Of a stretch of 64,000 nt of DNA, positions 1 to 64,000 are shown piece by piece. The position numbers and the translations under genes are program-made. The DNA is from Mayamaea pseudoterrestris. Lineage: Eukaryota > Bacillariophyta > Bacillariophyceae > Sellaphorales > Sellaphoraceae. How positions within the stretch are numbered: the stretch's first letter is position 1; each line of letters opens with the position of its first letter. The stretch lies in NCBI GenBank assembly GCA_027923505.1, contig BROI01000021.1:124001-188000 (forward strand). The letters are read 5' to 3'. The notes under the pieces were generated by a model. That model was not told where the DNA came from. It ran no database searches and saw nothing but the letters and a program-made list of their open reading frames with translations.

Positions 1-599
1 TTGCCGGCCTGATTATTGGCACCAATCACAGTCGCCTTCCAGCCAGAGTAGTTTCCACTAGGATCACTCTGGTACAACTGGAATCCATAATGCTCGTCGT
101 ATCCAGCAAACAAAAAAGCGACTCCAAAGGGACGCAATCCACCTCGCTGCGTGAAGTATTGCTTGTAGTTGCAGACGTATTCGACCAACTGCTCCATGGG
201 AATTGGCTCCTGATACTGATATTGGTAACGGCCCGCTCGAAGTCTCGCTTGATCAATCAAAATGTTGGCATCTGCCGTCAATCCAGCGACGTTGCAGGCG
301 GCGTGCTTAGCGAGAAAATAAGTCTTCTCCGACGTCTTGGCAGGCGCCAGCAACCCGCTCGTGATGCGGCGCTCGCTTGCCATGACAATTCCATCCTTGG
401 CGAGAATACCGACGCATGTTCCGGCGTTATTGATGGCTTCTATCGCGTACTCGACCTGTAAATAAATAACAGTCAATGAGAGGATGTCACGCAAGGCAGC
501 AAGGCTACAACTATTACTAGCAGACTTCCTTATAATTACCTGATGCAGTCGACCTTCGGGAGAGAATGTCGTCGTGGAGGCGTCATAACGTCGAGCCAT
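1..599 (-). CDS. PSMA4: Proteasome subunit alpha type-4 (alpha3), 5' part, cut by the window edge
   Basis: This is an N-terminal nucleophile-fold alpha subunit of the 20S proteasome core, acting in cytosol and nucleus. Two exons are visible on the minus strand. Exon 1 (599-540) encodes [20 protein letters not shown], the typical alpha-subunit N-terminus with the YD and SPEGRLxQVEYA signature. An 84-bp GT-AG intron (539-456) follows, and exon 2 (455-1) runs off the window. Exon 2 reads [20 protein letters not shown], then [20 protein letters not shown] and a [13 protein letters not shown] segment, which fits alpha type-4 better than other alpha subunits. The splice joins in phase 0 exactly within the conserved HQVEYA motif, which supports the model. 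The C-terminal 35-40% lies outside the window. Family assignment is firm. Confidence 0.93.
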
Positions 600-1196
600 G
601 CTTGGATCAAATGATACGTCGATATGTCGAATGAGAGGCAAGAAGCAGCGGCCGATTGGATCATTGTCGATTCGGACGGATGCGAGAAGATCGAACCTCA
701 ACCTTACTGATCTAACTGTTGACGTCTGTGCTATGAAATAGTTAGCTATATACATACCTACCGATACGGCAGACTCAGGTTCGTGCTCATGTAGACCCAC
801 GATTACTAAACTGTACCGTACTCTACAACTACTTGTATCTTCGTTAAACCGAATGAACCAACATGTACCTCCACTGCGTTCCCGTAAAACTAACTGTTTG
901 CAAGAGCGTGATGCGATTCTCAAGGGATCGTAACTTCTCCACTTCACTTGAACCGTCGCGATAATGGAAACGATTGAATGTGCCACGATTGACAGTCCCG
1001 AACCTCCGCCTTTTCGTCCAGGACCACCGTGTCGGAAGCTACTCAAACATTAAACAACGATGGCATTATCCAGGATCGTGGATGGTCCGATGTATGTACA
1101 GGACGAGGAAAACGTCTAAAAGCAAGGTCTTAAAAGTTCTCTCACAAATCGGTCGGGATATAGTTGTTATTTTCGTTTTTAATCTGTCGCGAAAAA
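600..1196. promoter_or_regulatory. Shared upstream region of PSMA4 and the small membrane-protein gene
   Basis: This stretch of about 600 bp separates two divergently oriented start codons and must hold both promoters. No long conserved ORF is seen; the short open frames here are in antisense or random frames. No clear TATA box or repeat stands out. Confidence 0.4.
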
Positions 1197-1945
1197 ATGA
1201 TTGCAGCCCGTATCGGTATCCTGCTCATCTTGCTTCTCCCATCGCTTGTTACTGCCGTTTCGTCTCCCATCCGCATTGGCAACAAAGACGACAAACATAA
1301 ACTTGCCACCGCGTCCTTTTTCGAAACGGAGGATTCAATCGCGTAAGTTTCTTCGAGCGGTTGATGATGTACATCGTAAAGTTCCATATTTACTTACCAT
1401 ACACTAAACCTCTCGTTATCTGCAGTGCACTCCATGAAGGCTTTGCAGCACTTGATTATCATTCAAGCTTCTCCATGAGCATGTGGAATAGAAACAAGAA
1501 CACAGCGCTTGTTCCCAACTTGACCAAGAACGACAAGGCTCCACTCAACATGAGTCTCGTGAGCGATGAGCCAACCATCTCACCAGTCAGCACAAGTGCT
1601 TCCAATCATGACGATGCCGAGAGTATTGACAAGTCTGCCGCCTTGCCTGTGGCATCGTCGGCCATAGTGGATGGCCAAGACTTAAACAAGTCAAAAGCGT
1701 TGACCGCAAATCAACAAATCTTGGTTGGCGTTATGGTGGCAGTGGCTGCGGCGACCTTGGTAGGAGCCTTTGCCTACCAGCAATACAAATCTCAAAAGTA
1801 TTCCGAGGCTGCCCGATCTGGCATGTTGGAGGAGGCCGAACTTGATGGCGAGGAAGGAGGCATTGATGGAAGTGAGCAGCAGACTGCTCGTCGCGTCGGA
1901 AATCAATCGCTGATTGATGGGATGGATAGCGACATTGAAGTTTGA
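1197..1945 (+). CDS. Small predicted type I membrane protein of unknown function
   Basis: Not recognised. The model has two exons (1197-1342 and 1426-1945) around an 83-bp intron with a GTAAGT donor and a CTGCAG acceptor; the join restores frame inside an Ala codon. The 221-aa product starts with a strong signal peptide (MIAARIGILLILLLPSLVTA). A Ser/Thr/Asp-rich lumenal part follows, with several N-x-S/T sites. One membrane helix lies at about residues 147-166 (ILVGVMVAVAAATLVGAFAY), and the acidic cytosolic tail ends in SDIEV. This suggests a single-pass protein of the secretory system or cell surface. The ATG at 1197 was chosen because the signal peptide follows directly and the frame upstream has no earlier ATG. 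No catalytic motif is visible. Confidence 0.65.
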
Positions 1946-2651
1946 CCAGTGAAAGGTCAGAGTGGTATGTATACCCATATAATATTTTATGTAGATTGTA
2001 CTGCTTTTCGTCATTATGTTTTGCCAGCTGTCAATCTTTCGTACATACCGGTACAGTACTCCTTTTATGCATTCGTTAACTGCTGGCCTCGACGCCTCAA
2101 CAGAGCAACACTAAACGCCCAATGTATGTGCAAGCTACTCGTCAATATTTGCGTGTCATGTATTCGTTCCTTCCTCCAGTATCATTGGTCGTTCTGCGTA
2201 TATACAACGCTTCTTCCGAGTCTCACGTGTTGTTCTTTTGGGAGCTACTTGTTGCCTCCGCTTGACGATGACGAATGCTTGATACCGCTCGAATTCATCA
2301 TACTGCACTAGACCAAATAAACAATTTCTATGCTTTTATTCGATAGAATCTCGTGATGTCATGGTCAATGGCACCCAAAACCGCATGCCTCGACTTCGAT
2401 CGTTCGCCATGGTGATTGAGGATGAGAGTTTGGGTACGGCAGTGCGCCACGTGACGCGTCATCATGGAAGACTGTGTCACGAAGAGTAGCGTTTTCACGA
2501 AAGATAAGCACGTGCAACTGTACTTCAAAAAGAACGCTTTTCATGAAAATTGTGTTCTTCGCGAATACCGTTGTCACTATCGGATTTTTAAATCGATCGA
2601 GCCGTTTCCTCGGCAGCAGCGGCGATCGCTCCTCCCACAACTTTTAAAATC
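1946..2651. other. Intergenic stretch, no gene seen
   Basis: About 700 bp between two plus-strand genes. An AATAAA at about 2316 could serve as poly(A) signal of the upstream gene. A CACGTGACGCGTCA palindromic cluster at about 2448-2461 may belong to the promoter of the next gene. No coding potential supported by a motif was found. Confidence 0.4.
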
Positions 2652-5600
2652 ATGACTTTAGCGTATAATATTATCAGACACAGTATCGAAGACGTCGTGA
2701 TCTTTCAGCCGACGCACATTGCGCCTTCCTGTCGCGCCGCTGTCACTTGTGCGGTGCCGTTTGCGCACCCGGACGCCAACGACCTTTTGGTGTCATCGGG
2801 CGCTCGTCGCGGAGCGTTTAAACTTGCGGACGTCTACTCCATCATGGCGTCGAGCGCTACTGCTCTTTTTGTAGGGTTCAAAAGATGCTTTGTTCAGGAT
2901 AGGATGAACATTGCTGGTGGAGACGGAGATTTGGAAATATCAGTTGTCTTGTTGGAGAATGGTGAGTTTGCAGCAAGCGAGTGCCCTGGAGGGAGTCACT
3001 GCGTCACTTGCGATCAACGACCGCCGTACTCACACTAGCTCCAATAATTCCATATATGCAGGAGAGTTTACGGAGGCGTGTCCGGAATTGCGGGAGAAGG
3101 TTCAGGAGGGTGAGTCGCAACATCCGTCGGTGCGAGTGCATGACTTGGAACGAGTCGTCGCTGCACGATTGCTTGAAAGAGCTGCAAGCTAATTACACAC
3201 CGTATCATAATGCCTTCTCACCTTTGAAACTCTTCTTGTTAATCTTTATCAGAGATTTGGCCGCAGGAGTTGCACCGCTCAGGATTGGCGAAATCCAAGA
3301 AACGTGTGATTGGCGACGAGGCGCATGCCTGGGCCCTTTCGGTTGAGCATGGTTCCCAAGGAAAGTCGGCGAACTTTCGATCGGTTACAGGATTGAAGGA
3401 TGCCTTGAAACCATCGCCTACTGCCGGTGCAGTGGTCGAGAAGCGGCCTGTCGTTGTGGAGGCTTTTGGATGCGGATTGGAGGTTTTTGGCATGGAATCG
3501 GGATTGGCGGAACGAGCGGAAGCGTCACCTAAACAAGGCGCGTCATCGTATCAAGCGACCGCGTCTTGCAAGCGTTGGTGGGCTGATTATGATTGGGAGT
3601 TGCACCAAGCTGCATTGAAAGCAGAAAGAGAGGGCAAGGAGTTTGACGAAGACGCGTTTGAAACAGCTTTTGACCGTCTTGCCGCAAGTGGCTACGACTT
3701 GAGCCTCCCAACTGCCGGCTCAATGATCGAGATGGAGATGGCCTCAATGATTGCTTCTTTTGGGTGTGATTCGGTGGTTTCTCGCGAGGGTTTGGAATTT
3801 AAGGAACTCTCTGATGCATCTCGTGCTGTTGCAGCAGTGGATGAGATGCGTACTGCCTCGGCGGACGCTTGTTCTGGATGCAAGTCGATGGTCTTTGGCG
3901 CTGGTTCGGGTTTGAAGAAACCCTTGGATGCTCCTTCTATTGTTGTCACAGTGGTTGAGATGCGGACTGCTTCGGCGGAGGCTTGTTCTGGATGCGAGTC
4001 GATGTTCTTGGGTGCTGGCTCGGGGTCCCAAGAACCCCTGGATGAGCCTCCTGCTGTTATAGCTGTTGGTGAAACATATGTTTCGGCGGATGCTTGTTCT
4101 GGATGCAAGTCGGTGGTCTGTAGCGCCGGTTCGGGGTTGCGGGAACCCCTGGATGAGCCTCTTGCTGTTGCGGCAGTGGGCGAGATGCGTAATGCCTCGG
4201 CGGAGCCACGTTCTGGATGCGAGTCGGTGGTCCTTGGCGCTGGTTCGGGGTTGCAGAAACGCTTATATGCATATCCTGGTGTTGCAGGTACGATGCGGAA
4301 TGCCTCGGCGGTGGCTTGTTCCGAAAGCGAGTCAGCGGGCAATGGCATGGGTTCGGGAGTGGAGGAACCCCAGAATGCATCGTCTCATGTCGAAGCTGTC
4401 ATTGAGCTGCAGAGAGCATCGATCAAAGCACTTTTTGCTGCAAAATTGGTGGTACCTCACAAAACATCGAAATTGGAGGCATTCAAGAATGTATCGACAG
4501 CCAAGGCAGTGGTTATGATGGAGCCTGTCTCGGTCAAGTCAAATTTTGCGGCAGAGTCAGTCGGCTTAGGCAAGGCTTTGAATTTGGGAAAACCATTGGC
4601 TGCATCATCTATTGCCAACGCAGTGGTGACAGTGGACCGTTTCTCGATTGAGTCATGTAATGCGGCAGTGTCGGACGTTTTTGGCAAGGATGCTGAGTTG
4701 GGGGAATCCTTGAACGCATCTCCTACTGTCAGCACATTGATCGAGATGCAGGCGACCTCTGTGGAAAGTACGGTGTCGGTGTCCGAGGCGGTCGACTTTG
4801 GTGCGGATTTGGAGTTAGGGAAACCCGTAGGGGTCGTGACGTGGGCGGCTTCTGTTGATAGAAAAGTGTTGGCGTCGGTGGCAATAGACTTTGGCGCGCC
4901 AAAGGGCCTAGAGGAACCAAAGATTGCATCATCTGTTGGCGCTGTAGTTGAGATGTTTGTTGCATCGGGAAAGCCCATGCATGCCCCAGCGTTGACGTCA
5001 AGAGCAGTAGACTTTGGCGCGCCTACAGGTCCAGACGAACAAATGGTTGCATCGCGTCTTGTCGGCAATGTGGCTGAGTCGGTGGCGACTGAGGCGTCGA
5101 GAGACCTGCGGAAGTGCAAAGATCTGGAATTCTTGTCTCTTGAATTGGACTTCAAAAAGGGTGTGTTGCGCGTACTCAAAGCTGCGGACGCCAAGGGCGA
5201 CTTGTCCCCGTGGGACCGGAACCATTGGCGACTCAAGTGCTTGGAGCGCGAAGTGGCGTTGCTGGCAGTGTATCATGAGTGTGTTCTCAAAAAGGCCGAG
5301 TTGGAAGTACTAACAGCTGCGGACGCCATGGGCGACTTGCCCCCGTGGGATTGGTACCGCTGGCGACTGACGTGCTTAAAGCGCGAAGTGATGTTGCTGA
5401 CATTGCAACTCCAGGCGGAACCCCGTTTGCTGGATGCTTCTCAACCAATATTGGCTTTAAAAGAGTCGGTCGTCTTGACGGCGTCCAAAGCTGCAGCAAC
5501 GGCAGCAGTGGTGGAGGATGCGGCAGAGACGAAGGCAAAGACTTCTGCATACGCGACACATAAGAACGACATCTATCTGACTGATACGCACTGTGCGAAG

Positions 5601-8096
5601 AAAGTCAACGAGGCGAAGCGCTGTTCCGTATGGATTGTAATTGCCATCGTCATGGGTATCGTTGGCTGGGGATGGCTGTTTGGATCGATGAGGAAGGCGA
5701 AATTGACGCAACAATCTGCTTTTCTCATGCAACATTTAACAGAAACTAGCTCACATTTTGATCGGGATGACAGCAAGGCACTTTCTGTATGGAAACCATG
5801 GACCGCATGTGATCGGCACAAGCCTATGCCATTTGACGGATCGTATGGCGACAGCTTGATCGACATTATCTACTCGGCTACCAATTGCGACTTTGGTGGC
5901 GGTAATGCCTGTCGTTCATTGCCGTATGAGAATGAAACGGTCATAGCGCTGGAAGATACTTCTGGGCAGGAAATTGATGGCGATCGGGCATGGATGGCGG
6001 TAACTTTCAATTTTATTGAAAACACGGGGATACGGCTTGTGACAGTTGACATTCATTGCACAGTTAAGGGAGTAGCAAGCATGGGCGCTGCGGATGTATC
6101 AATTAACGAGTACCCGATCATCTTTACAAGCTACCTCCTAAGTCTCGAGAATGTGACGCTCAGCCAAGGAATTCACTACACTGGGCAGCCGACCATTACT
6201 GTTGGATTTGGAGAAGGCCGGTTCAGCCTCACCGCTGTTTGCGAGTCGGACGACACGAGCGGTGATGAATCAGTCGCACTTTCGCTCTGGAATTCCAATG
6301 CCTCGTCCAACGACGGTTGCTTCTCTAAGGGAGCTTGCTTACGTAATTTTGCAGGTAATGCATCAATTGACGGTTGCTTTTGGGACGGAGCTTGCCCAGA
6401 TGGTTTTGTAGAAAGTGCTTCGATTGACGGTTCCATTTCCGACGGAGCTTGCGCCGATAGCATTCCAGGCAGTGCTTCCAATGGCGGGTACTCTTCAGAC
6501 GGAGCTTGCTCAGATGTTTTTGCAGGTAATGCTTCGATTGACGGTTGCTTTTTGAACGGAGCTCGCATGGATGGTTTTGCGGATAGTGTAATTGCTGCTG
6601 GCGAAAGCAAGGTTACCGCCTTTCCAGTTGCTGCTTACTTGGAAAAAGTTTCTCTGGATGGTGCAAGCTATGGCAAGGTTTATGCCGATTTCGTTGACAG
6701 GTTCCGGTATGGCGCTCGCTGGGACGATGATACTACAGTTGCTGCAGCTGCCTTGAGCAATATCAGTATCTATACGGCTTTGCAGCAAGAGGCCGCAATC
6801 GAATGGTCCAGTTCCATCAGGTCGACTGGCGGAAACTCTACGGGCGGTGCAATTACAATAGGCGACGGCAGTGCTGATGCTTATTTCTTTGGAAATTTGC
6901 AGCATGGCGCTCGGTGGGATGTTGGCACTATAGCAGCAAGCAATGTCAGTACCTTATCGGCCTTGGAGCAAGAGGCCGCAAGTGAGTGGTGCAGTGTCAT
7001 AAAGTCGGATGGCACGAGAAATATTTCGTTGGACGCTGTAGATTTCGAGGTTTTCTTTGATTACAAGAAGATTGTGTCAACAGGTGAAGTAATCGTCGAC
7101 ATTGACTGCAACTTTGGCCCGGGGGTGACCGAATTCAATTCAGTTTCGTTCAAAAGCAACTCGGTGTCGCTGGCGGATGTCATGCTTGGAGATACATATG
7201 AGGCGGAGCAAGTACTTTTTACAGTGGCCTTTGACAGTGGACTGTCCAGCGTGACAGTTGTTTGCTCACGCCGTCCAGGCGCCGCTTCCGATCTTGCAAG
7301 CAAGTGGGAAAACGGCACACTTGCAGGAATGATCATTGACGTTGATCCCTTCGCATCGCTTTTCGATCCCAGCACTGCGCTCCATGATTGTCGAGGTGCA
7401 TGTGAGGTTTCGGGCCAAGAAGTTGATCGAGTAACTGCGTCTCTGTTCCGCCATGTACTGACTGTTTTGGTGGCCGTTACAGTGTATGTCGTTGGAAAGC
7501 GCGGTCGGCGACGGCGTCAGCTTCTATGGCAGCGACGCCTAGATTATGCTCGTCAAGTAGCCGTGGTTGAGGTCATTCCTGATGACTGTCAAGCAGCTGT
7601 CGTTGAGGACATTCCTGATGATAGTCGAGCAGCCGTCGTTGAGGACGTTCTAATGCGGCCATTGCCTGCCAAAGTCAAGGGGATATTGCGGAAACCGGGG
7701 ATCAAGTATGGTCCACATGGTCGTCGAGTTAAATTTACCGAAAAAGTAGCGGTCCGTGCCTTCGACATCACGGTTGGGTTGAGGCAGGTTGAGGCTTTGT
7801 CAACTGATTACCGAGGGATTCATTTCGTTGCACGCTCGAAGCATCCGTTCTATCCTCTAGGGCTTGATTGGACTTTTGTGGATGAGCAGGTGGATATGGG
7901 GGCCTTCGGTCAGAAGTGCACCAGGTATGATCAACGCGGGTTTCGACTTCACTGTCCCGCCGATCGGCTTCGCCGTCTCGTTGGCTCGGGTGGTTTCACT
8001 CTAGAAGAGTTAAAGCGAATGGATGCGGATGCGCGGGTGATGCATTACGACCAAATGGATGCCTTGGTCTTGGCTCTGTCAATCGGCAACGACTAG
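2652..8096 (+). CDS. Giant repeat-rich two-pass membrane protein with PP1-docking C-terminal tail (orphan)
   Basis: No family recognised for the whole protein. Inferred exons are 2652-2961, 3062-3109 and 3253-8096 (introns 100 and 143 bp, GTGAGT donors, phase 1 joins that keep frame), giving about 1,733 aa. In order: an N-terminal globular part; degenerate repeats of about 38 residues (core ASAxACSGCxSxxxGAGSGL, then PLD) at 3720-5090; two repeats of about 48 residues with AADAxGDLxPWD; membrane helix 1 near residue 909 (WIVIAIVMGIVGWGWLF); and two similar beta-rich, N-glycosylation-rich segments. Between these lie short ASIDGCFxxGAC repeats and a duplicated GARWD-containing unit. Membrane helix 2 lies near residue 1518 (HVLTVLVAVTVYVV), followed by a basic stop-transfer KRGRRRRQ and three VVExxPDD repeats. 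A tail then contains GILR and RVKFTEKVAV. With both termini cytosolic, the tail could recruit protein phosphatase 1. The exon joins are inference; the long exon is a single open frame. Confidence 0.62.
3720..5090 (+). repeat. In-frame coding minisatellite, about 114-bp (38-codon) degenerate units
   Basis: The coding sequence repeats at about 114 bp with in-frame units. Three to five central copies (3837-4330) are the most alike, each with TCxGCGGAxGCTTGTTCTGG-like cores and a downstream GGTTCGGG element; outer copies are eroded. The repeats encode the ACSGC...GAGSGL...EPLD pattern. They also leave long antisense open frames that are not genes. Confidence 0.75.
7680..7760 (+). other. Predicted PP1-docking block (SILK + RVxF + hydrophobic motif) in the orphan protein
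   Basis: Codons 7680-7691 read GILR, matching the SILK consensus [GS]IL[KR]. Codons 7725-7736 read RVKF, matching RVxF, followed by TEKVAV, a hydrophobic pair at the spacing used by PP1 regulators. In known PP1 partners the SILK motif lies N-terminal to RVxF, as here. The VKFTEKVAV string resembles the PPP1R15 (GADD34/CReP) core VRFSEKVTV. The sequence match is visible; binding is inferred. Confidence 0.6.
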
Positions 8097-8129
8097 TAGG
8101 GCTTTTGGATGCTCTCGCATGTTTTGGGA

Positions 8130-8560
8130 CGGTGATTCGTGTTGCGGGGAGACGGAGGCATGCGGCAAACAGAGATGGGCGGAGGTAAGTGTGGGAAGAG
8201 AGACGGAGACTTGCGGCGAGACAGATGTGCATAGAGAGGTGGCATGATTGGTAAGGCGGAGATTCATGGAGCGGAGAGACGAAGGCATGCGGCAAACAGA
8301 GATGGGCAGAGGTAAGTGTGGGAAGAGAGACGGAGACTTGCGGCGAGACAGATGTGCATCGAGAGGTGGCATGATTGGTAAGGCGGAGATTCAGGGAGCG
8401 GAGAGACGGAGGCTTGCGGCAAGATAGAGATGGGCAGAGATAGGTGTGGGAAGAGGGACTGAGACTTGCGGCGAGACAGATGTACGTAGAGACGTGGCAT
8501 GACCGGTAAAGCGGAGATTCATGGAGCGGAGAGACGAAGACTTGCAGCTAGACGGATATG
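8130..8560. repeat. Tandem repeat, 127-bp unit, about 3.3 copies
   Basis: The string TTGCGGCGAGACAGATGT occurs at 8211, 8338 and 8465, exactly 127 bp apart. The flanking GCGGAGATTCATGGAGCGGA and GGCAAACAGAGATGGGC segments recur at the same period. The last copy is partial. The array is purine-rich on the plus strand and begins within about 40 bp of the stop codon of the orphan gene, so it may form part of its 3' UTR. Confidence 0.9.
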
Positions 8561-8734
8561 GCCGGGGCCAGGCGTGGCGAGACAGCATTGTAAGTAGCCA
8601 AGCGCTGTGTTACAAGCAAGCGTTCAAACCCTCACTCACGAATTGCGTCTCTGTATCTCTTTGTGGCTGGTCGCAGGGCAATCAATCATCCACATGGCGG
8701 TCGTAGGGCGGCTGCTCATCCAGGCTTCCTATCT

Positions 8735-8815
8735 TTCATCGTATTCCATCGTTCTCCATCGTATTTCATCGTGCACCATCGCTCTCCATCGTGCTTGATC
8801 GTGTTTCATCGTGTC
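8735..8815. repeat. Short CATCGT-rich tandem repeat
   Basis: A run of about nine degenerate 9-12 bp units of the type TTCCATCGTGT (CCATCGTTCT, TTCATCGTGC, CCATCGCTCT and similar). Confidence 0.7.
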
Positions 8816-8883
8816 CCTCGCTTCCTGCATTCTTTCCATCCATTCCATTCCACAAATGGCGGCTCTCTGGGAGGGCACGGAGA

Positions 8884-9046
8884 TTCAAGCAAGGAAATTC
8901 AAGCAAGGCGATTTGATGGGCAAGGATCAAGCAAGGATCAAGCAAGGATCAAGCAAGGATCAAGCAAGGCGGTTTCGTTGGGCAAGGATCAAGCAAGGCG
9001 GTTTCGTTGGGCAAGGATCAAGCAAGGCGACTTTATTGGGCAAGGC
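8884..9046. repeat. Nested tandem repeats: 11-bp GGATCAAGCAA and 29-bp units
   Basis: Four head-to-tail copies of an 11-bp unit (GGATCAAGCAA) are followed by three copies of a 29-bp unit that contains it, GGTTTCGTTGGGCAAGGATC plus AAGCAAGGC. The 29-bp copies start at about 8971, 9000 and 9029. The nested structure shows that the 11-bp unit was incorporated into the longer one. Confidence 0.85.
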
Positions 9047-9259
9047 GGAGGTATTACAAATAAAATACGGAATTTATTCCGGGGGTGATTGGCGTGACCT
9101 CATGAATGTCGGCAGGAGTCTCATGGCTGGGCGGCTATTAGGAGCGGTTTAGTGTGTGCAGCGACGTAAAATGCCCGGGCCTTCCCGCTTATATAAAGGC
9201 CTGAGACTAGCGTCATTGCGACCCCCTTCATAGCATCACTCGCTAAACCAATCAACCCT

Positions 9260-9297
9260 CCCCAGCGACGATGGACCACCTTGACGTGGTGCTGGGG
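9260..9297 (+). other. Strong hairpin with bulged double stem in the repeat island
   Basis: CCCCAGC (9260-9266) pairs perfectly with GCTGGGG (9291-9297), and inside it ACCAC (9275-9279) pairs with GTGGT (9286-9290) around the loop CTTGAC. An 8-nt bulge lies on the 5' side only. It lies about 70-100 bp downstream of a TATATAAA sequence at about 9191, so it could be part of a transcribed non-coding RNA or the end of a mobile element. No family is recognised. Confidence 0.45.
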
Positions 9298-9307
9298 CTT
9301 ACCCACT

Positions 9308-9445
9308 AAGAGTCCATCAATCCATCCACCATCCTCCATTCATCCACCATCCATCCACCATCCATCCACCTTCCATTCACCATCCATCCACCTTACATCC
9401 ATCTACCATCCATTACCATTCATGTACCATCCATGTACCTTCCAT
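9308..9445. repeat. CATCCAC/CATCCAT microsatellite
   Basis: About 130 bp of imperfect ATCCACC and CATCCAT repeats with CTTC and ATTC variants, then CCATGTACC variants at the end. Simple-sequence DNA with no coding potential. Confidence 0.85.
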
Positions 9446-10629
9446 CCAGGAGGTTAGTAAATGCGCATACCTTCCACAAAAATCATTCCTAATCATCCAT
9501 GAGCAAATTTTCGATACTTTCCCAGACGGTTCAAACGCTGAAAATCACTCCACTCTTATCACGCTCAAGCATATGACATCGAACATATGTTTGCTCAAAC
9601 GATTCCAATGTGGTGGCCGTGAACACGCTATCCAACTCCGCATCTGCATCCATTTGCATCCACTGACCTTAATTAGTCGTCTGGCAACATCACCATCCAT
9701 TGGTTGCTTCTTCCAAAGAGGCAGAAGTTTGTCCGTTATTCCGGCGCTTCCGTGATCAATCCATCTTTTAAAAGCATCCATGCATGCATTTTTGCTTAGC
9801 GTCGCGTCGCGATGCCAAGGTTGCATTATCGTCGCCGGGTCGGCAAAGTGGTCGCGTCAGATATATCATGCACAAAGAAAAAATGCGTCCATTACACCCG
9901 ATGAAGACTGTCGACATTGTTGAACTCCTCCACTATATATCCACATAGCGCGTGTGCTAGTATCGTTGCAGTAACCGATCGTGATGCTAGATTGCGAACG
10001 CAAGCATCGCTATCTAAAAGCGAAAAAAAGTATAATGGTTGCCGCATGCAGTGACAGTGATTTTGATCGTGGACCTTGGCCCTTGGTCATCAATGTCGTT
10101 GGCCTTATACCCACAAAATGTATCCCCAAAATTTGCTAAATAGAAATATGTATTCCATCATCTCAAGTAATGCATGAACTGTGATAGGTTAAAACGAGAA
10201 AGTAGAGTGAAGCAGGTTTTCGTCCCTTAATGGTTTTGTTGCCTAGACCCTCGAGCTCGAGCGGCGATCGGCGATGCAAGCGCTTTCGTAGCGGGACGCT
10301 GAACAGCGACCAGCGGAACACTCCCTTTCCAAGCTGTACGGCAATGAACTCTTCTTAGGTTCCTGGCTTGTAACAGTCACCTTCGCGTTTTCGGATTATC
10401 GGATTGTCGGATTGTCGGTGGGAGGTATGACGTACCTCGTATACGTCGTAGAAGAAATAGTTGAGTACCGATACGATATGAGATGTGGCTAAATAATTCA
10501 AACTGACTGTGAACCACAGTATCGAATAACAGTACTTCAACTTGTACAGTTTCAACGTGATGGATGGCGCGCCACGATGATGACCAACCATTTTAATTTA
10601 TTGGAACAAAAAAAAACCATTTTTCGACC
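9446..10629. other. Intergenic region, no gene seen
   Basis: Nearly 1.2 kb with only short unsupported open frames. A short iteration of CGGATTGT occurs at about 10395-10417. The last 200 bp before 10630 must hold the UTP21 promoter, and an A-run (AAAAAAAAA) sits just upstream of the start codon. Confidence 0.4.
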
Positions 10630-13600
10630 ATGGCCAAGTCGCGCCGCAACAAGTCTTCTCCTCTAGACGAGGAAGGCGAGCCTCCAAAGCCAGTGAGTTC
10701 CGATAGTGAAGAAGAAGAAATCGATTTTGCAAATGATGTGGATGATAAAGCCACTGCTGCGGATGACTTTTCTGCTACAAGAAAAGCGACTTTATCTCCC
10801 ATGTCGCGCTTATTTGCTCCTTATCGAAGCCTTGGAATTGTTTCTTCGGGGTGTCCATTTGATATATTGTCGCACGAGACAGCCACTATGCTTTGCGTTC
10901 CCATTCAAGATCGCTTCCAGATTCTATCGGAACGTTTGCAACCCGTCATGGTGAGCCAACGAGTTAATCATGGGACGATACGATACTTGGTCGCGGATGC
11001 AACGCTCAGTGTTACTTTGGTGGCACACGGAGCAACGAGAGTGACACTGTTTCATCGCACCATGCCCCTGCAGACGAAATGCGTGCAGGATCAACAGTCG
11101 AGAGGTTGCAGCATTACAAGCTTGCTTCGCTTGGGACGGCTGCAAAAGGAAATGAAGGGGGAAAAGCAAGGCAAGACGGAGAATGCAGTCATTGTTGCTG
11201 CAGTTTTGGCGCGAAGTTTGTTGCCAAAAGATGCGAGCATTCCAGTTGTTGGCGACGATGAGGAGGAGGAGACGGAAGGCGACTTTGAAGAGAAAAATAC
11301 GACGCAGCCCGTTGATTTAAACAGTGTGTGCGGACAAGTCGTCATGATGATTGCTACCCGCGAGGATTTGGCGGTACAAGGACGAATTAATCTCGATTTC
11401 GTGCCCGTAATTGCCGTACATCCTCCCACCTATGTGAACAAAATTGTCGTTGCTGGATACAAGAATGTAACAACAGCTGAAGGAGACAGCGTCAAGCATC
11501 CTGCTATGAATTTAATCAACGTTCGATCCGGCAAAGTTTTATACGTGTTTAATTGCTTGCCTGTTACGAATGATGCGTATGTCACGACCCTGGAAGCGTC
11601 GCCAGCCGTTGATACTCTCGCCGTCGGTACAAGCAGCGGAAAGGTACATTTGATTAATGTACTTCATGACAAACTTTTGTTTACGCTGGATCACAAGTCG
11701 ATTTACAAAGTGCCTGTATCAATTACATCCATTTCGTTTCGAACAGACTCGTCGGCCTTTCAATATGGAATAGCGCCCATGGCGGTTGGTCGGAACGATG
11801 ACATCATAACTATATGGGACTTGACGCCATCCGAAAACCATAGTGGTGCACAAAAAGTGTTGACAGAGCTTGAAAATGTGCATGTTGGCGGAGTCGGTTA
11901 CTTGCAATACCTGCCGCATGAACCACTGCTCGTCTCGATTGGTATACAATCAAATTCGATTGTCATGCACCTCTTTGACAGTCCCAATCATACTGGTCGC
12001 ATCTTGCGGCAACGCAAGGGTCATTCTTCACCACCGAATTTAATTCGTTATCTACATCCCGCCACAGGAGGTCTTACACAGCATGATGGGACGGATGCGT
12101 TGGCTTGCCAAATACTTTCCACAGGTGGCAGTGACCGATCTTTGCGAGTATTTTCAACGGCGCGAACCATTTTGGATAAGGAATATAGCCAAGGTCCTGG
12201 CTTGGAAAAGCGAGCCAGGAAGCTAGGCATAAGGGCGGCGGATATAATGCTCCCTCCTGTCACGGCTTTGGCGGTTTCGGAATCTAATCGACGCGATTGG
12301 GGCGATCTTGTGACTATTCATCGAGATCATCCATTTGCCTACGTTTGGAGCAACACGCGGGGATCACAGTCGGGCCCGCTTTTAAAACAAGCTGGCTGGA
12401 ATATTAGTGCAATGAAGGCTGCGCCGTCGCGTCAGACGCATGCTACTTCAGTCTGCATGTCAGCATGTGGACATTTTGCAATAGTTGGTACTCGCGGCGG
12501 ATTTATTTACAAGTATAATGTTCAAAGTGGACATGCTCGTGGTGCGTATCCTCGTACGATTGAAGTAGACGCAAATGGAAAGAAACAAAAAAGTAGATTA
12601 CCTGGTGACGTTGGCCGAACAATGAAGGCGCTCGAATCAAAGATGAAAATTAGCAATCGGGTATCTAATCTCGACAAGCACGATATTGATGGGCGGAACA
12701 ATGCTGCGTTGGAACAGGCTCGCAGCACGAGGCTTGCCGCTGCATCGCATAAGGGATCTGCAGTCACCGGTCTTGCCGTTGATTCACTGAACAAGTTTCT
12801 TGTCTCCGTCGGAGAGGACAAGAAACTGGTCGTCTGGCACTTTACGACGCATGTCCCTCACTGCAAGAGTCCATTCATCCTGCCGTTTCCTGCTGTAAAA
12901 CTGAAACATGTTCGCGAATCAGATCTCGCAGCAATCGCCTTAAAGGACTATTCTGTCGTGCTATTTGACTGTACTTCACTTTCAATTGTGCGACGCTTTG
13001 GAGCGCAAGGCTATTTCGCTCGTCACGGAGGTCCTGTTACCGATCTTGCCTTCAGTCCGGATGCTCGAACTCTCTACACGGCGTCAATGGATAGATCTAT
13101 ACGTGTGTTCGATGTGCCGACAAATGCATGCATTGACTGGCTTTCTTTTAAGTCGGCTCCGACGTCGTTGACAATTAGCCCAACTGGAGAATATCTGGCG
13201 ACAACACACCATGACAGAGTTGGCATTTGCGTTTGGAGCGATCGAAGCTACTATCAAACGATTCATATGGACTCATTGTACTCTACCGAGCCAGTCAGAA
13301 TGGACGAGCCGACGCCAATGCTCGATAAGAATCGCGCAAACTGTTCCTCGGTAGACGTTAGTTTGTTAGTCGATGCGACGTATGGCCCCAACAAAAATCG
13401 TATGCAAGCTGATGATGGAACAAGACCTTGTTCGAAAAAGGGCGGACTCGTGACTTTCTCCGGGCTACCTCATGCGCATTGGAAGAATATATTCTACTTG
13501 GAGCTTGTTAAGCTGAGAAATAAGCCAAGTGAAGCTCCGAAGAAGCCGCCAACCGCTCCCTTTTTCTTGCAGTGGCGAAACGGTGAGGCTGTCTCCGACG

Positions 13601-14247
13601 CGAAAGATCATAACATGGACGCGGCGAAAGAGGAAACATTTGGAACGGACAATAACGACGACTGGGCGAAGGCGTGGTCCGATGAAGAATATGGTCAGGA
13701 GACGTTACCATGTAGTAATGGACTCGATTCAAAGCGAAATATGTCACAAGTAGATATTGAAGATGCAACAGGAGCCAAACGACACAAGATCTTTCATGTC
13801 AGATCGCAACTAGCGTCGCTGCTCACAGAGACAGCAGCGTCTTCGGGAAGTCAACGACGTTACCAACATGTTACAGAGCACATTGCTACACTCGGTCCAT
13901 CGGCCATTGATGTTGCCCTCGCCTCGTTATGCAATGGCTTCCATGATTTAAATTTCGGGTTACCTTTATTGCGGAGCGCTGCTGCGTGGCTCATCGAGGC
14001 GCTGTTAACGGGCGAGCGCTTTGAAGCTGTCAATGCGTACCTTCATCGATTCTTGTTTCTCCATGCTGCTGTCATTGCTGGGCTAGAAATTCTCGATGCG
14101 GCAGATGAGCGTCACATGGAAGATCGTCGGCATTTGATGGAAGCAATCACGCAGCTTCGACGAGCGCAGGAGAAGGCTTCGCATGCTTTAAACAACAAGA
14201 TGCAGCATGGACTTTGTCTACTACGACATTTCTCGCGTATGGTGTAA
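10630..14247 (+). CDS. UTP21: U3 snoRNP / small-subunit processome WD40 protein UTP21 (WDR36)
   Basis: UTP21 is a subunit of the UTP-B complex of the nucleolar 90S pre-ribosome, needed for early 18S rRNA processing. The single-exon 1,205-aa ORF has an acidic N-terminus. It then has the diagnostic opening RLFAPYRSLGIVSSGCPF, two consecutive WD40 propellers (for example IITIWDLTPSE, AVTGLAVDSLNKFLVSVGED, VTDLAFSPDARTLYTASMD) and a C-terminal Utp21 helical domain. That domain contains GPSAIDVALASLCNG and an AYLHRFLFLHA helix just before the end. Length is somewhat above the usual 900-950 aa because of acidic and linker insertions. The ATG at 10630 is followed immediately by a basic MAKSRRNKSS stretch. 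The gene ends only 30 bp from the stop codon of the converging gene on the other strand. Confidence 0.92.
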   Translation: MAKSRRNKSSPLDEEGEPPKPVSSDSEEEEIDFANDVDDKATAADDFSATRKATLSPMSRLFAPYRSLGIVSSGCPFDILSHETATMLCVPIQDRFQILSERLQPVMVSQRVNHGTIRYLVADATLSVTLVAHGATRVTLFHRTMPLQTKCVQDQQSRGCSITSLLRLGRLQKEMKGEKQGKTENAVIVAAVLARSLLPKDASIPVVGDDEEEETEGDFEEKNTTQPVDLNSVCGQVVMMIATREDLAVQGRINLDFVPVIAVHPPTYVNKIVVAGYKNVTTAEGDSVKHPAMNLINVRSGKVLYVFNCLPVTNDAYVTTLEASPAVDTLAVGTSSGKVHLINVLHDKLLFTLDHKSIYKVPVSITSISFRTDSSAFQYGIAPMAVGRNDDIITIWDLTPSENHSGAQKVLTELENVHVGGVGYLQYLPHEPLLVSIGIQSNSIVMHLFDSPNHTGRILRQRKGHSSPPNLIRYLHPATGGLTQHDGTDALACQILSTGGSDRSLRVFSTARTILDKEYSQGPGLEKRARKLGIRAADIMLPPVTALAVSESNRRDWGDLVTIHRDHPFAYVWSNTRGSQSGPLLKQAGWNISAMKAAPSRQTHATSVCMSACGHFAIVGTRGGFIYKYNVQSGHARGAYPRTIEVDANGKKQKSRLPGDVGRTMKALESKMKISNRVSNLDKHDIDGRNNAALEQARSTRLAAASHKGSAVTGLAVDSLNKFLVSVGEDKKLVVWHFTTHVPHCKSPFILPFPAVKLKHVRESDLAAIALKDYSVVLFDCTSLSIVRRFGAQGYFARHGGPVTDLAFSPDARTLYTASMDRSIRVFDVPTNACIDWLSFKSAPTSLTISPTGEYLATTHHDRVGICVWSDRSYYQTIHMDSLYSTEPVRMDEPTPMLDKNRANCSSVDVSLLVDATYGPNKNRMQADDGTRPCSKKGGLVTFSGLPHAHWKNIFYLELVKLRNKPSEAPKKPPTAPFFLQWRNGEAVSDAKDHNMDAAKEETFGTDNNDDWAKAWSDEEYGQETLPCSNGLDSKRNMSQVDIEDATGAKRHKIFHVRSQLASLLTETAASSGSQRRYQHVTEHIATLGPSAIDVALASLCNGFHDLNFGLPLLRSAAAWLIEALLTGERFEAVNAYLHRFLFLHAAVIAGLEILDAADERHMEDRRHLMEAITQLRRAQEKASHALNNKMQHGLCLLRHFSRMV

Positions 14248-14277
14248 CATAACATCGTATCTAGTACGTTAACATCT

Positions 14278-16957
14278 TTAACTTAAATAGTATCGACTTC
14301 CGCTGCCGGTTTTCACGATACTCCCAGCTTTCGCTCCCCGAGACACAGCCGAAGTCGTAACTTCTTCGCCATCTTTGAAATTTTTGGATCCACGAATTCG
14401 TCCCGTAATAGAGCCATTGGCATTTTGTTTCCATCTTGATAATTCTGGCACTCCCGGTGGAGGACCTGCAGACTTTGAGCCTTGTGTTTTACCGCCACCA
14501 AAAAGCGAAAGGGTAGGCCTAGCTGGTGCTGGCGCAGGTGTTTCAGGCTTCAATTGGGGCTTAGAGGCGTTACCAAATATTGATAATGTACCTTGCTTAT
14601 TTGATAATTTCGGAGGACTCTTTGTCGAAGCTGGCATTGCCAATGATTTGGCATTTGATACTTTACCACCAAAGATTGAAAAAGCCGACTTCTTTGCCGG
14701 TGTTGGTGCAGAAATGGAAGCTTGTTTTGCATCAGGTACAGGAGCGTTAAAAAATGGAAATGTCGGCTTGGAGGGCCTTGGTGCAGGTTTTGGTGAAGGA
14801 GCAGGCGCTTGCTTTAACTTTCGATTCGCCGGGGAGAAGAAGGAGAACGATTGACCAGTCTGCTTCTTCGCGGGTGCAGCTGCTGGCTTTGATGTTAACG
14901 CTTTCGACTTTAGTGCAGGCGGTGAAAAGAAGGACATAGTGGGTGCACTCGGCTTTTTAGCCGGTGCTGGAGCGGGTGCAGTGACTGGCGAAGAACCACT
15001 TGACGGTGCCGACTTCGGTGAGAAGAATGAGAGTCCAGGCGAATTAACCTTCTTTGCTGGCGTAGGGGAAGGGACAGGCGTAGATAGCTTTTGTTTAGAA
15101 ACAGATTCCTTTTTTAACCCACCAAAAATTGAAGCGAATGCTTCAGTAACTGGATCTGAAACATCAATCTTGCTAGGGACCGTAAGCGGTTTAGATTCAA
15201 CAGGCTTGACCGACCTTTTGACAACTTCTGGTGTCGACAAGAAGGAGTTTGTCGTTGCTGCCGGCTGCTTCACTAAGGGAGCAGACCTTTTTAAAGCAGG
15301 AGCTGGCGCGGGTCTTCCAGTCAATTCCTTCGGGATCAAACCGTTCAAAGCTGAAAAATCCAACATAGGCTTTTTCTTCTCTTTGGGATTGGTAGAAGGC
15401 GCCCTGAAATTTGGGAGGCTGAGCTCAATTTCAACCTTAGGTGCTTCAGCCTTTTGTGCTGTTGGTTCAACCTTTAAGCTTTGAAAGGCAGAGAACAAAC
15501 TTTTTTTTGCCGGTTCCGGTACTCGGCTCTTGGATCGAGCAAGCTGCTGTTGCTTCTCTTCCCACTCTCGTGCCTTCTTCCGTGCAATTTCCGCTGCTTG
15601 TTCGTCAAACGCACGACGCTGGGCAGCCAACGCTGCATCTTTGGCCGCTTGCGCATTTGCTGCGGCAATAACCTTCGCTTCCTCGTCCGCTAGTTGCTTA
15701 GCAAGCTTCGCTTCTTGTTCCTTTTGACGAGATTGCCGTTCCTTTTCGTTGGCAGCGCGGCGCTCCTCGGCTGTCTTGCCTTGCCACTCCTTCAACTTGA
15801 TACGCTTCGCTTCAAGTTCCTTCTGTCTAGCAGCTTCTACTTCCTGATTCTGCTTTCGTTCTTTTTCGGCCCGCGATTGCAGCTCGGCTTGCTTTTTGGC
15901 AGTAGTTTCAGCTTCGCGACGCCTACTCTCAGCTTCGTTGATGTCAGCAGACGCAACCGCCTTTCGAGGTGCTGGAGTAGGAGCAGGAGATGTGGCAACA
16001 TTACTTTTAGATGACATGGCATCGTACTCCTCCTCGGTACAGTCTGCATACTCATTCAGCTTAATTTCTTTTCCAGACTCTTTCGCAAAATCTTCCATGA
16101 CAAGAAAATTCTTGCTGAATGATGGAAAACGCTCTTCGGATGGTTTCTTCTCAAACTGTTTGCACCAATCCAAGTAGGCGGATCGAATGCGAGCTTCTCG
16201 TGCTAAACTATCCGAAACTTCCAGCCCATCCTCGTCGATCCCTTGCATGGAATCGACCGCCGCCTCAAGCTCTTCAACAGATTCCAATCCTAATTTTTCT
16301 ACGAGCAACTGTAAAGATGGTAAAAGCAGGATTGATTAGCGAAACGACCAAATGACAAACCATACGGCAATCGTGCACAATCAGTATCACCAGTACGGTA
16401 CGTACTCGCTCTTCCTCCGCAAGTGCATCAGCCGCTTCTGCTAAAGCTTCTGAGGCGGCAGACTGCGACTGAGCTGCTTCGACAGCCTTTCCAAGGACGT
16501 CGCCTGTGGACATGGGCTTGGTTGTTCCTTGCGATTTGCTACTCATCAATTCTTGGTATTCAGCTTCAGTGCAATCACCATACTCGTTCAATGTGAGCTC
16601 CGGTCCAGGTGAATCGTTCTTGTCGCGGGCTTGCTTCTTGGCCGAAATGTTAGCAACCGTAATGGTTTCGTAGTTGTTGCGAAAGTTTTGGTAGCGTGAT
16701 TCGTCTGGCGTTTGATTGAACTTGGAGCACCATTCCTTGTAAGCCAAGCGAGCAGGAGCATCGTATGGAATGCTGACATCCATGCCAACGGATGAAGAAG
16801 ACTCGTCAACGACGGAGAGTCTGGTTGGCGCAAGTCGACTACTCGTTGCTACTTTTGTTGTTGATGAATGGAAGGATGTCGAAGTCGTGAAGGCATGACT
16901 CGAGGGAGTCGCAATGGACGCCAAGACAAAGAGAATGGCTGAGTATGGAAGCTTCAT
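14278..16957 (-). CDS. Plastid-type preprotein with two I29-like domains, coiled coil and F-x-FF repeats
   Basis: No named family. Two exons (16957-16406, 16308-14278) flank a 97-bp intron (GTACGT donor, TTTACAG acceptor, phase 0), giving 860 aa. The signal peptide ends in SSHA^FTTS, with Phe at +1 as in heterokont plastid preproteins. Two copies follow of a domain resembling the cathepsin propeptide inhibitor I29 (W-C-x-x-F...R-F/Y-x-x-F...N...LNEYxDCTEEEY), one per exon region. A highly charged coiled coil comes next, then a long Pro/Ala/Lys linker with six or more SFFSP, SIFGG or FPFF hydrophobic repeats. The C-terminal module NGSITGRIRGSKNFKDGEEV ends in TGSGSRYYLS, a module I associate with plastid proteins of ochrophytes. 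No peptidase domain is present. A structural or scaffold role in the plastid is inference. Confidence 0.72.
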
Positions 16958-17269
16958 ACCTTATCTGATGGCTGGCAGAGACGAGTGAGAGCCTTCGCTA
17001 TAGATTGCCTTGATATTGATAGGAATTTACGATGGATGGCAGCGGGATCAAGACCATCAATACGCGAACGAATGAGGTTTGTCGCGCGTTCAACTTGAGA
17101 TCGAAACCGAAAGATCGGTGAGTGACGCACTCACGTGACGTGGTTTTGCTGTCGCTTTTAGTGTACTTGCATGACGTCACAGTATGGTGTGATTACCGTA
17201 GCGACATGTACATTCTTCGTCGGTGATGAACATCATTCGCCATGGAGGAAATCGCCATGAGCGCTGAAT
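16958..17269. promoter_or_regulatory. Divergent promoter with bZIP/CRE-like sites
   Basis: This 312-bp space between two divergent start codons contains TGACGCA (17123-17129), CACGTGACG (17132-17140) and a perfect palindromic CRE, TGACGTCA (17172-17179). TGACGT and TGACGC are the cores of CO2/cAMP-responsive elements described in the diatom Phaeodactylum. Both flanking proteins carry plastid-type presequences. Regulation itself is inferred. Confidence 0.5.
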
Positions 17270-18535
17270 ATGTTATACGGCGGCGGTTTTTTCGGCTGCT
17301 CCTTTGCCTTACTATTAATGCTTCAGCATCGTCCTAAGCTATCTACTGCATTTGGCTTAAATCCCTTTGTATCAAGACCGATCTTCGCTCGAAGGTTACT
17401 ACCGGTCTCCATCAAAATGGCCTCGAGCACCGTCTGCAGCCGCAGCCATCACACTTTCATTTCCATTCAAGACGCAATTGGAAATCACGGACAAGAAAAT
17501 GTCGCCTTTGTCGATGGCTCTTGGTTTTTGAATAAAGCTGAGCGAAACGCGCGTCAAGCGTTTGAAGCGGGACCAAGAATTCAAGGCGCTACATTCTTCG
17601 ATATTGACGACGTTTGCACTCCACATGAATCGTTAATCCACATGATGCCGAGTCCGCAACTATTTGGAGCCATTATGGATATCATGAACATATCAAACGA
17701 TAGCATGGTCATTCTCTATGGACAGGAGCAATGTCCCATGGTACATCGCGCTTGGTACACCTTTCTGGCCATGGGACACGGTCTTGAGCGAACCAAAGTC
17801 TTGGATGGATCTATAATGGATTGGAAGGCTGCAGGAGGACCAGTGGAGGAGCTTCCGACAGACACATTCTATGTGAAACATGTGAAAGATATGCAAGTAG
17901 GAGGACCAATGGAAGACCTACCGAACGACACATTCTTTGCCAACGATATGCAAGTAGGTGGACCAGCGGAAAACCTTCCGAACGACACATTCTATTCCAA
18001 CGATATGCAGTTAGAGAATGCATTGCGTACAAACCGTATCAAGACGCGATACCAGGCTACAGGGCCTCGGCAGGTGGTTGATATGCAACGCGTCTTGCAG
18101 GTGGTGGCAGGTTTTCGGTCTTCCATGGCTTCGGACGACATAATTGTTGACGCTCGATCTGCAGAGCGTTTCAATGCACAAGCACCCGAGCCTCGTCAAG
18201 GTCTTCGGCGCGGGCACATGCCTGGCGCAAAGAATGTATTTTTTGCCTCCTTGCTGCGACCTGACAATCTTAATCGACTTGCTCCACGAGACGAATTGTT
18301 GGCGCACTTCGCACAAGCTGGCGTACGAATTGAAACAATGGACAAATCAACGAATTTTATAACGACCTGCGGTAGTGGAGCAACGGCCTGCACTGTAGCG
18401 GCCGCCCTGATGGAATGCGGCATTGATCCGGCAAGAATATTCATCTACGATGGGAGCTGGATGGAGTGGGGTGCCAGTCCGGATGCACCAATAGTCGCAA
18501 CAACCGACTACTGTACTAGTAGCAATTTAAGTTGA
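17270..18535 (+). CDS. 3-mercaptopyruvate/thiosulfate sulfurtransferase with tandem insert, plastid-type leader
   Basis: This tandem-rhodanese enzyme transfers sulfur from mercaptopyruvate or thiosulfate to acceptors such as cyanide or thioredoxin. The 421-aa single exon has an N-terminal inactive rhodanese domain (VAFVDGSWFLNKAERNARQA to LDGSIMDWKAAGGPV) and a C-terminal active domain. That domain carries IIVDARSAERFNA, RRGHMPGAKNVFF and the active loop C367-G-S-G-A-T-A-C. CGSGxTAC marks the mercaptopyruvate type. The leader MLYGGGFFGCSFALLLMLQH then STAFGLNPF looks like a signal peptide with plastid motif; an in-frame ATG at 17417 (MASSTV) could give a cytosolic form. The interdomain linker is tandemly triplicated (17834-18010). 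The stop codon lies 28 bp from that of converging SF3A3. Confidence 0.88.
   Translation: MLYGGGFFGCSFALLLMLQHRPKLSTAFGLNPFVSRPIFARRLLPVSIKMASSTVCSRSHHTFISIQDAIGNHGQENVAFVDGSWFLNKAERNARQAFEAGPRIQGATFFDIDDVCTPHESLIHMMPSPQLFGAIMDIMNISNDSMVILYGQEQCPMVHRAWYTFLAMGHGLERTKVLDGSIMDWKAAGGPVEELPTDTFYVKHVKDMQVGGPMEDLPNDTFFANDMQVGGPAENLPNDTFYSNDMQLENALRTNRIKTRYQATGPRQVVDMQRVLQVVAGFRSSMASDDIIVDARSAERFNAQAPEPRQGLRRGHMPGAKNVFFASLLRPDNLNRLAPRDELLAHFAQAGVRIETMDKSTNFITTCGSGATACTVAAALMECGIDPARIFIYDGSWMEWGASPDAPIVATTDYCTSSNLS
17834..18010 (+). repeat. In-frame linker triplication in the sulfurtransferase gene
   Basis: Units begin at 17834, 17900 and 17957 (GGxGGACCA), with periods of 66 and 57 bp, both multiples of three. 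They encode GGPxExLPxDTFYxxDMQ three times. The second and third copies are nearly identical at DNA level, so the duplication is recent. Confidence 0.9.
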
Positions 18536-18563
18536 ACTAACGATAGGTAAAATGATGGGTTTA

Positions 18564-20570
18564 CTACAAGAGACCTTGTCGTGCCAAATCTTCATAGGTG
18601 GCCCTCGATAGTATATTGCCATTTGAATCTTCATACTCTTCTTCGTAACCATTGTCGAATTGCTCATGCTGCAGCTTCATTTGCAAGGCCGTCCACAATT
18701 CTTGTGCATCCTGAATGGTAGTCACCCCATGAAAATGCTTTGTGTTTGGTATTCCCAAACTCCTCATACCCAAACTATGCTTTGCATCAGCAAAGTGCAG
18801 CTCAAAGTTGCGTCGGCCCCGATAAGTTTCGCCGCCGCAAATTTCGCACGGGTAATAGTGGTTTAAGCCGTGCAACTTAAAAAGCCAGTAGGGTATGGGC
18901 TTGCCATCAAAGTCAAGCGGAACGTTCTTTGGATTGTAGATCGGGCCATCTTCGCTGTCATCGTCGTCATCGCCACCGGCGATTTTCGGCCTACCGAAAT
19001 CATTTCCAAATAACTCCTCTTCCACTTCCTTGTCTTGCTCTTCGAGCGTTTGCGTTAAGCGTCGTTCCGCTCTACGAATAGTGGCATCAAGCGTTGGTGC
19101 GAGCTGGTCTAGCAACGCCGCAACAATGGCTTCCTGCCTGGCAATATCAACGCGCCGATCCAAGGTGACGATTGTATCAGCTATTGTAATATCAGAAGCG
19201 GTCCTACCCAATTTCTTAACGAACAGCTTGGCTGGTAAGTCTTTCAATGGCGTGTTCTTGGTCATGAGCAATCGCTTGGCTCGATCAAGTGGGGTTCCTC
19301 CGCATTTGAGTCCCAGCCGCGCAAGTTCCGCCTTGGTCATGTCGGCATCCACCTGGTCGACCAACTGCTCCGCAGTATCAAACTTTGACAAGTCCACGAG
19401 CCTTTGGGTCGTATCTTTTACTGTTGCGCCGACGTCGACGCGATCAGCAGCGTCAACAAGCATGTTGGCTTCGGCTGATTTCTCTTGCCACCCCTTGGCT
19501 CCTCCTGTCTTTCGCCATGTTGCTTCAAAGGCTTCAATGGCTGCTTCAAGGCATTTGGCAAGATTAAACAATGGAATCGTACGCTGCAAAAAGTCTCGCA
19601 AGTAAGCTTGCAATCTCGTCAGTAAACGGCTATATTTTCTGCGGTGCTGTAGTTTGCTTGTCTCTGAAAGTAAATGTAGCTTATCGAGTTGCTGCAAAAA
19701 GTCGGGATACAAAAATGCCGATTTAGCGCTCACTTGGTCATCTGTTGTAGTTTCACCAACAAAGACATCTTTGAGCGTCTCGAGAGCTTCCTCGTACAGT
19801 GACTCTAGCGCCAAATATTTTCCCATGACTTCCGCATCTGAAGAATCAACGTCAATGGGAGCTTGCACAACACTGCCCACCAAGTCGTACCCATCGACAG
19901 AAGGATTTCCAAGCCGCTGACGCTTCGTAGGCAATAATGGATTCGCATGCTTGGAATGATAGGCTTGAATTTCCTGCAAACGCTCGTCGAGAATGAATAG
20001 CCATGCCTCAGATGGAACTGATTTTGCAGCCTTGACCCAAGCCTCAAGCGCGGGTCCATCTGTACGACGATTGGCTTGAATGGATCCGGCAATCTCGGCG
20101 GCTCGTTTCAAAGACTTGTCAATGCAATGTCGAAGGACAGCTTTGGCGTACAAGCCTGATCCCAAATGAAGAGTTTCGTTTGCTGCTGAAAATGACGCTA
20201 ATTCTGTATTCCTCTGGTCGGGTTTCGTCGTCGCTGCAACGGCAGTCCATGCGTCTCGAATGCCTCCTGGAACAGAATCCGACAGATCAAATTCCAAGTC
20301 ATCCTTGTGTTTCAGTAGACTGCTAGCAAAGAAGAGCGAGGCTTCCAGATCAGATTCCTGGCAGCGCGCTTGCTCGAGTCGCTTGGTTGCTGTTCGGAGC
20401 GCTTGTCGACAGGATTCCACATTTTGCGGCGCAATTATCGTTTCCTGCTGCGAAAGTGATAAATTGGGATTTGAAAGAGGCGGAGGCGGAATGGACGACA
20501 TGATCAATGCATGTCCTAGCCAATAATCGCAAGTGGGTTCATGGTGGATGGTGGCCGCAAACTCCATCAT
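18564..20570 (-). CDS. SF3A3: Splicing factor 3A subunit 3 (SF3a60 / Prp9)
   Basis: SF3A3 is a U2 snRNP component needed for pre-spliceosome formation in the nucleus. The 668-aa single exon contains a helical N-terminal part (IQAYHSKHANPLLPTKRQRL corresponds to the conserved region around IKEFHRKHP of animal SF3a60) and a SAP-like GLKCGGTPLDRAKRLLMTK segment. The diagnostic C-terminal domain reads NVPLDFDGKPIPYWLFKLHG and carries the matrin-type zinc finger C-E-I-C...H-F-A-D-A-K-H. The end, SRATYEDLARQGLL, is also typical. The start was set at ATG 20570 because the frame upstream has no ATG; an ATG at MSSIPPPP is an alternative. The N-terminal third is divergent. Confidence 0.93.
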   Translation of the reverse strand: MMEFAATIHHEPTCDYWLGHALIMSSIPPPPLSNPNLSLSQQETIIAPQNVESCRQALRTATKRLEQARCQESDLEASLFFASSLLKHKDDLEFDLSDSVPGGIRDAWTAVAATTKPDQRNTELASFSAANETLHLGSGLYAKAVLRHCIDKSLKRAAEIAGSIQANRRTDGPALEAWVKAAKSVPSEAWLFILDERLQEIQAYHSKHANPLLPTKRQRLGNPSVDGYDLVGSVVQAPIDVDSSDAEVMGKYLALESLYEEALETLKDVFVGETTTDDQVSAKSAFLYPDFLQQLDKLHLLSETSKLQHRRKYSRLLTRLQAYLRDFLQRTIPLFNLAKCLEAAIEAFEATWRKTGGAKGWQEKSAEANMLVDAADRVDVGATVKDTTQRLVDLSKFDTAEQLVDQVDADMTKAELARLGLKCGGTPLDRAKRLLMTKNTPLKDLPAKLFVKKLGRTASDITIADTIVTLDRRVDIARQEAIVAALLDQLAPTLDATIRRAERRLTQTLEEQDKEVEEELFGNDFGRPKIAGGDDDDDSEDGPIYNPKNVPLDFDGKPIPYWLFKLHGLNHYYPCEICGGETYRGRRNFELHFADAKHSLGMRSLGIPNTKHFHGVTTIQDAQELWTALQMKLQHEQFDNGYEEEYEDSNGNILSRATYEDLARQGLL

Positions 20571-20744
20571 GGTCCAATGTTTCGTTACTTTCAAAGTCGT
20601 AACGGTACTTGACTGGCTATGTCATGAACAGCGCGAGGCAGCCAAAAACGTTTATATATGCACCTGTCAACAAAAGGCGAGCCAGAAAAATCATAAACAA
20701 GTTGACACCAACTGATTTATAGTGAGTCTATGTAATGATTTACT
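20571..20744 (-). promoter_or_regulatory. SF3A3 upstream region with TATA-like sequence
   Basis: The 174 bp between the stop of the PDZ/PHD gene and the SF3A3 start contain TATATAAA on the minus strand (20658-20651), about 80 bp before the start codon. It is a plausible core promoter but unproven. Confidence 0.35.
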
Positions 20745-23700
20745 TCACAACAACGAATCAACAAGTGTCTTGCGCCGCCATACTTGATCATCCTCTCCCA
20801 TTTTTAAGAGCAGCAAGTCCTCGCTCACATCGTTGGCGCTTAAAGTCTCCTTGTACTTTTGCAAATCGGTCATACAGCTGCGACAGACAAAGTGTTTGGG
20901 TTCGTCCTCGAGCATTGGCCGAAAGCATTCGGCATGACATATCGTGGGACAAAACTCGCAACAAACCACATCGCCACCATCCTCGCATTCGATGCAATAA
21001 AACGAGTGTTCCGTTTCGGGTCTCCAACCTAAATCCTTGCCGATCGTAACAACTTCGGCAGCCAAGACGGCATACTCCGGCGCAGTCGGAAGAAGTGGTT
21101 TCGTTGGCGCGACAAACGATTGCGTCAACTCCGAATAGTCATACTCGGCCAGCGCTACGTCAAACACTTGAATGTGCAGCAAGAGAGCCGACATGGACCT
21201 TAATTGCATTAAAACGAGTGGTGATGACCATCCACCATTGTCCTTATACCAGCGAGGCATTCGGTCTAACTTGACCGACGACAGCAGAATGACAAAGGCC
21301 TGGCAAAGGGAACCAAGTTCGCGACTTTCAACCACGAAATTCTTCCAATCGTTAAAATTGCGCCACATGCGCTCCCTTAAATTCAGATCGGGAGCGCTAC
21401 TTCCAGTTACAAGGAACTTGCAGCTGGGTGAAGTTCTATCTGCCAAATGCAAAAGCGCCTTCTTCACAATGTGCCCGCTGACGCATGCGTCGTCCAATGA
21501 ATCGTCGCTGTAGTCAAAACATATTTCGGACATGGACATGGCGCAGCCAGTGCCGTAATATTGTCCATTTTCCACATCCAATGCGCCCTCCGCGTCAACC
21601 AACAACACCCGCTCCGTACCGAAGTCGCAACTTCGACAATTGTAACCATCAGAGTGGCGCAAGTTCCGCTTCAAAGGCCCTTCAAAAGGCGGAGAATGCG
21701 TTGCGCCGGTTTCCATTCCGTCATTGGCGTCGGTCGGCGCTCGGTCCAACTCTGGGGGTGATGCATAAATTAATAGAGGAGGAGTGGTTGTGGAAACTGC
21801 TGCTGGTGCCGGCGAGTCGTAACTGTCGCCGCCCCGAAGCTCTGGTATGGATGAAACTTCCGAATCGTGGCTTCCACCACCGCGTATTCGCAAGCACGTC
21901 GTGTATTCGAGATAATATCGGACAGCAGTATGGAGATGAATTGGATTCGTCGCAGAAGCGAAATCGTTCATTTTTTCCCCGAAAAAGTTCTTCCTCGTGA
22001 CGTTGCGCTCATGCAGAAAACTCATAAGGTCTATCGACAAGCTTGGTATGCGGTTTAATCGTTCATCGGGAAGAACCAAGAGATACTGGACATACCTTAG
22101 AATCAAATCCATAGAATGACGAGGTGAAAGCAACTCTGCAGCTTGTGCAATTCTGCCGTCGCGACAAAAATTATAAAGCACTGCTACCTGTTAGTGCAAC
22201 AACAATGTAAGACAGCGACTCACACTCTTTTCTACAAACTATAAGTCAACTTATCTCACCTCAGTCGTTGAAAATGATACATTGCTGTCCCACGGTGCTA
22301 AAGTGAGATCGTCCAGACAGATCGATCGAGCATCTCTAAAAACAACGCGCTTTTGAAGTAATGTAGCTTCTTTTATAAGGTCGTCATGCACATTTTTACA
22401 CCTCGCAACTGCAGTCAAAAAAGGGAAACAGACACCATCCATATTCTTGTGAATATCGTCATCTGCCGTCAAGTCAATGATTCTTCCTGTCGTTTTACTC
22501 GCAGCAGCTGCATCAATTGCATGTGGATTAATGGGTTCGATCCAGGCAATTGGTTTGTGCGCATTAACTGGACCTGGCAGCGGTAAATGCGATGGCTGCC
22601 TCACTTTTAAAATTAGGATAGTCGCAGAAGGATGTGAAACTTCCTTCCGAACAATACTCGACATGACATCCGAGCTTTGCGACCACGAGGCACTGTATGG
22701 TATTCGAAGAACCGCCGCAGCCAGTTCCCCATTGTTTTGAAATTTATCAATTGGCTTACAGTTGACAGCTAAAACGACATCATTTGGCCGTAACCCTGCC
22801 TTAAAAGCATCCGACTCTGTATTAATTCGCCCGATGCGGCATTCTGCGTCCGTATCACTTTCCCACTTTACAATCTCAAGTCCCCAACCATATCCACAAA
22901 GTAGTTGCGAATTCTTAGACTTTTTAATGGTCATGTCACAATCAGGTCCGTAGGTCAATGACTCGGTTCTCGGATCGGAACAATGCATTAGATAGCGATC
23001 ATGGGGCGGATTCAAGTGCTCTCCTTCAGCAATTGACCACAGATCTGTATACAGCCGTTCGAGTTGGCCCGCGTAGATGTTTTTCGGATAGATAATGTTT
23101 ACTTCCAATTCAGGGCTTTGCGAGAAAGGCGCGCTTTGGTCGGTAGCTTGACATAAACTGGCGTGGACTAATCTTTTGTCTGAGTCAGGGCGTGCTAGCG
23201 TTTCATTAATCGTTGCCAGAGTAGCACCTGCTTTCAAACCATTGTCATTTGCGCTTGTCCCTGACAAAGAGCCTTCTATCGGCACAGCAAACTTCTTCGA
23301 CAAAGATGCAGTTATAACGCTGTCTTCTGTCGGTTGCACCGGCTCTTGAATATGCAAAACTATCCGTCGCTCTGACGCGACTGAACCGGTAGACGCTGTA
23401 GCAGCCACACCACGCATAGCGGACGACAATGCATGGGCGTCGCGTACCAACGATTGGATATCCAGCCCATTAATAGCTAGCAGAATCGCATTCGCTGGAA
23501 CTCCTTGTTGATATGCGGGAGACTGCTCCTTTAAACGACCAACTCTCAGGCGATTGGAGTCATTGCGCCATTGTACAATTTCAAATCCCCAAGATGCATT
23601 GCATAAAACAGAATTCAAATGCAACACCACAAACTTCTTTTCGAGTTTTCTGACGCTATCGCAGCGTGGATCCCCAGCATCAACAAGGCTTCCGCTTTCC

Positions 23701-26700
23701 GCCTGGATGTCAGAAAAGAAAATTCGACAGTCACTATGTGGATGTATAGTCGAGCATTGCGTGTTACAGGCGCCGGCGATGCCTTTAACTGGATGCGGTG
23801 TGATATATGGCAATTCTTCGTCCAAATTTGCGATGCCGTCCATATCAATCGGTTCCTCAGTCTTGTGCAAAAGGCGCATCAAGTGTGGGGCTCGAGAGCT
23901 GAACATATCGTCAAGTATATGAAAAGATCCTCGCAATGTCGGCGTGTACCTGGGCACTCCAAAGTCCGCCAAATTGCAGGTGCAGGGAAAATGTGGCCGT
24001 GATCGATCAGACTCATGATCATCGTGTGGCTCTAGGGCGTCTCTGCATGTACAGCTAGCAAGAGTAGCAACTCGAACTGCTACCGCGTCGTGCATGAGCT
24101 CAGTCTGTGCCAACATTTGATGTACGTCTTCAAACGGTAGCTTCATTACCCCTGTAAGATCCAGAAGTTCGTCCTTTGTCCAAGACTTTAAAGTCTGCGC
24201 ATCGAGCGTCCCAGCAAAAATCTGACGAGGCTTGCAGAGCGGACCTAGAAGCTTGAGCTGCTCATAGCTAACGATTGGTAGAAGAAAGAAAGTGCCTGAC
24301 GGTGCATCCCTGTCATGTGCCTCCACGTCAATGCTCGACGGAACAAACGCGAGTATAAGCAGTTCTACTGGTCGATTCAAATGGTCAAATGAGATGTTTA
24401 CCTTCCGTAGCTCCCTTTGAATCGCGTCAAAAAATGGATCGTCCGGCAGTATAAAGACCGACGAGCCCACCAACGACGCACAATTATCGTAGGATCGCAT
24501 CGCACGGGCAATACGAAACACTCGTTCTGGTAGTGCAACGTCTGCTTCTGGTTCCTCAACCTTATCTTTGCAAATTTGACAGTAATATGATTGTTCAATC
24601 AGACGCCATTCGCTTAAAGAATATCTGTTTGCTTCTTCTAAACCCATCCTCCATTTTTGTAGTCCTTCAAGAACTGCTGCATCAGGCCGTCGTATAATAA
24701 TCTCCAAATCAGTAGCATCGACGAGAACACTCTCCTGTCGTTCAAGCAGACTCATATGCTCCATATTCGTCTTCGTAACGCTGTTCGTGCTGTCGTCTTC
24801 GTCGACGACCTTTACGGAAACAATTACGTCGCCGAGACGTACACCATGCCTCTCAGACACGCCTCCCCCAACAACTTCAGTGACAAGCAAGCCTTTCATG
24901 TCGGCAGCATATGTCACTGCTACCCTTGCAAGATCCGTAACTAGGCAATTGCCCAACGAAGCGTCCTGAAGAAGCTGTGAGCATACTTCGAGATCCTGAA
25001 ATGTTATGCCCAAGGGCTCAAGCTCGAGTGAATCATCTATTACGCTTCTCTTAAGTTTTATAGGTTTCATTGACCAGCGAAGTACTTGAGCTCTTTCTTC
25101 TCGGAAGTCGGGCATGGCTGCATCCGTAGGCAGGATAAGCTTCCATTCAGGCAAGCTCTGGCGCCTGACTCGACTCTCGGCACTGCACCACTCTTCTTTG
25201 TCACCGCACTTCTTGTGTACAGCCTTGTTGCAATTGGCGCATATCAGAAATTCTGAATCATGCAGCTCGGGTGAAATTGGGGACGAACAAGAGACTGCCA
25301 CGCACTTGTCAAACCAAGGAGAAGGTCGCGCTCGCAAACACATGGCAATCGATGCTGGTTCTGGAGCGTTTTCATCATTCTCGCTTAAGAGTTGTCGAGC
25401 TGCCGCGACCAGTCCGTATCGATCCCTTTTCTTTGTAAAAGTTTTGTAGCCGGCTTTCCAATGATCAATTGCTTGCTGGTAGATATTATCTTTCCGTTCG
25501 ATACCACTGTCTCTGGCTTCACCATGCATGGCGCATTTTAAAATCATGTCTAGTAGCTGGCGCACCGCCGCATCAATTGAGTCGCTCACTTGCTCGCCAT
25601 CTGCAGTCTTGCGCAAACGATCACACACTTCTTCTTTACAAACACCCCGTTCGAGCCGTCGCGCAATGTGCATTAAGGTAGGATTCGACCATAGCTCACC
25701 CCGTCGACGACGAAGTCTCATCATGAGCCCTTCCGCTTCAGTAACTTCAGCCTTGTCGCGTCGAGTGCATTTCAAAACGTTAATCAGCTGCGACCTTTTG
25801 GCATAAATGGCTGATTGTACAGCTCGTCTATGACTGTCCACCAGTCCGTAGAGCAAGTGCAGCTGACAAGCTCGCAGTAACTCGACTCGATCGTCGCCAC
25901 ATAAAGAAGCCTCATTGGCATTGAGCGGATATCGCATTCGCTTGGCAGGGCGATGCAGGGATGTTCTCCAGATGTCAGGTTGAGTTTGATGCTGCATCTG
26001 GTACTGGTAGGCTTCCATTATTTTGGGTCGGGTCATTGATGCTTGATTTAAGACGGCATAAGCTGCTATACGATCAATCAAGTGGCTTTCCTGAACGGCT
26101 TTGCGGTGCGAGAGTCGGTGGTTTCCAGCAAAGGTTGCTCGAAATGTGGTCATGTTACGGTGTTTGTCATTATAATTCACATGTTCATCAGAGTCGTTTC
26201 GCTCCAAGACAAACATTTGCATCAATTGCCGCAAGGCACCACCATTGCGCTGCGCGTGCGTCCACAATGCAACCAAATCATATGGTCGCAAGAAAAATTT
26301 GGGCGCACAGGTGGATCGCGTGGGTTTACGACAAAAGGGCGACCGCCGACATGCGCGCGCAGCGGCAGGAGTTGGTAACTGTGCAATCATATGCGTAAGT
26401 CTAGCATACTCTTTGAAATTGTAAACATTTGGAGGTAGAATCAGACTGCATTGATGGTTTTGCGAATTGTAAATGTCGTTCCAGATATTAGCAAAGGGCG
26501 TCATTGGCTTGTTTTCTTTCACATTCTGCAGCTTGGCATCCGTCTTGGCCGTGGACGGAATCAATCTTCCTGACATGTATGATGCCGACGGCAAGTTAAG
26601 CAGCATGGACCAGCATTCCGCATCCGAGTCCAGATTCCTTTCATGGTCATGACCGAGCAGTAAATGCTGCACCAACGCTTTGGTGGACCAAACTTGAAAG

Positions 26701-27101
26701 CGTTCCACGAGCATGTCCAAATGGAGTAGTCGGTCGTTCGATTCCAATCGATTAATCTCATTCTGACATGAGACAATGTCAGTCTCATATGGATTATTCA
26801 TCGTCTTGCTGCTGCTGCATTCATTGTTCAGTCTGCGGAACAGCAAGGCTTCGTCTTCCTTCAATTCATCCAGCTTGTCACAAAGTGATCGATACTCGAA
26901 GACTTGCGCTATTTCTTCAGTATGAATTTTACCAAATTTATAAAAGGAATAGTGGCTTTGAAATTCTGAGAGAAAGACAGCGTGCTCCTCGAGCGGATCA
27001 ATTCGTCCGGCAGTCGTCGATTCGTCGTTCGCACGGAGCTGCTGCTCCTGCTTCTCCTGTTCCTGCAGATTATTTACAGCGGCAGCCACTGAAAGACTCA
27101 T
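20745..27101 (-). CDS. 2,094-aa multi-PDZ, PHD-finger protein (chromatin-associated candidate)
   Basis: Two exons (27101-22260 and 22187-20745) are joined by a 72-bp phase 0 intron (GTGAGA donor, CTAACAG acceptor); neither half alone is a complete gene. The N-terminal 600 residues are helical and not recognised. A Cys/His cluster (CxxCNKAVHKKCG) lies near residue 620, and a PDZ-like domain at about 700-800 (GLLVTEVVGGGVSERHGVRL, GDVIVSV). A CQICKD zinc pair lies near 840. A second PDZ-like domain is at about 1155-1255 (LRVGRLKEQSPAYQQGVPAN, AILLAINGLDI) and a third at about 1400-1500 (CRIGRINTESDAFKAGLRPN, DVVLAVN). A canonical PHD finger sits at the C-terminus, about 2010-2055 (CIECEDGGDVVCCEFCPTIC, HAECF, FVCRSC). 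PHD fingers read histone tails, so a nuclear role is likely. No methyltransferase or other catalytic domain was seen. Confidence 0.75.
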
Positions 27102-27509
27102 GGCGCTACTGAGCCTTGCTTGCTAGAATACTCGTAGGAGTGAGCGGTACATGAAAAAATGTCAAGTTTCATCGCTCCACTTCCTGTTTCTCGTCATGAT
27201 GGTTTCGATGCACATGAGAATGTCACAGCCATGTCGCACTGATACAAAGAGACATAGATGGACGAACAATGTCTGGTTTTGCAAAAGTGACTCAAGAAAG
27301 TAATGACTCGATGGCATAACCGGTGCGAATCGCTGTCGCCTTCATCATCGATCGACCAACATTTTTTTGCATCGTCTCATCTATCCATCTATCGTCTGCC
27401 ATATATTTAAAATTTGCTCACAGTTGGCTGCAGCAGAGAGAACAAGGGAGGAGATTTTTGTACTGTATTGTGATGTACTACTGATACTATACCTGTACTC
27501 CAGAGACAC
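27102..27509. promoter_or_regulatory. Divergent promoter of the PDZ/PHD and M23 genes
   Basis: About 400 bp between two start codons. It contains ATATATTTAAAATTT-type AT-rich sequence at about 27401-27415, about 100 bp before the M23 start. No repeats or clear factor sites. Confidence 0.35.
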
Positions 27510-28766
27510 ATGCCGACAAAAAGGGCGAAATTTTTACTCCTTCTCCTACCCGCCTTTTCTTCAATTGCTGCTCCATTTTCGACACGCAGCAGCAGCATGG
27601 GACGTGCCAAGGGTAATCATCGCAAGCAGGAGAACATACGCAAACACATGGCTGCTCTTGCGTCTGCAAGACTTATTAGCCATATGAGTTTGCATCCAGA
27701 GCCAGAGGAGCCAAATTTCGTATCGGATGCTGGACCAGGCTGTCACATTGCTCGTCCTCGTTCTGCACACTCAATGCAAGATCAAGACGAATGGATTCTT
27801 GGATGGGAGGCTATTGATCCTCAAGAGTATGGTGATGATGAAAATGACGTGCCAGACGTTGCCATTGATCCAGACAGTCAATACACTCTCACATTATGCA
27901 ACGTTAGAGACAAGTATGTTGTCGCCTACATTACACTCTACGATCATCTACAGCTTTGCGACAAGCACAACAAACTATTGGCAGCTGGAACGTCCTCCGA
28001 TAAGAACGGCGTCACACGTTCCTGCACCACGCTTATTATCCTTTGTCCACCAAGAACATTTGCGCACTTGGGACGACTCGTCATGGAAGACAATCATGAA
28101 AACATCAGCCTGGAAAATTTGCCTCTTGAGAGTGACGTTTCCATACACCTTCCCCACCCACATCCAAACGATACGCATTCACAATCCATTGCCTTCCCAC
28201 TTGGAAACTGCCAGTACTTGTGCACACAAGGCGAGGACGGAATATTGACACACTTTTTGGCCGGCAACCATCATGCAATTGACTTGGAATGTCGAGTGGG
28301 AACGCCATTGCTAGCCGTCGGAAGCGGCATTGTCATTGACCTTTGCGAGGACAATACATTGGTCAGTGGAATTGCCGTTTCGAACTTGTATAACTGGAAC
28401 TCTATCATGCTAAAGCTTGATACTGACGACGTTGACGACCCACTCTTTGTCGAGTACGTTCACGCGCAATCATTTTGCGTCAGCAAGGGCGATCGAGTAG
28501 AGTGTGGACAAGTGATTGGGGCGAGCGGCAGCGTGGGATTTTCGCCTAGGCCACACTTGCATTTGGCTGCTTACAGGAGCGCCAAGCCGACGGCGCCGAC
28601 GGTTCGGGTGTTCTTTCGAGCAGCGAGTGATAAAAGCTTGTTCTTGCCACGAGCAGGTCTGTATTACAATGCGGATGGACCAGTACATCAAGAAGATTGT
28701 TGCGGCGATGGTAGAGTGGAGGAAGGCGACGTCAAGAATAATGCTGCTAACATGCCACAGTCATAG
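27510..28766 (+). CDS. M23 family (LytM/lysostaphin-type) zinc metallopeptidase
   Basis: Single exon, 418 aa. The C-terminal half is a LytM-like fold with all expected metal and catalytic positions: H254-xxx-D258 (NHHAIDLE, followed by GTPLLAVGSGIV), H318 in EYVHAQ, and the H349-x-H351 motif in PRPHLHLAAY. These are preceded by the conserved VSKGDRVECGQVIGASGSVG strand. In bacteria such enzymes cut peptidoglycan cross-bridges. The N-terminus MPTKRAKFLLLLLPAFSSIA resembles a signal peptide, suggesting secretion or organelle import. An alternative ATG (MGRAKGNHRKQ) 87 bp further in would remove it. The N-terminal half (residues 70-230) is not recognised. The function in a eukaryote is unknown; bacterial origin is plausible, but codon use does not look different from its neighbours. 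Confidence 0.85.
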   Translation: MPTKRAKFLLLLLPAFSSIAAPFSTRSSSMGRAKGNHRKQENIRKHMAALASARLISHMSLHPEPEEPNFVSDAGPGCHIARPRSAHSMQDQDEWILGWEAIDPQEYGDDENDVPDVAIDPDSQYTLTLCNVRDKYVVAYITLYDHLQLCDKHNKLLAAGTSSDKNGVTRSCTTLIILCPPRTFAHLGRLVMEDNHENISLENLPLESDVSIHLPHPHPNDTHSQSIAFPLGNCQYLCTQGEDGILTHFLAGNHHAIDLECRVGTPLLAVGSGIVIDLCEDNTLVSGIAVSNLYNWNSIMLKLDTDDVDDPLFVEYVHAQSFCVSKGDRVECGQVIGASGSVGFSPRPHLHLAAYRSAKPTAPTVRVFFRAASDKSLFLPRAGLYYNADGPVHQEDCCGDGRVEEGDVKNNAANMPQS

Positions 28767-28848
28767 TGCTTTCGCGCTCGCTGGATACCTACGTTCAATT
28801 ATTAACGCTGCAGGCATATCGTAAATTTTCGCAATTAAATCTATATTA

Positions 28849-30118
28849 CTAGTGTCCTCCCACATCAATCGTCTTGGGTGCAGCGCCAGTTGCATGATCC
28901 GCCGCCTTAATCGCCGTTACAGCCTGCGCCAGCAAAGCTGAGACGTCCGCTGGTCGATCGTTGAACAAAATGGTATTACTCTTGCTTCCCATTTCGCCAT
29001 ACATGGTGACATATTCTCGCGCCAATGCCAAGCGAGCAGCCTCTGTTCCACCAGGCTGCTCCAGTTCTGCGGCAATCGTTCGAAGTGCTTCAGCTTGCGC
29101 TAAGGCCGTCATGCGAATTGCTGACGCTTGACCTTCCGCTTCCAGCAAAATTTTGGTCTTTTCGGCCTCCGCCTCATTCTTTACCTTGATCAAGTTACCT
29201 TCCGACTCGTTGGTGAGCTGTATCTTGACACCCTCTGACTCCAACTCGGCTTTTCGCTTAGACCCTTCCGCCCGCAAGACTTGTTCACGTCGATCACGCT
29301 CCGCAGCTGCTTGCTTGTCCATGGCAATACGAATCTGTTGATCGGGTGTAATTTCAGTAATCTCGTATCGCCGAATCTGTAATCCCCATGGATCACTCGC
29401 TTCCTGAAGGCTCTCCCGAATGAGGCCATTCAATCGAGCCCGCCCGTGCAAAATTTCATCCAATTCCATTTCTCCAATGGCCGATCGCATGGCCGACTGC
29501 GCATGCTGCGTCACCGAGTAGAGAGGATTGAATGCTCCGTAGGCAGCCTTTTCTGCATCAACAAATCGAACAAACAAGTTACCGGAGACTTCAACACTAA
29601 CATTGTCTCGAGTTATAGCTGATTGTGGTTGTATATCCAAGGCGCGCTCTCGGACGTCAATCACGTAGGCAATTTGATCAACAATAGGAACGGCAAGAAA
29701 CCAACCAGACTCCTGAATGGCGTGAAGCTTTCCGAATCGTTCCACGACGAACATGAATCCTTGGGGAACAATGTTAAAGACTGCGTGTTCGGTGATGGAT
29801 GAGTGAGTGAGTGAGTGCATGAGTTCAGCTCGCTTTCTCGTCAATGGAAATCTACGTGTCTTCGAGTACGGTAGCAGCAGCAGTCACCCCCAGTGAACTC
29901 GACTCGATGTGTATCCTAATCCAAGCAAGCTACGTACTCGTGTTCGGTCTGGAAATGGGCCAGTTCCAAGCAGCTCCTCCTCCCGCGCTGGGAAAGTTGT
30001 CAAACGAGTAGGAACTCAAAAGGCGCGTCGTGGAAGAGCGTGACAGCGACGACGACGCATTGCCGGCCGCAGATCGCAACGTCAAAGACTGAATATTCTT
30101 GACAACTGAACCTAGCAT
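28849..30118 (-). CDS. STOML2: Mitochondrial stomatin-like protein 2 (SPFH/band 7)
   Basis: This inner-membrane scaffold organises cardiolipin-rich domains and respiratory complexes. Two exons (30118-29938, 29780-28849) flank a 157-bp intron (GTACGT donor, CGCAG acceptor, phase 1), giving 370 aa. Exon 1 encodes a Ser/Arg-rich mitochondrial-type presequence (SLTLRSAAGNASSSLSRSST). Exon 2 opens with FNIVPQGFMFVVERFGKL, the SLP2 signature. It continues through the band 7 domain (ITRDNVSVEVSGNLFVRFVD, RSAIGEMELDEIL) and the EAEAEKTKILLEAEGQASAI coiled coil. The splice restores the T-I-F-N-I-V junction expected from homologues. The identification is firm. Confidence 0.92.
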
Positions 30119-30516
30119 CTTTCTCCTTGGTAATTAATAGGTAGTAAAACTGTAGACGCGCAGTCAGTCTACCAATAGCAGTAGTAATCTGTCGAGTAGA
30201 ATCACGACGGCGATGATGAAGATCAAGAAGATGCGGTTCGAACGAAGCGGCGTGGCCTGGCCCCTAGTTCAGTAACGCTACGACTATAGAAATGTCGCAA
30301 CGGGCTCTCTTGCAAGCCAGCCGAGCCGCCTCGACACACTTTTTCGCGGCGAAACGGACCGTTATCGGCACCAAGTCATCCATCCGTTGACTCTTCGCCG
30401 CTCACTAGTGGTCCATTAAGGTACTTCAGCCACTTTCTGGTCCCGAAGAACGTCAAGTACTAAATGACGATAATTTGTGAAAGCTATACGAGTAGTAGTT
30501 GGCTGACCGAGTCATC
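30119..30516. promoter_or_regulatory. Divergent promoter of SLP2 and the C2-domain gene
   Basis: About 400 bp between start codons. No gene, repeat or strong consensus site was recognised. Confidence 0.3.
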
Positions 30517-33500
30517 ATGACGGATGGAGGAAGGAGTGACGAGGCAATCAACAAACAATCGAATGATATCCATTTCGACGAAGATGTTTCATTGTCAACG
30601 ACAGAAAATGATTCTCTGTCCTCTCGTGATCTACATCTGCATAAATCTCAATCTTCCATACATGATACTGATGCAGTGCTTCTGACAGTAGATGATCCAA
30701 TTTGCCTCGTCGGAGAAGTCGTAGGAGGATATCGATTGCCAATTCACGATCCACACAATGAGTATTACGCTTACATTTTGATACGATACGACGATGACTT
30801 TTTGCACGTTACCAAAGCGGCGCTGGAACCGGGCCAGAATCCAATATGGACGTTGAGTAGTGGATCACTCTTTTTCCTTGAAACGTCTGCAAGAGAATTG
30901 GCGACGAAGCAACTGCAATTGAGTGTCTGGTTCAAACGAAAAGACCCATTGAGATTGACAACGTTGGAACGACTGCTGGTTGGACAAGCTACTGTAGATT
31001 GCATAACGTTAATCATGGATAATTTGAATGAACAACCCATCGAAGTTGACGTCATGCCGGATGACCAAGGAGTGACAACAACTGCAAGTGGAACATTGAC
31101 TCTCAGGTTCAGACTAGCGACCATCAGCGACCAAGACTTTGTTGAAGCATTTACCAAGGAAAGCAAACGCCGAGCGAAGTCGTCACCATCTGATTTGACG
31201 CGACTGCTGCTGCTCCAGGATCACCGACCGCTTGCTACACTTGTTACCGAGACTGATGAAACTAATGTCGCAAGGACCAGCTTTGTTAATGCTCTGTCAA
31301 ATGCATTCAGCGCCCGCAATATATTTCACCACGGCGAGCAAAAAGTTCGCGTCAAGCCTTTTCCGGACAAGGATGATGCCGACAAAACAATGTACTTGTC
31401 GCCCAAGCAAATAAAGGAGGAAACGCTCAAGCCGTCCAAGGAGTGGATTGAAGCAGGGTGTTCTGGTTCTGTCGCCAAACTTTACTTGGAAATCTTGTCA
31501 TGTCATGACCTCCCAAATGCCGATGTTGGAGAAGCAATGGGCAACTTGACTGATTGCTTTATATGCGCCGTTTTCGAGGATGCAATGGTACAAACGCCCG
31601 TCATTGACGATGAACTCAATCCACACTGGCTTCCTTGGACGCAACGGGCCTTTGTTTTTGGATGCATGCATCCAGCAAGCATATTGTACTTGGGAGCATT
31701 TGATTTTGAGCTGGGTTTGAGCAAGCATGAACCGCTCGGGCGCGTGAGTGTCAACATTAGCAATCTGCAGCGCGATACTGACTATGTCTTGACGTACCCC
31801 ATGTACAAGAGCTCGCACGTGACGGAAAGAAAGGCTGCCGGCTTCATTCGGATACGTTTGCGCATTGAGTATATCGACGAGCGAAAGGTTTTGCTAGCGG
31901 CGCTTTGCCCGCGACCGAAATTTCACGTCAACGTTTATAAGGAGAAGAGTTTGAAAGTTGTACGATACACATGCTTTGGCGAATATGGCGACGACAATAA
32001 TGGAGAGAAATTTGATTTGATTGTCATGCGCTCGTACGCCAATGAGCTGCTTGAACACAAAGATACGCTGCTCTACTGCATTGGTGACGCGATGCTTTCA
32101 GTCATCTTTTGGCGCGGCCAAGTGAAAGTATGGGACAACGTATATATTCCGCTCCATTCATTTGTTATCTTTTGCTCGACAGCATATCTGGTGGAACACC
32201 CATACATGGCGCCGTCGTTTTTTCTTCTGTCGATTGCCTGGATCATGCTCGCAACAAATACTGTCCGTCGGCAGCACCCATCGCCATGGCATCGCTGCCC
32301 ATCGTTTTGGCAATATGCCAAGGCACTGCATCATGGCCGGTCGTCACTGTTAGTGCAATCAATCCAGCCCGATGAAGGCCGAGCAGTGGCTGCCTCGTAT
32401 GAAGCGGCATGGTCACAGCGGATGGAAGTCGACCGAAAATTTGCCGCGACGAGGGCACAGTTGATCCAGGAAGTAAGCGATTTTGGCAACGATATCATAC
32501 ATACCAAACAAAGTGACTTGATTCCGTTGGATTTGCTTGAAAAGCTATCTTACTACCAAGCATTGCTTGGCCAGTATTGCAAGTACTTCCGTTTTGTCAA
32601 GATAATTGCGACATGGGAAGAGAGTATCATTTCCTTTTGGATCACGGCTATATTCCTGGTGGCAGGCATTGTCTCGCTCGTCGTTCCATGGGCGTTTATT
32701 CTCCGCTGGATCGGACGCACCTGTGTCTGGTGCTTTTTGGGCCCGCACATGGTTATTGTTGATGCGCTACTTCATTCAGGAAACAATGATGACGATGAAG
32801 TGCTGGCCAAATTGATCGATAGCTACAGAAAAGAAAGTCGGTTGGTCCGGCAGCGACGTCAAGTTGCCGTAAAACTGAAAGATATCAAACAAACTTTGTT
32901 CGGCAACTACAGCACTCTGATCCCGTCGTACAATCTGAGTCGTCACTATGATCGGCCTCTCTCGAAATCTTATGCAAAGCTTTCCAGGGGCGGACAAACG
33001 CCAATAAAGCTGGCAGACATGTACATACCTGGCCAACAATGTTTCGGAGTGATGATTCCTCGTCCGCATATGGCAGCCGCACAGCACGAAAATGAGAAAC
33101 TAGCACTTCTGAAAACGCTTGATATCATACAGCGCCATGTCAAAGCAATTACATCCGAAGAGGACCAGCAGTTTTTAAGGCAAGTTCACCACGTGATTGA
33201 AGACGAAGGCCGTGGCGAGAAATCAACATCTTTTAGTCTTGAATTAATTTTGACACCGACTTTAGGTTTGAAGGAATCTGAACACGGCAAAAAAGTAATA
33301 ACGAAATCTGAGCGAGTAATGGTCGTCTCGGAGGGCATGCGGATGAATCGTCGGTCAACACTGAATCATGGCGCACACCGAGAGTTGATGGCGACTGCTT
33401 GTGAAGAGAAATTGGACGGTCCGCTGGAGCTTCTGAGCGACGATGACCCACCTCGCTTCCTTGACGCATTTAATTCAGCATATGACATTGATGAATGTCA

Positions 33501-33675
33501 AGAACGCTGCTGCGCCCTTGCGCAAGATGATTTGGACGGTCCTCATGAAGCCGTCGAAGTGATGCTGAGCTGCGCATCGACGTCTGATGATGACGAGGAG
33601 GACGATAAGACTGAACAAAGATGCAAGGCAACAATTTATTTTCGACCAGATACATCAAAGCGTAATGTGCATTGA
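30517..33675 (+). CDS. Two-C2-domain membrane protein (MCTP-like)
   Basis: The single exon of 1,052 aa begins at ATG 30517 (MTDGGRSDEA). Two C2-type domains are visible. The first is at about residues 58-198 (LVGEVVGGYRLPIHDPHNEY, then NPIWTL). The second is at about 318-445 (LYLEILSCHDLPNADVGEAM, DCFICAVFEDAMVQTPVI, NPHWLPWTQRAFVF). The second keeps the D-L-P-N-A-D loop and NPxW motif of C2 domains but lacks some calcium-binding Asp residues. Hydrophobic segments lie at about 540-590 (YIPLHSFVIFCSTAYLVEHP, FFLLSIAWIMLAT) and 703-753 (WITAIFLVAGIVSLVVPWAF). This order of C2 domains followed by a hairpin membrane region is that of multiple-C2-and-transmembrane proteins at ER contact sites. The C-terminal 300 residues are charged and contain two LDGP motifs. 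The exact family is uncertain. Confidence 0.72.
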   Translation: MTDGGRSDEAINKQSNDIHFDEDVSLSTTENDSLSSRDLHLHKSQSSIHDTDAVLLTVDDPICLVGEVVGGYRLPIHDPHNEYYAYILIRYDDDFLHVTKAALEPGQNPIWTLSSGSLFFLETSARELATKQLQLSVWFKRKDPLRLTTLERLLVGQATVDCITLIMDNLNEQPIEVDVMPDDQGVTTTASGTLTLRFRLATISDQDFVEAFTKESKRRAKSSPSDLTRLLLLQDHRPLATLVTETDETNVARTSFVNALSNAFSARNIFHHGEQKVRVKPFPDKDDADKTMYLSPKQIKEETLKPSKEWIEAGCSGSVAKLYLEILSCHDLPNADVGEAMGNLTDCFICAVFEDAMVQTPVIDDELNPHWLPWTQRAFVFGCMHPASILYLGAFDFELGLSKHEPLGRVSVNISNLQRDTDYVLTYPMYKSSHVTERKAAGFIRIRLRIEYIDERKVLLAALCPRPKFHVNVYKEKSLKVVRYTCFGEYGDDNNGEKFDLIVMRSYANELLEHKDTLLYCIGDAMLSVIFWRGQVKVWDNVYIPLHSFVIFCSTAYLVEHPYMAPSFFLLSIAWIMLATNTVRRQHPSPWHRCPSFWQYAKALHHGRSSLLVQSIQPDEGRAVAASYEAAWSQRMEVDRKFAATRAQLIQEVSDFGNDIIHTKQSDLIPLDLLEKLSYYQALLGQYCKYFRFVKIIATWEESIISFWITAIFLVAGIVSLVVPWAFILRWIGRTCVWCFLGPHMVIVDALLHSGNNDDDEVLAKLIDSYRKESRLVRQRRQVAVKLKDIKQTLFGNYSTLIPSYNLSRHYDRPLSKSYAKLSRGGQTPIKLADMYIPGQQCFGVMIPRPHMAAAQHENEKLALLKTLDIIQRHVKAITSEEDQQFLRQVHHVIEDEGRGEKSTSFSLELILTPTLGLKESEHGKKVITKSERVMVVSEGMRMNRRSTLNHGAHRELMATACEEKLDGPLELLSDDDPPRFLDAFNSAYDIDECQERCCALAQDDLDGPHEAVEVMLSCASTSDDDEEDDKTEQRCKATIYFRPDTSKRNVH

Positions 33676-33936
33676 AGTGCACAAGGAGAATCACCAGCGA
33701 TGCACATGCCCCATGCTTTCGACAGACGAACATCACATTGGCAAAGTTAGAGCGAAAGAGGCATTACATAAAGGAGTCGTGAGCATGTTGGGCACGAAAT
33801 GAGGACGCGATGATGTGGGCCCTACTACGAGTACATCTCATTGGGCTGCCAACAGTAAAGCTCTATTTCTTGAGAGTGATGCCGCTATAAACATTTAGCT
33901 ATTGAACGTTTAATTTGTAATCATCATTTGCAATCA

Positions 33937-34692
33937 TCATCGTACTCTTGTCAATTGTACTTCTAAATAAATGTATTCTCCAGGAACATCCCTGCGGACC
34001 GTCTGCACCCGGCGCATTTGCTGGCGAGGACCAAATCCTTGCGGCAGCGGCCCTGGCAATCCATCCTCCAATCCTTGCACGTACGCCAATGAGAGAGGAA
34101 TTAGTAAGCGTCTGACACCGCCCTCCCGCATTCCGCGGATGCCTTCATCAACCCCGGCAATGGCGGATCCATCGCCTAGCTTAAAGATGAATGGTGCATC
34201 ACCTTGCACTTGACTAGAATCAACAAAGTAGCCGTTGCTTTTGCGCAAAACCCATTGAATGTTGCATCTTGATCCTAGCTTGGCTTCACTGGAGGTTGGA
34301 CTGCCCGTACGAATGTCAGCGTAGATAAGACCCGATGGCAACTTGACGTACGCTTCGCGAGGGACAGGCGCTTGGTCGTCCATGTCAGCTAAAGCAGCTG
34401 TACCCTGGCGATATTCTTCCGATAGAGACTTGTTGGGAGCAGCAGCAGATGGTTTAGATGCTATGAAAGTCGGAAGAAGCATCGCCGAAGTTGTCGACAC
34501 GACGAGCCATTGGCGTCTACTGCAGGTGTCGGATGCGGCATCGGATGAGCGCTCGGAGTTTCTCCATACCGATGCTTTCGTTTGACAGTTCCGACGGCTA
34601 CTGTAGGTAATATGGGTAGGCATCCAAGCTGAGCTTCCTATAGCTCTGCTCAGCAGCGCTACAAGGAAGGATGCTAGCGAATGTTTCGCCAT
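33937..34692 (-). CDS. FKBP-type peptidyl-prolyl isomerase, thylakoid-lumen type
   Basis: The 251-aa single exon has three targeting elements in series. They are a signal peptide (SLASFLVALLSRAIGSSAW), a Ser/Arg-rich transit region, and a twin-arginine lumen signal with R59-R60 in CSRRQWLVV, ending in the cleavage-like PSAAAP. The mature part is an FKBP domain: LPSGLIYADIRTGSPTSSEA, GYFVDSS, FKLGDGSAIAGVDEGIRGMR, EGGVRRLLIPLSLAYV. Several aromatic active-site residues of FKBP12 are replaced (W to A in the GDGSAIAGVDE loop), which is common in lumenal FKBPs, so isomerase activity may be weak. It presumably assists folding in photosynthetic complexes. This is some of the best evidence in the window for a secondary red-derived plastid. 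Confidence 0.85.
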   Translation of the reverse strand: MAKHSLASFLVALLSRAIGSSAWMPTHITYSSRRNCQTKASVWRNSERSSDAASDTCSRRQWLVVSTTSAMLLPTFIASKPSAAAPNKSLSEEYRQGTAALADMDDQAPVPREAYVKLPSGLIYADIRTGSPTSSEAKLGSRCNIQWVLRKSNGYFVDSSQVQGDAPFIFKLGDGSAIAGVDEGIRGMREGGVRRLLIPLSLAYVQGLEDGLPGPLPQGFGPRQQMRRVQTVRRDVPGEYIYLEVQLTRVR

Positions 34693-34955
34693 GGTGGAAA
34701 TTATGATGAGCGAGGAGTGACGAGAGTAATCAAAATTTGTGTCATGTCTTTCCGGTGAGTAGTCATCAGACTGCCAAATAGTGGAGTTTTCACCACGGTA
34801 AATGGAACGAGAGCTGCGTCCGATCCGCCGCTGCGAAGAATCTTCCCACCATATTTTGTCACACGACGTATCATACTCGGCACCTTTTCGTCTCCTTTTG
34901 TAAGTGATATCTACTGGTAGTCAAGTGAACGGAACTGTTGAGTTACAGCTATACA
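34693..34955. promoter_or_regulatory. Short divergent promoter of FKBP and reductase genes
   Basis: Only 263 bp separate the two start codons. Both products have plastid-type presequences, so joint control is plausible. No consensus site stands out. Confidence 0.35.
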
Positions 34956-36326
34956 ATGTTGCGTATGGCGCATGCAGCGGCTCGCATGGCCATCGTCCTG
35001 CTGCTGTCGTTTCTTTCGAACTCGACGGCTTTTCAACCATTTTCTTTGCGGCTGATCGGGAGGTTAGTGAGCTGCTTCACTGTCAATCGTTCTATCAGTG
35101 TTCAAGAAACATCTCTGTATGGTAACCAGTATCTTTCATCGCAATCACTCACTTGCTGCTGCCGCTGCATCACACATCACACTGATCTTTATAGCAAACT
35201 CACAGTCACCACAATGGCATCCAATGAATCATCAGCATTAGCTTCATCCTCGGCCATTGGATTTATTGGACTCGGAATCATGGGGCAAGGCATGGCGGCT
35301 CGCCTCTTGTCGGAAGGAGTCGCGGGCTCGACCGAGAAACCGTTGGTAGTATGGAATCGCACCGCCTCAAAGTGCTCTGATCTTGCGAAACTCTTTCCAG
35401 ACAAGACGATCATTGTCAAAAATACTCCAAAGGAAGTCGTTCAAGCATGCGGTATCACATACAGCATTCTATCAACGCCACAAGTAGCCAAGGAGGTCTT
35501 TCATGCGGCCGAAACTGGAACTCTGGCTGGCGTTGGACCTGGCAAGTCTATTGTCGACTGCGCCACGTTGGCCGAGACTACAATGCAGGAAATGGAGCAG
35601 GCGGTCATTGACAAGGGAGGGTGAGTGTCATTCGATTCGAATGAAACCTACATTGGAGACTATGCTGCTGGCTCGGGCTCTGGCGCCGGCTGCTTGTTTA
35701 CTCGCTATGACGACTGTTACCAGAACTTTTTATACTCACTCCAGTGTCTTCTGCTACGCATACTTTTGGCACGCAGACGGTTCCTCGAGGCACCAGTCTC
35801 TGGCTCCAAGGGACCAGCAGCGCAAGGCACGCTCATCTTTTTGTGTGCCGGAAATAAGGACTTGTTCGATGAAATCAAAAACACTGGCTTGCAGGCAATG
35901 GGCAAGGCCAGTCATCTGTTCAGCGAAGAAGTTGGTGCCGGAACGCGCGCCAAGCTCATTGTTAATTCACTCATGGGTACCATGCTGGCGGCCCTTGGTG
36001 AAGGTTTGGCGCTAGCCGAATCGGTGGGTTTGGATGCAAACAAAATGGTAGAGGTTATTGGTCAAGGTGCGATTGCCAATCCCATGTTTTCATTGAAAGG
36101 CCCAAAGATGGTTGTCAAGGATCACGCGCCCAACTTTCCTCTTAAGCATGCGCACAAGGACATGGCTCTTGCATGTGACATGGCCAAGAAAGCCAACGTT
36201 GAGTACTCGGTCATGGAGTCGGCCGAAAAGCTTTATAGAAATGCTAGAAAAGATGAGGCGCTTGGAGTCGCCGACGAGGACTTTTCCGCCGTGTACGAAC
36301 AAATCAAGAAGAAGCAGCGCACATGA
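34956..36326 (+). CDS. Plastid-type glyoxylate / succinic semialdehyde reductase (beta-hydroxyacid dehydrogenase family)
   Basis: Reduces glyoxylate to glycolate and succinic semialdehyde to gamma-hydroxybutyrate with NADPH in related plant enzymes (GLYR). Exons 34956-35620 and 35777-36326 flank a 156-bp intron (GTGAGT donor, ACGCAG acceptor, phase 2); the product is 404 aa. The signal peptide is followed by STAFQPF, a classic heterokont plastid motif. A second ATG (MASNES, about 35215) could give a cytosolic form. Domain marks are the Rossmann motif GFIGLGIMGQGMA, the substrate loop EAPVSGSKGPAAQGTL spanning the exon junction, the catalytic-lysine helix AGTRAKLIVNSLMGTMLA and the family end NPMFSLKGPKM, FPLKHAHKDM, DEDFSAVYE. 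The splice restores GGRFLEAPVSG exactly. A detoxifying role in photorespiration is inferred. Confidence 0.88.
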
Positions 36327-37739
36327 TAAGTATATATGTACAATCTAAATGATGAAATAGCGAGCGCTTACTGATTTACGTGTATGATCTGTCGGATGAT
36401 CGAAGAAGCATTGTCCCAACCTCAACTGAAACATGATTCGATATCGATCAGACGGGACGGCATGGCATGGCATAGCTGATCGCCTGCACGTTTGGCAAGC
36501 GTCGTCGGTTCTTGATCTGAAGAATGCATGCTTTGATAGTGGCGAGCGCATGTCAGTCGCAGCTGAGCACCTAGCACCTTCCTTCGTCAATCCCATTGCG
36601 CCCTTCGATAGTGTTACGAAGTCTATTGCGCCATGCTGGCTGTATCGTATGTATACATAGGTACTACTACAGTGCCCGCATGTCTATGTCGGCCGGTAGC
36701 TGAACAAGGCATCTTTCGCCTCGTAATGACGCAACCTGTCGTTTGCAGTCTTAGCTATCGTTTGGCGACTCAACCTAACTACTATACCGGTGATTAGCTA
36801 CATCAAGCACAGATCCTGTATACAACTTTTGTATGTATAGGCAAGCATCGATGAATCTTACAACATTCTATTTGGTGGGACAAAGTAAAAGGGTCATGCT
36901 ATCTTGCTTCAACACGTATTTTTGCGTAAATCGAGTGCGTCGCATGCTTCCGCGCGCACAAAGCCTACGAGTTGTAGCAAAGCCTTTCCCAGTCGAATTG
37001 AGCCCTTATCGTTCGATGGTCAATCTGGCGTCCACCTGTCGTACGTATGACTTGGTTAGCAAGCTGTCACAAGCCGATGAACCAAATATCATGGGAGAAG
37101 GGGGCAGCAGCTAACTCCACTGTTTTCCAAGTAAGCCGATCCGCGTGGCCGCCATGACAATGCGTGACTCGATAACCATCATAGTGCGTCATGTGACACG
37201 GTTGAAGTTTATGACGCACGGTATGGGAGTAGGTTAAAACCAAGGAAATCGCGTGAGTAACCTACTCCCGAGCGTGCTGTCAATCTGCCGCGCCTTACAC
37301 GTCAGCAAGAGGAAGGTTGAGTTGAAAAACCATTCGAAGACGGAAGCGCTTGTCGTTCGAAAATTTGGTCGAGCAGAGCTCACTTTTGTCCTCGTTTGAG
37401 ATATTCGTTGCAGCTTTCACCATGACAATGAAGCATCTACGCACGCCTTCGGAACTCCTGGCCATGGCCTGTATCAAGTACGTGTATATCGTACTGTTGG
37501 AACGAATGAAGGGCGTTTGCTCATTAATGGCGCACCTTTTGCCATCCGACTGACGTATCGAACAGTATCATCGGCATGTACACCAAACAGAGCACTCAAC
37601 GATTGTCCTTTCTCGTTACGACAGAGAAGAAGTCTTAAACAGTCCAATCAAGAGTAGTTGCAGCAGTAGCGACCTGTCTTCGGCCGTAATTGAAGCATGG
37701 GCGTCTCTTCCAGCTGAGATCCGATCGGCTCTTGTCGAC
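36327..37739. other. Intergenic region of 1.4 kb; possible upstream exon of the cyclase gene
   Basis: No independent gene is supported in 36327-37400. TGCGTCA (37185-37191) and TGACGCA (37212-37218) occur as an inverted pair. At 37422-37478 an ATG-led segment (MTMKHLRTPSELLAMACI) ends in an AA|GTACGT donor. The frame of the cyclase ORF stays open upstream of its ATG to about 37565 and looks coding (SSAVIEAWASLPAEIRSALV). A first exon spliced to an acceptor near 37659 would keep frame, but this is not certain. Confidence 0.4.
37225..37269. repeat. Perfect 12-bp inverted repeat with 21-bp spacer
   Basis: GGGAGTAGGTTA (37225-37236) is matched by TAACCTACTCCC (37258-37269). Cruciform or dimer-binding potential; it lies about 150 bp before the possible first exon of the cyclase gene, beside two TGACGCA-type sites. 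Confidence 0.8.
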
Positions 37740-39236
37740 ATGGAACAGCAAAAATCCTTTGCTTCGTCTTCTTCTCAACCCGAGAAGGGAAGTACAGTCT
37801 CATTGTCGAACAGCACCGGGAGCAGCAGTACATGCTTCGAATTGGAGGAAGATATAAGCAGCAGCAGCAAGACGGACACGAGCAACAGTGACAGCCGTGC
37901 GTCCATGCTGGAAATTGTCGAGCAAATCGACGGATCCGGAACCAAAATTGTTCTGAAGCCATTGGAAAGGGCACCAGAAAACGTATTCTCCTTTCACAAG
38001 ATTCAAACCAAGGAAGATACTAGAGTTGAAACCACACCCGCAGCCATTGTCACTACCAAAAAGACGATTGTGACGAGGACGCGCGGCTGGAGAAACGTCT
38101 TCACGCTGCCCATATCCTATGACGTGAACATTGTTCCGTATGGAACCCTGCTGGATGCGGAGAATCCGCAGTTGCTAGATGCAACGGGGCCACGCATGGA
38201 GGATTACAATCGGGCGTTTGCCGTATTGGATGAAGCCGTCGATCGTCTCTATGGAGCCAAGGTGCGAGCCTACTTTGCTTCCAACAAAATTGAACTTACA
38301 GTCAGTGTCTTGAAGGGAGGCGAGGATGACAAGCGACCGGAAGCAGTCGATCAATTGATTGACGAGCTATGTGCTTACAAACTGCGTCGCCGAGAGCCCT
38401 TCCTGGCCATTGGAGGCGGCTGCTTGTTGGACATTGCCGGCATGGCGGCCAACTTGTATCGTCGTGGGGTTCCCTTTGTCCGTGTACCAACCACTTTGCT
38501 TGCAATTGTCGACGCCAGTGTCGGCGTCAAGAATGGCGTCGATTACTGCTGCGTCAAGACAAACGAGTCCTACAAGAATCGGATTGGGTCCTTTTACGCT
38601 CCGTCGTCATGCTTGCTTGATCCGGCATTCATCACGACGCAGGATCAACGCAATATATGCAACGGCTTTGGAGAAATCATGAAGCTTGCCTTGGTTCGCT
38701 CAGTTGCGCTCTTTGAACTGTTAGAAACCCATGGTGCGGCCTTGGTGCATTCACACTTCTCGGCCGAGTCGACCATCACCAAGGATGTTGGAACGCGAAT
38801 CATTGACCTTTCCATTCAAATTATGTTAGAGGAACTCGGACCCAACCTTTGGGAGTATCAATTGGAGCGATGCGTCGACTACGGACACACCTTCTCCAAA
38901 CTTTTGGAAATGGTACCAGGCGCCGATATCATGCATGGCGAAGCTGTCAATGTCGACGGTTTCTTCTGCTGCATCTTGAGCTACTTGCGCGGCTACATTG
39001 GAATGGAGACGGTTCACAGAATATATCTCGTCATGAAGTCGCTGAATCTTCCAACACACTCGGAGAACCTGACGTCGGAACTAGCTTGGCAGAGCTGTAA
39101 GGATGCCGTCGAACATCGACACGGCGAGCAGAGGATACCACTGATCACCGACATTGGAGAAAGCATTTGTGTGTGCGACGTGACTCCCGATGAACTGGAT
39201 CGAGCGCTTGTCGTCATGAAGCAGTTTTCTCCATGA
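37740..39236 (+). CDS. Sugar-phosphate cyclase of the EEVS/DDGS (dehydroquinate synthase-like) type
   Basis: The 498-aa ORF (longer if an upstream exon is used) belongs to the dehydroquinate synthase superfamily. NAD-binding and substrate motifs are FLAIGGGCLLDIAGMAANLY, RRGVPFVRVPTTLLAIVDAS and VGVKNGV. Putative metal ligands are Glu in NGFGEIMKLAL, His in VDYGHTFSKLLEM and His in IMHGEAVNVD. The segment GPNLWEYQLERCVDYGHTFS is of the kind seen in sedoheptulose-7-phosphate cyclases (2-epi-5-epi-valiolone synthase, desmethyl-4-deoxygadusol synthase), not in shikimate-pathway DHQS. Products of such enzymes lead to C7-cyclitols or to mycosporine-like sunscreens. The 120-residue N-terminus is Ser-rich and disordered, without an obvious plastid signal. 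No O-methyltransferase or ATP-grasp partner lies nearby. Which of the two reactions it performs is not decided. Confidence 0.82.
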   Translation: MEQQKSFASSSSQPEKGSTVSLSNSTGSSSTCFELEEDISSSSKTDTSNSDSRASMLEIVEQIDGSGTKIVLKPLERAPENVFSFHKIQTKEDTRVETTPAAIVTTKKTIVTRTRGWRNVFTLPISYDVNIVPYGTLLDAENPQLLDATGPRMEDYNRAFAVLDEAVDRLYGAKVRAYFASNKIELTVSVLKGGEDDKRPEAVDQLIDELCAYKLRRREPFLAIGGGCLLDIAGMAANLYRRGVPFVRVPTTLLAIVDASVGVKNGVDYCCVKTNESYKNRIGSFYAPSSCLLDPAFITTQDQRNICNGFGEIMKLALVRSVALFELLETHGAALVHSHFSAESTITKDVGTRIIDLSIQIMLEELGPNLWEYQLERCVDYGHTFSKLLEMVPGADIMHGEAVNVDGFFCCILSYLRGYIGMETVHRIYLVMKSLNLPTHSENLTSELAWQSCKDAVEHRHGEQRIPLITDIGESICVCDVTPDELDRALVVMKQFSP

Positions 39237-39434
39237 TGGTAGTCGAGAGGTACTTTCGACAACCCGGTCTATTACTACACCTTGATCGTCTAAAAATGAA
39301 GTTAAATAATTGTAAAACGAGCGTTAGAAAGCTCTGGCTAAAGTAGTTGTTATAGTTAAACAAGTGACAAGTTATCTGCTAAATGCCACAGCGTATTTGA
39401 TTGCATTACAGTTCTGTTTTGTGTCTTATAATAT

Positions 39435-42400
39435 TCAGTCGCTGCTGTCATCGCCCTCGTCCATTACTCTCTGTTTCTTTATCGGTTGTCCCACATTTGC
39501 ACTTTCGTTTTTTCGCTTCGCCGCGTCGCTTTCCGTGATAAGCTCCTCGTCACTCTCCTCATCGCTGCTGTCACCGAACAAATCGCTTGCCAGAGGCGGC
39601 TTGACGGACGTGTCGCCTCCAGCATTTAAAATATTTTTGTTGGTTGACTCATCGTCACTACTGTCATCAAAGATGCCTCGGCTAGAAGTCGCCTTGTCTT
39701 GTTTGTCAGAGCTGTCCTCCATTTTCTCCTCTCCATCGTCGTCGCTGCTATCCCCAAAGAGATCTGGTGCTTGCGATTTCGCTCCGCCTTGCTCTGCTTC
39801 AGGGACGCTGTCGTCGTCTGAGGAGTCATCGAACAAACCTCTGCCCGTCTGTCCATCGTCTTCCACTAACCCAAGAGCATCTGCATCCACGTTTGAGCCT
39901 GACTTCTTTTTACTCTTTTTCTCCTTGGCTTGCTCAGCTTGAGCCTGCTCTTGATGCCAGTTCTCGCGAAGAGCGCTGACTTTGGCCATAGCTGCGTCGG
40001 CCCTGCGATCGCGTTCGGCTTGCTCCTCCAGTTCTTTCTCTCGAGCCAATGCCTCCTTGTACTGCTCTTCCTTCATTTCCGCCTCTGCTATAGCACGACG
40101 AAGAGCACGTTCATTCGCCTCCTCGGCAGCTCTAAGTCTGTCATTCTCCAAGTGCGACTCTGCGCTTCGAATGTTATTTTCGCAATGGCCGATGAAGCTT
40201 TCTAGAACTGACGACGAAATCGGAATTTTCTTCTCGGCCTTTTCCTCCAAAATTTGTGTCACTACTCCTAGACTCTCGCGCAGCCACACCAAAGCTTCCT
40301 GTACTTCATCAGCTGTCCTTGGCAAGCCTCGTGAGGGCCTTTGCAAAATGCAATTGGCTGCAGACAGCTTTGTCATGGCAAGGTCATACTTTAAGACCAC
40401 TTCTCGCTTAGTTTGCTTCGCAATCGCTAGCTCGAGATGTTCCATAGCGCTTCTGTAGCGCTCATCGGCTGGAGCGGCATTTTGATCAGCGGAAAGTTCG
40501 GTTTGTCGTGCCCAGTCAAAAAAGGCAAACGCGATATACAAAAGGACGTCGACGACATCGTCCTTCCGGCTTTTTGACGTCACCGGCGTACCAATACTCT
40601 CCGCTCGTTTCATGTAACTCTGGTACATTTGAAGCGCCTCAGGGTGCTTCTTTGTCGCGAGCAAAATGTGGCCCAGATTCATTAAGGCATCGGCAATAGT
40701 GTCACCGCTCACTTCGCGCACTCGGTTAAAAATTTCTTTTGCCTTGTAAATCTCACCCTTCTCCGCTAAGACTGCACCTAGTCCATTTGCAGCGTATGCA
40801 TTAGCAGGATCTTTTCCAAGCACACTCTTAAAGTAGTCGGATGCATAGGTAAGATGCTTCGAATAGCGCTCCGGATTAACGAATAGAGTCGAAAAGTAAA
40901 TTGTACCGAGACTGAGCATTGAGTATGCATCCACGTTGGGGACCTTTTTCGCCAGCAAATCATCGAAAATAGGCTGGGCCGCTGCCCAATCACACAAAGA
41001 CAAGTGCAAATTTCCAATCAAAGTCAAGACTTCGGGTGTCTTCTCAATTGCAGCTGAAATTTTCAGCCACTGAGCTCCCTCCATCAAAGATCCACAGTCA
41101 ACCGAAATGCATGCTAAGCGTAGAGCGCTTGGGAAGTACGCTGGATTGCGTTTCAATAAAGCTTTGTGTATTTCTATCGCAGCCAGCGTCCGTCCCATGG
41201 TTTCATGCAGTCGGGCAATGTTGAATGCCACTGTTGTAGCTTCCGGCAGGTTTAAAATGCGATTTTCTCGCTTGACAAATAGCGCGGCAGCGTCGTCTAC
41301 CGTTGTTTTCATATCGTCCTTGACGGTAATAGACACGTCACTACCCTCTGCTGCTTCAACTTTGACTACAGTCGAAATAAAGTTGTCTCCAACCTTGACT
41401 GAGTCACCCACTTGCACCGACAATGCTGCGAAATCTTCCAGACTTCCAGGATCTACAACCTTCAAGACCGTCACGTAATTCGCGTCTTCGTCAATCTGTT
41501 CGTGTGATTCGCTTTCATCTTCATTGGCTTGATTTGCCACAACCTTAACAATGGTCGGTCGCACCTTAACAGTCGAATCGACATAGCCACAAAACATAGC
41601 ATTCGCGTCTTGACGTATGAACGGAGCAGTTCCCAAATTGTCGAGCGCGAATTGACACGAGCGTCCAGACGGATCCAAAGCATGTAAAGCCAGCGTGAAC
41701 ATTTCGAGCGCTTCTTCGTGCCTGTTCAGTCCCTCGCACAGCACTCCACGATTGGCATAAACTTCGTATGGAACAGCATCACCCTTGCGTTTCATCAAAT
41801 CAATCGCCTTTTCCAACTTATCAGCCGCTTTGAGGTAGGTGGATCGATGCTGACGAAGTGCAAGGGCCTCGAGGAGAAGCAAATCGGCGTTGAAGGGATC
41901 GAGCTCCACCGCTTTGGAAATATTGGCAAGTCCGCCTTCCACGCTCTTGCCACCAGCTTTAACTTCCAGCAGGCCCAACAAGAGCAGTGAGTCCGTCGCA
42001 TTTCCACTCGTTGCAAGCAACTTGTGCAGGTGATTCTTGGCCTGCGTGTAGTCACCTTTTACGACAAGTGTTTGCGCTAATCCAAACCTTGCCGGTGCCA
42101 AACTTGGATTAAGCTTGCAAGCCCTTTCGTAAAATTTGAGCGCCGTGTCGTTTTCCTCGCGAACGTGGTAGACGCGAGCGAGAAAGAACAGCGACTCGGC
42201 CTGCATCTCTGGCACGCTCGTGCTTCCATACGCGCCTTTGGCCAACGCAATGACTCTATCGTAATCCTTTTTGACTAAGTCGAGTTCATCCATGGACTCG
42301 CTTTTCCACATATCCTGCATGCGAAAGACTGCACTGTTGCTATTCGCACTGTTGCCAAACTCAAACATTGTTGATGAATCCTCAGTAATTGACGTTTCAA

Positions 42401-43616
42401 AATGTGCTCCCACGCGCACACGATCACCAATTTCCAGCCCCGGCAACGACTGTGATGCATACAAAACGTTTGATCCTCGCTCCACGCGCACCGTTCCCGG
42501 CAGAGCAGACCACTTGTAAAAGTAGTGGTTCGCCAAATGGTTTTGGACCATGGCATTGGTTTGGTCCAAAAGATTGGCCATGGACATTAGTTTAATTGCC
42601 TGCTCCGTCCTGCCAAAGTCCGCTGTGCTGGTCGTTGCATCGCCTCCAACAAGGGCATGGTCCGTTGCACCCATGTCCAAGACGGCAATTCCCACCATTG
42701 CGGAAACACATTCTGAATCCATGGCGAGCGCTCTTGCAAAGGCTGCTCGCGCCCGATCGACTTGTCCAAGTTGATAGGAAGCGAGACCAAATCCCACGCG
42801 CAAACTAGCTTGCGCCGCGAGTCCCAAGACTGCGCCATTTGCGCTAGACGCTGCAGCTTGCTGAATGGCTTTTGCATAAGAGTCTTGCGCCAATTGATAC
42901 TGCCCTTGTCCATACTGCACCGCAGCCATGCCTAGCAACGCCGGCAAGCAGTTGATGGCTTGTTGAAGAGTCGTTTCCCAATAGAATTTGGCTTGATCCA
43001 AGCGACTCACGCTCAACTGTAGCATACCTCGGCCAACCCAAGTCATGCTGCAGAAGGTATCAAGTTTTGCTGCATGAGTAAATTTTTGATCCGCGTCTTG
43101 TCTCACTTGATCCGAGTGGTGATTGGCGCCAGTAGTTGCTAGCGACGACGATGATGATGTATGCGAGGTGCTTCCACTCTTGCTTCTGGTGCTGGTTGCC
43201 AGTTGAGCGATTCCTGCGGCCGACAGAATACGCGCTCTTGTCGCATTGTCCATTCCATCGCATTCTGGTAGTGTCAATCTGTGGCAAGCTTCCTCCATGA
43301 GCGCCAGTGACTCGCGTGTGCGCTGCGGCTGCTGCATGTATAGCAAGGAAGCGGAGCAGTAGGTTTCCATGTTGGCGTGCTCATCGTCAAGGACCTTCAA
43401 TAGAGTCGCAACGTTTGTTTCCGCTAACTCTTCTGGAAATATTTCAATGAATAATTCCGAGTTTTGAATGGGAATGATAAGTGATGGAAGCATTGGGAAG
43501 GAATCTTGCTGCTGCGCCGTGTTGGGAATCATGGTAGGAGCAGCAGCACCAGCAGCAGCGGGAGTATTTTCGTCATCGCTGACTGCGGCAGTCAAGACCG
43601 TCTCCGCAGCAGCCAT
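39435..43616 (-). CDS. CTR9: Paf1 complex subunit CTR9 (TPR protein)
   Basis: CTR9 is the scaffold of the RNA polymerase II Paf1 elongation complex, linked to H2B ubiquitination and H3K4/K36 methylation. The single exon of 1,393 aa has the typical start of the mature fold (IIPIQNSELFIEIFPEELAE). It then has more than a dozen TPR units (for example ESLFFLARVYHVREENDTAL, NAYAANGLGAVLAEKGEIYK), a charged helix (RRAIAEAEMKEEQYKEALAR) and an acidic SDDDS-rich C-terminus. Two non-TPR inserts stand out: one near 42370-42500 (PGLEIGDRVRVGAHFETSIT) and one near 41270-41480 (LSVQVGDSVKVGDNFISTVV). Both are beta-rich and resemble small KOW/SH3-like modules. They make the protein about 200 residues longer than animal CTR9 (about 1,170 aa). 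Confidence 0.85.
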   Translation of the reverse strand: MAAAETVLTAAVSDDENTPAAAGAAAPTMIPNTAQQQDSFPMLPSLIIPIQNSELFIEIFPEELAETNVATLLKVLDDEHANMETYCSASLLYMQQPQRTRESLALMEEACHRLTLPECDGMDNATRARILSAAGIAQLATSTRSKSGSTSHTSSSSSLATTGANHHSDQVRQDADQKFTHAAKLDTFCSMTWVGRGMLQLSVSRLDQAKFYWETTLQQAINCLPALLGMAAVQYGQGQYQLAQDSYAKAIQQAAASSANGAVLGLAAQASLRVGFGLASYQLGQVDRARAAFARALAMDSECVSAMVGIAVLDMGATDHALVGGDATTSTADFGRTEQAIKLMSMANLLDQTNAMVQNHLANHYFYKWSALPGTVRVERGSNVLYASQSLPGLEIGDRVRVGAHFETSITEDSSTMFEFGNSANSNSAVFRMQDMWKSESMDELDLVKKDYDRVIALAKGAYGSTSVPEMQAESLFFLARVYHVREENDTALKFYERACKLNPSLAPARFGLAQTLVVKGDYTQAKNHLHKLLATSGNATDSLLLLGLLEVKAGGKSVEGGLANISKAVELDPFNADLLLLEALALRQHRSTYLKAADKLEKAIDLMKRKGDAVPYEVYANRGVLCEGLNRHEEALEMFTLALHALDPSGRSCQFALDNLGTAPFIRQDANAMFCGYVDSTVKVRPTIVKVVANQANEDESESHEQIDEDANYVTVLKVVDPGSLEDFAALSVQVGDSVKVGDNFISTVVKVEAAEGSDVSITVKDDMKTTVDDAAALFVKRENRILNLPEATTVAFNIARLHETMGRTLAAIEIHKALLKRNPAYFPSALRLACISVDCGSLMEGAQWLKISAAIEKTPEVLTLIGNLHLSLCDWAAAQPIFDDLLAKKVPNVDAYSMLSLGTIYFSTLFVNPERYSKHLTYASDYFKSVLGKDPANAYAANGLGAVLAEKGEIYKAKEIFNRVREVSGDTIADALMNLGHILLATKKHPEALQMYQSYMKRAESIGTPVTSKSRKDDVVDVLLYIAFAFFDWARQTELSADQNAAPADERYRSAMEHLELAIAKQTKREVVLKYDLAMTKLSAANCILQRPSRGLPRTADEVQEALVWLRESLGVVTQILEEKAEKKIPISSSVLESFIGHCENNIRSAESHLENDRLRAAEEANERALRRAIAEAEMKEEQYKEALAREKELEEQAERDRRADAAMAKVSALRENWHQEQAQAEQAKEKKSKKKSGSNVDADALGLVEDDGQTGRGLFDDSSDDDSVPEAEQGGAKSQAPDLFGDSSDDDGEEKMEDSSDKQDKATSSRGIFDDSSDDESTNKNILNAGGDTSVKPPLASDLFGDSSDEESDEELITESDAAKRKNESANVGQPIKKQRVMDEGDDSSD

Positions 43617-43952
43617 GGATTAGAAGGTAAGGGTACTGTGTAAGTAACTAACTAACTTGTTGTGTTTTGGATGCGAAAGGGAGCTCTGTGCGGCTGCCAT
43701 GGTGATGCTTGATCCATGTCGTTTGTCGCACAGGGAGTGATCATTCGATGACGCAAGCATCATCGCAACGTTACTCAAATTCGTTTTCCATGACCGTTGA
43801 GTGGTCGGTGGAAGATTCGCCGCAGTCATTATTCGGTCGACGGACGACATCGACCATTTTCGGATTGTATTGCACGCAATAACGCCATAAAGTCTACCGG
43901 TACATAGCATTAGGAAGCTTCTATTCCTATTTAACAAAGCAAGCATCTCGCA
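43617..43952. promoter_or_regulatory. Divergent promoter of CTR9 and SEC14-GOLD genes
   Basis: 336 bp between start codons. Open frames here on the minus strand are random continuations antisense to the SEC14 gene. No repeat or consensus element recognised. Confidence 0.3.
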
Positions 43953-45464
43953 ATGAGTACTCCTAGTGACATTCCAGAAGTCTGGACGGCCGAGCAACTC
44001 ATGGGTCTCGAGAGCGAGTCGGAAGCACCACCAACGACCAAGGGCAAGGGAGTCGCTCAAGACCCCATGCTTTGGGGAGTCCCTGGACATTTGACCAAGT
44101 CGGAAGTAGACGTTTTCATGCAATTTAAGGAACAAGTCTACCAGCGCGATGCTGACTTTCAGGATACTATTTACAGTTTCGGAAGAGTTGAAGGGGAGTG
44201 CTGGTGCTTGTGCCGTTGGTTGCGCGCCCGCAAGTACGTTTTGGCGGATGTTCTGACCATGGTAGAGGAAGCGACAAAGGTTCGCAGTCAAGCCAAAGCG
44301 GCGGACTTTTATCCCGATCCAAAGGTCGCGCTTGGAGTGGATGCGGCCATTTACGTTTCCAATTACCCGCAGCTTTACACAGGACACGCCAAAATTGGAG
44401 TTCCACTGTACATTAGCAAGCCGGGAGTCCTGAACGTCGATGCCATTGAATGCATTACTACCTTGGATGGAATCGTCAAGTATCATTGGCATGTCATGAT
44501 GCATGACTTTGCGAATCGATTGCGGCAGCACAAGGAGGAACATCCGGAGCGCAAGCGGTGCGTATGGTCACATTAGATGTATGGCCTATGGAATGGGCTG
44601 GTATGATGCGCATTTATCATTCCATCATTCTTTGCTTCATCTCTATACTTTACTCAATCGATTCTCTCCAATATTTACGACGACTAATGCAGCTTTGAGT
44701 GCCTTTGTGTCCTCGACTTGGCCGGCTTGACGACGGCACAGCTTACGAGTCGCGCCCTTACCATTACCAAGGAGCAGGCGGCCATTGATTCAGTCTGCTT
44801 TCCGGAAACCATGCACAAGATGCTCATTGTTAACGCCCCAACATTCTTTGCGGCGACCTGGCGCATCATCAAGGGATGGCTCGATCCGAGAACGGCGGCC
44901 AAGATTGAGGTCATTTCCAACAAGGCGGCGGCCGAAAAGAGACTCTTGGAATTGGTGGACGCTGACTTGCTACCGACGGATTATGGCGGCAAGGCCAAGG
45001 ACACTGAAACGCTCATGGACGAGAGTGGAGCGACGGGCGGAGAAGGGGGAGCCTTCAAGGTGACCACCAAAATGCTATACACGAGGTGCGCGAAATGGTA
45101 ACATGTATCCATGATGTTGTTGACAAAAGTTATTCTCACATTAGTGCCCTTATCTCTTTGCAGAGGAAACGCATCGGAAGTTTTTGACATTGCCGCCGGC
45201 CAGCAGGTTGGCATTCAAGTCTTTACCAGGTCCATCCCTGGTGGCAAATTTCTCCTCACCACCGCTGACACCAAGCAGGAGTTGGGACCCATTGTCGAAG
45301 TCAAGCATACGGGCAAGGATGACGAAGCTGAATTGCCGACTCATCAGTCAATTACAAAGGATCGTATCCAGGGACCAATGAAGTTAAAGGTCAAGGCTGA
45401 CTCCAACGCGGGTCGGTTCGCCCGACAAAATTTCCTCATTGTCTTTCATCACTACAAGTCGTAA
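43953..45464 (+). CDS. SEC14-like CRAL-TRIO plus GOLD domain protein (patellin/SEC14L type)
   Basis: A lipid-binding or lipid-exchange protein of the secretory pathway. Three exons (43953-44557, 44693-45085, 45164-45464) with introns of 135 and 78 bp and phase 2 joins give 432 aa. The N-terminal CRAL-TRIO_N part includes CLCRWLRARKYVLADVLTMV. The lipid-binding CRAL-TRIO domain includes YPQLYTGHAKIGVPLYISKP, CLCVLDLAGLTTAQL, MHKMLIVNAPTFFAATWRII and LPTDYGG. The GOLD beta-sandwich follows (GNASEVFDIAAGQQVGIQVF, DRIQGPMKLKVKADSNAGRF), ending with NFLIVFHHYKS. The intron junctions restore KRFECLCVLDLAG and YTRGNASEVFD. Donors are GTGCGT/GTGCGC, less standard than in the other genes. Confidence 0.87.
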
Positions 45465-45596
45465 ACTCATAGTGGGAGGAGGTGGCGTGGAGTGATTGCA
45501 GCAGATAAGTACTAAAACATATTTGTAACGAAGATAAACTAAATAGACTATACGCCTATTTAGGTGCCAATGAAAGATGCAATCGTGGCAACCTTT

Positions 45597-48500
45597 CTAC
45601 TCGGCTCCGGAATCATCCTTGTCCGATTGATCACCCTGATCACCAGACAACGCAGCGGCGGCTGCTTGCTTCAAACGACCGCCCCAACCGGACCCAGCGG
45701 CAGCAGCCGTTGACTGCGCTGTCAAACTCTTTCCGACAGATGAAGTCACCGACTTCCATACAGCCAATGCTGCTTCGGCCTGCTCCATTGCTCCCTTTTT
45801 CAATGGACGCTTGCGGGTACTTTCGTTAATGTGCTGTGCAAACACGTGATCTAAACGAAGACCTGGGACAGTGCTACGATCCTGCGCAATCTTTGTCGCC
45901 TTGTCATCCGTCGGAGCAACGGCTAACATCGTCTCCGTCATGGTGTCGATCAAGTCGTAAATAGCCGCTTCCTCCTGTGGCTTCATCAAGTGGTACAAGT
46001 CGCCGACGATTAACTTCGTAATAGCTGGATTGCGCACCTTCTTTTGCAACACCAACACAAAATCTTGGGCATCGCTCCTCGAAACGCCGGACGCAATGGC
46101 TAGAATCTCAATCACTGCTTCCAAAAGGTCGAATTCGGCCTCAATGACTCGCCTAAGCGTCGGATAATTTTCACTGAGTCCCTCAAAGTACTCCTTAATG
46201 ACACTAAAGTCGTCGCGCATGCGAGCAACCGCCTTTTCATTGTCCGTAAAGTATGAGCTGCGTGAGCTGTTGTGAACAGCAGACTTGGCAAGCAAGACCT
46301 TGATATAAAAGTTGACCGACGACGTTATTTGCGCCTCCAAGGCCTTCATGACCATGACTTCGTCCAGGAATGCCTCCAAATCTTCCATAAAATCATCCAG
46401 CGTTCGAACAATCGTCAGCGCCAATTCATTGTTTGTCAGCTGATTGAGCCACTCCTCTCCGAAGAAGTCAGCAAATGTAGCCTCTTCAATTGGCTCAAAG
46501 CAGTAAACATGGGTCTTTTGCGCCGCGTAAACGGCGTCACTGCTGTACAGGCCCAGGAGTGCAGCTGACTGCTCCTCCAACGTTTCTGTCGCTTCGGCAG
46601 AGAGTTTGCACTCGTCTTGAATCTCCGTCATTATATCTTCGCATTTTTCGCTCATGCGGAAGAAGTCATTCGATGCGGCACAGCAAGTTTCAAAATCAGA
46701 GCAAAATAAGTCGCGCGAGTGCATCTGATTCTCGTACAAATTCTTGAAAATCACTCCGACCGCCTGTACAAGCGCCTCGGACCGTCTCGTGAGGCGCTCG
46801 CGAATGGTACGCAGCTGAACGCCGGCAATCGCGTAAACATCCTCGCAAAGTGAGGTGACCAGGCGGCCCTCCGCTGTTTCAATCTTAGTATGGTCCGCCT
46901 TGTATACCTTCTGCAGCCAATCTTCCGTTTGTTCCTTGGTGCGATACAAGAACTCGTCCTTGGCAAGGTCGTGAACGTCCCACAAGGTGTTGTTGATCCA
47001 AGCAAGACTGTCTCTGGCAACATCCACGTCGACTCGCTTATTATCGTCGACCAAAAGCTTTGGAGGCGTGTCCAAGTATGTGCGATGTGACGTGATCTCG
47101 CCAATGTTCGGAAATGATTCTTCAATAATTTCACGAAATGTCTCGACCCAAGCGACAAGATCCAACAGCTGCGTCACGGTTAAATCAGGCAACTTGTGAC
47201 CCTCCGGACCACCAATCTGCTGCAGGATATTGTTGCTGCAAACATGCGCAACATTAGTCACCCACAGAACTTCAATCATCCACTCATCCGGGAAGCAAGG
47301 TACCATCAGCTCCTTCACGACACCAATCTCAGAGGCAAGTTCATTCGCCGCCCGAAGGACAGCACTAAACTTCTTGTTTTGAACCTCGACCTCCCCTTCA
47401 TCATCTGTGGCAATGTCCGCCACTTGCGAGGTAAGCTCGCGGAATAGGTCAAGTCCTCGCGTCTCAAAGTCCTTGTACAATTCACCCAACGCCACGGCTC
47501 TCATGTCCGTAAAGCGCAAGTTCGTCTCCTGACCAGCTTCCTCTCCATGCACCGACTTGTAATCCAAATTCGCACTCTGATAAACTTCAACTGCCTCGAC
47601 GAGAGCCACCATGCCAGCTGGGTTATTGACGGCCAAGTCAAAGGCCGTGGCAATGCCACTCATAATGCGCAACCGAATCTCGTCTCCCAAGTCCCAAACA
47701 TTCTCAACATGCGCCTGTAGAAAACGATCTATAAGCTCGTGATTGTTCTTGCCGCTAACCTTGGCGAATGACTGATTGCTGAAGGTATTGTCTCGCTTCT
47801 TCTTCTTGCCAATAATGTCATCCTCAAGTCGCTTCTTCATCCCTGCCTCAGCTTCTACGAGAAATATTTCAAGCTCGACATGCTCCCGACAAACTGATCG
47901 CAACGTTGACCATTCATGTGCCGTCCATTCGCAGCTCTGCAACTCTTCACGCAGACGGTCACATGTGCTTGGAATTTGCGAGAAAAAGTCCAGTTCGCGA
48001 AAGCACCGCGCCAAGTTACGTCGAGCATTAATGGCCTGTTTTAACTTTGGATACTTGGTCAGCATGAACTGGTTCGCTTGGTCAACGTCACCGGCGTTGG
48101 AAACGTAGGTAGACAATTCGCGTAAACGACCAATATCGTCTTTGGTAGCAATGACCGCATTAACCAGCTCCTGTACTTCAGTTCCAGTCGCAGCTACACC
48201 ATCGTTTAAGCGCGTATTAATCAAGGCCAGCTGCCGATTCGTGGAGTTGCGCAGCTTGGCAATCTCTGCATCCATTTTCGATGACCCTTCAATGGGAAAT
48301 CCGTGTTGACCGACTTCGACACCTTCCTCCGACTGCTGCGTTTGCACGGATCGACTGGTGCCTTCACTATTGGGTGTATCCGGTCGCTGCAACGTCCAAG
48401 ACGTCATGCCGCCATGCACCAATAACTCGTCAATCAAGCCGTGATCAAACATCCAGCAGCTGACGATTGCAATCGCTCTGGCTTCCGCCTTGCGTTCAAA

Positions 48501-49169
48501 CTCAGTCAATGACAAGTTTTGAACAGCCGTGGAAATGTCTTGAGGGTCTTGCGGACGAGAAAATATCGGGACAGATGACTCCATAGAGTTTGACCCTTGC
48601 TGCAGCTGTTGCTTGGATTGCTTCTTGCCACCAACCGATTGATCCTTCTTCTCCTCGGCAAGCTTTTCGTAAAATACCTTTTGAATCAAATGATAATCAT
48701 CATATGGCCATAATCCGATTTTGCGGTTACCAACCTGGATAGGCTGATCGTCTGCTTGATAGTAGTCAAAGTCGATGGCGCTTTCCTCCAAGCTTCCTTG
48801 CGTCCCGAAGAAGGAACGAAAGGTGGTTGAAGCCTTGGCCTTGTCCTTACTGGATAGTTCCGTTCCTGTAGTCTTGGCGCGCGTGACAATGTTTGGACGA
48901 CGGACTCCAGATTGCTGCGATGAATATGCTTCTCCAGCTGCATCTGCTGCAAAGACTGAATCATTCGCATCCATGCCTGGTAGAATCGGTGTCTCATCCT
49001 CATGCTTGCGCTCCTCTTTGGCAGCCTTGGCGCGTTCTCGGCGCTTTTGTATTTTGGAGAAATCAACGTCAAAGTCAAATGGATTATCAGAAGACGCCTT
49101 GGCAGACGATGGAGTATCGGCTGCATCCGCGGAGGCTGCAGGTTGGCCCTGTTCCGATTGCGATGACAT
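45597..49169 (-). CDS. Exocyst complex component SEC6-like (EXOC3), N-terminally extended
   Basis: The exocyst tethers secretory vesicles to the plasma membrane. The single exon encodes 1,190 aa. The C-terminal 850 residues are helical bundles in the style of CATCHR tethers. There is an N-terminal coiled coil (RNSTNRQLALINTRLNDGVA, then NLARCFRELDFFSQIPSTCD), a middle LPDLTVTQLLDLVAWVETFR, and the C-terminal MEDLEAFLDEVMVMKALEAQ to FDLLEAVIEILA part that resembles SEC6. The first 350 residues are charged and low in complexity, with a FDFDVDFSKIQKRRERAKAA segment not found in animal SEC6. Assignment to SEC6 rather than another CATCHR subunit rests on the overall order of motifs, not on one signature, so it is moderate. 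Confidence 0.62.
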   Translation of the reverse strand: MSSQSEQGQPAASADAADTPSSAKASSDNPFDFDVDFSKIQKRRERAKAAKEERKHEDETPILPGMDANDSVFAADAAGEAYSSQQSGVRRPNIVTRAKTTGTELSSKDKAKASTTFRSFFGTQGSLEESAIDFDYYQADDQPIQVGNRKIGLWPYDDYHLIQKVFYEKLAEEKKDQSVGGKKQSKQQLQQGSNSMESSVPIFSRPQDPQDISTAVQNLSLTEFERKAEARAIAIVSCWMFDHGLIDELLVHGGMTSWTLQRPDTPNSEGTSRSVQTQQSEEGVEVGQHGFPIEGSSKMDAEIAKLRNSTNRQLALINTRLNDGVAATGTEVQELVNAVIATKDDIGRLRELSTYVSNAGDVDQANQFMLTKYPKLKQAINARRNLARCFRELDFFSQIPSTCDRLREELQSCEWTAHEWSTLRSVCREHVELEIFLVEAEAGMKKRLEDDIIGKKKKRDNTFSNQSFAKVSGKNNHELIDRFLQAHVENVWDLGDEIRLRIMSGIATAFDLAVNNPAGMVALVEAVEVYQSANLDYKSVHGEEAGQETNLRFTDMRAVALGELYKDFETRGLDLFRELTSQVADIATDDEGEVEVQNKKFSAVLRAANELASEIGVVKELMVPCFPDEWMIEVLWVTNVAHVCSNNILQQIGGPEGHKLPDLTVTQLLDLVAWVETFREIIEESFPNIGEITSHRTYLDTPPKLLVDDNKRVDVDVARDSLAWINNTLWDVHDLAKDEFLYRTKEQTEDWLQKVYKADHTKIETAEGRLVTSLCEDVYAIAGVQLRTIRERLTRRSEALVQAVGVIFKNLYENQMHSRDLFCSDFETCCAASNDFFRMSEKCEDIMTEIQDECKLSAEATETLEEQSAALLGLYSSDAVYAAQKTHVYCFEPIEEATFADFFGEEWLNQLTNNELALTIVRTLDDFMEDLEAFLDEVMVMKALEAQITSSVNFYIKVLLAKSAVHNSSRSSYFTDNEKAVARMRDDFSVIKEYFEGLSENYPTLRRVIEAEFDLLEAVIEILAIASGVSRSDAQDFVLVLQKKVRNPAITKLIVGDLYHLMKPQEEAAIYDLIDTMTETMLAVAPTDDKATKIAQDRSTVPGLRLDHVFAQHINESTRKRPLKKGAMEQAEAALAVWKSVTSSVGKSLTAQSTAAAAGSGWGGRLKQAAAAALSGDQGDQSDKDDSGAE

Positions 49170-49536
49170 GATGATGATTGCTAATTATCCCGGTCTTGCT
49201 CCTCGATTGCAACAACTCTTGGTCTTGCAACTGCAAAATCTATCAGAGTATTATAACGCAACGGATACTCGTAATGTTTTATGACTCGTATCACGAAGAT
49301 GGAGATACCGTAGATAAACCTGCAAAGTTGGTCTTGCAACGCTGCGGCGGCAAGCAGCATCCATGGCCGAAAGGCATCCATCCGTGAATTTCGCTGCGAC
49401 TTAAGACCGAATTTAGCTACCCAATCTTTTCTCATCGTGGCCACTCCAATACTGTACCTGCACCGGTCTACCGGTAGTATAATACTATTGGTAAACTAGT
49501 CGCTATGCAACTCTTTTCACTGCCACCGCATTGTTT
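49170..49536. other. Intergenic spacer between SEC6-like and TIM21 genes
   Basis: Just under 370 bp holding the promoter of the minus-strand SEC6-like gene and the 3' end of TIM21. No coding signal was seen. Confidence 0.35.
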
Positions 49537-50376
49537 CTACTTGCTACTGCTGTTGTTGCCGCCAAGTAGCTGCGACATCGCACTCATTGCTTCACTATTG
49601 CCACCTGACAGTTTCTGAGCCGTCAATGCCGCACGATTGTCTTGAACAGTGATGACATTGCCCCCATGCTTGTCCTGTACCAAAATATAGACAAAATCTC
49701 CACTCGGCATGCTGTTGCTCACTTCAGCAAAGACAAATGCATGGCCAAAGCGTCCTTCCAAGTTGTATCGGACGCGCGTGCGCTTGGAACCATCCTCCTG
49801 ATCCGTGTATTCCGTATGGTCAATGAAGTTGCGTCGACCTTCCCGATGACCGCCATGGTCACGGCCGTAACCCTTCAATGGCTCGCCAAATCGTCGCTGG
49901 ACCTCGGGGTGCTGTCGGACGAGTTCCAGTGATCGATCAAACACGCGGTTCGGACTCATTTTGCTGTCAAGTAAAAGAAGCAATAATTTCATAATGAGCC
50001 ATGCATGACCCTGATAGTCAAGACGTATGTAAAGGAGTGTAATACTACAGTATACGTACGTTGGTAAAAGCTCCTTGCCAATGTAAAAGGCGCACGCCGC
50101 GGCAAACGCTCCAATTCCCAACCACAATCCAAGTCGAGACGCTACCACGACTTTCTCGCCTGGAGTCAAAACAATTTCCTTGGTATCGCCATTTGCGTCA
50201 TTCAACGGATTCTTGTCGGATGAATCGCTGAAGGAGCGTAAGGAAACAGGACGATGTAAAACAGTAACAGGATTGATCCTCAACAATGAAGTCGTTTGTT
50301 GCTGCAGAAGCAACCCAGAATGTTGCATACGCAGCAATCGGCAACTAGTAAGACGCGGTACACCACGTCGAAGCAT
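49537..50376 (-). CDS. TIM21: TIM21, mitochondrial inner membrane translocase subunit
   Basis: TIM21 links the TOM and TIM23 complexes during presequence-protein import. Exons 50376-50060 and 49963-49537 flank a 96-bp intron (GTACGT donor, TTGACAG acceptor, phase 2); the product is 247 aa. The start at 50376 gives an Arg/Leu-rich mitochondrial presequence (MLRRGVPRLTSCRLLRM); a longer in-frame start at 50559 is less likely. A membrane helix (GLWLGIGAFAAACAFYIGKE) is followed by the conserved intermembrane domain KMSPNRVFDRSLELVR, GEPLKGYGRDHGGHREGRRN, GSKRTRVRYNLEGRFGHAFV. The splice restores LLPTKMSPNR. The intron length is a multiple of three and has no stop in frame, so a retained-intron product would stay open. 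Confidence 0.9.
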   Translation of the reverse strand: MLRRGVPRLTSCRLLRMQHSGLLLQQQTTSLLRINPVTVLHRPVSLRSFSDSSDKNPLNDANGDTKEIVLTPGEKVVVASRLGLWLGIGAFAAACAFYIGKELLPTYVYCSITLLYIRLDYQGHAWLIMKLLLLLLDSKMSPNRVFDRSLELVRQHPEVQRRFGEPLKGYGRDHGGHREGRRNFIDHTEYTDQEDGSKRTRVRYNLEGRFGHAFVFAEVSNSMPSGDFVYILVQDKHGGNVITVQDNRAALTAQKLSGGNSEAMSAMSQLLGGNNSSSK

Positions 50377-50634
50377 TCTATAAGAAACAATTGCTGAAGG
50401 ACGCAAGTAAAAATGATTGCTATGTACAGCATGGAATGCGAGCGGCGGGCGAGCGACGCCTCCGCGACGCACACTGTTACTCCCGGTGCGACATGCATTT
50501 TTGCTAATTTTTGTCGACTCACAAAATCGAGCATCATTCGTCTTCATCGTGTAATGCAAATAACGATAACAACTGATCGCAGCATTTCATTGCAAGAAGC
50601 GTTCGAGACAATTACATTTCTTTAGTTTGAATCA

Positions 50635-52680
50635 ATGTCTGTCGCTTCCTTTGACAGTCAGGCAACTGTCCAAGAGATACTTGAACAGTTGGAACGGAAT
50701 TCACAGTCCATCCAAACGCTCATTATTCGATCCGTCCTGGACGACTCGACTGTAAGAGACTTCCATGATGCTATTATTGACAAGAAGCGAATGGTATCAT
50801 CTTTGCAGACCTTAGAGTTACCATGCAACAATCTCTCGTCTTGTTCCCTGCCATTGCTTGCACGCATTCTGCAGTCGGCGCAGAATTTACGAAACGTTAA
50901 TCTATCAGAAAATCATTTAGGAGACGCTTGCAACAATCAAGGACTCGAGTTATTCGTTGACGTTTTTACTAATGCAAACATTGACTGTCATGTGCAGACA
51001 TTGGACCTTCGTCAGAACAAGATTGGGCCCAAGGGAGGTCACGCTCTCAGTCGCTTGCTACGGCATAATTCGTCACTTAAATCACTTTCGCTGGCACAGA
51101 ATGCTCTCGGCACCAAAACAATCAAGGCCATTGCTCCGTCTCTTGCTCAAAATATTACCTTGCAGTATCTGGATCTGTCGTACAATAAACTTTCGGATCG
51201 AGGCATTTCGATGCTTGTGGCAGCAACATTTGACAGTCTTTCGCAGAGTCGACTGGCGTCCTTGGACTTGCAGTACAACAAGATCGGTCCAGCGGGTGCT
51301 CATGTTTTATCCAAGGCACTATTGAATAATCACAATAAATACTTGACTTGTTTAAACCTTTCCCTCAATTGCTTGGGTCCAGAAGGAGCGCAAGCCTTTG
51401 CTTCCGTTCTGAAACACTCGCACACTTTACAACATCTATACTTAAGTCGCAACGACTTGTCAACTGGAACATTACCGCTTCTTCACGGACTAGCCGACTC
51501 GCAAGTGACACGTCTGCAGCTACTTGACTTGAGTTGGAACTCGCTCAAGGACGATGTTGCTGTGTACCTGGCCGAGCAAGTGCTTCCAAACAATTCACAC
51601 TTGGAAGTTTTAAATTTAGCGTCGAATGCAATCAGTGACATTGGCATGATGGCCTTGGCCAAGGCACTGGCAGCAGATTTGACATTGCGCGAATTGAACA
51701 TTGTTGGAAACCAAGCAAAGGATATAAGTGCGCTTGCGCTTGCCGAAGTGTTGACCTCGCCCCACTGCTATTTGGAGACGCTTCATTGGGAGAAAAATAA
51801 TTTCACGCAAGCTGGAAAAAGACGCATACAAGCAGCTATAAAGTATAGAGTGAATGTGAAACAGTGGCTGGGCAAGTACTTGAAGGATATTCGCACGCGG
51901 AAAGTTATGGCGATTGATATTTCTTCGCGACGTATAGGCGACGATGAATTGATTGCCATTTGCCGCGCAATAGCCAAGTACAAGACTCGTGTGCCGACGT
52001 TGTGGCTGTTTGGAGGAGGCAGCAGCAATGATGGAAAAAGCAATGTCACGACTGATTGTAGCAATAGCAGCGACGAAGACGACGGTGTCCACGATATTCA
52101 AGTCATTACCAGTCGAGGCATTACAGTTTTGGCAAAGAGCGTCTTGGCCAAGAATGCTGGTCGAGTGGAGCGAGTCTACATAGATCAATTTGCTACGGTT
52201 AGCGACGACGGCTGGTTAGCTTTAATGCAGGCGCTGGTGACCAATCACACGGTTGTCATATTGTCCTTGACGAAAAGCAACGTAAGCATGACAGCGATCA
52301 AGTCGTTGGCTGTCGCCCTTCAACGCAATGTTATTTTGGAACGGTTAAACCTTAGCGACAATAAGCTTGGTGATGGCGCTTTGTTGGAGCTTGTACAGTC
52401 AAAGTTTCGACTGAAATCACTAAATTTGTCGCGCAATGAAATTTCCGATCTAGGACCAGCCTCATTGCCCATGCTCGCTGGAAATGTGCTCCAAGAGCTC
52501 TATCTTGCCGGCAATAATATTTCGGATGCTGGTGCTCTGGATTTTGCGAAGGCATGCATACATGGTACGCATCTCCAGTGGATCAGCTTGTCACAAAACC
52601 GACTCACATACCGAGGTAAGCGCGCACTTAAGCTGTTTCTACCCGAGTTTGCCATTTTGGAAGCTGACGAGCAGCGCTGA
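50635..52680 (+). CDS. Leucine-rich repeat protein, ribonuclease-inhibitor / RanGAP class
   Basis: The 681-aa single exon is made almost wholly of 27-29 residue LRR units (LxxLxLxxNxLxxxGAxxLA), about 17 in number. Examples are VQTLDLRQNKIGPKGGHALS, LQYLDLSYNKLSDRGISMLV, LASLDLQYNKIGPAGAHVLS and LERLNLSDNKLGDGALLELV. A break of about 100 residues in the middle (about 400-500) contains a NVKQWLGKYLKDIRTRKVMA segment and an acidic Ser/Asp loop. No NACHT, kinase, membrane or signal sequence is present, so it is a soluble binding protein. Similar proteins are abundant in ochrophytes; the partner is unknown. It lies head-to-head with TIM21 (258 bp) and tail-to-tail with NAXE (54 bp). Confidence 0.85.
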   Translation: MSVASFDSQATVQEILEQLERNSQSIQTLIIRSVLDDSTVRDFHDAIIDKKRMVSSLQTLELPCNNLSSCSLPLLARILQSAQNLRNVNLSENHLGDACNNQGLELFVDVFTNANIDCHVQTLDLRQNKIGPKGGHALSRLLRHNSSLKSLSLAQNALGTKTIKAIAPSLAQNITLQYLDLSYNKLSDRGISMLVAATFDSLSQSRLASLDLQYNKIGPAGAHVLSKALLNNHNKYLTCLNLSLNCLGPEGAQAFASVLKHSHTLQHLYLSRNDLSTGTLPLLHGLADSQVTRLQLLDLSWNSLKDDVAVYLAEQVLPNNSHLEVLNLASNAISDIGMMALAKALAADLTLRELNIVGNQAKDISALALAEVLTSPHCYLETLHWEKNNFTQAGKRRIQAAIKYRVNVKQWLGKYLKDIRTRKVMAIDISSRRIGDDELIAICRAIAKYKTRVPTLWLFGGGSSNDGKSNVTTDCSNSSDEDDGVHDIQVITSRGITVLAKSVLAKNAGRVERVYIDQFATVSDDGWLALMQALVTNHTVVILSLTKSNVSMTAIKSLAVALQRNVILERLNLSDNKLGDGALLELVQSKFRLKSLNLSRNEISDLGPASLPMLAGNVLQELYLAGNNISDAGALDFAKACIHGTHLQWISLSQNRLTYRGKRALKLFLPEFAILEADEQR

Positions 52681-52734
52681 TAGCAGAATGCATGCATATA
52701 CAGTACAACCTAGGCTAATATATAACTACACATC

Positions 52735-53709
52735 TCACTGCTTTACCTTTTCGTCGTCATCGTCGTCGTCGTTGGCAACTTCGACGACTTGCGCAACGCC
52801 TGGATATGGAGGCATGGCAATCTTGTATTTATCGGCCAATTTGAAAGGCAGGAAGCGGCCTCCCACAAAATGTCGTCCATGAAAGTACTTGGCCGACAAC
52901 TTGGGGGCCGTTAGACTCACCAAGACGTCAGGCATGAACCCCGTTTTAGAAATATCGCCTTGATCAACGTTCCATCCTGAAGGAACGTCGACAGATACTG
53001 TCAACACCTTTCGATTGTTCTGTGCTTGCTGAATTTGCTGCAGTATATTTTTGAACGGATCCCTTGGTTCTCCTTGGAACGAAAAGCCAAATATAGCATC
53101 AATGATACAATCATACTCGTCCATCGCGCGATCCAACTCTGATATATCCGAATGCACCTTGATGCCAACGTCTAGACATTGCTGTACCAAGTTGCCATAG
53201 TGTGGCTGCTTAGATGACTGCTTTGGATAAAGGACCGTAGCATCATATTCAAACATGACTAAATGCCTCGCTGCCACCAAGCCATCGCCTCCATTGTTTC
53301 CTGGACCGCAAATGACCAAAACATGAGGCTTTTGCGGCTTCTTCGCGGTGCTGCTGACTATTGTTTTATCTGAAGATTCCTCGCCATGCGGCAGACGCTG
53401 GCGTTCCTGAAGGACTTGGTAGACTGCTTCAGCAACCGATAAGCCAGCCAGTTCCATGAGTTGCTCCAATGTGAATCCCGGTTGCGTCATGAGCTCTTGG
53501 TCCAACTTGAAGGCAGAGTCTGCGTCGAGGTATCCATCAGTCGAAGAGGAAGGTGATGTCGTCATGATGGCTGTTGCTGCCTTCGCCGTCGTTGCTCGAC
53601 AAGTCGCCTGTGCTCTTGCAAAAGCTCTTGCTGCTCTTCTACTACTTGTTCGGAATGCGGGTGATATGCAAAACAAGCAAATTGGTCGCCACCATACTAA
53701 TGCAACCAT
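52735..53709 (-). CDS. NAXE: NAD(P)H-hydrate epimerase (YjeF_N domain)
   Basis: Repairs damaged NADHX/NADPHX by interconverting R and S hydrates, so that the separate dehydratase (NAXD) can restore NAD(P)H. The 324-aa single exon has an Arg/Ala-rich N-terminal presequence typical of a mitochondrial (or dual) location. The catalytic fold follows: LDADSAFKLDQELMTQPGFT, LEQLMELAGLSVAEAVYQVL, the nucleotide loop VICGPGNNGGDGLVAARHL, IDAIFGFSFQGEPRDPF with the catalytic Asp region, VSVDVPSGWNVDQGD and SLTAPKLSAKYFHG. The C-terminus ends in an Asp run. A shorter start at an internal ATG (MTTSPSSSTDG) would remove the presequence. The NAXD partner is not in this window. Confidence 0.92.
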   Translation of the reverse strand: MVALVWWRPICLFCISPAFRTSSRRAARAFARAQATCRATTAKAATAIMTTSPSSSTDGYLDADSAFKLDQELMTQPGFTLEQLMELAGLSVAEAVYQVLQERQRLPHGEESSDKTIVSSTAKKPQKPHVLVICGPGNNGGDGLVAARHLVMFEYDATVLYPKQSSKQPHYGNLVQQCLDVGIKVHSDISELDRAMDEYDCIIDAIFGFSFQGEPRDPFKNILQQIQQAQNNRKVLTVSVDVPSGWNVDQGDISKTGFMPDVLVSLTAPKLSAKYFHGRHFVGGRFLPFKLADKYKIAMPPYPGVAQVVEVANDDDDDDEKVKQ

Positions 53710-53907
53710 CGTCGTCTCGGGATGCTCGCATCGAATTTATGTGACGCGTTCGAAGAATTTCTCAGCTGAGAAACGCTGCGACATTTTTTGCAGGCAGCTA
53801 CCTCGTATATTCGTCTTCCAGTACAAACGACCAAGCCAGTCAATGCCTGATCGTACATGGTAGCTTGACCGAACAAGCATTCACTATAAACATTTGCGCT
53901 ATGTTCA

Positions 53908-55788
53908 CTATGTTTCCCAAGGATCCATGTCGACTAGCTCCGTATCAACTTCGTCTAGTAGCTTGTCATGCGGCAGTCGCTCCAGTCCAGTGCGAAACGC
54001 TCGCTCCGACGAAACCAAACCCAAGTTGCTAGCGCGGGACGTGTAAAGGCAGGCATAGTTTTGAACGTAGAAGGCAAAACGCGAATCTTGGTAACCGGCA
54101 TTAAACATGGCGCCCCAGCTTAGATGAAATTCCTTGTGCCATTCCTCAGCTAAATGGGAGAGCTTCTGCTTGATCAACCCGTCTTCCTCGAATATGCCCG
54201 CTAGTGCGATGGTCTTGTCTTCTTCGGAAACATCAACACTTCGCCGAATAGCATCGCCATAAACACAAAGTTCCTCGCGTAACTGACGCAGAGCCGTCAC
54301 TTGGCGCAGCAGTGGCTGCTGCTCACGAAATGTGCGCATTTCATCCTCCAATTCGGGCATGATAAAGACGGACCGCCAACCAAGAGTTCGTTTAGACCGC
54401 AAAACGTCGGAATACAAATGGTCCCCGACGTACATAATCTCTTCTCCAGCTTCCGTCTCCAACAAGGCATGCAAATGCTTCCAATTGCCACCTTGAAAGA
54501 CTTTGCCTTGCGCCAAGAATTTGCCTGCACCATCTTTCCCGTAAGCAGCAATCTCGTATGTGCCATCCGTATTGCGCAATGTACCATCTTCTGGCTGGAC
54601 TCGAAACAAATTCAAGTAAGGATCCAGCATGAACGCCGGCTTGCAGGAACCAACTATGCAAATATCAAAGAGTTCTAGCCATTCGTTGCGCTTTTGCGTT
54701 TCATCATCAACCAGTTTGCCATGGTACAAGTAGTTCATCGCTGTAGACGTGTATTCCCACAGTGAGTTGGTCAACAAAAATACCTTGACACCATCTTCTC
54801 GGTAGCGCTTTAACGTTGGGACCATACCCTTGTCAAGCACAATGTACTTTTCAGGGTCACGAGCAACTTCATCCTTAATAACGCCGTCCCGATGGCAAAG
54901 GTCTACGCACTCGCGAACGTCTCGATATAAGTCTTCGTAGGTTTTCAAATCCATAAACTCTGACTCGCCATCGTCGCGCAACTCAATCAACTTGGAGTAC
55001 AAATCGCAGTCTACAAACTGAAAGAGTGTATCGCATGCAACAAAATGCTTTTCCGTAAAGGAAATGACCTTGTTAAAAGTGCGCGAGTAAAGTAGCTTGC
55101 GTGTCGTCGAAGAAATCTTGCGTCGGCCATGAAATGCGACACGCACATACCTATGTCGATCAATCTTGAGAAAGTTGCCACGCTGCGTGTCAATGATCAA
55201 GCCTCTTGTCCAATGCGTATGGTCGTACTCGAAGTCAAGAACAGCCTTTGGATATCCAAGCGATTCTACAAGTTTACGCTTGGCGCCGTCAAAGGCAAGT
55301 CGGTCAAATGCTGGTTGCTGATACTGCGCTAGTGTATAGTCCATGTCAAATCCTATGGCTAGAATACCAGACATTTTGATTTCCCGATTGCAAAAGATAT
55401 CGTATGGAGTAATTGGCCGTTTCAAAGGTAGTTGAGAAACGTGCGTAAAGTGTGACAGATCGAGGCCAACTTGTTGAAGAACAGAAGTGAATCGATTGGT
55501 GGAAGAACCACAAGTTGACTGTTGTACCTGCTCAAGCGTCGGCAGCTGTTCATGATGATGATCTGTAGCTGAACCTGAATCTTCTCCATCAAGTCGTTGC
55601 TCGGCATCTTCGTCTGAATCGACTTCGTAGGACGATGAAACTTCTGCCTTGCGGTCAGCGAAGAGTCGAGTCGATGTCGATTGCGATCGGGTTGCTGCCA
55701 GCGGTCTTACAATTCCGCCAAAAGACTGCGCGGAACGAAGCCATGGCATTATTAACACGCTTACTCGCATAATATCACGAAGCTTCAT
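53908..55788 (-). CDS. HAD-superfamily 5'-nucleotidase (NT5DC / cytosolic IMP-GMP nucleotidase family), plastid-type leader
   Basis: Single exon, 626 aa. HAD motifs in order: motif I GFDMDYTLAQY with D148 and D150, motif II VFLLTNSLWEYTS, and motif IV YVGDHLYSDVLRSKRTLGWR. Family-specific segments are DHTHWTRGLIIDTQRGNFLK, KIDRHRYVRVAFHGRRKI and CVDLCHRDGVIKDEV. This set defines the 5'-nucleotidase PF05761 family, whose members dephosphorylate purine nucleoside monophosphates or have unknown substrates (NT5DC). The N-terminal MKLRDIMRVSVLIMPWLRSA then QSFGG looks like a signal peptide with a Phe-type plastid motif, so plastid location is suggested though not certain. About 40 residues of acidic linker precede the domain. 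The gene shares a repeat-rich promoter with the USP gene. Confidence 0.85.
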   Translation of the reverse strand: MKLRDIMRVSVLIMPWLRSAQSFGGIVRPLAATRSQSTSTRLFADRKAEVSSSYEVDSDEDAEQRLDGEDSGSATDHHHEQLPTLEQVQQSTCGSSTNRFTSVLQQVGLDLSHFTHVSQLPLKRPITPYDIFCNREIKMSGILAIGFDMDYTLAQYQQPAFDRLAFDGAKRKLVESLGYPKAVLDFEYDHTHWTRGLIIDTQRGNFLKIDRHRYVRVAFHGRRKISSTTRKLLYSRTFNKVISFTEKHFVACDTLFQFVDCDLYSKLIELRDDGESEFMDLKTYEDLYRDVRECVDLCHRDGVIKDEVARDPEKYIVLDKGMVPTLKRYREDGVKVFLLTNSLWEYTSTAMNYLYHGKLVDDETQKRNEWLELFDICIVGSCKPAFMLDPYLNLFRVQPEDGTLRNTDGTYEIAAYGKDGAGKFLAQGKVFQGGNWKHLHALLETEAGEEIMYVGDHLYSDVLRSKRTLGWRSVFIMPELEDEMRTFREQQPLLRQVTALRQLREELCVYGDAIRRSVDVSEEDKTIALAGIFEEDGLIKQKLSHLAEEWHKEFHLSWGAMFNAGYQDSRFAFYVQNYACLYTSRASNLGLVSSERAFRTGLERLPHDKLLDEVDTELVDMDPWET

Positions 55789-55879
55789 GATGCTTTTCTA
55801 TCTTGTCAACGCGGCAGAAGATGCAGTTGTTCCTTCATGGCGCGCTCGCGAGATTCGAACGAACGTCAAGTTGTTGTTC

Positions 55880-56137
55880 CTTATTACAAAACAAGTGCCA
55901 GTGAAAACTGCGTCACATTGTAACAAAGGCTTTACTACAAAACAACTGCCAGTGAAAACTGCGTCAGAAAGGTCATAAAGGTTTAACTACAAAACAACTG
56001 CCAGTGAAAACTGCGTCAGAAAGGTCATAAAGGTTTAACTACAAAACAACTGCCAGTGAAAACTGCGTCACAAGGGTCACAAAGGCTTAATAACAAAACA
56101 AGTGCCAATGAAAACTGCGTGGCTTTGTTATGACGCA
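55880..56137. repeat. 52-bp tandem repeat array (5 copies) with TGCGTCA sites in a divergent promoter
   Basis: The unit core ACTACAAAACAACTGCCAGT then GAAAACTGCGTCA starts its AGTG element at 55900, 55951, 56003 and 56055. A diverged fifth copy (AATG) lies at 56107, so spacings are 51, 52, 52 and 52 bp. Each of the first four copies carries TGCGTCA (55909, 55960, 56012, 56064). The fifth reads TGCGTGG and is followed by the inverse TGACGCA (56131-56137). The array fills over half of the 463-bp space between the start codons of the 5'-nucleotidase and USP genes. Confidence 0.92.
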
Positions 56138-56251
56138 CGCTCAATGTTGTCGTATCGTTAATGAAAGTCTCGCTTCCACCACCGATCGAGCGCGACCATG
56201 ACATCAGTTTCCCGTTTGCTCGGCATTTTCTTTTGATTCTGTCCTTCCACA

Positions 56252-59095
56252 ATGACCAAGAATAGCGAGAAGAAACGCCGCAAGAAGGAGAATCGACGTC
56301 GAAGACAAGTAGACGAGGAGCGAAAGCGAGAATTCCCGCAGACCCAGCGACAGCCAAGCCCATCGCCTTCATGCAGCGACAGCAAAGTTGTGGCAGCCGC
56401 GTCAGACACTATACATGAGATCAAGACGCCGTCCTTGGCGCCATTTGCAGCTAGAAAACGTCAGCTATCTTCAATTTCATTCGTTTATCCCGCGGAGAGA
56501 CAGCCGCCACTGCAGCAGCAGCAATCCAAGAGGTATGCCTTTGGAACCTTCCAACCAATGTCAGCAGCCTCATCGACGACAACTTCACTTTTTGAGGACG
56601 AATCATCGCGATTTCGATCCTTATCCAGCCTAAACTCTGATAACGAAGAAATTAAGCCCAGTAATTGCTGTAACGGTAATACTGAAAGCAAAACAGAATC
56701 AATCCAAGACATTCTCTTTGGATCTAAACCGAAGCGCTCAAAATTAGACTCACCAACAGCTGCTGATGAAAATACAAAATCAACAAGCAAGATGAAAGAT
56801 TCGAGACTTCAACAACATGCAATGCAGTCGCATATTTCCAATCAAACTGTCGACCAAGCCATTCGCGACCGTCAAGGGCTTCGTCCTCGAGCCAATTCAA
56901 CGGATGGCGAGCTAATGTTGCCGCAGCGAGGGCTCTGCGACGAGCGAGAGGTACTCGCCGCTCATGCTTGGAATCTACAAAAACATACTTTGGGTAAAAA
57001 TCCCAAGGGACTTATGAACCTTGGAAACACTTGCTTTTTAAATAGTACGCTGCAATGTCTAGCATACTTGCCGCCATTTTGTCAAACGCTCATGGCGCTA
57101 CCAGAATTAGACTATAATGGAGCTAGTCCAAAGATGAGTCAGGGAAGAAAAGTCACATATTTGCTGCGCTCGCTCTTTCGTCGGATGCACGACCACGCAA
57201 ACAGTCATTCCGCCGTGGCGCCCCGCACGATTGTCAATGCCCTGTCAATACTCGGGTCCATTGGCAAGCGCAATGGCGGTGGCTACAGATTTCGTCCTGG
57301 ACGACAAGAGGATGCTCATGAGTTTCTAGTGCACTTGCTAGACGCCATGAATGATGGTGAACTGCGCGAGGCTGGCATTCAGCAAGAAAGGAGCGGCTGG
57401 CGTGATCGACTGCCCGTGCCGCGGCTGGATGAAACAACATTGTTGCGTCGCATCTTTGGCGGATACTTCCGCAATGAAGTCAAATGTACGCAATGCAGCA
57501 AGAAGAGCAAAACGTATGATCCGTTTTTGGACTTGAGTTTGGAAGTGAGCCGAAAAGCTTGCAACAGTTTGGATGACGCCATTCGTGAGTTTACTCGCAA
57601 GGAAACGCTCGACTCGGAGAATCGATGGAAGTGTCCGGGGTGCAACAAGAGGGTATGCGCGGTCAAGCAATTAACTGTCTTTCGGCCACCACTTGCTTTG
57701 TGCATTCAGTTAAAGCGATTCTCGTTTGGTGGTGGCATGAGCTTTGGAAGTGGCTTTAAAAAGAGATTCGGCGGTGGCAATATGAAGATTACAAGACCGA
57801 TAGAGTTTCCAGCACATTTTGAATTGCCATTGAGTGATGGGCGCTCATGTGGATACGCTTTGACAGGTGTAGTCATTCACGTTGGCGGTAGCGCTAATTC
57901 CGGACATTATACGGCGTACGTCAAGCGGCCTGCTGAAATTGGGTTTGGCAGTTGGTTTCACATGGACGACTCGTACGTCCAGCAAGTATCCGAAAACACC
58001 GTGCTAAGGCAACGCGATGCTTATGTCTTGTTTTACTGTCGCCGAGAAGTCCGTCTTGAGTTTCCCTCTCCTCCGTTGCGTAGCTCCATGACCGCGGATG
58101 AAGCAACCAAGCTCGGTCGAGCCAAGTCAAGGGCGCGAGCGGAAAGCATTGATAATACTACCACGGCTGCGCCGGAGCATGCAAATTTATCAAATTTTGC
58201 CGAAGCACCAGCTGCTGGTAATCAGCAAAATGAAGTAAAGGAGAATCCTCTGTCCAAGCCATCATCAACGACTGAGTTGCGAACGACAAAACCTTGCGCC
58301 GACAACTTTTTGAAGCAATCTCGACCGTCCGTGTATGATGACCGACGTAATTCTGGCAAGTCGTCGTCGGACAGTGACGAAAGTGATGCTTCGTCCGCTG
58401 CTGAGATGCTTACACCTTCTAAACGTGAGGAAACGAATCATTCCGACGCAAATGATCCTGCAAAAAGTCCAGTGGCGAACGATACTGAAGCGCAACAGCC
58501 ACATTCAAGTAGCAAGATAAAGGTGAACAGTATTGATATGATTATGCCAGCAACAGAATCATCGCCTGCAAACTTGTCGCATTTGCAGCATCAGAAGTCG
58601 CCGTCTTTGACAACGAAGACTCGAATCATTGTCGACCGAGGCGCGGGTCGCGAGAAGATTGAAGTCATGTTGGGGCCGCGTCGAAATACAAAAGCCTGGA
58701 GACCTGATGCGTCCAGCTTCGCTGGTAAAGATGAAGAATATAGCCTGCTAGGAACTCAGCGAGTGAATGGCTGGAGTAACGAGTCGGAATTGTCACACGG
58801 AGATGCTACTAAGGACAAGGAGGAACGAAAGCACCTTGTAGCATCCATGGAGAGGGCGGAGAATAAGCGAAAGCGTCAGCAATTCTTGGACCGATGGGAT
58901 GCAGCTCTCGACACTGGCAAGAACAAGAAAGTCAAGGCGCGCAAGGACCCCTTCACTGCAACGGATCCGAAAGACAACGTTTTCCAGAAGCTACAGTCGG
59001 ATGTGGTGAACATGTTTGGCCATCAAAGCAAGAACAACAACAAATCTCCGTTTACGTTCAAGACGAAAAAATCGTTAAAGAAAAGTAGCAGATAG
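56252..59095 (+). CDS. Ubiquitin-specific protease (C19), USP36/42-like
   Basis: A cysteine deubiquitinase that removes ubiquitin from proteins, probably in the nucleus or nucleolus. The single exon encodes 947 aa. The basic N-terminus (KKRRKKENRRRR) is followed by the catalytic domain. The Cys box PKGLMNLGNTCFLNSTLQCL has nucleophile C261, the zinc-ribbon part is CTQCSKKSKTYDPF...CPGCNKRVC, and the His box GSANSGHYTAYVKRP has H552. The domain ends with WFHMDDSYVQQVSENTVLRQ and DAYVLFYC. The C-terminal 330 residues are low-complexity Ser/Glu/Lys, ending in basic runs (KKVKARKD, KKSLKKSS) that look like nuclear or nucleolar signals. This order (basic tail, GLxNLGNTCFLN at residue 250) is that of USP36/USP42, but family-wide similarity makes the exact orthology tentative. 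Confidence 0.87.
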   Translation: MTKNSEKKRRKKENRRRRQVDEERKREFPQTQRQPSPSPSCSDSKVVAAASDTIHEIKTPSLAPFAARKRQLSSISFVYPAERQPPLQQQQSKRYAFGTFQPMSAASSTTTSLFEDESSRFRSLSSLNSDNEEIKPSNCCNGNTESKTESIQDILFGSKPKRSKLDSPTAADENTKSTSKMKDSRLQQHAMQSHISNQTVDQAIRDRQGLRPRANSTDGELMLPQRGLCDEREVLAAHAWNLQKHTLGKNPKGLMNLGNTCFLNSTLQCLAYLPPFCQTLMALPELDYNGASPKMSQGRKVTYLLRSLFRRMHDHANSHSAVAPRTIVNALSILGSIGKRNGGGYRFRPGRQEDAHEFLVHLLDAMNDGELREAGIQQERSGWRDRLPVPRLDETTLLRRIFGGYFRNEVKCTQCSKKSKTYDPFLDLSLEVSRKACNSLDDAIREFTRKETLDSENRWKCPGCNKRVCAVKQLTVFRPPLALCIQLKRFSFGGGMSFGSGFKKRFGGGNMKITRPIEFPAHFELPLSDGRSCGYALTGVVIHVGGSANSGHYTAYVKRPAEIGFGSWFHMDDSYVQQVSENTVLRQRDAYVLFYCRREVRLEFPSPPLRSSMTADEATKLGRAKSRARAESIDNTTTAAPEHANLSNFAEAPAAGNQQNEVKENPLSKPSSTTELRTTKPCADNFLKQSRPSVYDDRRNSGKSSSDSDESDASSAAEMLTPSKREETNHSDANDPAKSPVANDTEAQQPHSSSKIKVNSIDMIMPATESSPANLSHLQHQKSPSLTTKTRIIVDRGAGREKIEVMLGPRRNTKAWRPDASSFAGKDEEYSLLGTQRVNGWSNESELSHGDATKDKEERKHLVASMERAENKRKRQQFLDRWDAALDTGKNKKVKARKDPFTATDPKDNVFQKLQSDVVNMFGHQSKNNNKSPFTFKTKKSLKKSSR

Positions 59096-59210
59096 GTTGC
59101 AATGTAAAGTTGTACCTATACCTTGTACTCTCCATCAAGCGAACGACATTGACAGTAAGACAGCTTTTGAGTTGTCCGTAACTACATCCACTTCGAGAGT
59201 CTCCCTCTCT

Positions 59211-60622
59211 TTAAGCAAAGATACGCTTGCTGGGGTCGGCGTTGTCGATATCATCAACTAGCACCTGGAAGTCAGAGGCGGTGATTGCCTTAAGCTCATC
59301 AATAGAGCATAGTCCTCCATTGTCTCCTCGAATGGCATACTTGTCGAACGTTCTAATAGCTGAGTTAAACCGCGCCCGATCCATGGCGTTACGCACTGTT
59401 CTGGCGTTGGAAAAGTACGGTAGGTTCATGCGCTTGGCAATGTAGTTCTTGAAGACAGGGTATGCGGCCTGGTCAATGTCGTATTCCAAGTCTTCCGACA
59501 TGACGGAAGCAATTTGGACGAGCTCATCGGCCGAGTAGTTGGGAAAATCAATGTGGTTACCAATTCGTGACATCATTCCTGGAATGTAAGAGAAAAACTT
59601 GTCCATCCTGTCTTTGTATCCAGCGAGCGCCACGACGAGGTCCTCCTGGTTATTCTCCATGATGTTGAGAAGAATCTCAATGGATTCTTGACCGTAATCG
59701 CGGTCATTGGCAGCATTGTAGAGATAGTAAGCTTCGTCAACCAGCAAGACACCACCCATGGCCTTTTTGATCATCTCCTTTGTTTTTGGCGCCGTGTGGC
59801 CAACGTACTGACCAACAAGGTCATCACGCGTTGCCAAAACAACATGTCCCCGACGCGAGTATCCCATTTTGGCAAGAATTTGTCCCATGCGAACGGCGAC
59901 AGTGGTTTTTCCAGTTCCTGGAGCTCCAGTAAAGCACATGTGTAGAGAAGGGACGGCGGTTTCGAATCCAAGCTTGCGGCGCATCTTGTCTAGGACTAAG
60001 AGTGCGGCGATTTCGCGAACGCGCTTTTTGACAGGCACAAGACCAACGAGCTCTCTATCAAGCTTGTCGAGCTGATCCTGAACACCTTCCTTGAACATGA
60101 ATTCGTCGACTATACATTATAGCGAACACGAAAAAGAGGTGTGAATGTGTCAGACATGCAAATGGCCTTGTGAACTTAAGCAAAATTAATTTTCTGTAAG
60201 AAATACTCACCAGTTCCAGCCGGAGTATGGTCAGGCATGTCTCTCATGTACTTGATTTTGGCGAGACGAGCATCCCGGCGCATTTCTGCTTGTCGCTCGC
60301 GCGCCATGGCTTCTTCCTCATCCTTGCGTCGTTCGATGTCAGCCTCGTTGAGTCGATCGCGGAGCCGCACCGTTTTGGCGTTTGGATCATTTCCGCCAGT
60401 GTACTGAAGGGATGGTGTGTTTCCGAACGGATTGGCATTGTTTGCAGCTGGAGCTGGGGATGGTGAAGGAGCTGGGGCTGGAGCAGGTGGAGCGTACGTG
60501 GCCGGGGCAGCCGCTGGAGGTGCAGATGACTGCGGCGCAGGTGCCGGAGCCGATGGCGACGGGTAGTATGAACTGAATGGAGGAGGACCAGCATTGTCGT
60601 ACAGAGTCGTTGCCTGTGACAT
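59211..60622 (-). CDS. cbbX: Nuclear-encoded CbbX (red-type rubisco activase, AAA+), Pro/Ala-rich N-terminus
   Basis: CbbX remodels inhibited red-type rubisco by pulling the large-subunit C-terminus. Exons 60622-60211 and 60109-59211 flank a 101-bp phase 1 intron (GTGAGT donor, TGTATAG acceptor), giving 436 aa. The AAA+ part is complete: LDKLDRELVGLVPVKKRVRE, Walker A GAPGTGKTT (199-207), pore loop GQYVGHTAPKTK, Walker B VLLVDEAYYLY, GMMSRIGNHIDFPNY (sensor and arginine-finger region) and NARTVRNAMDRARFNSA. The first 137 residues are a Pro/Ala-rich stretch and a charged helix (RRKDEEEAMARERQAEMRRD). No signal peptide or plastid motif is visible, unlike in neighbouring plastid-type genes. Either an unseen upstream exon supplies it (the ATG region ends in CTAACCCATCATGTCACAG, which could be an acceptor) or the protein is not plastid-targeted. 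Confidence 0.9.
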
Positions 60623-61289
60623 GATGGGTTAGATGAAAGTGTAAGAGACTTTGTTGCTAGTGTACCGGCAGTGTTTAAGGCATTGTGCAGTCTCGTTCAA
60701 TTTACCCGTTGACTCGCTCCAAACTTTGGTACAAAGGCTGAAGCCGACGAGATGCACAGCGTGATGAACGCGGCAGAGAATCTCATGATCGATGGATGCA
60801 CTACAGGACTGTATGTACTTGAAAATAAGTACTACTGTAATGAGTTACAAGCCGAGCAGACGGCCGATTGGATGTCAAAATCTTCATGGAGGGTGATCGA
60901 TCGATGGATCCAAGGCAAAGTACGTCACTCAAATGCCGACGTCTGTAGGGACTGGACAAATCACGAATTTGAAAACACGTGGCATGATTTAATTGGTTGT
61001 TTCAAATGTCCGTTTCCATTAATGACTGCAGAAACCGGTAAGATGATCACTATCTTTCAAAGAGTACTAGCTGATCATCTATGTCTCGTATCGTTACTCA
61101 CAACGGCTGAAGTCACATCATGGCATTGGATTCAATGGCGCGCGGGCGCGCCAAGTTCCAATGCATCGAAGCTTGGAACGAGTTGAGCAGGATGCACAAC
61201 AACTCACGGAAGGTTTCTGCCGGCACTGCCCTTGCTATTGCAATCCCATCCATTGTCCCTTACTCACCAAGCAAAAGGTCTCCAGTATC
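60623..61289. promoter_or_regulatory. Divergent region between CbbX and ribonucleotide reductase genes
   Basis: About 670 bp. The R1 reading frame is open upstream to ATG 61161 ([13 protein letters not shown]), so a 43-residue N-terminal extension is possible. Family comparison nevertheless favours 61290. A frame at 60752-61186 shows no recognisable motif. No repeats. Confidence 0.4.
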
Positions 61290-63873
61290 ATGACCATGTA
61301 TGTCATGAAACGCGATGGCAAGCGCGAGTCTGTCCATTTTGACAAGATCACCAGTCGCATTTCCAAGCTTTGCAATGGACTCGACAGCAAGGTACGGAAG
61401 ATGCATGAATCAGACGCTTACAATCGCACATATTATTCATTGTCAGCTAATCCTTCTATTCACGTTTATATTCTATATTAGCACGTCGATCCGGTGATTG
61501 TTTCGCAAAAGGTCATTCAAGGCGTCTACCCTGGAGTGACGACGAGTCAACTTGATGAACTTGCCGCCGAGATTGCTGCTACCATGGCTACTCAGCATCC
61601 AGACTATAGCATTCTCGCTGCTCGCATCTCGGTTTCAAACCTTCACAAGATGACAACTGACAAGTTTTCGGAGCTCGTCGAGCTGTTTTATCACTATAAG
61701 CACCCCAAAACGAATGAGCAAGCTCCACTCGTTTCGGAGGAAGTCTATCAGATCGTTCAAAAGCACAAGGAACGACTCGACAAGGCCGTCGTACATGCTC
61801 GCGACTTTGAATATGACTTTTTCGGTTTCAAGACGCTTGAAAAGTCATACTTGCTCAAGATACATGGCAAGATTGCGGAACGTCCGCAGCTCATGCTCAT
61901 GCGCGTCGCCTGCGGCATTCATGGAGATGACATTGAAAGCATCATTGAAACATACCATTTGCTTTCGCAGCGTTTCTTTACGCATGCGACGCCAACCTTG
62001 TTCAACGCTGGAACGCCCATGCCGCAAATGTCCTCGTGCTTCTTGCTCACCATGAAGGATGACTCGATTGACGGCATTTACGATACGCTCAAGAATTGCG
62101 CGATTATTTCAAAGTACGCTGGAGGCATCGGACTTGCGATTCACAATATTCGCGGAAGCAAGTCCTACATTCGCGGCACCAACGGAACATCCAATGGAAT
62201 TGTTCCCATGCTTCGCGTCTTCAACAATACGGCTCGCTATGTTGATCAAGGAGGCGGCAAGCGCAAGGGAAGCATCGCCATTTACTTGGAACCCTGGCAT
62301 TCGGATATCTATGACTTCCTTGACTTGCGCAAGAACCACGGAAACGAGTCGGACCGGGCCCGCGACTTGTTTTATGCCTTGTGGATGCCTGACTTGTTCA
62401 TGGAGCGCGTCAAGAGCAATGGCACGTGGAGCTTGATGTGCCCAAACGAATGTCCGGGACTGTCGGATGTTTGGGGCGACGAGTTTGTTGCGCTCTACAC
62501 AAAGTACGAGCAGGAAGGCAAGGCTCGCAAGACAGTCAAGGCGCAGCATTTGTGGTTTGCCATTTTGGATTCGCAAATGGAGACGGGTACGCCGTACATG
62601 CTATACAAGGACCATTGCAACCGCAAATCCAACCAGCAGAATCTCGGAACCATCAAAAGTTCCAACCTTTGCTGTGAAATTGTCGAGTATACGGCCCCGG
62701 ACGAAACGGCTGTTTGCAACTTGGCGAGTATAAGTTTGTCCATGCTAGTCAAGAATGGAGTGTTTGACTTTGGCAAGCTCAAGGAAGTGACGGAAGTTGT
62801 CGTCAAGAACTTGAACAAAATTATCGACCGCAACTTTTATCCAATTGAGGAAGCCAAGCGGTGAGTGCATTGTATTGCGAGTGTTGCTGACAGGTGTGGC
62901 TCGCCATCATAAACACTAACAGCCCATTGCCTTTGCATGCAGATCCAACATGCGCCACCGACCCATTGGCATTGGTGTGCAGGGCCTAGCCGACTGCTTC
63001 CAGATGCTGAAGATTCCCTTTGACTCGCTCACAGCTCGCCAGTTGAACCGCGATATTTTCGAAACCATATACTTTGGGGCTTGCACCGCTAGTATCGATT
63101 TGGCGGCAATTGATGGAGCGTATGAAACGTACGAGGGATGTCCAGCCAGTAAGGGGCAGCTTCAGTTTGACTTGTGGGGCGTCGAGCCGAGCAAGCGCTG
63201 GGACTGGGCTCGTCTTAAGGAAAAGCTGGCTACGCATGGTATGCGCAATTCCTTGTTGGTTGCTCCAATGCCAACGGCTTCAACTGCTCAAATCCTTGGC
63301 AACAATGAAGGCACCGAACCGTTCACGTCCAACATGTACAATCGTCGCGTCCTAGCCGGCGAGTTCACCGTTGTAAATAAGCATTTGCTCCGCGAGTTAA
63401 CGGCTGCTGGAATTTGGAACGAAAGCGTTCGCAACACGCTCATTGCTCACAACGGATCAGTCCAAAACATTGCGGAAATCCCACAAGGAATTCGCGAGAT
63501 CTACAAGACTGTCTGGGAGATTCCGCAAAAGGCGGTACTAGAAATGGCTGCGGATCGCGCCCCGTTCATTTGCCAGAGCCAGAGTTTGAATATTCACCTT
63601 GCCGAGGTAAGCCACAAAAAGCTCACGTCCATGCACTTTTTTGCCTGGCAGCTTGGTTTAAAGACTGGCATGTACTACCTGCGCACTCGTCCCAAGGCGG
63701 ATGCCATCAAATTCACGGTTGACCAACAGCAACTCAAGTTGACTACGGGCGTGGACGCTGGCAAAATGACAAGAAGCTCCTCGTCTCCGACAAGTGCCAT
63801 GAGTACCTTGACGCATGCGGTCAAGAGTCTGGGCATGGACGAGGAGGAGGAATGCCTCAATTGTGGGGCATGA
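61290..63873 (+). CDS. RNR1: Ribonucleoside-diphosphate reductase large subunit (R1, class Ia)
   Basis: Makes deoxyribonucleotides from ribonucleoside diphosphates together with the small R2 subunit. Exons 61290-61391, 61482-62860 and 62943-63873, with introns of 90 and 82 bp, give 803 aa. The start [20 protein letters not shown] is the usual R1 opening and ATP-cone region ([13 protein letters not shown]). Catalytic marks: PQMSSCFLL (redox Cys), [10 protein letters not shown] with the radical-site Asn-x-Cys-x-Glu, [10 protein letters not shown] (second redox Cys), [20 protein letters not shown] and [20 protein letters not shown]. The C-terminal swinging-arm cysteines are in EEECLNCGA at the very end. 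Splices restore NGLDSKHVDPVI and [20 protein letters not shown]. The identification is firm. Confidence 0.96.
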
Positions 63874-64000
63874 ATGGAATTACAGATAATTGACGAAAAC
63901 TAGCGTCGTTGCTCTTAAGCATTTCAAGATAAGGTATTAAGAAAGTACTACTTATAGTCACGATTATATGTCACCGGGCATGTAGAACCCGCCAGCGAAT

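Follow-up and report, generated by a model that had tools for sequence, protein, structure and literature searches.

A probable PP1-docking module in the tail of a two-pass membrane protein of the diatom Mayamaea pseudoterrestris

The specificity of protein phosphatase 1 (PP1) comes from its partners. In a stretch of 64,000 nucleotides from the diatom Mayamaea pseudoterrestris (hereafter the window), one gene encodes a large membrane protein whose C-terminal tail carries a SILK-type motif followed by an RVxF motif. Does this tail dock PP1, or do two short motifs merely look familiar? From the sequence comparisons below, we consider it probable that this two-pass membrane protein carries a PP1-docking module in its tail.

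The gene model is our own proposal and not an annotation. The frame is open over 3270-8096, and the in-frame removal of two short introns, checked at the splice joints, gives a protein of 1733 amino acids (table 1). A hydropathy scan predicts two membrane helices and places the second at about 7437-7493, so the motif-bearing segment does follow the second helix, as the initial annotation stated. The two predicted helices, the strongly basic stretch behind the second and the location of 10 of the 15 NxS/T sites between them point to a cytosolic tail by the positive-inside rule. By eye, WDWxRxRLxxLERE-type repeats occur in the N-terminal region (5134-5403; two 135-nt copies) and also in the N-terminal half of a paralogue, L009. 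Between the helices (5685-7436, and in L006-L009) the eye also picks out a unit of roughly 85 residues, perhaps a beta fold, that has two conserved cysteines and ends like VGFGDGRFSVTVVC. The window protein and L009 have two copies each.

Table 1. Features of the membrane-protein gene, by position in the window.
Feature	Position	Strand	Basis
Gene for 1733-aa membrane protein	2652..8096	+	Proposed exons 2652-2961, 3062-3109, 3253-8096; proposed start codon
Tandem repeats of ~38 aa, N-terminal, predicted cytosolic	3731..4333	+	Repeat search, families D1/D5
Predicted membrane helix 1	~5628..5684	+	Kyte-Doolittle hydropathy scan
Predicted lumenal/extracellular segment	5685..7436	+	Predicted orientation; 10/15 of the protein's NxS/T sites
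19-aa repeats in predicted lumenal/extracellular segment	6306-6588	+	Repeat search
Predicted membrane helix 2, then GKRGRRRR	7437..7493	+	Kyte-Doolittle scan
Spacer from membrane to docking site, three tandem repeats of 12 aa (36 nt)	7552..7659	+	Repeat search, family D13
SILK-type motif GILR, context VKGILRKPG	7680..7691	+	Sequence read
RVxF motif RVKF	7725..7736	+	Sequence read; RVxF-type core in 5/5 paralogues
TEKVAVR; +6/+7 after F = V-R, PhiPhi position by GADD34 comparison	7737..7757	+	V-R invariant 5/5
Remainder of module core, AFDITVG ... YPLGLDW	7758..7871	+	TVG, LGLDW invariant 5/5; hhalign to wider module
C-terminal helices, model residues 172-181, 187-192, 195-216	7956..8090	+	AlphaFold2, block pLDDT 70-88

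All the motif elements first reported for the tail are present: GILR, then RVKF 15 codons on (start to start, with a linker of 11 residues), then TEKVAV. In addition, V-R follows RVKF at the spacing at which Val564-His565, the PhiPhi residues of GADD34, follow KVRF 555-558 (PMC10743859); the second PhiPhi residue of the window tail is Arg, a point against docking. How much does the bare pair mean? We searched shuffled sequences for [GS]IL[KR] followed 4-40 residues later by [KR]x0-1[VI]x[FW]. The pair turned up in 77 of 20,000 shuffled versions of the complete window protein and in 19 of 20,000 of the tail alone. At 77 in 20,000, the pair is expected by chance many times across a proteome. As a bare pair, GILR and RVKF are thus weak evidence, and it is homology that makes the case stronger.

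The protein had been described as an orphan, which it is not. A six-frame search of the 30.6-Mb genome finds four paralogous places that share its tail (E 1e-16 to 4e-15). All lie at the ends of open frames whose parts are ordered as in the window protein: a VTVVC module, a hydrophobic stretch, GKR..RRR, a spacer and the tail. G-K-R and R-R-R are invariant in all five sequences. The hydropathy threshold for the stretch before the tail is passed by the window protein and P0002 (L008), and is not reached in P0037 (L009) and P0003 (L007). The five cores read RVKF, RVHF, HIHF, HVHF and CVHW. In each, an arginine stands one or two positions ahead of the V or I; V-R at +6/+7, TVG and LGLDW are invariant throughout. 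In L009, GILK precedes RVHF, one residue closer to the core than GILR is in the window tail. SILK is absent from the other three tails, where the spacers are repeat-rich. None of the four paralogues loses both motifs, an outcome that would have counted against docking. The dN/dS of the tails is 0.15-0.50 in eight of ten pairs, several of them near saturation, and the other two pairs are saturated; these values carry no significance test. Two database searches for orthologues of this branch in other genera matched nothing but three proteins of Mayamaea itself and one of a fish (E 0.2). As these searches missed the window's own protein, and one of them also its query's own gene, absence elsewhere is weak evidence.

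The tail also resembles something more widespread. An unannotated module, VxFxxVxVREYxxxLGDNPxxxxGxPLxLDW, is found at about 23 other loci of the genome. With the module consensus as the query, 30 places match at E up to 1 and 25 at E up to 0.01, the latter counted as 23 loci after two pairs of neighbouring exons were merged; three real module proteins as queries give 20, 19 and 22 places, largely the same set. Neither the consensus nor the three proteins retrieve the membrane tails in the genome search. An hhalign comparison of the five tails with 17 module members does join them (probability 98.1, E 8e-14 as a single comparison, 85 columns), pairing RVxF with VxF, TVG with TIG and PLGLDW with PITLDW. 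By this profile comparison, at 98%, the membrane tails are a divergent branch of the wider module, and this comparison is what places them there. They differ from the module in having a longer stretch where it has GDNP. In what follows, 28 cores are counted: 23 module places and the five membrane tails. Seven of the 30 places (L011, L023, L025, L027, L035, L037 and L039) had no core in frame and were left out; L036 and L038 had E 0.105 and 0.226 in the consensus search. Alignments A5 and A3 hold 17 and 12 of the 30 places, and A4 holds all 28 cores.

Strict [GS]IL[KR] occurs within 80 residues upstream in six of 28 cores (0.12 expected from shuffling the upstream stretches; none of 20,000 shuffles reaches six), a test prompted by the window case, without which the count is 5/27. 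The carriers are the window protein, L009, L015, L020, L021 and L022; since L020, L021 and L022 are related, as are the window protein and L009, they amount to about three independent cases. Within 80 residues downstream, none of the 28 cores has SILK in strict or relaxed form. The relaxed form, chosen after the sequences had been seen, lies upstream in 12 of 28 (0.67 expected). Upstream stretches run from the last stop codon, and some may include untranslated codons. The RVxF expression fits 21 of the 28 cores, including all five membrane tails; the basic residue is missing in the other seven. Variant SILK-like motifs (GCLK, SCLR, SVLK, SICK, GIMK and PCLK) were seen upstream in L012, L014, L018, L030, L031 and L036, a hint that diatoms may be less strict about the central residues of SILK.

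A protein database, searched with alignment A3, adds 31 relatives, two of which (P0005 and P0006) are Mayamaea's own, and 28 have a recognised core. The core expression missed P0008, P0011 and P0030; in two of these, SILK-like motifs can be seen by eye. A SILK-like motif lies at most 60 residues before the core in 21 of 28 relatives by the relaxed form (16 of 28 by the strict form), counts that are neither independent nor a random sample since most relatives are similar to L015, which heads the query alignment and itself carries SILK. Among the seven without it, P0006, P0031 and P0033-P0035 keep RVxF alone. The motif starts 15-46 residues before the core, with a linker of variable length. A linker that varies in length and sequence between motifs that are mostly kept is what one expects of motifs that dock into two pockets on a single surface.

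Does what holds for the module hold for the membrane tails? One could suppose that the module docks PP1 elsewhere and that the tails of this branch have drifted, no longer dock effectively and serve another purpose. Drift would suit a branch that is divergent, found only in Mayamaea, without SILK in three of five members and without similarity at the core to human CSRNP2, yet the RVxF-type core and V-R are retained in five of five tails although these are only 36-38% identical to the window tail, GILR/GILK keeps nearly the same spacing in two of them, and the computed dN/dS is below 1. We therefore think such a loss unlikely and keep to docking by the tails themselves.

The mean AlphaFold2 pLDDT is 65.4 for the window tail (modelled from alignment A7, with 15 of the 31 relatives) and 64.4 for relative P0012; of the other alignments, A6 omits P0029 and P0030, and A8 omits P0024 as well. 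RVKF (model residues 95-98) has no secondary structure at a pLDDT of about 62, a low confidence that makes it weak evidence either way, and residues 101-164 fall below 50. In the P0012 model, SILK and RVxF are also without secondary structure, at a pLDDT mostly below 50. Confident burial of RVKF inside a fold would have spoken against docking; these low-confidence predictions do not show it. The last 120 residues, thought at first to contain a compact region, do not come out as one in the prediction, and they are helical with fair confidence only over about the last 45.

Is a suitable PP1 present? A STPPase_N search of the genome finds three places, and one of them, L045, encodes a near-canonical PP1 (E about 1e-181 against animal PP1). 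In two alignments it equals animal PP1 over LELEAP, DEKIF, HDLDL, YEFF, RQLV and DETLMCSF. These stretches hold the residues of the SILK and RVxF pockets. Glu54, Glu56, Asp166, Glu167, Asp242 and Glu287 are among the pocket residues and are given in two papers (PMC10066265, PMC4999541).

Among known PP1 partners, inhibitor-2 and inhibitor-3 are soluble inhibitors, and they are not known to have the module that follows RVxF in the window tail. Regulators of this type carry SILK N-terminal to RVxF across a flexible linker, as described in the same two papers (PMC10066265, PMC4999541), and the window tail has the same order.

The nearest outside resemblance, weak and confined to some members of the wider module, is to the CSRNPs, which are nuclear proteins with a cysteine-rich region. 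In human CSRNP2, SILK starts 13 residues before VRF. CSRNP3 reportedly binds PP1-alpha via RVxF and inhibits it (PMC11260172), and CSRNP2 is also PPP1R72 (PMC6482147). CSRNP_N (PF16019) is the only Pfam family touched by more than one member of our set: five of 28 match at E 10 or better, the strongest with 8.2e-6, one of 29 in a further scan (E 0.02), and the window protein is not listed at E up to 1. CSRNPs and the wider module share a core VRFxxVTVxxF and then a glycine, and differ in what follows (G..LGM in CSRNP, G.PLTLDW in the module). Against human CSRNP2, the wider module without L034 gives E 6e-4 and a probability of 29%, aligned at the RVxF core; with L034 and the membrane tails, the values are 4e-5 and 69%. 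The membrane tails alone showed no match at the core. The window tail, with three cysteines, shows no cysteine-rich region of the kind that follows CSRNP_N. In the genome search L034 scores 31.6 for CSRNP_N, over the cut-off of 27 (neighbouring matches included), and in a single-frame scan 21.6. By BLASTP it matches human CSRNP2 weakly at the core (E 8e-4, a single comparison) and insignificantly in the cysteine region. L034/L041 is a candidate diatom CSRNP, and a common ancestry of the module with CSRNP is a lead that these comparisons suggest. The L034/L041 locus (G000:C25:423804-424052 and onwards) has a cysteine-rich stretch, CSRNP-like by eye.

An alternative that does without PP1 is that the module is a small domain binding another partner, with RVxF and SILK only coincidentally alike. 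The module has many conserved positions outside the motifs, and no Pfam family scores over its cut-off in the tabulated module proteins; among solved structures, the candidates were a designed protein for the tail (E 0.013) and a best match of E 0.67 for the family profile, neither accepted as a relative. These points would suit such a domain. Against it stand the SILK excess upstream only, a linker that varies between motifs that are mostly kept, and the resemblance to CSRNP_N, whose family is reported to have a PP1-binding member (PMC11260172). A partner other than PP1 thus seems to us decidedly improbable.

The initial annotation went further and proposed a functional analogue of GADD34/CReP. 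Its PP1-docking part gains good, if indirect, support from the core in five of five tails, the upstream SILK excess, the unstructured (low-confidence) stretches and the PP1 of the genome; its GADD34/CReP part is not supported, the likeness lying in the short RVxF-PhiPhi core only. The PPP1R15 family PF10488 is not listed in the Pfam scan for the window protein or the 28 family members, and its one match in the genome (E 0.99, below cut-off, in a search that matches none of 14 control genomes and so lacks a positive control) gives nothing convincing for PPP1R15/GADD34 membership. Both proteins are membrane-associated, whereas the window protein adds SILK and two predicted membrane helices; GADD34 uses an N-terminal amphipathic helix, and SILK goes unmentioned in the review that describes this (PMC10743859). 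An ER-membrane eIF2-alpha phosphatase subunit is most improbable, since beyond V-R placed as Val564-His565 and the membrane anchorage nothing was seen that points to the ER or links the window protein to eIF2 or actin.

How would a PP1-docking tail work? On PP1, GILR would occupy the SILK pocket, RVKF would occupy the RVxF pocket and V-R would lie at the PhiPhi site, and the membrane protein would hold PP1 at the cytosolic face of an internal or the plasma membrane. There the remaining parts of the module, with the large region at the N-terminus, may steer or restrain the enzyme. Targeting is slightly favoured over inhibition, since one docking core is combined, from paralogue to paralogue, with spacers and cytosolic regions that differ.

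A broader proposal, on which we are evenly divided, is that PP1 has in diatoms a large and so far undescribed set of partners (about 28 genes in this genome), all built on one SILK-RVxF-PhiPhi module that may share ancestry with animal CSRNP. In Mayamaea, one branch would then have passed to two-pass membrane proteins whose extracellular or lumenal domains are rich in repeats, which would put PP1 under receptor-like control. In the part of the open-licence literature that was covered, we found no mention of such PP1 partners in diatoms. Should the module dock PP1, over twenty unnamed genes of this diatom would at once have a testable function, and the membrane branch would offer a new means of placing PP1 at a membrane. 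A confirmed kinship with CSRNP would push the origin of that animal family much further back.

Immediately after the gene come three tandem copies of about 127 nt (8130-8511), with short repeats on to about 9459. Further on, an open frame at 10630-14247 (1205 aa) matches Utp21/WDR36.
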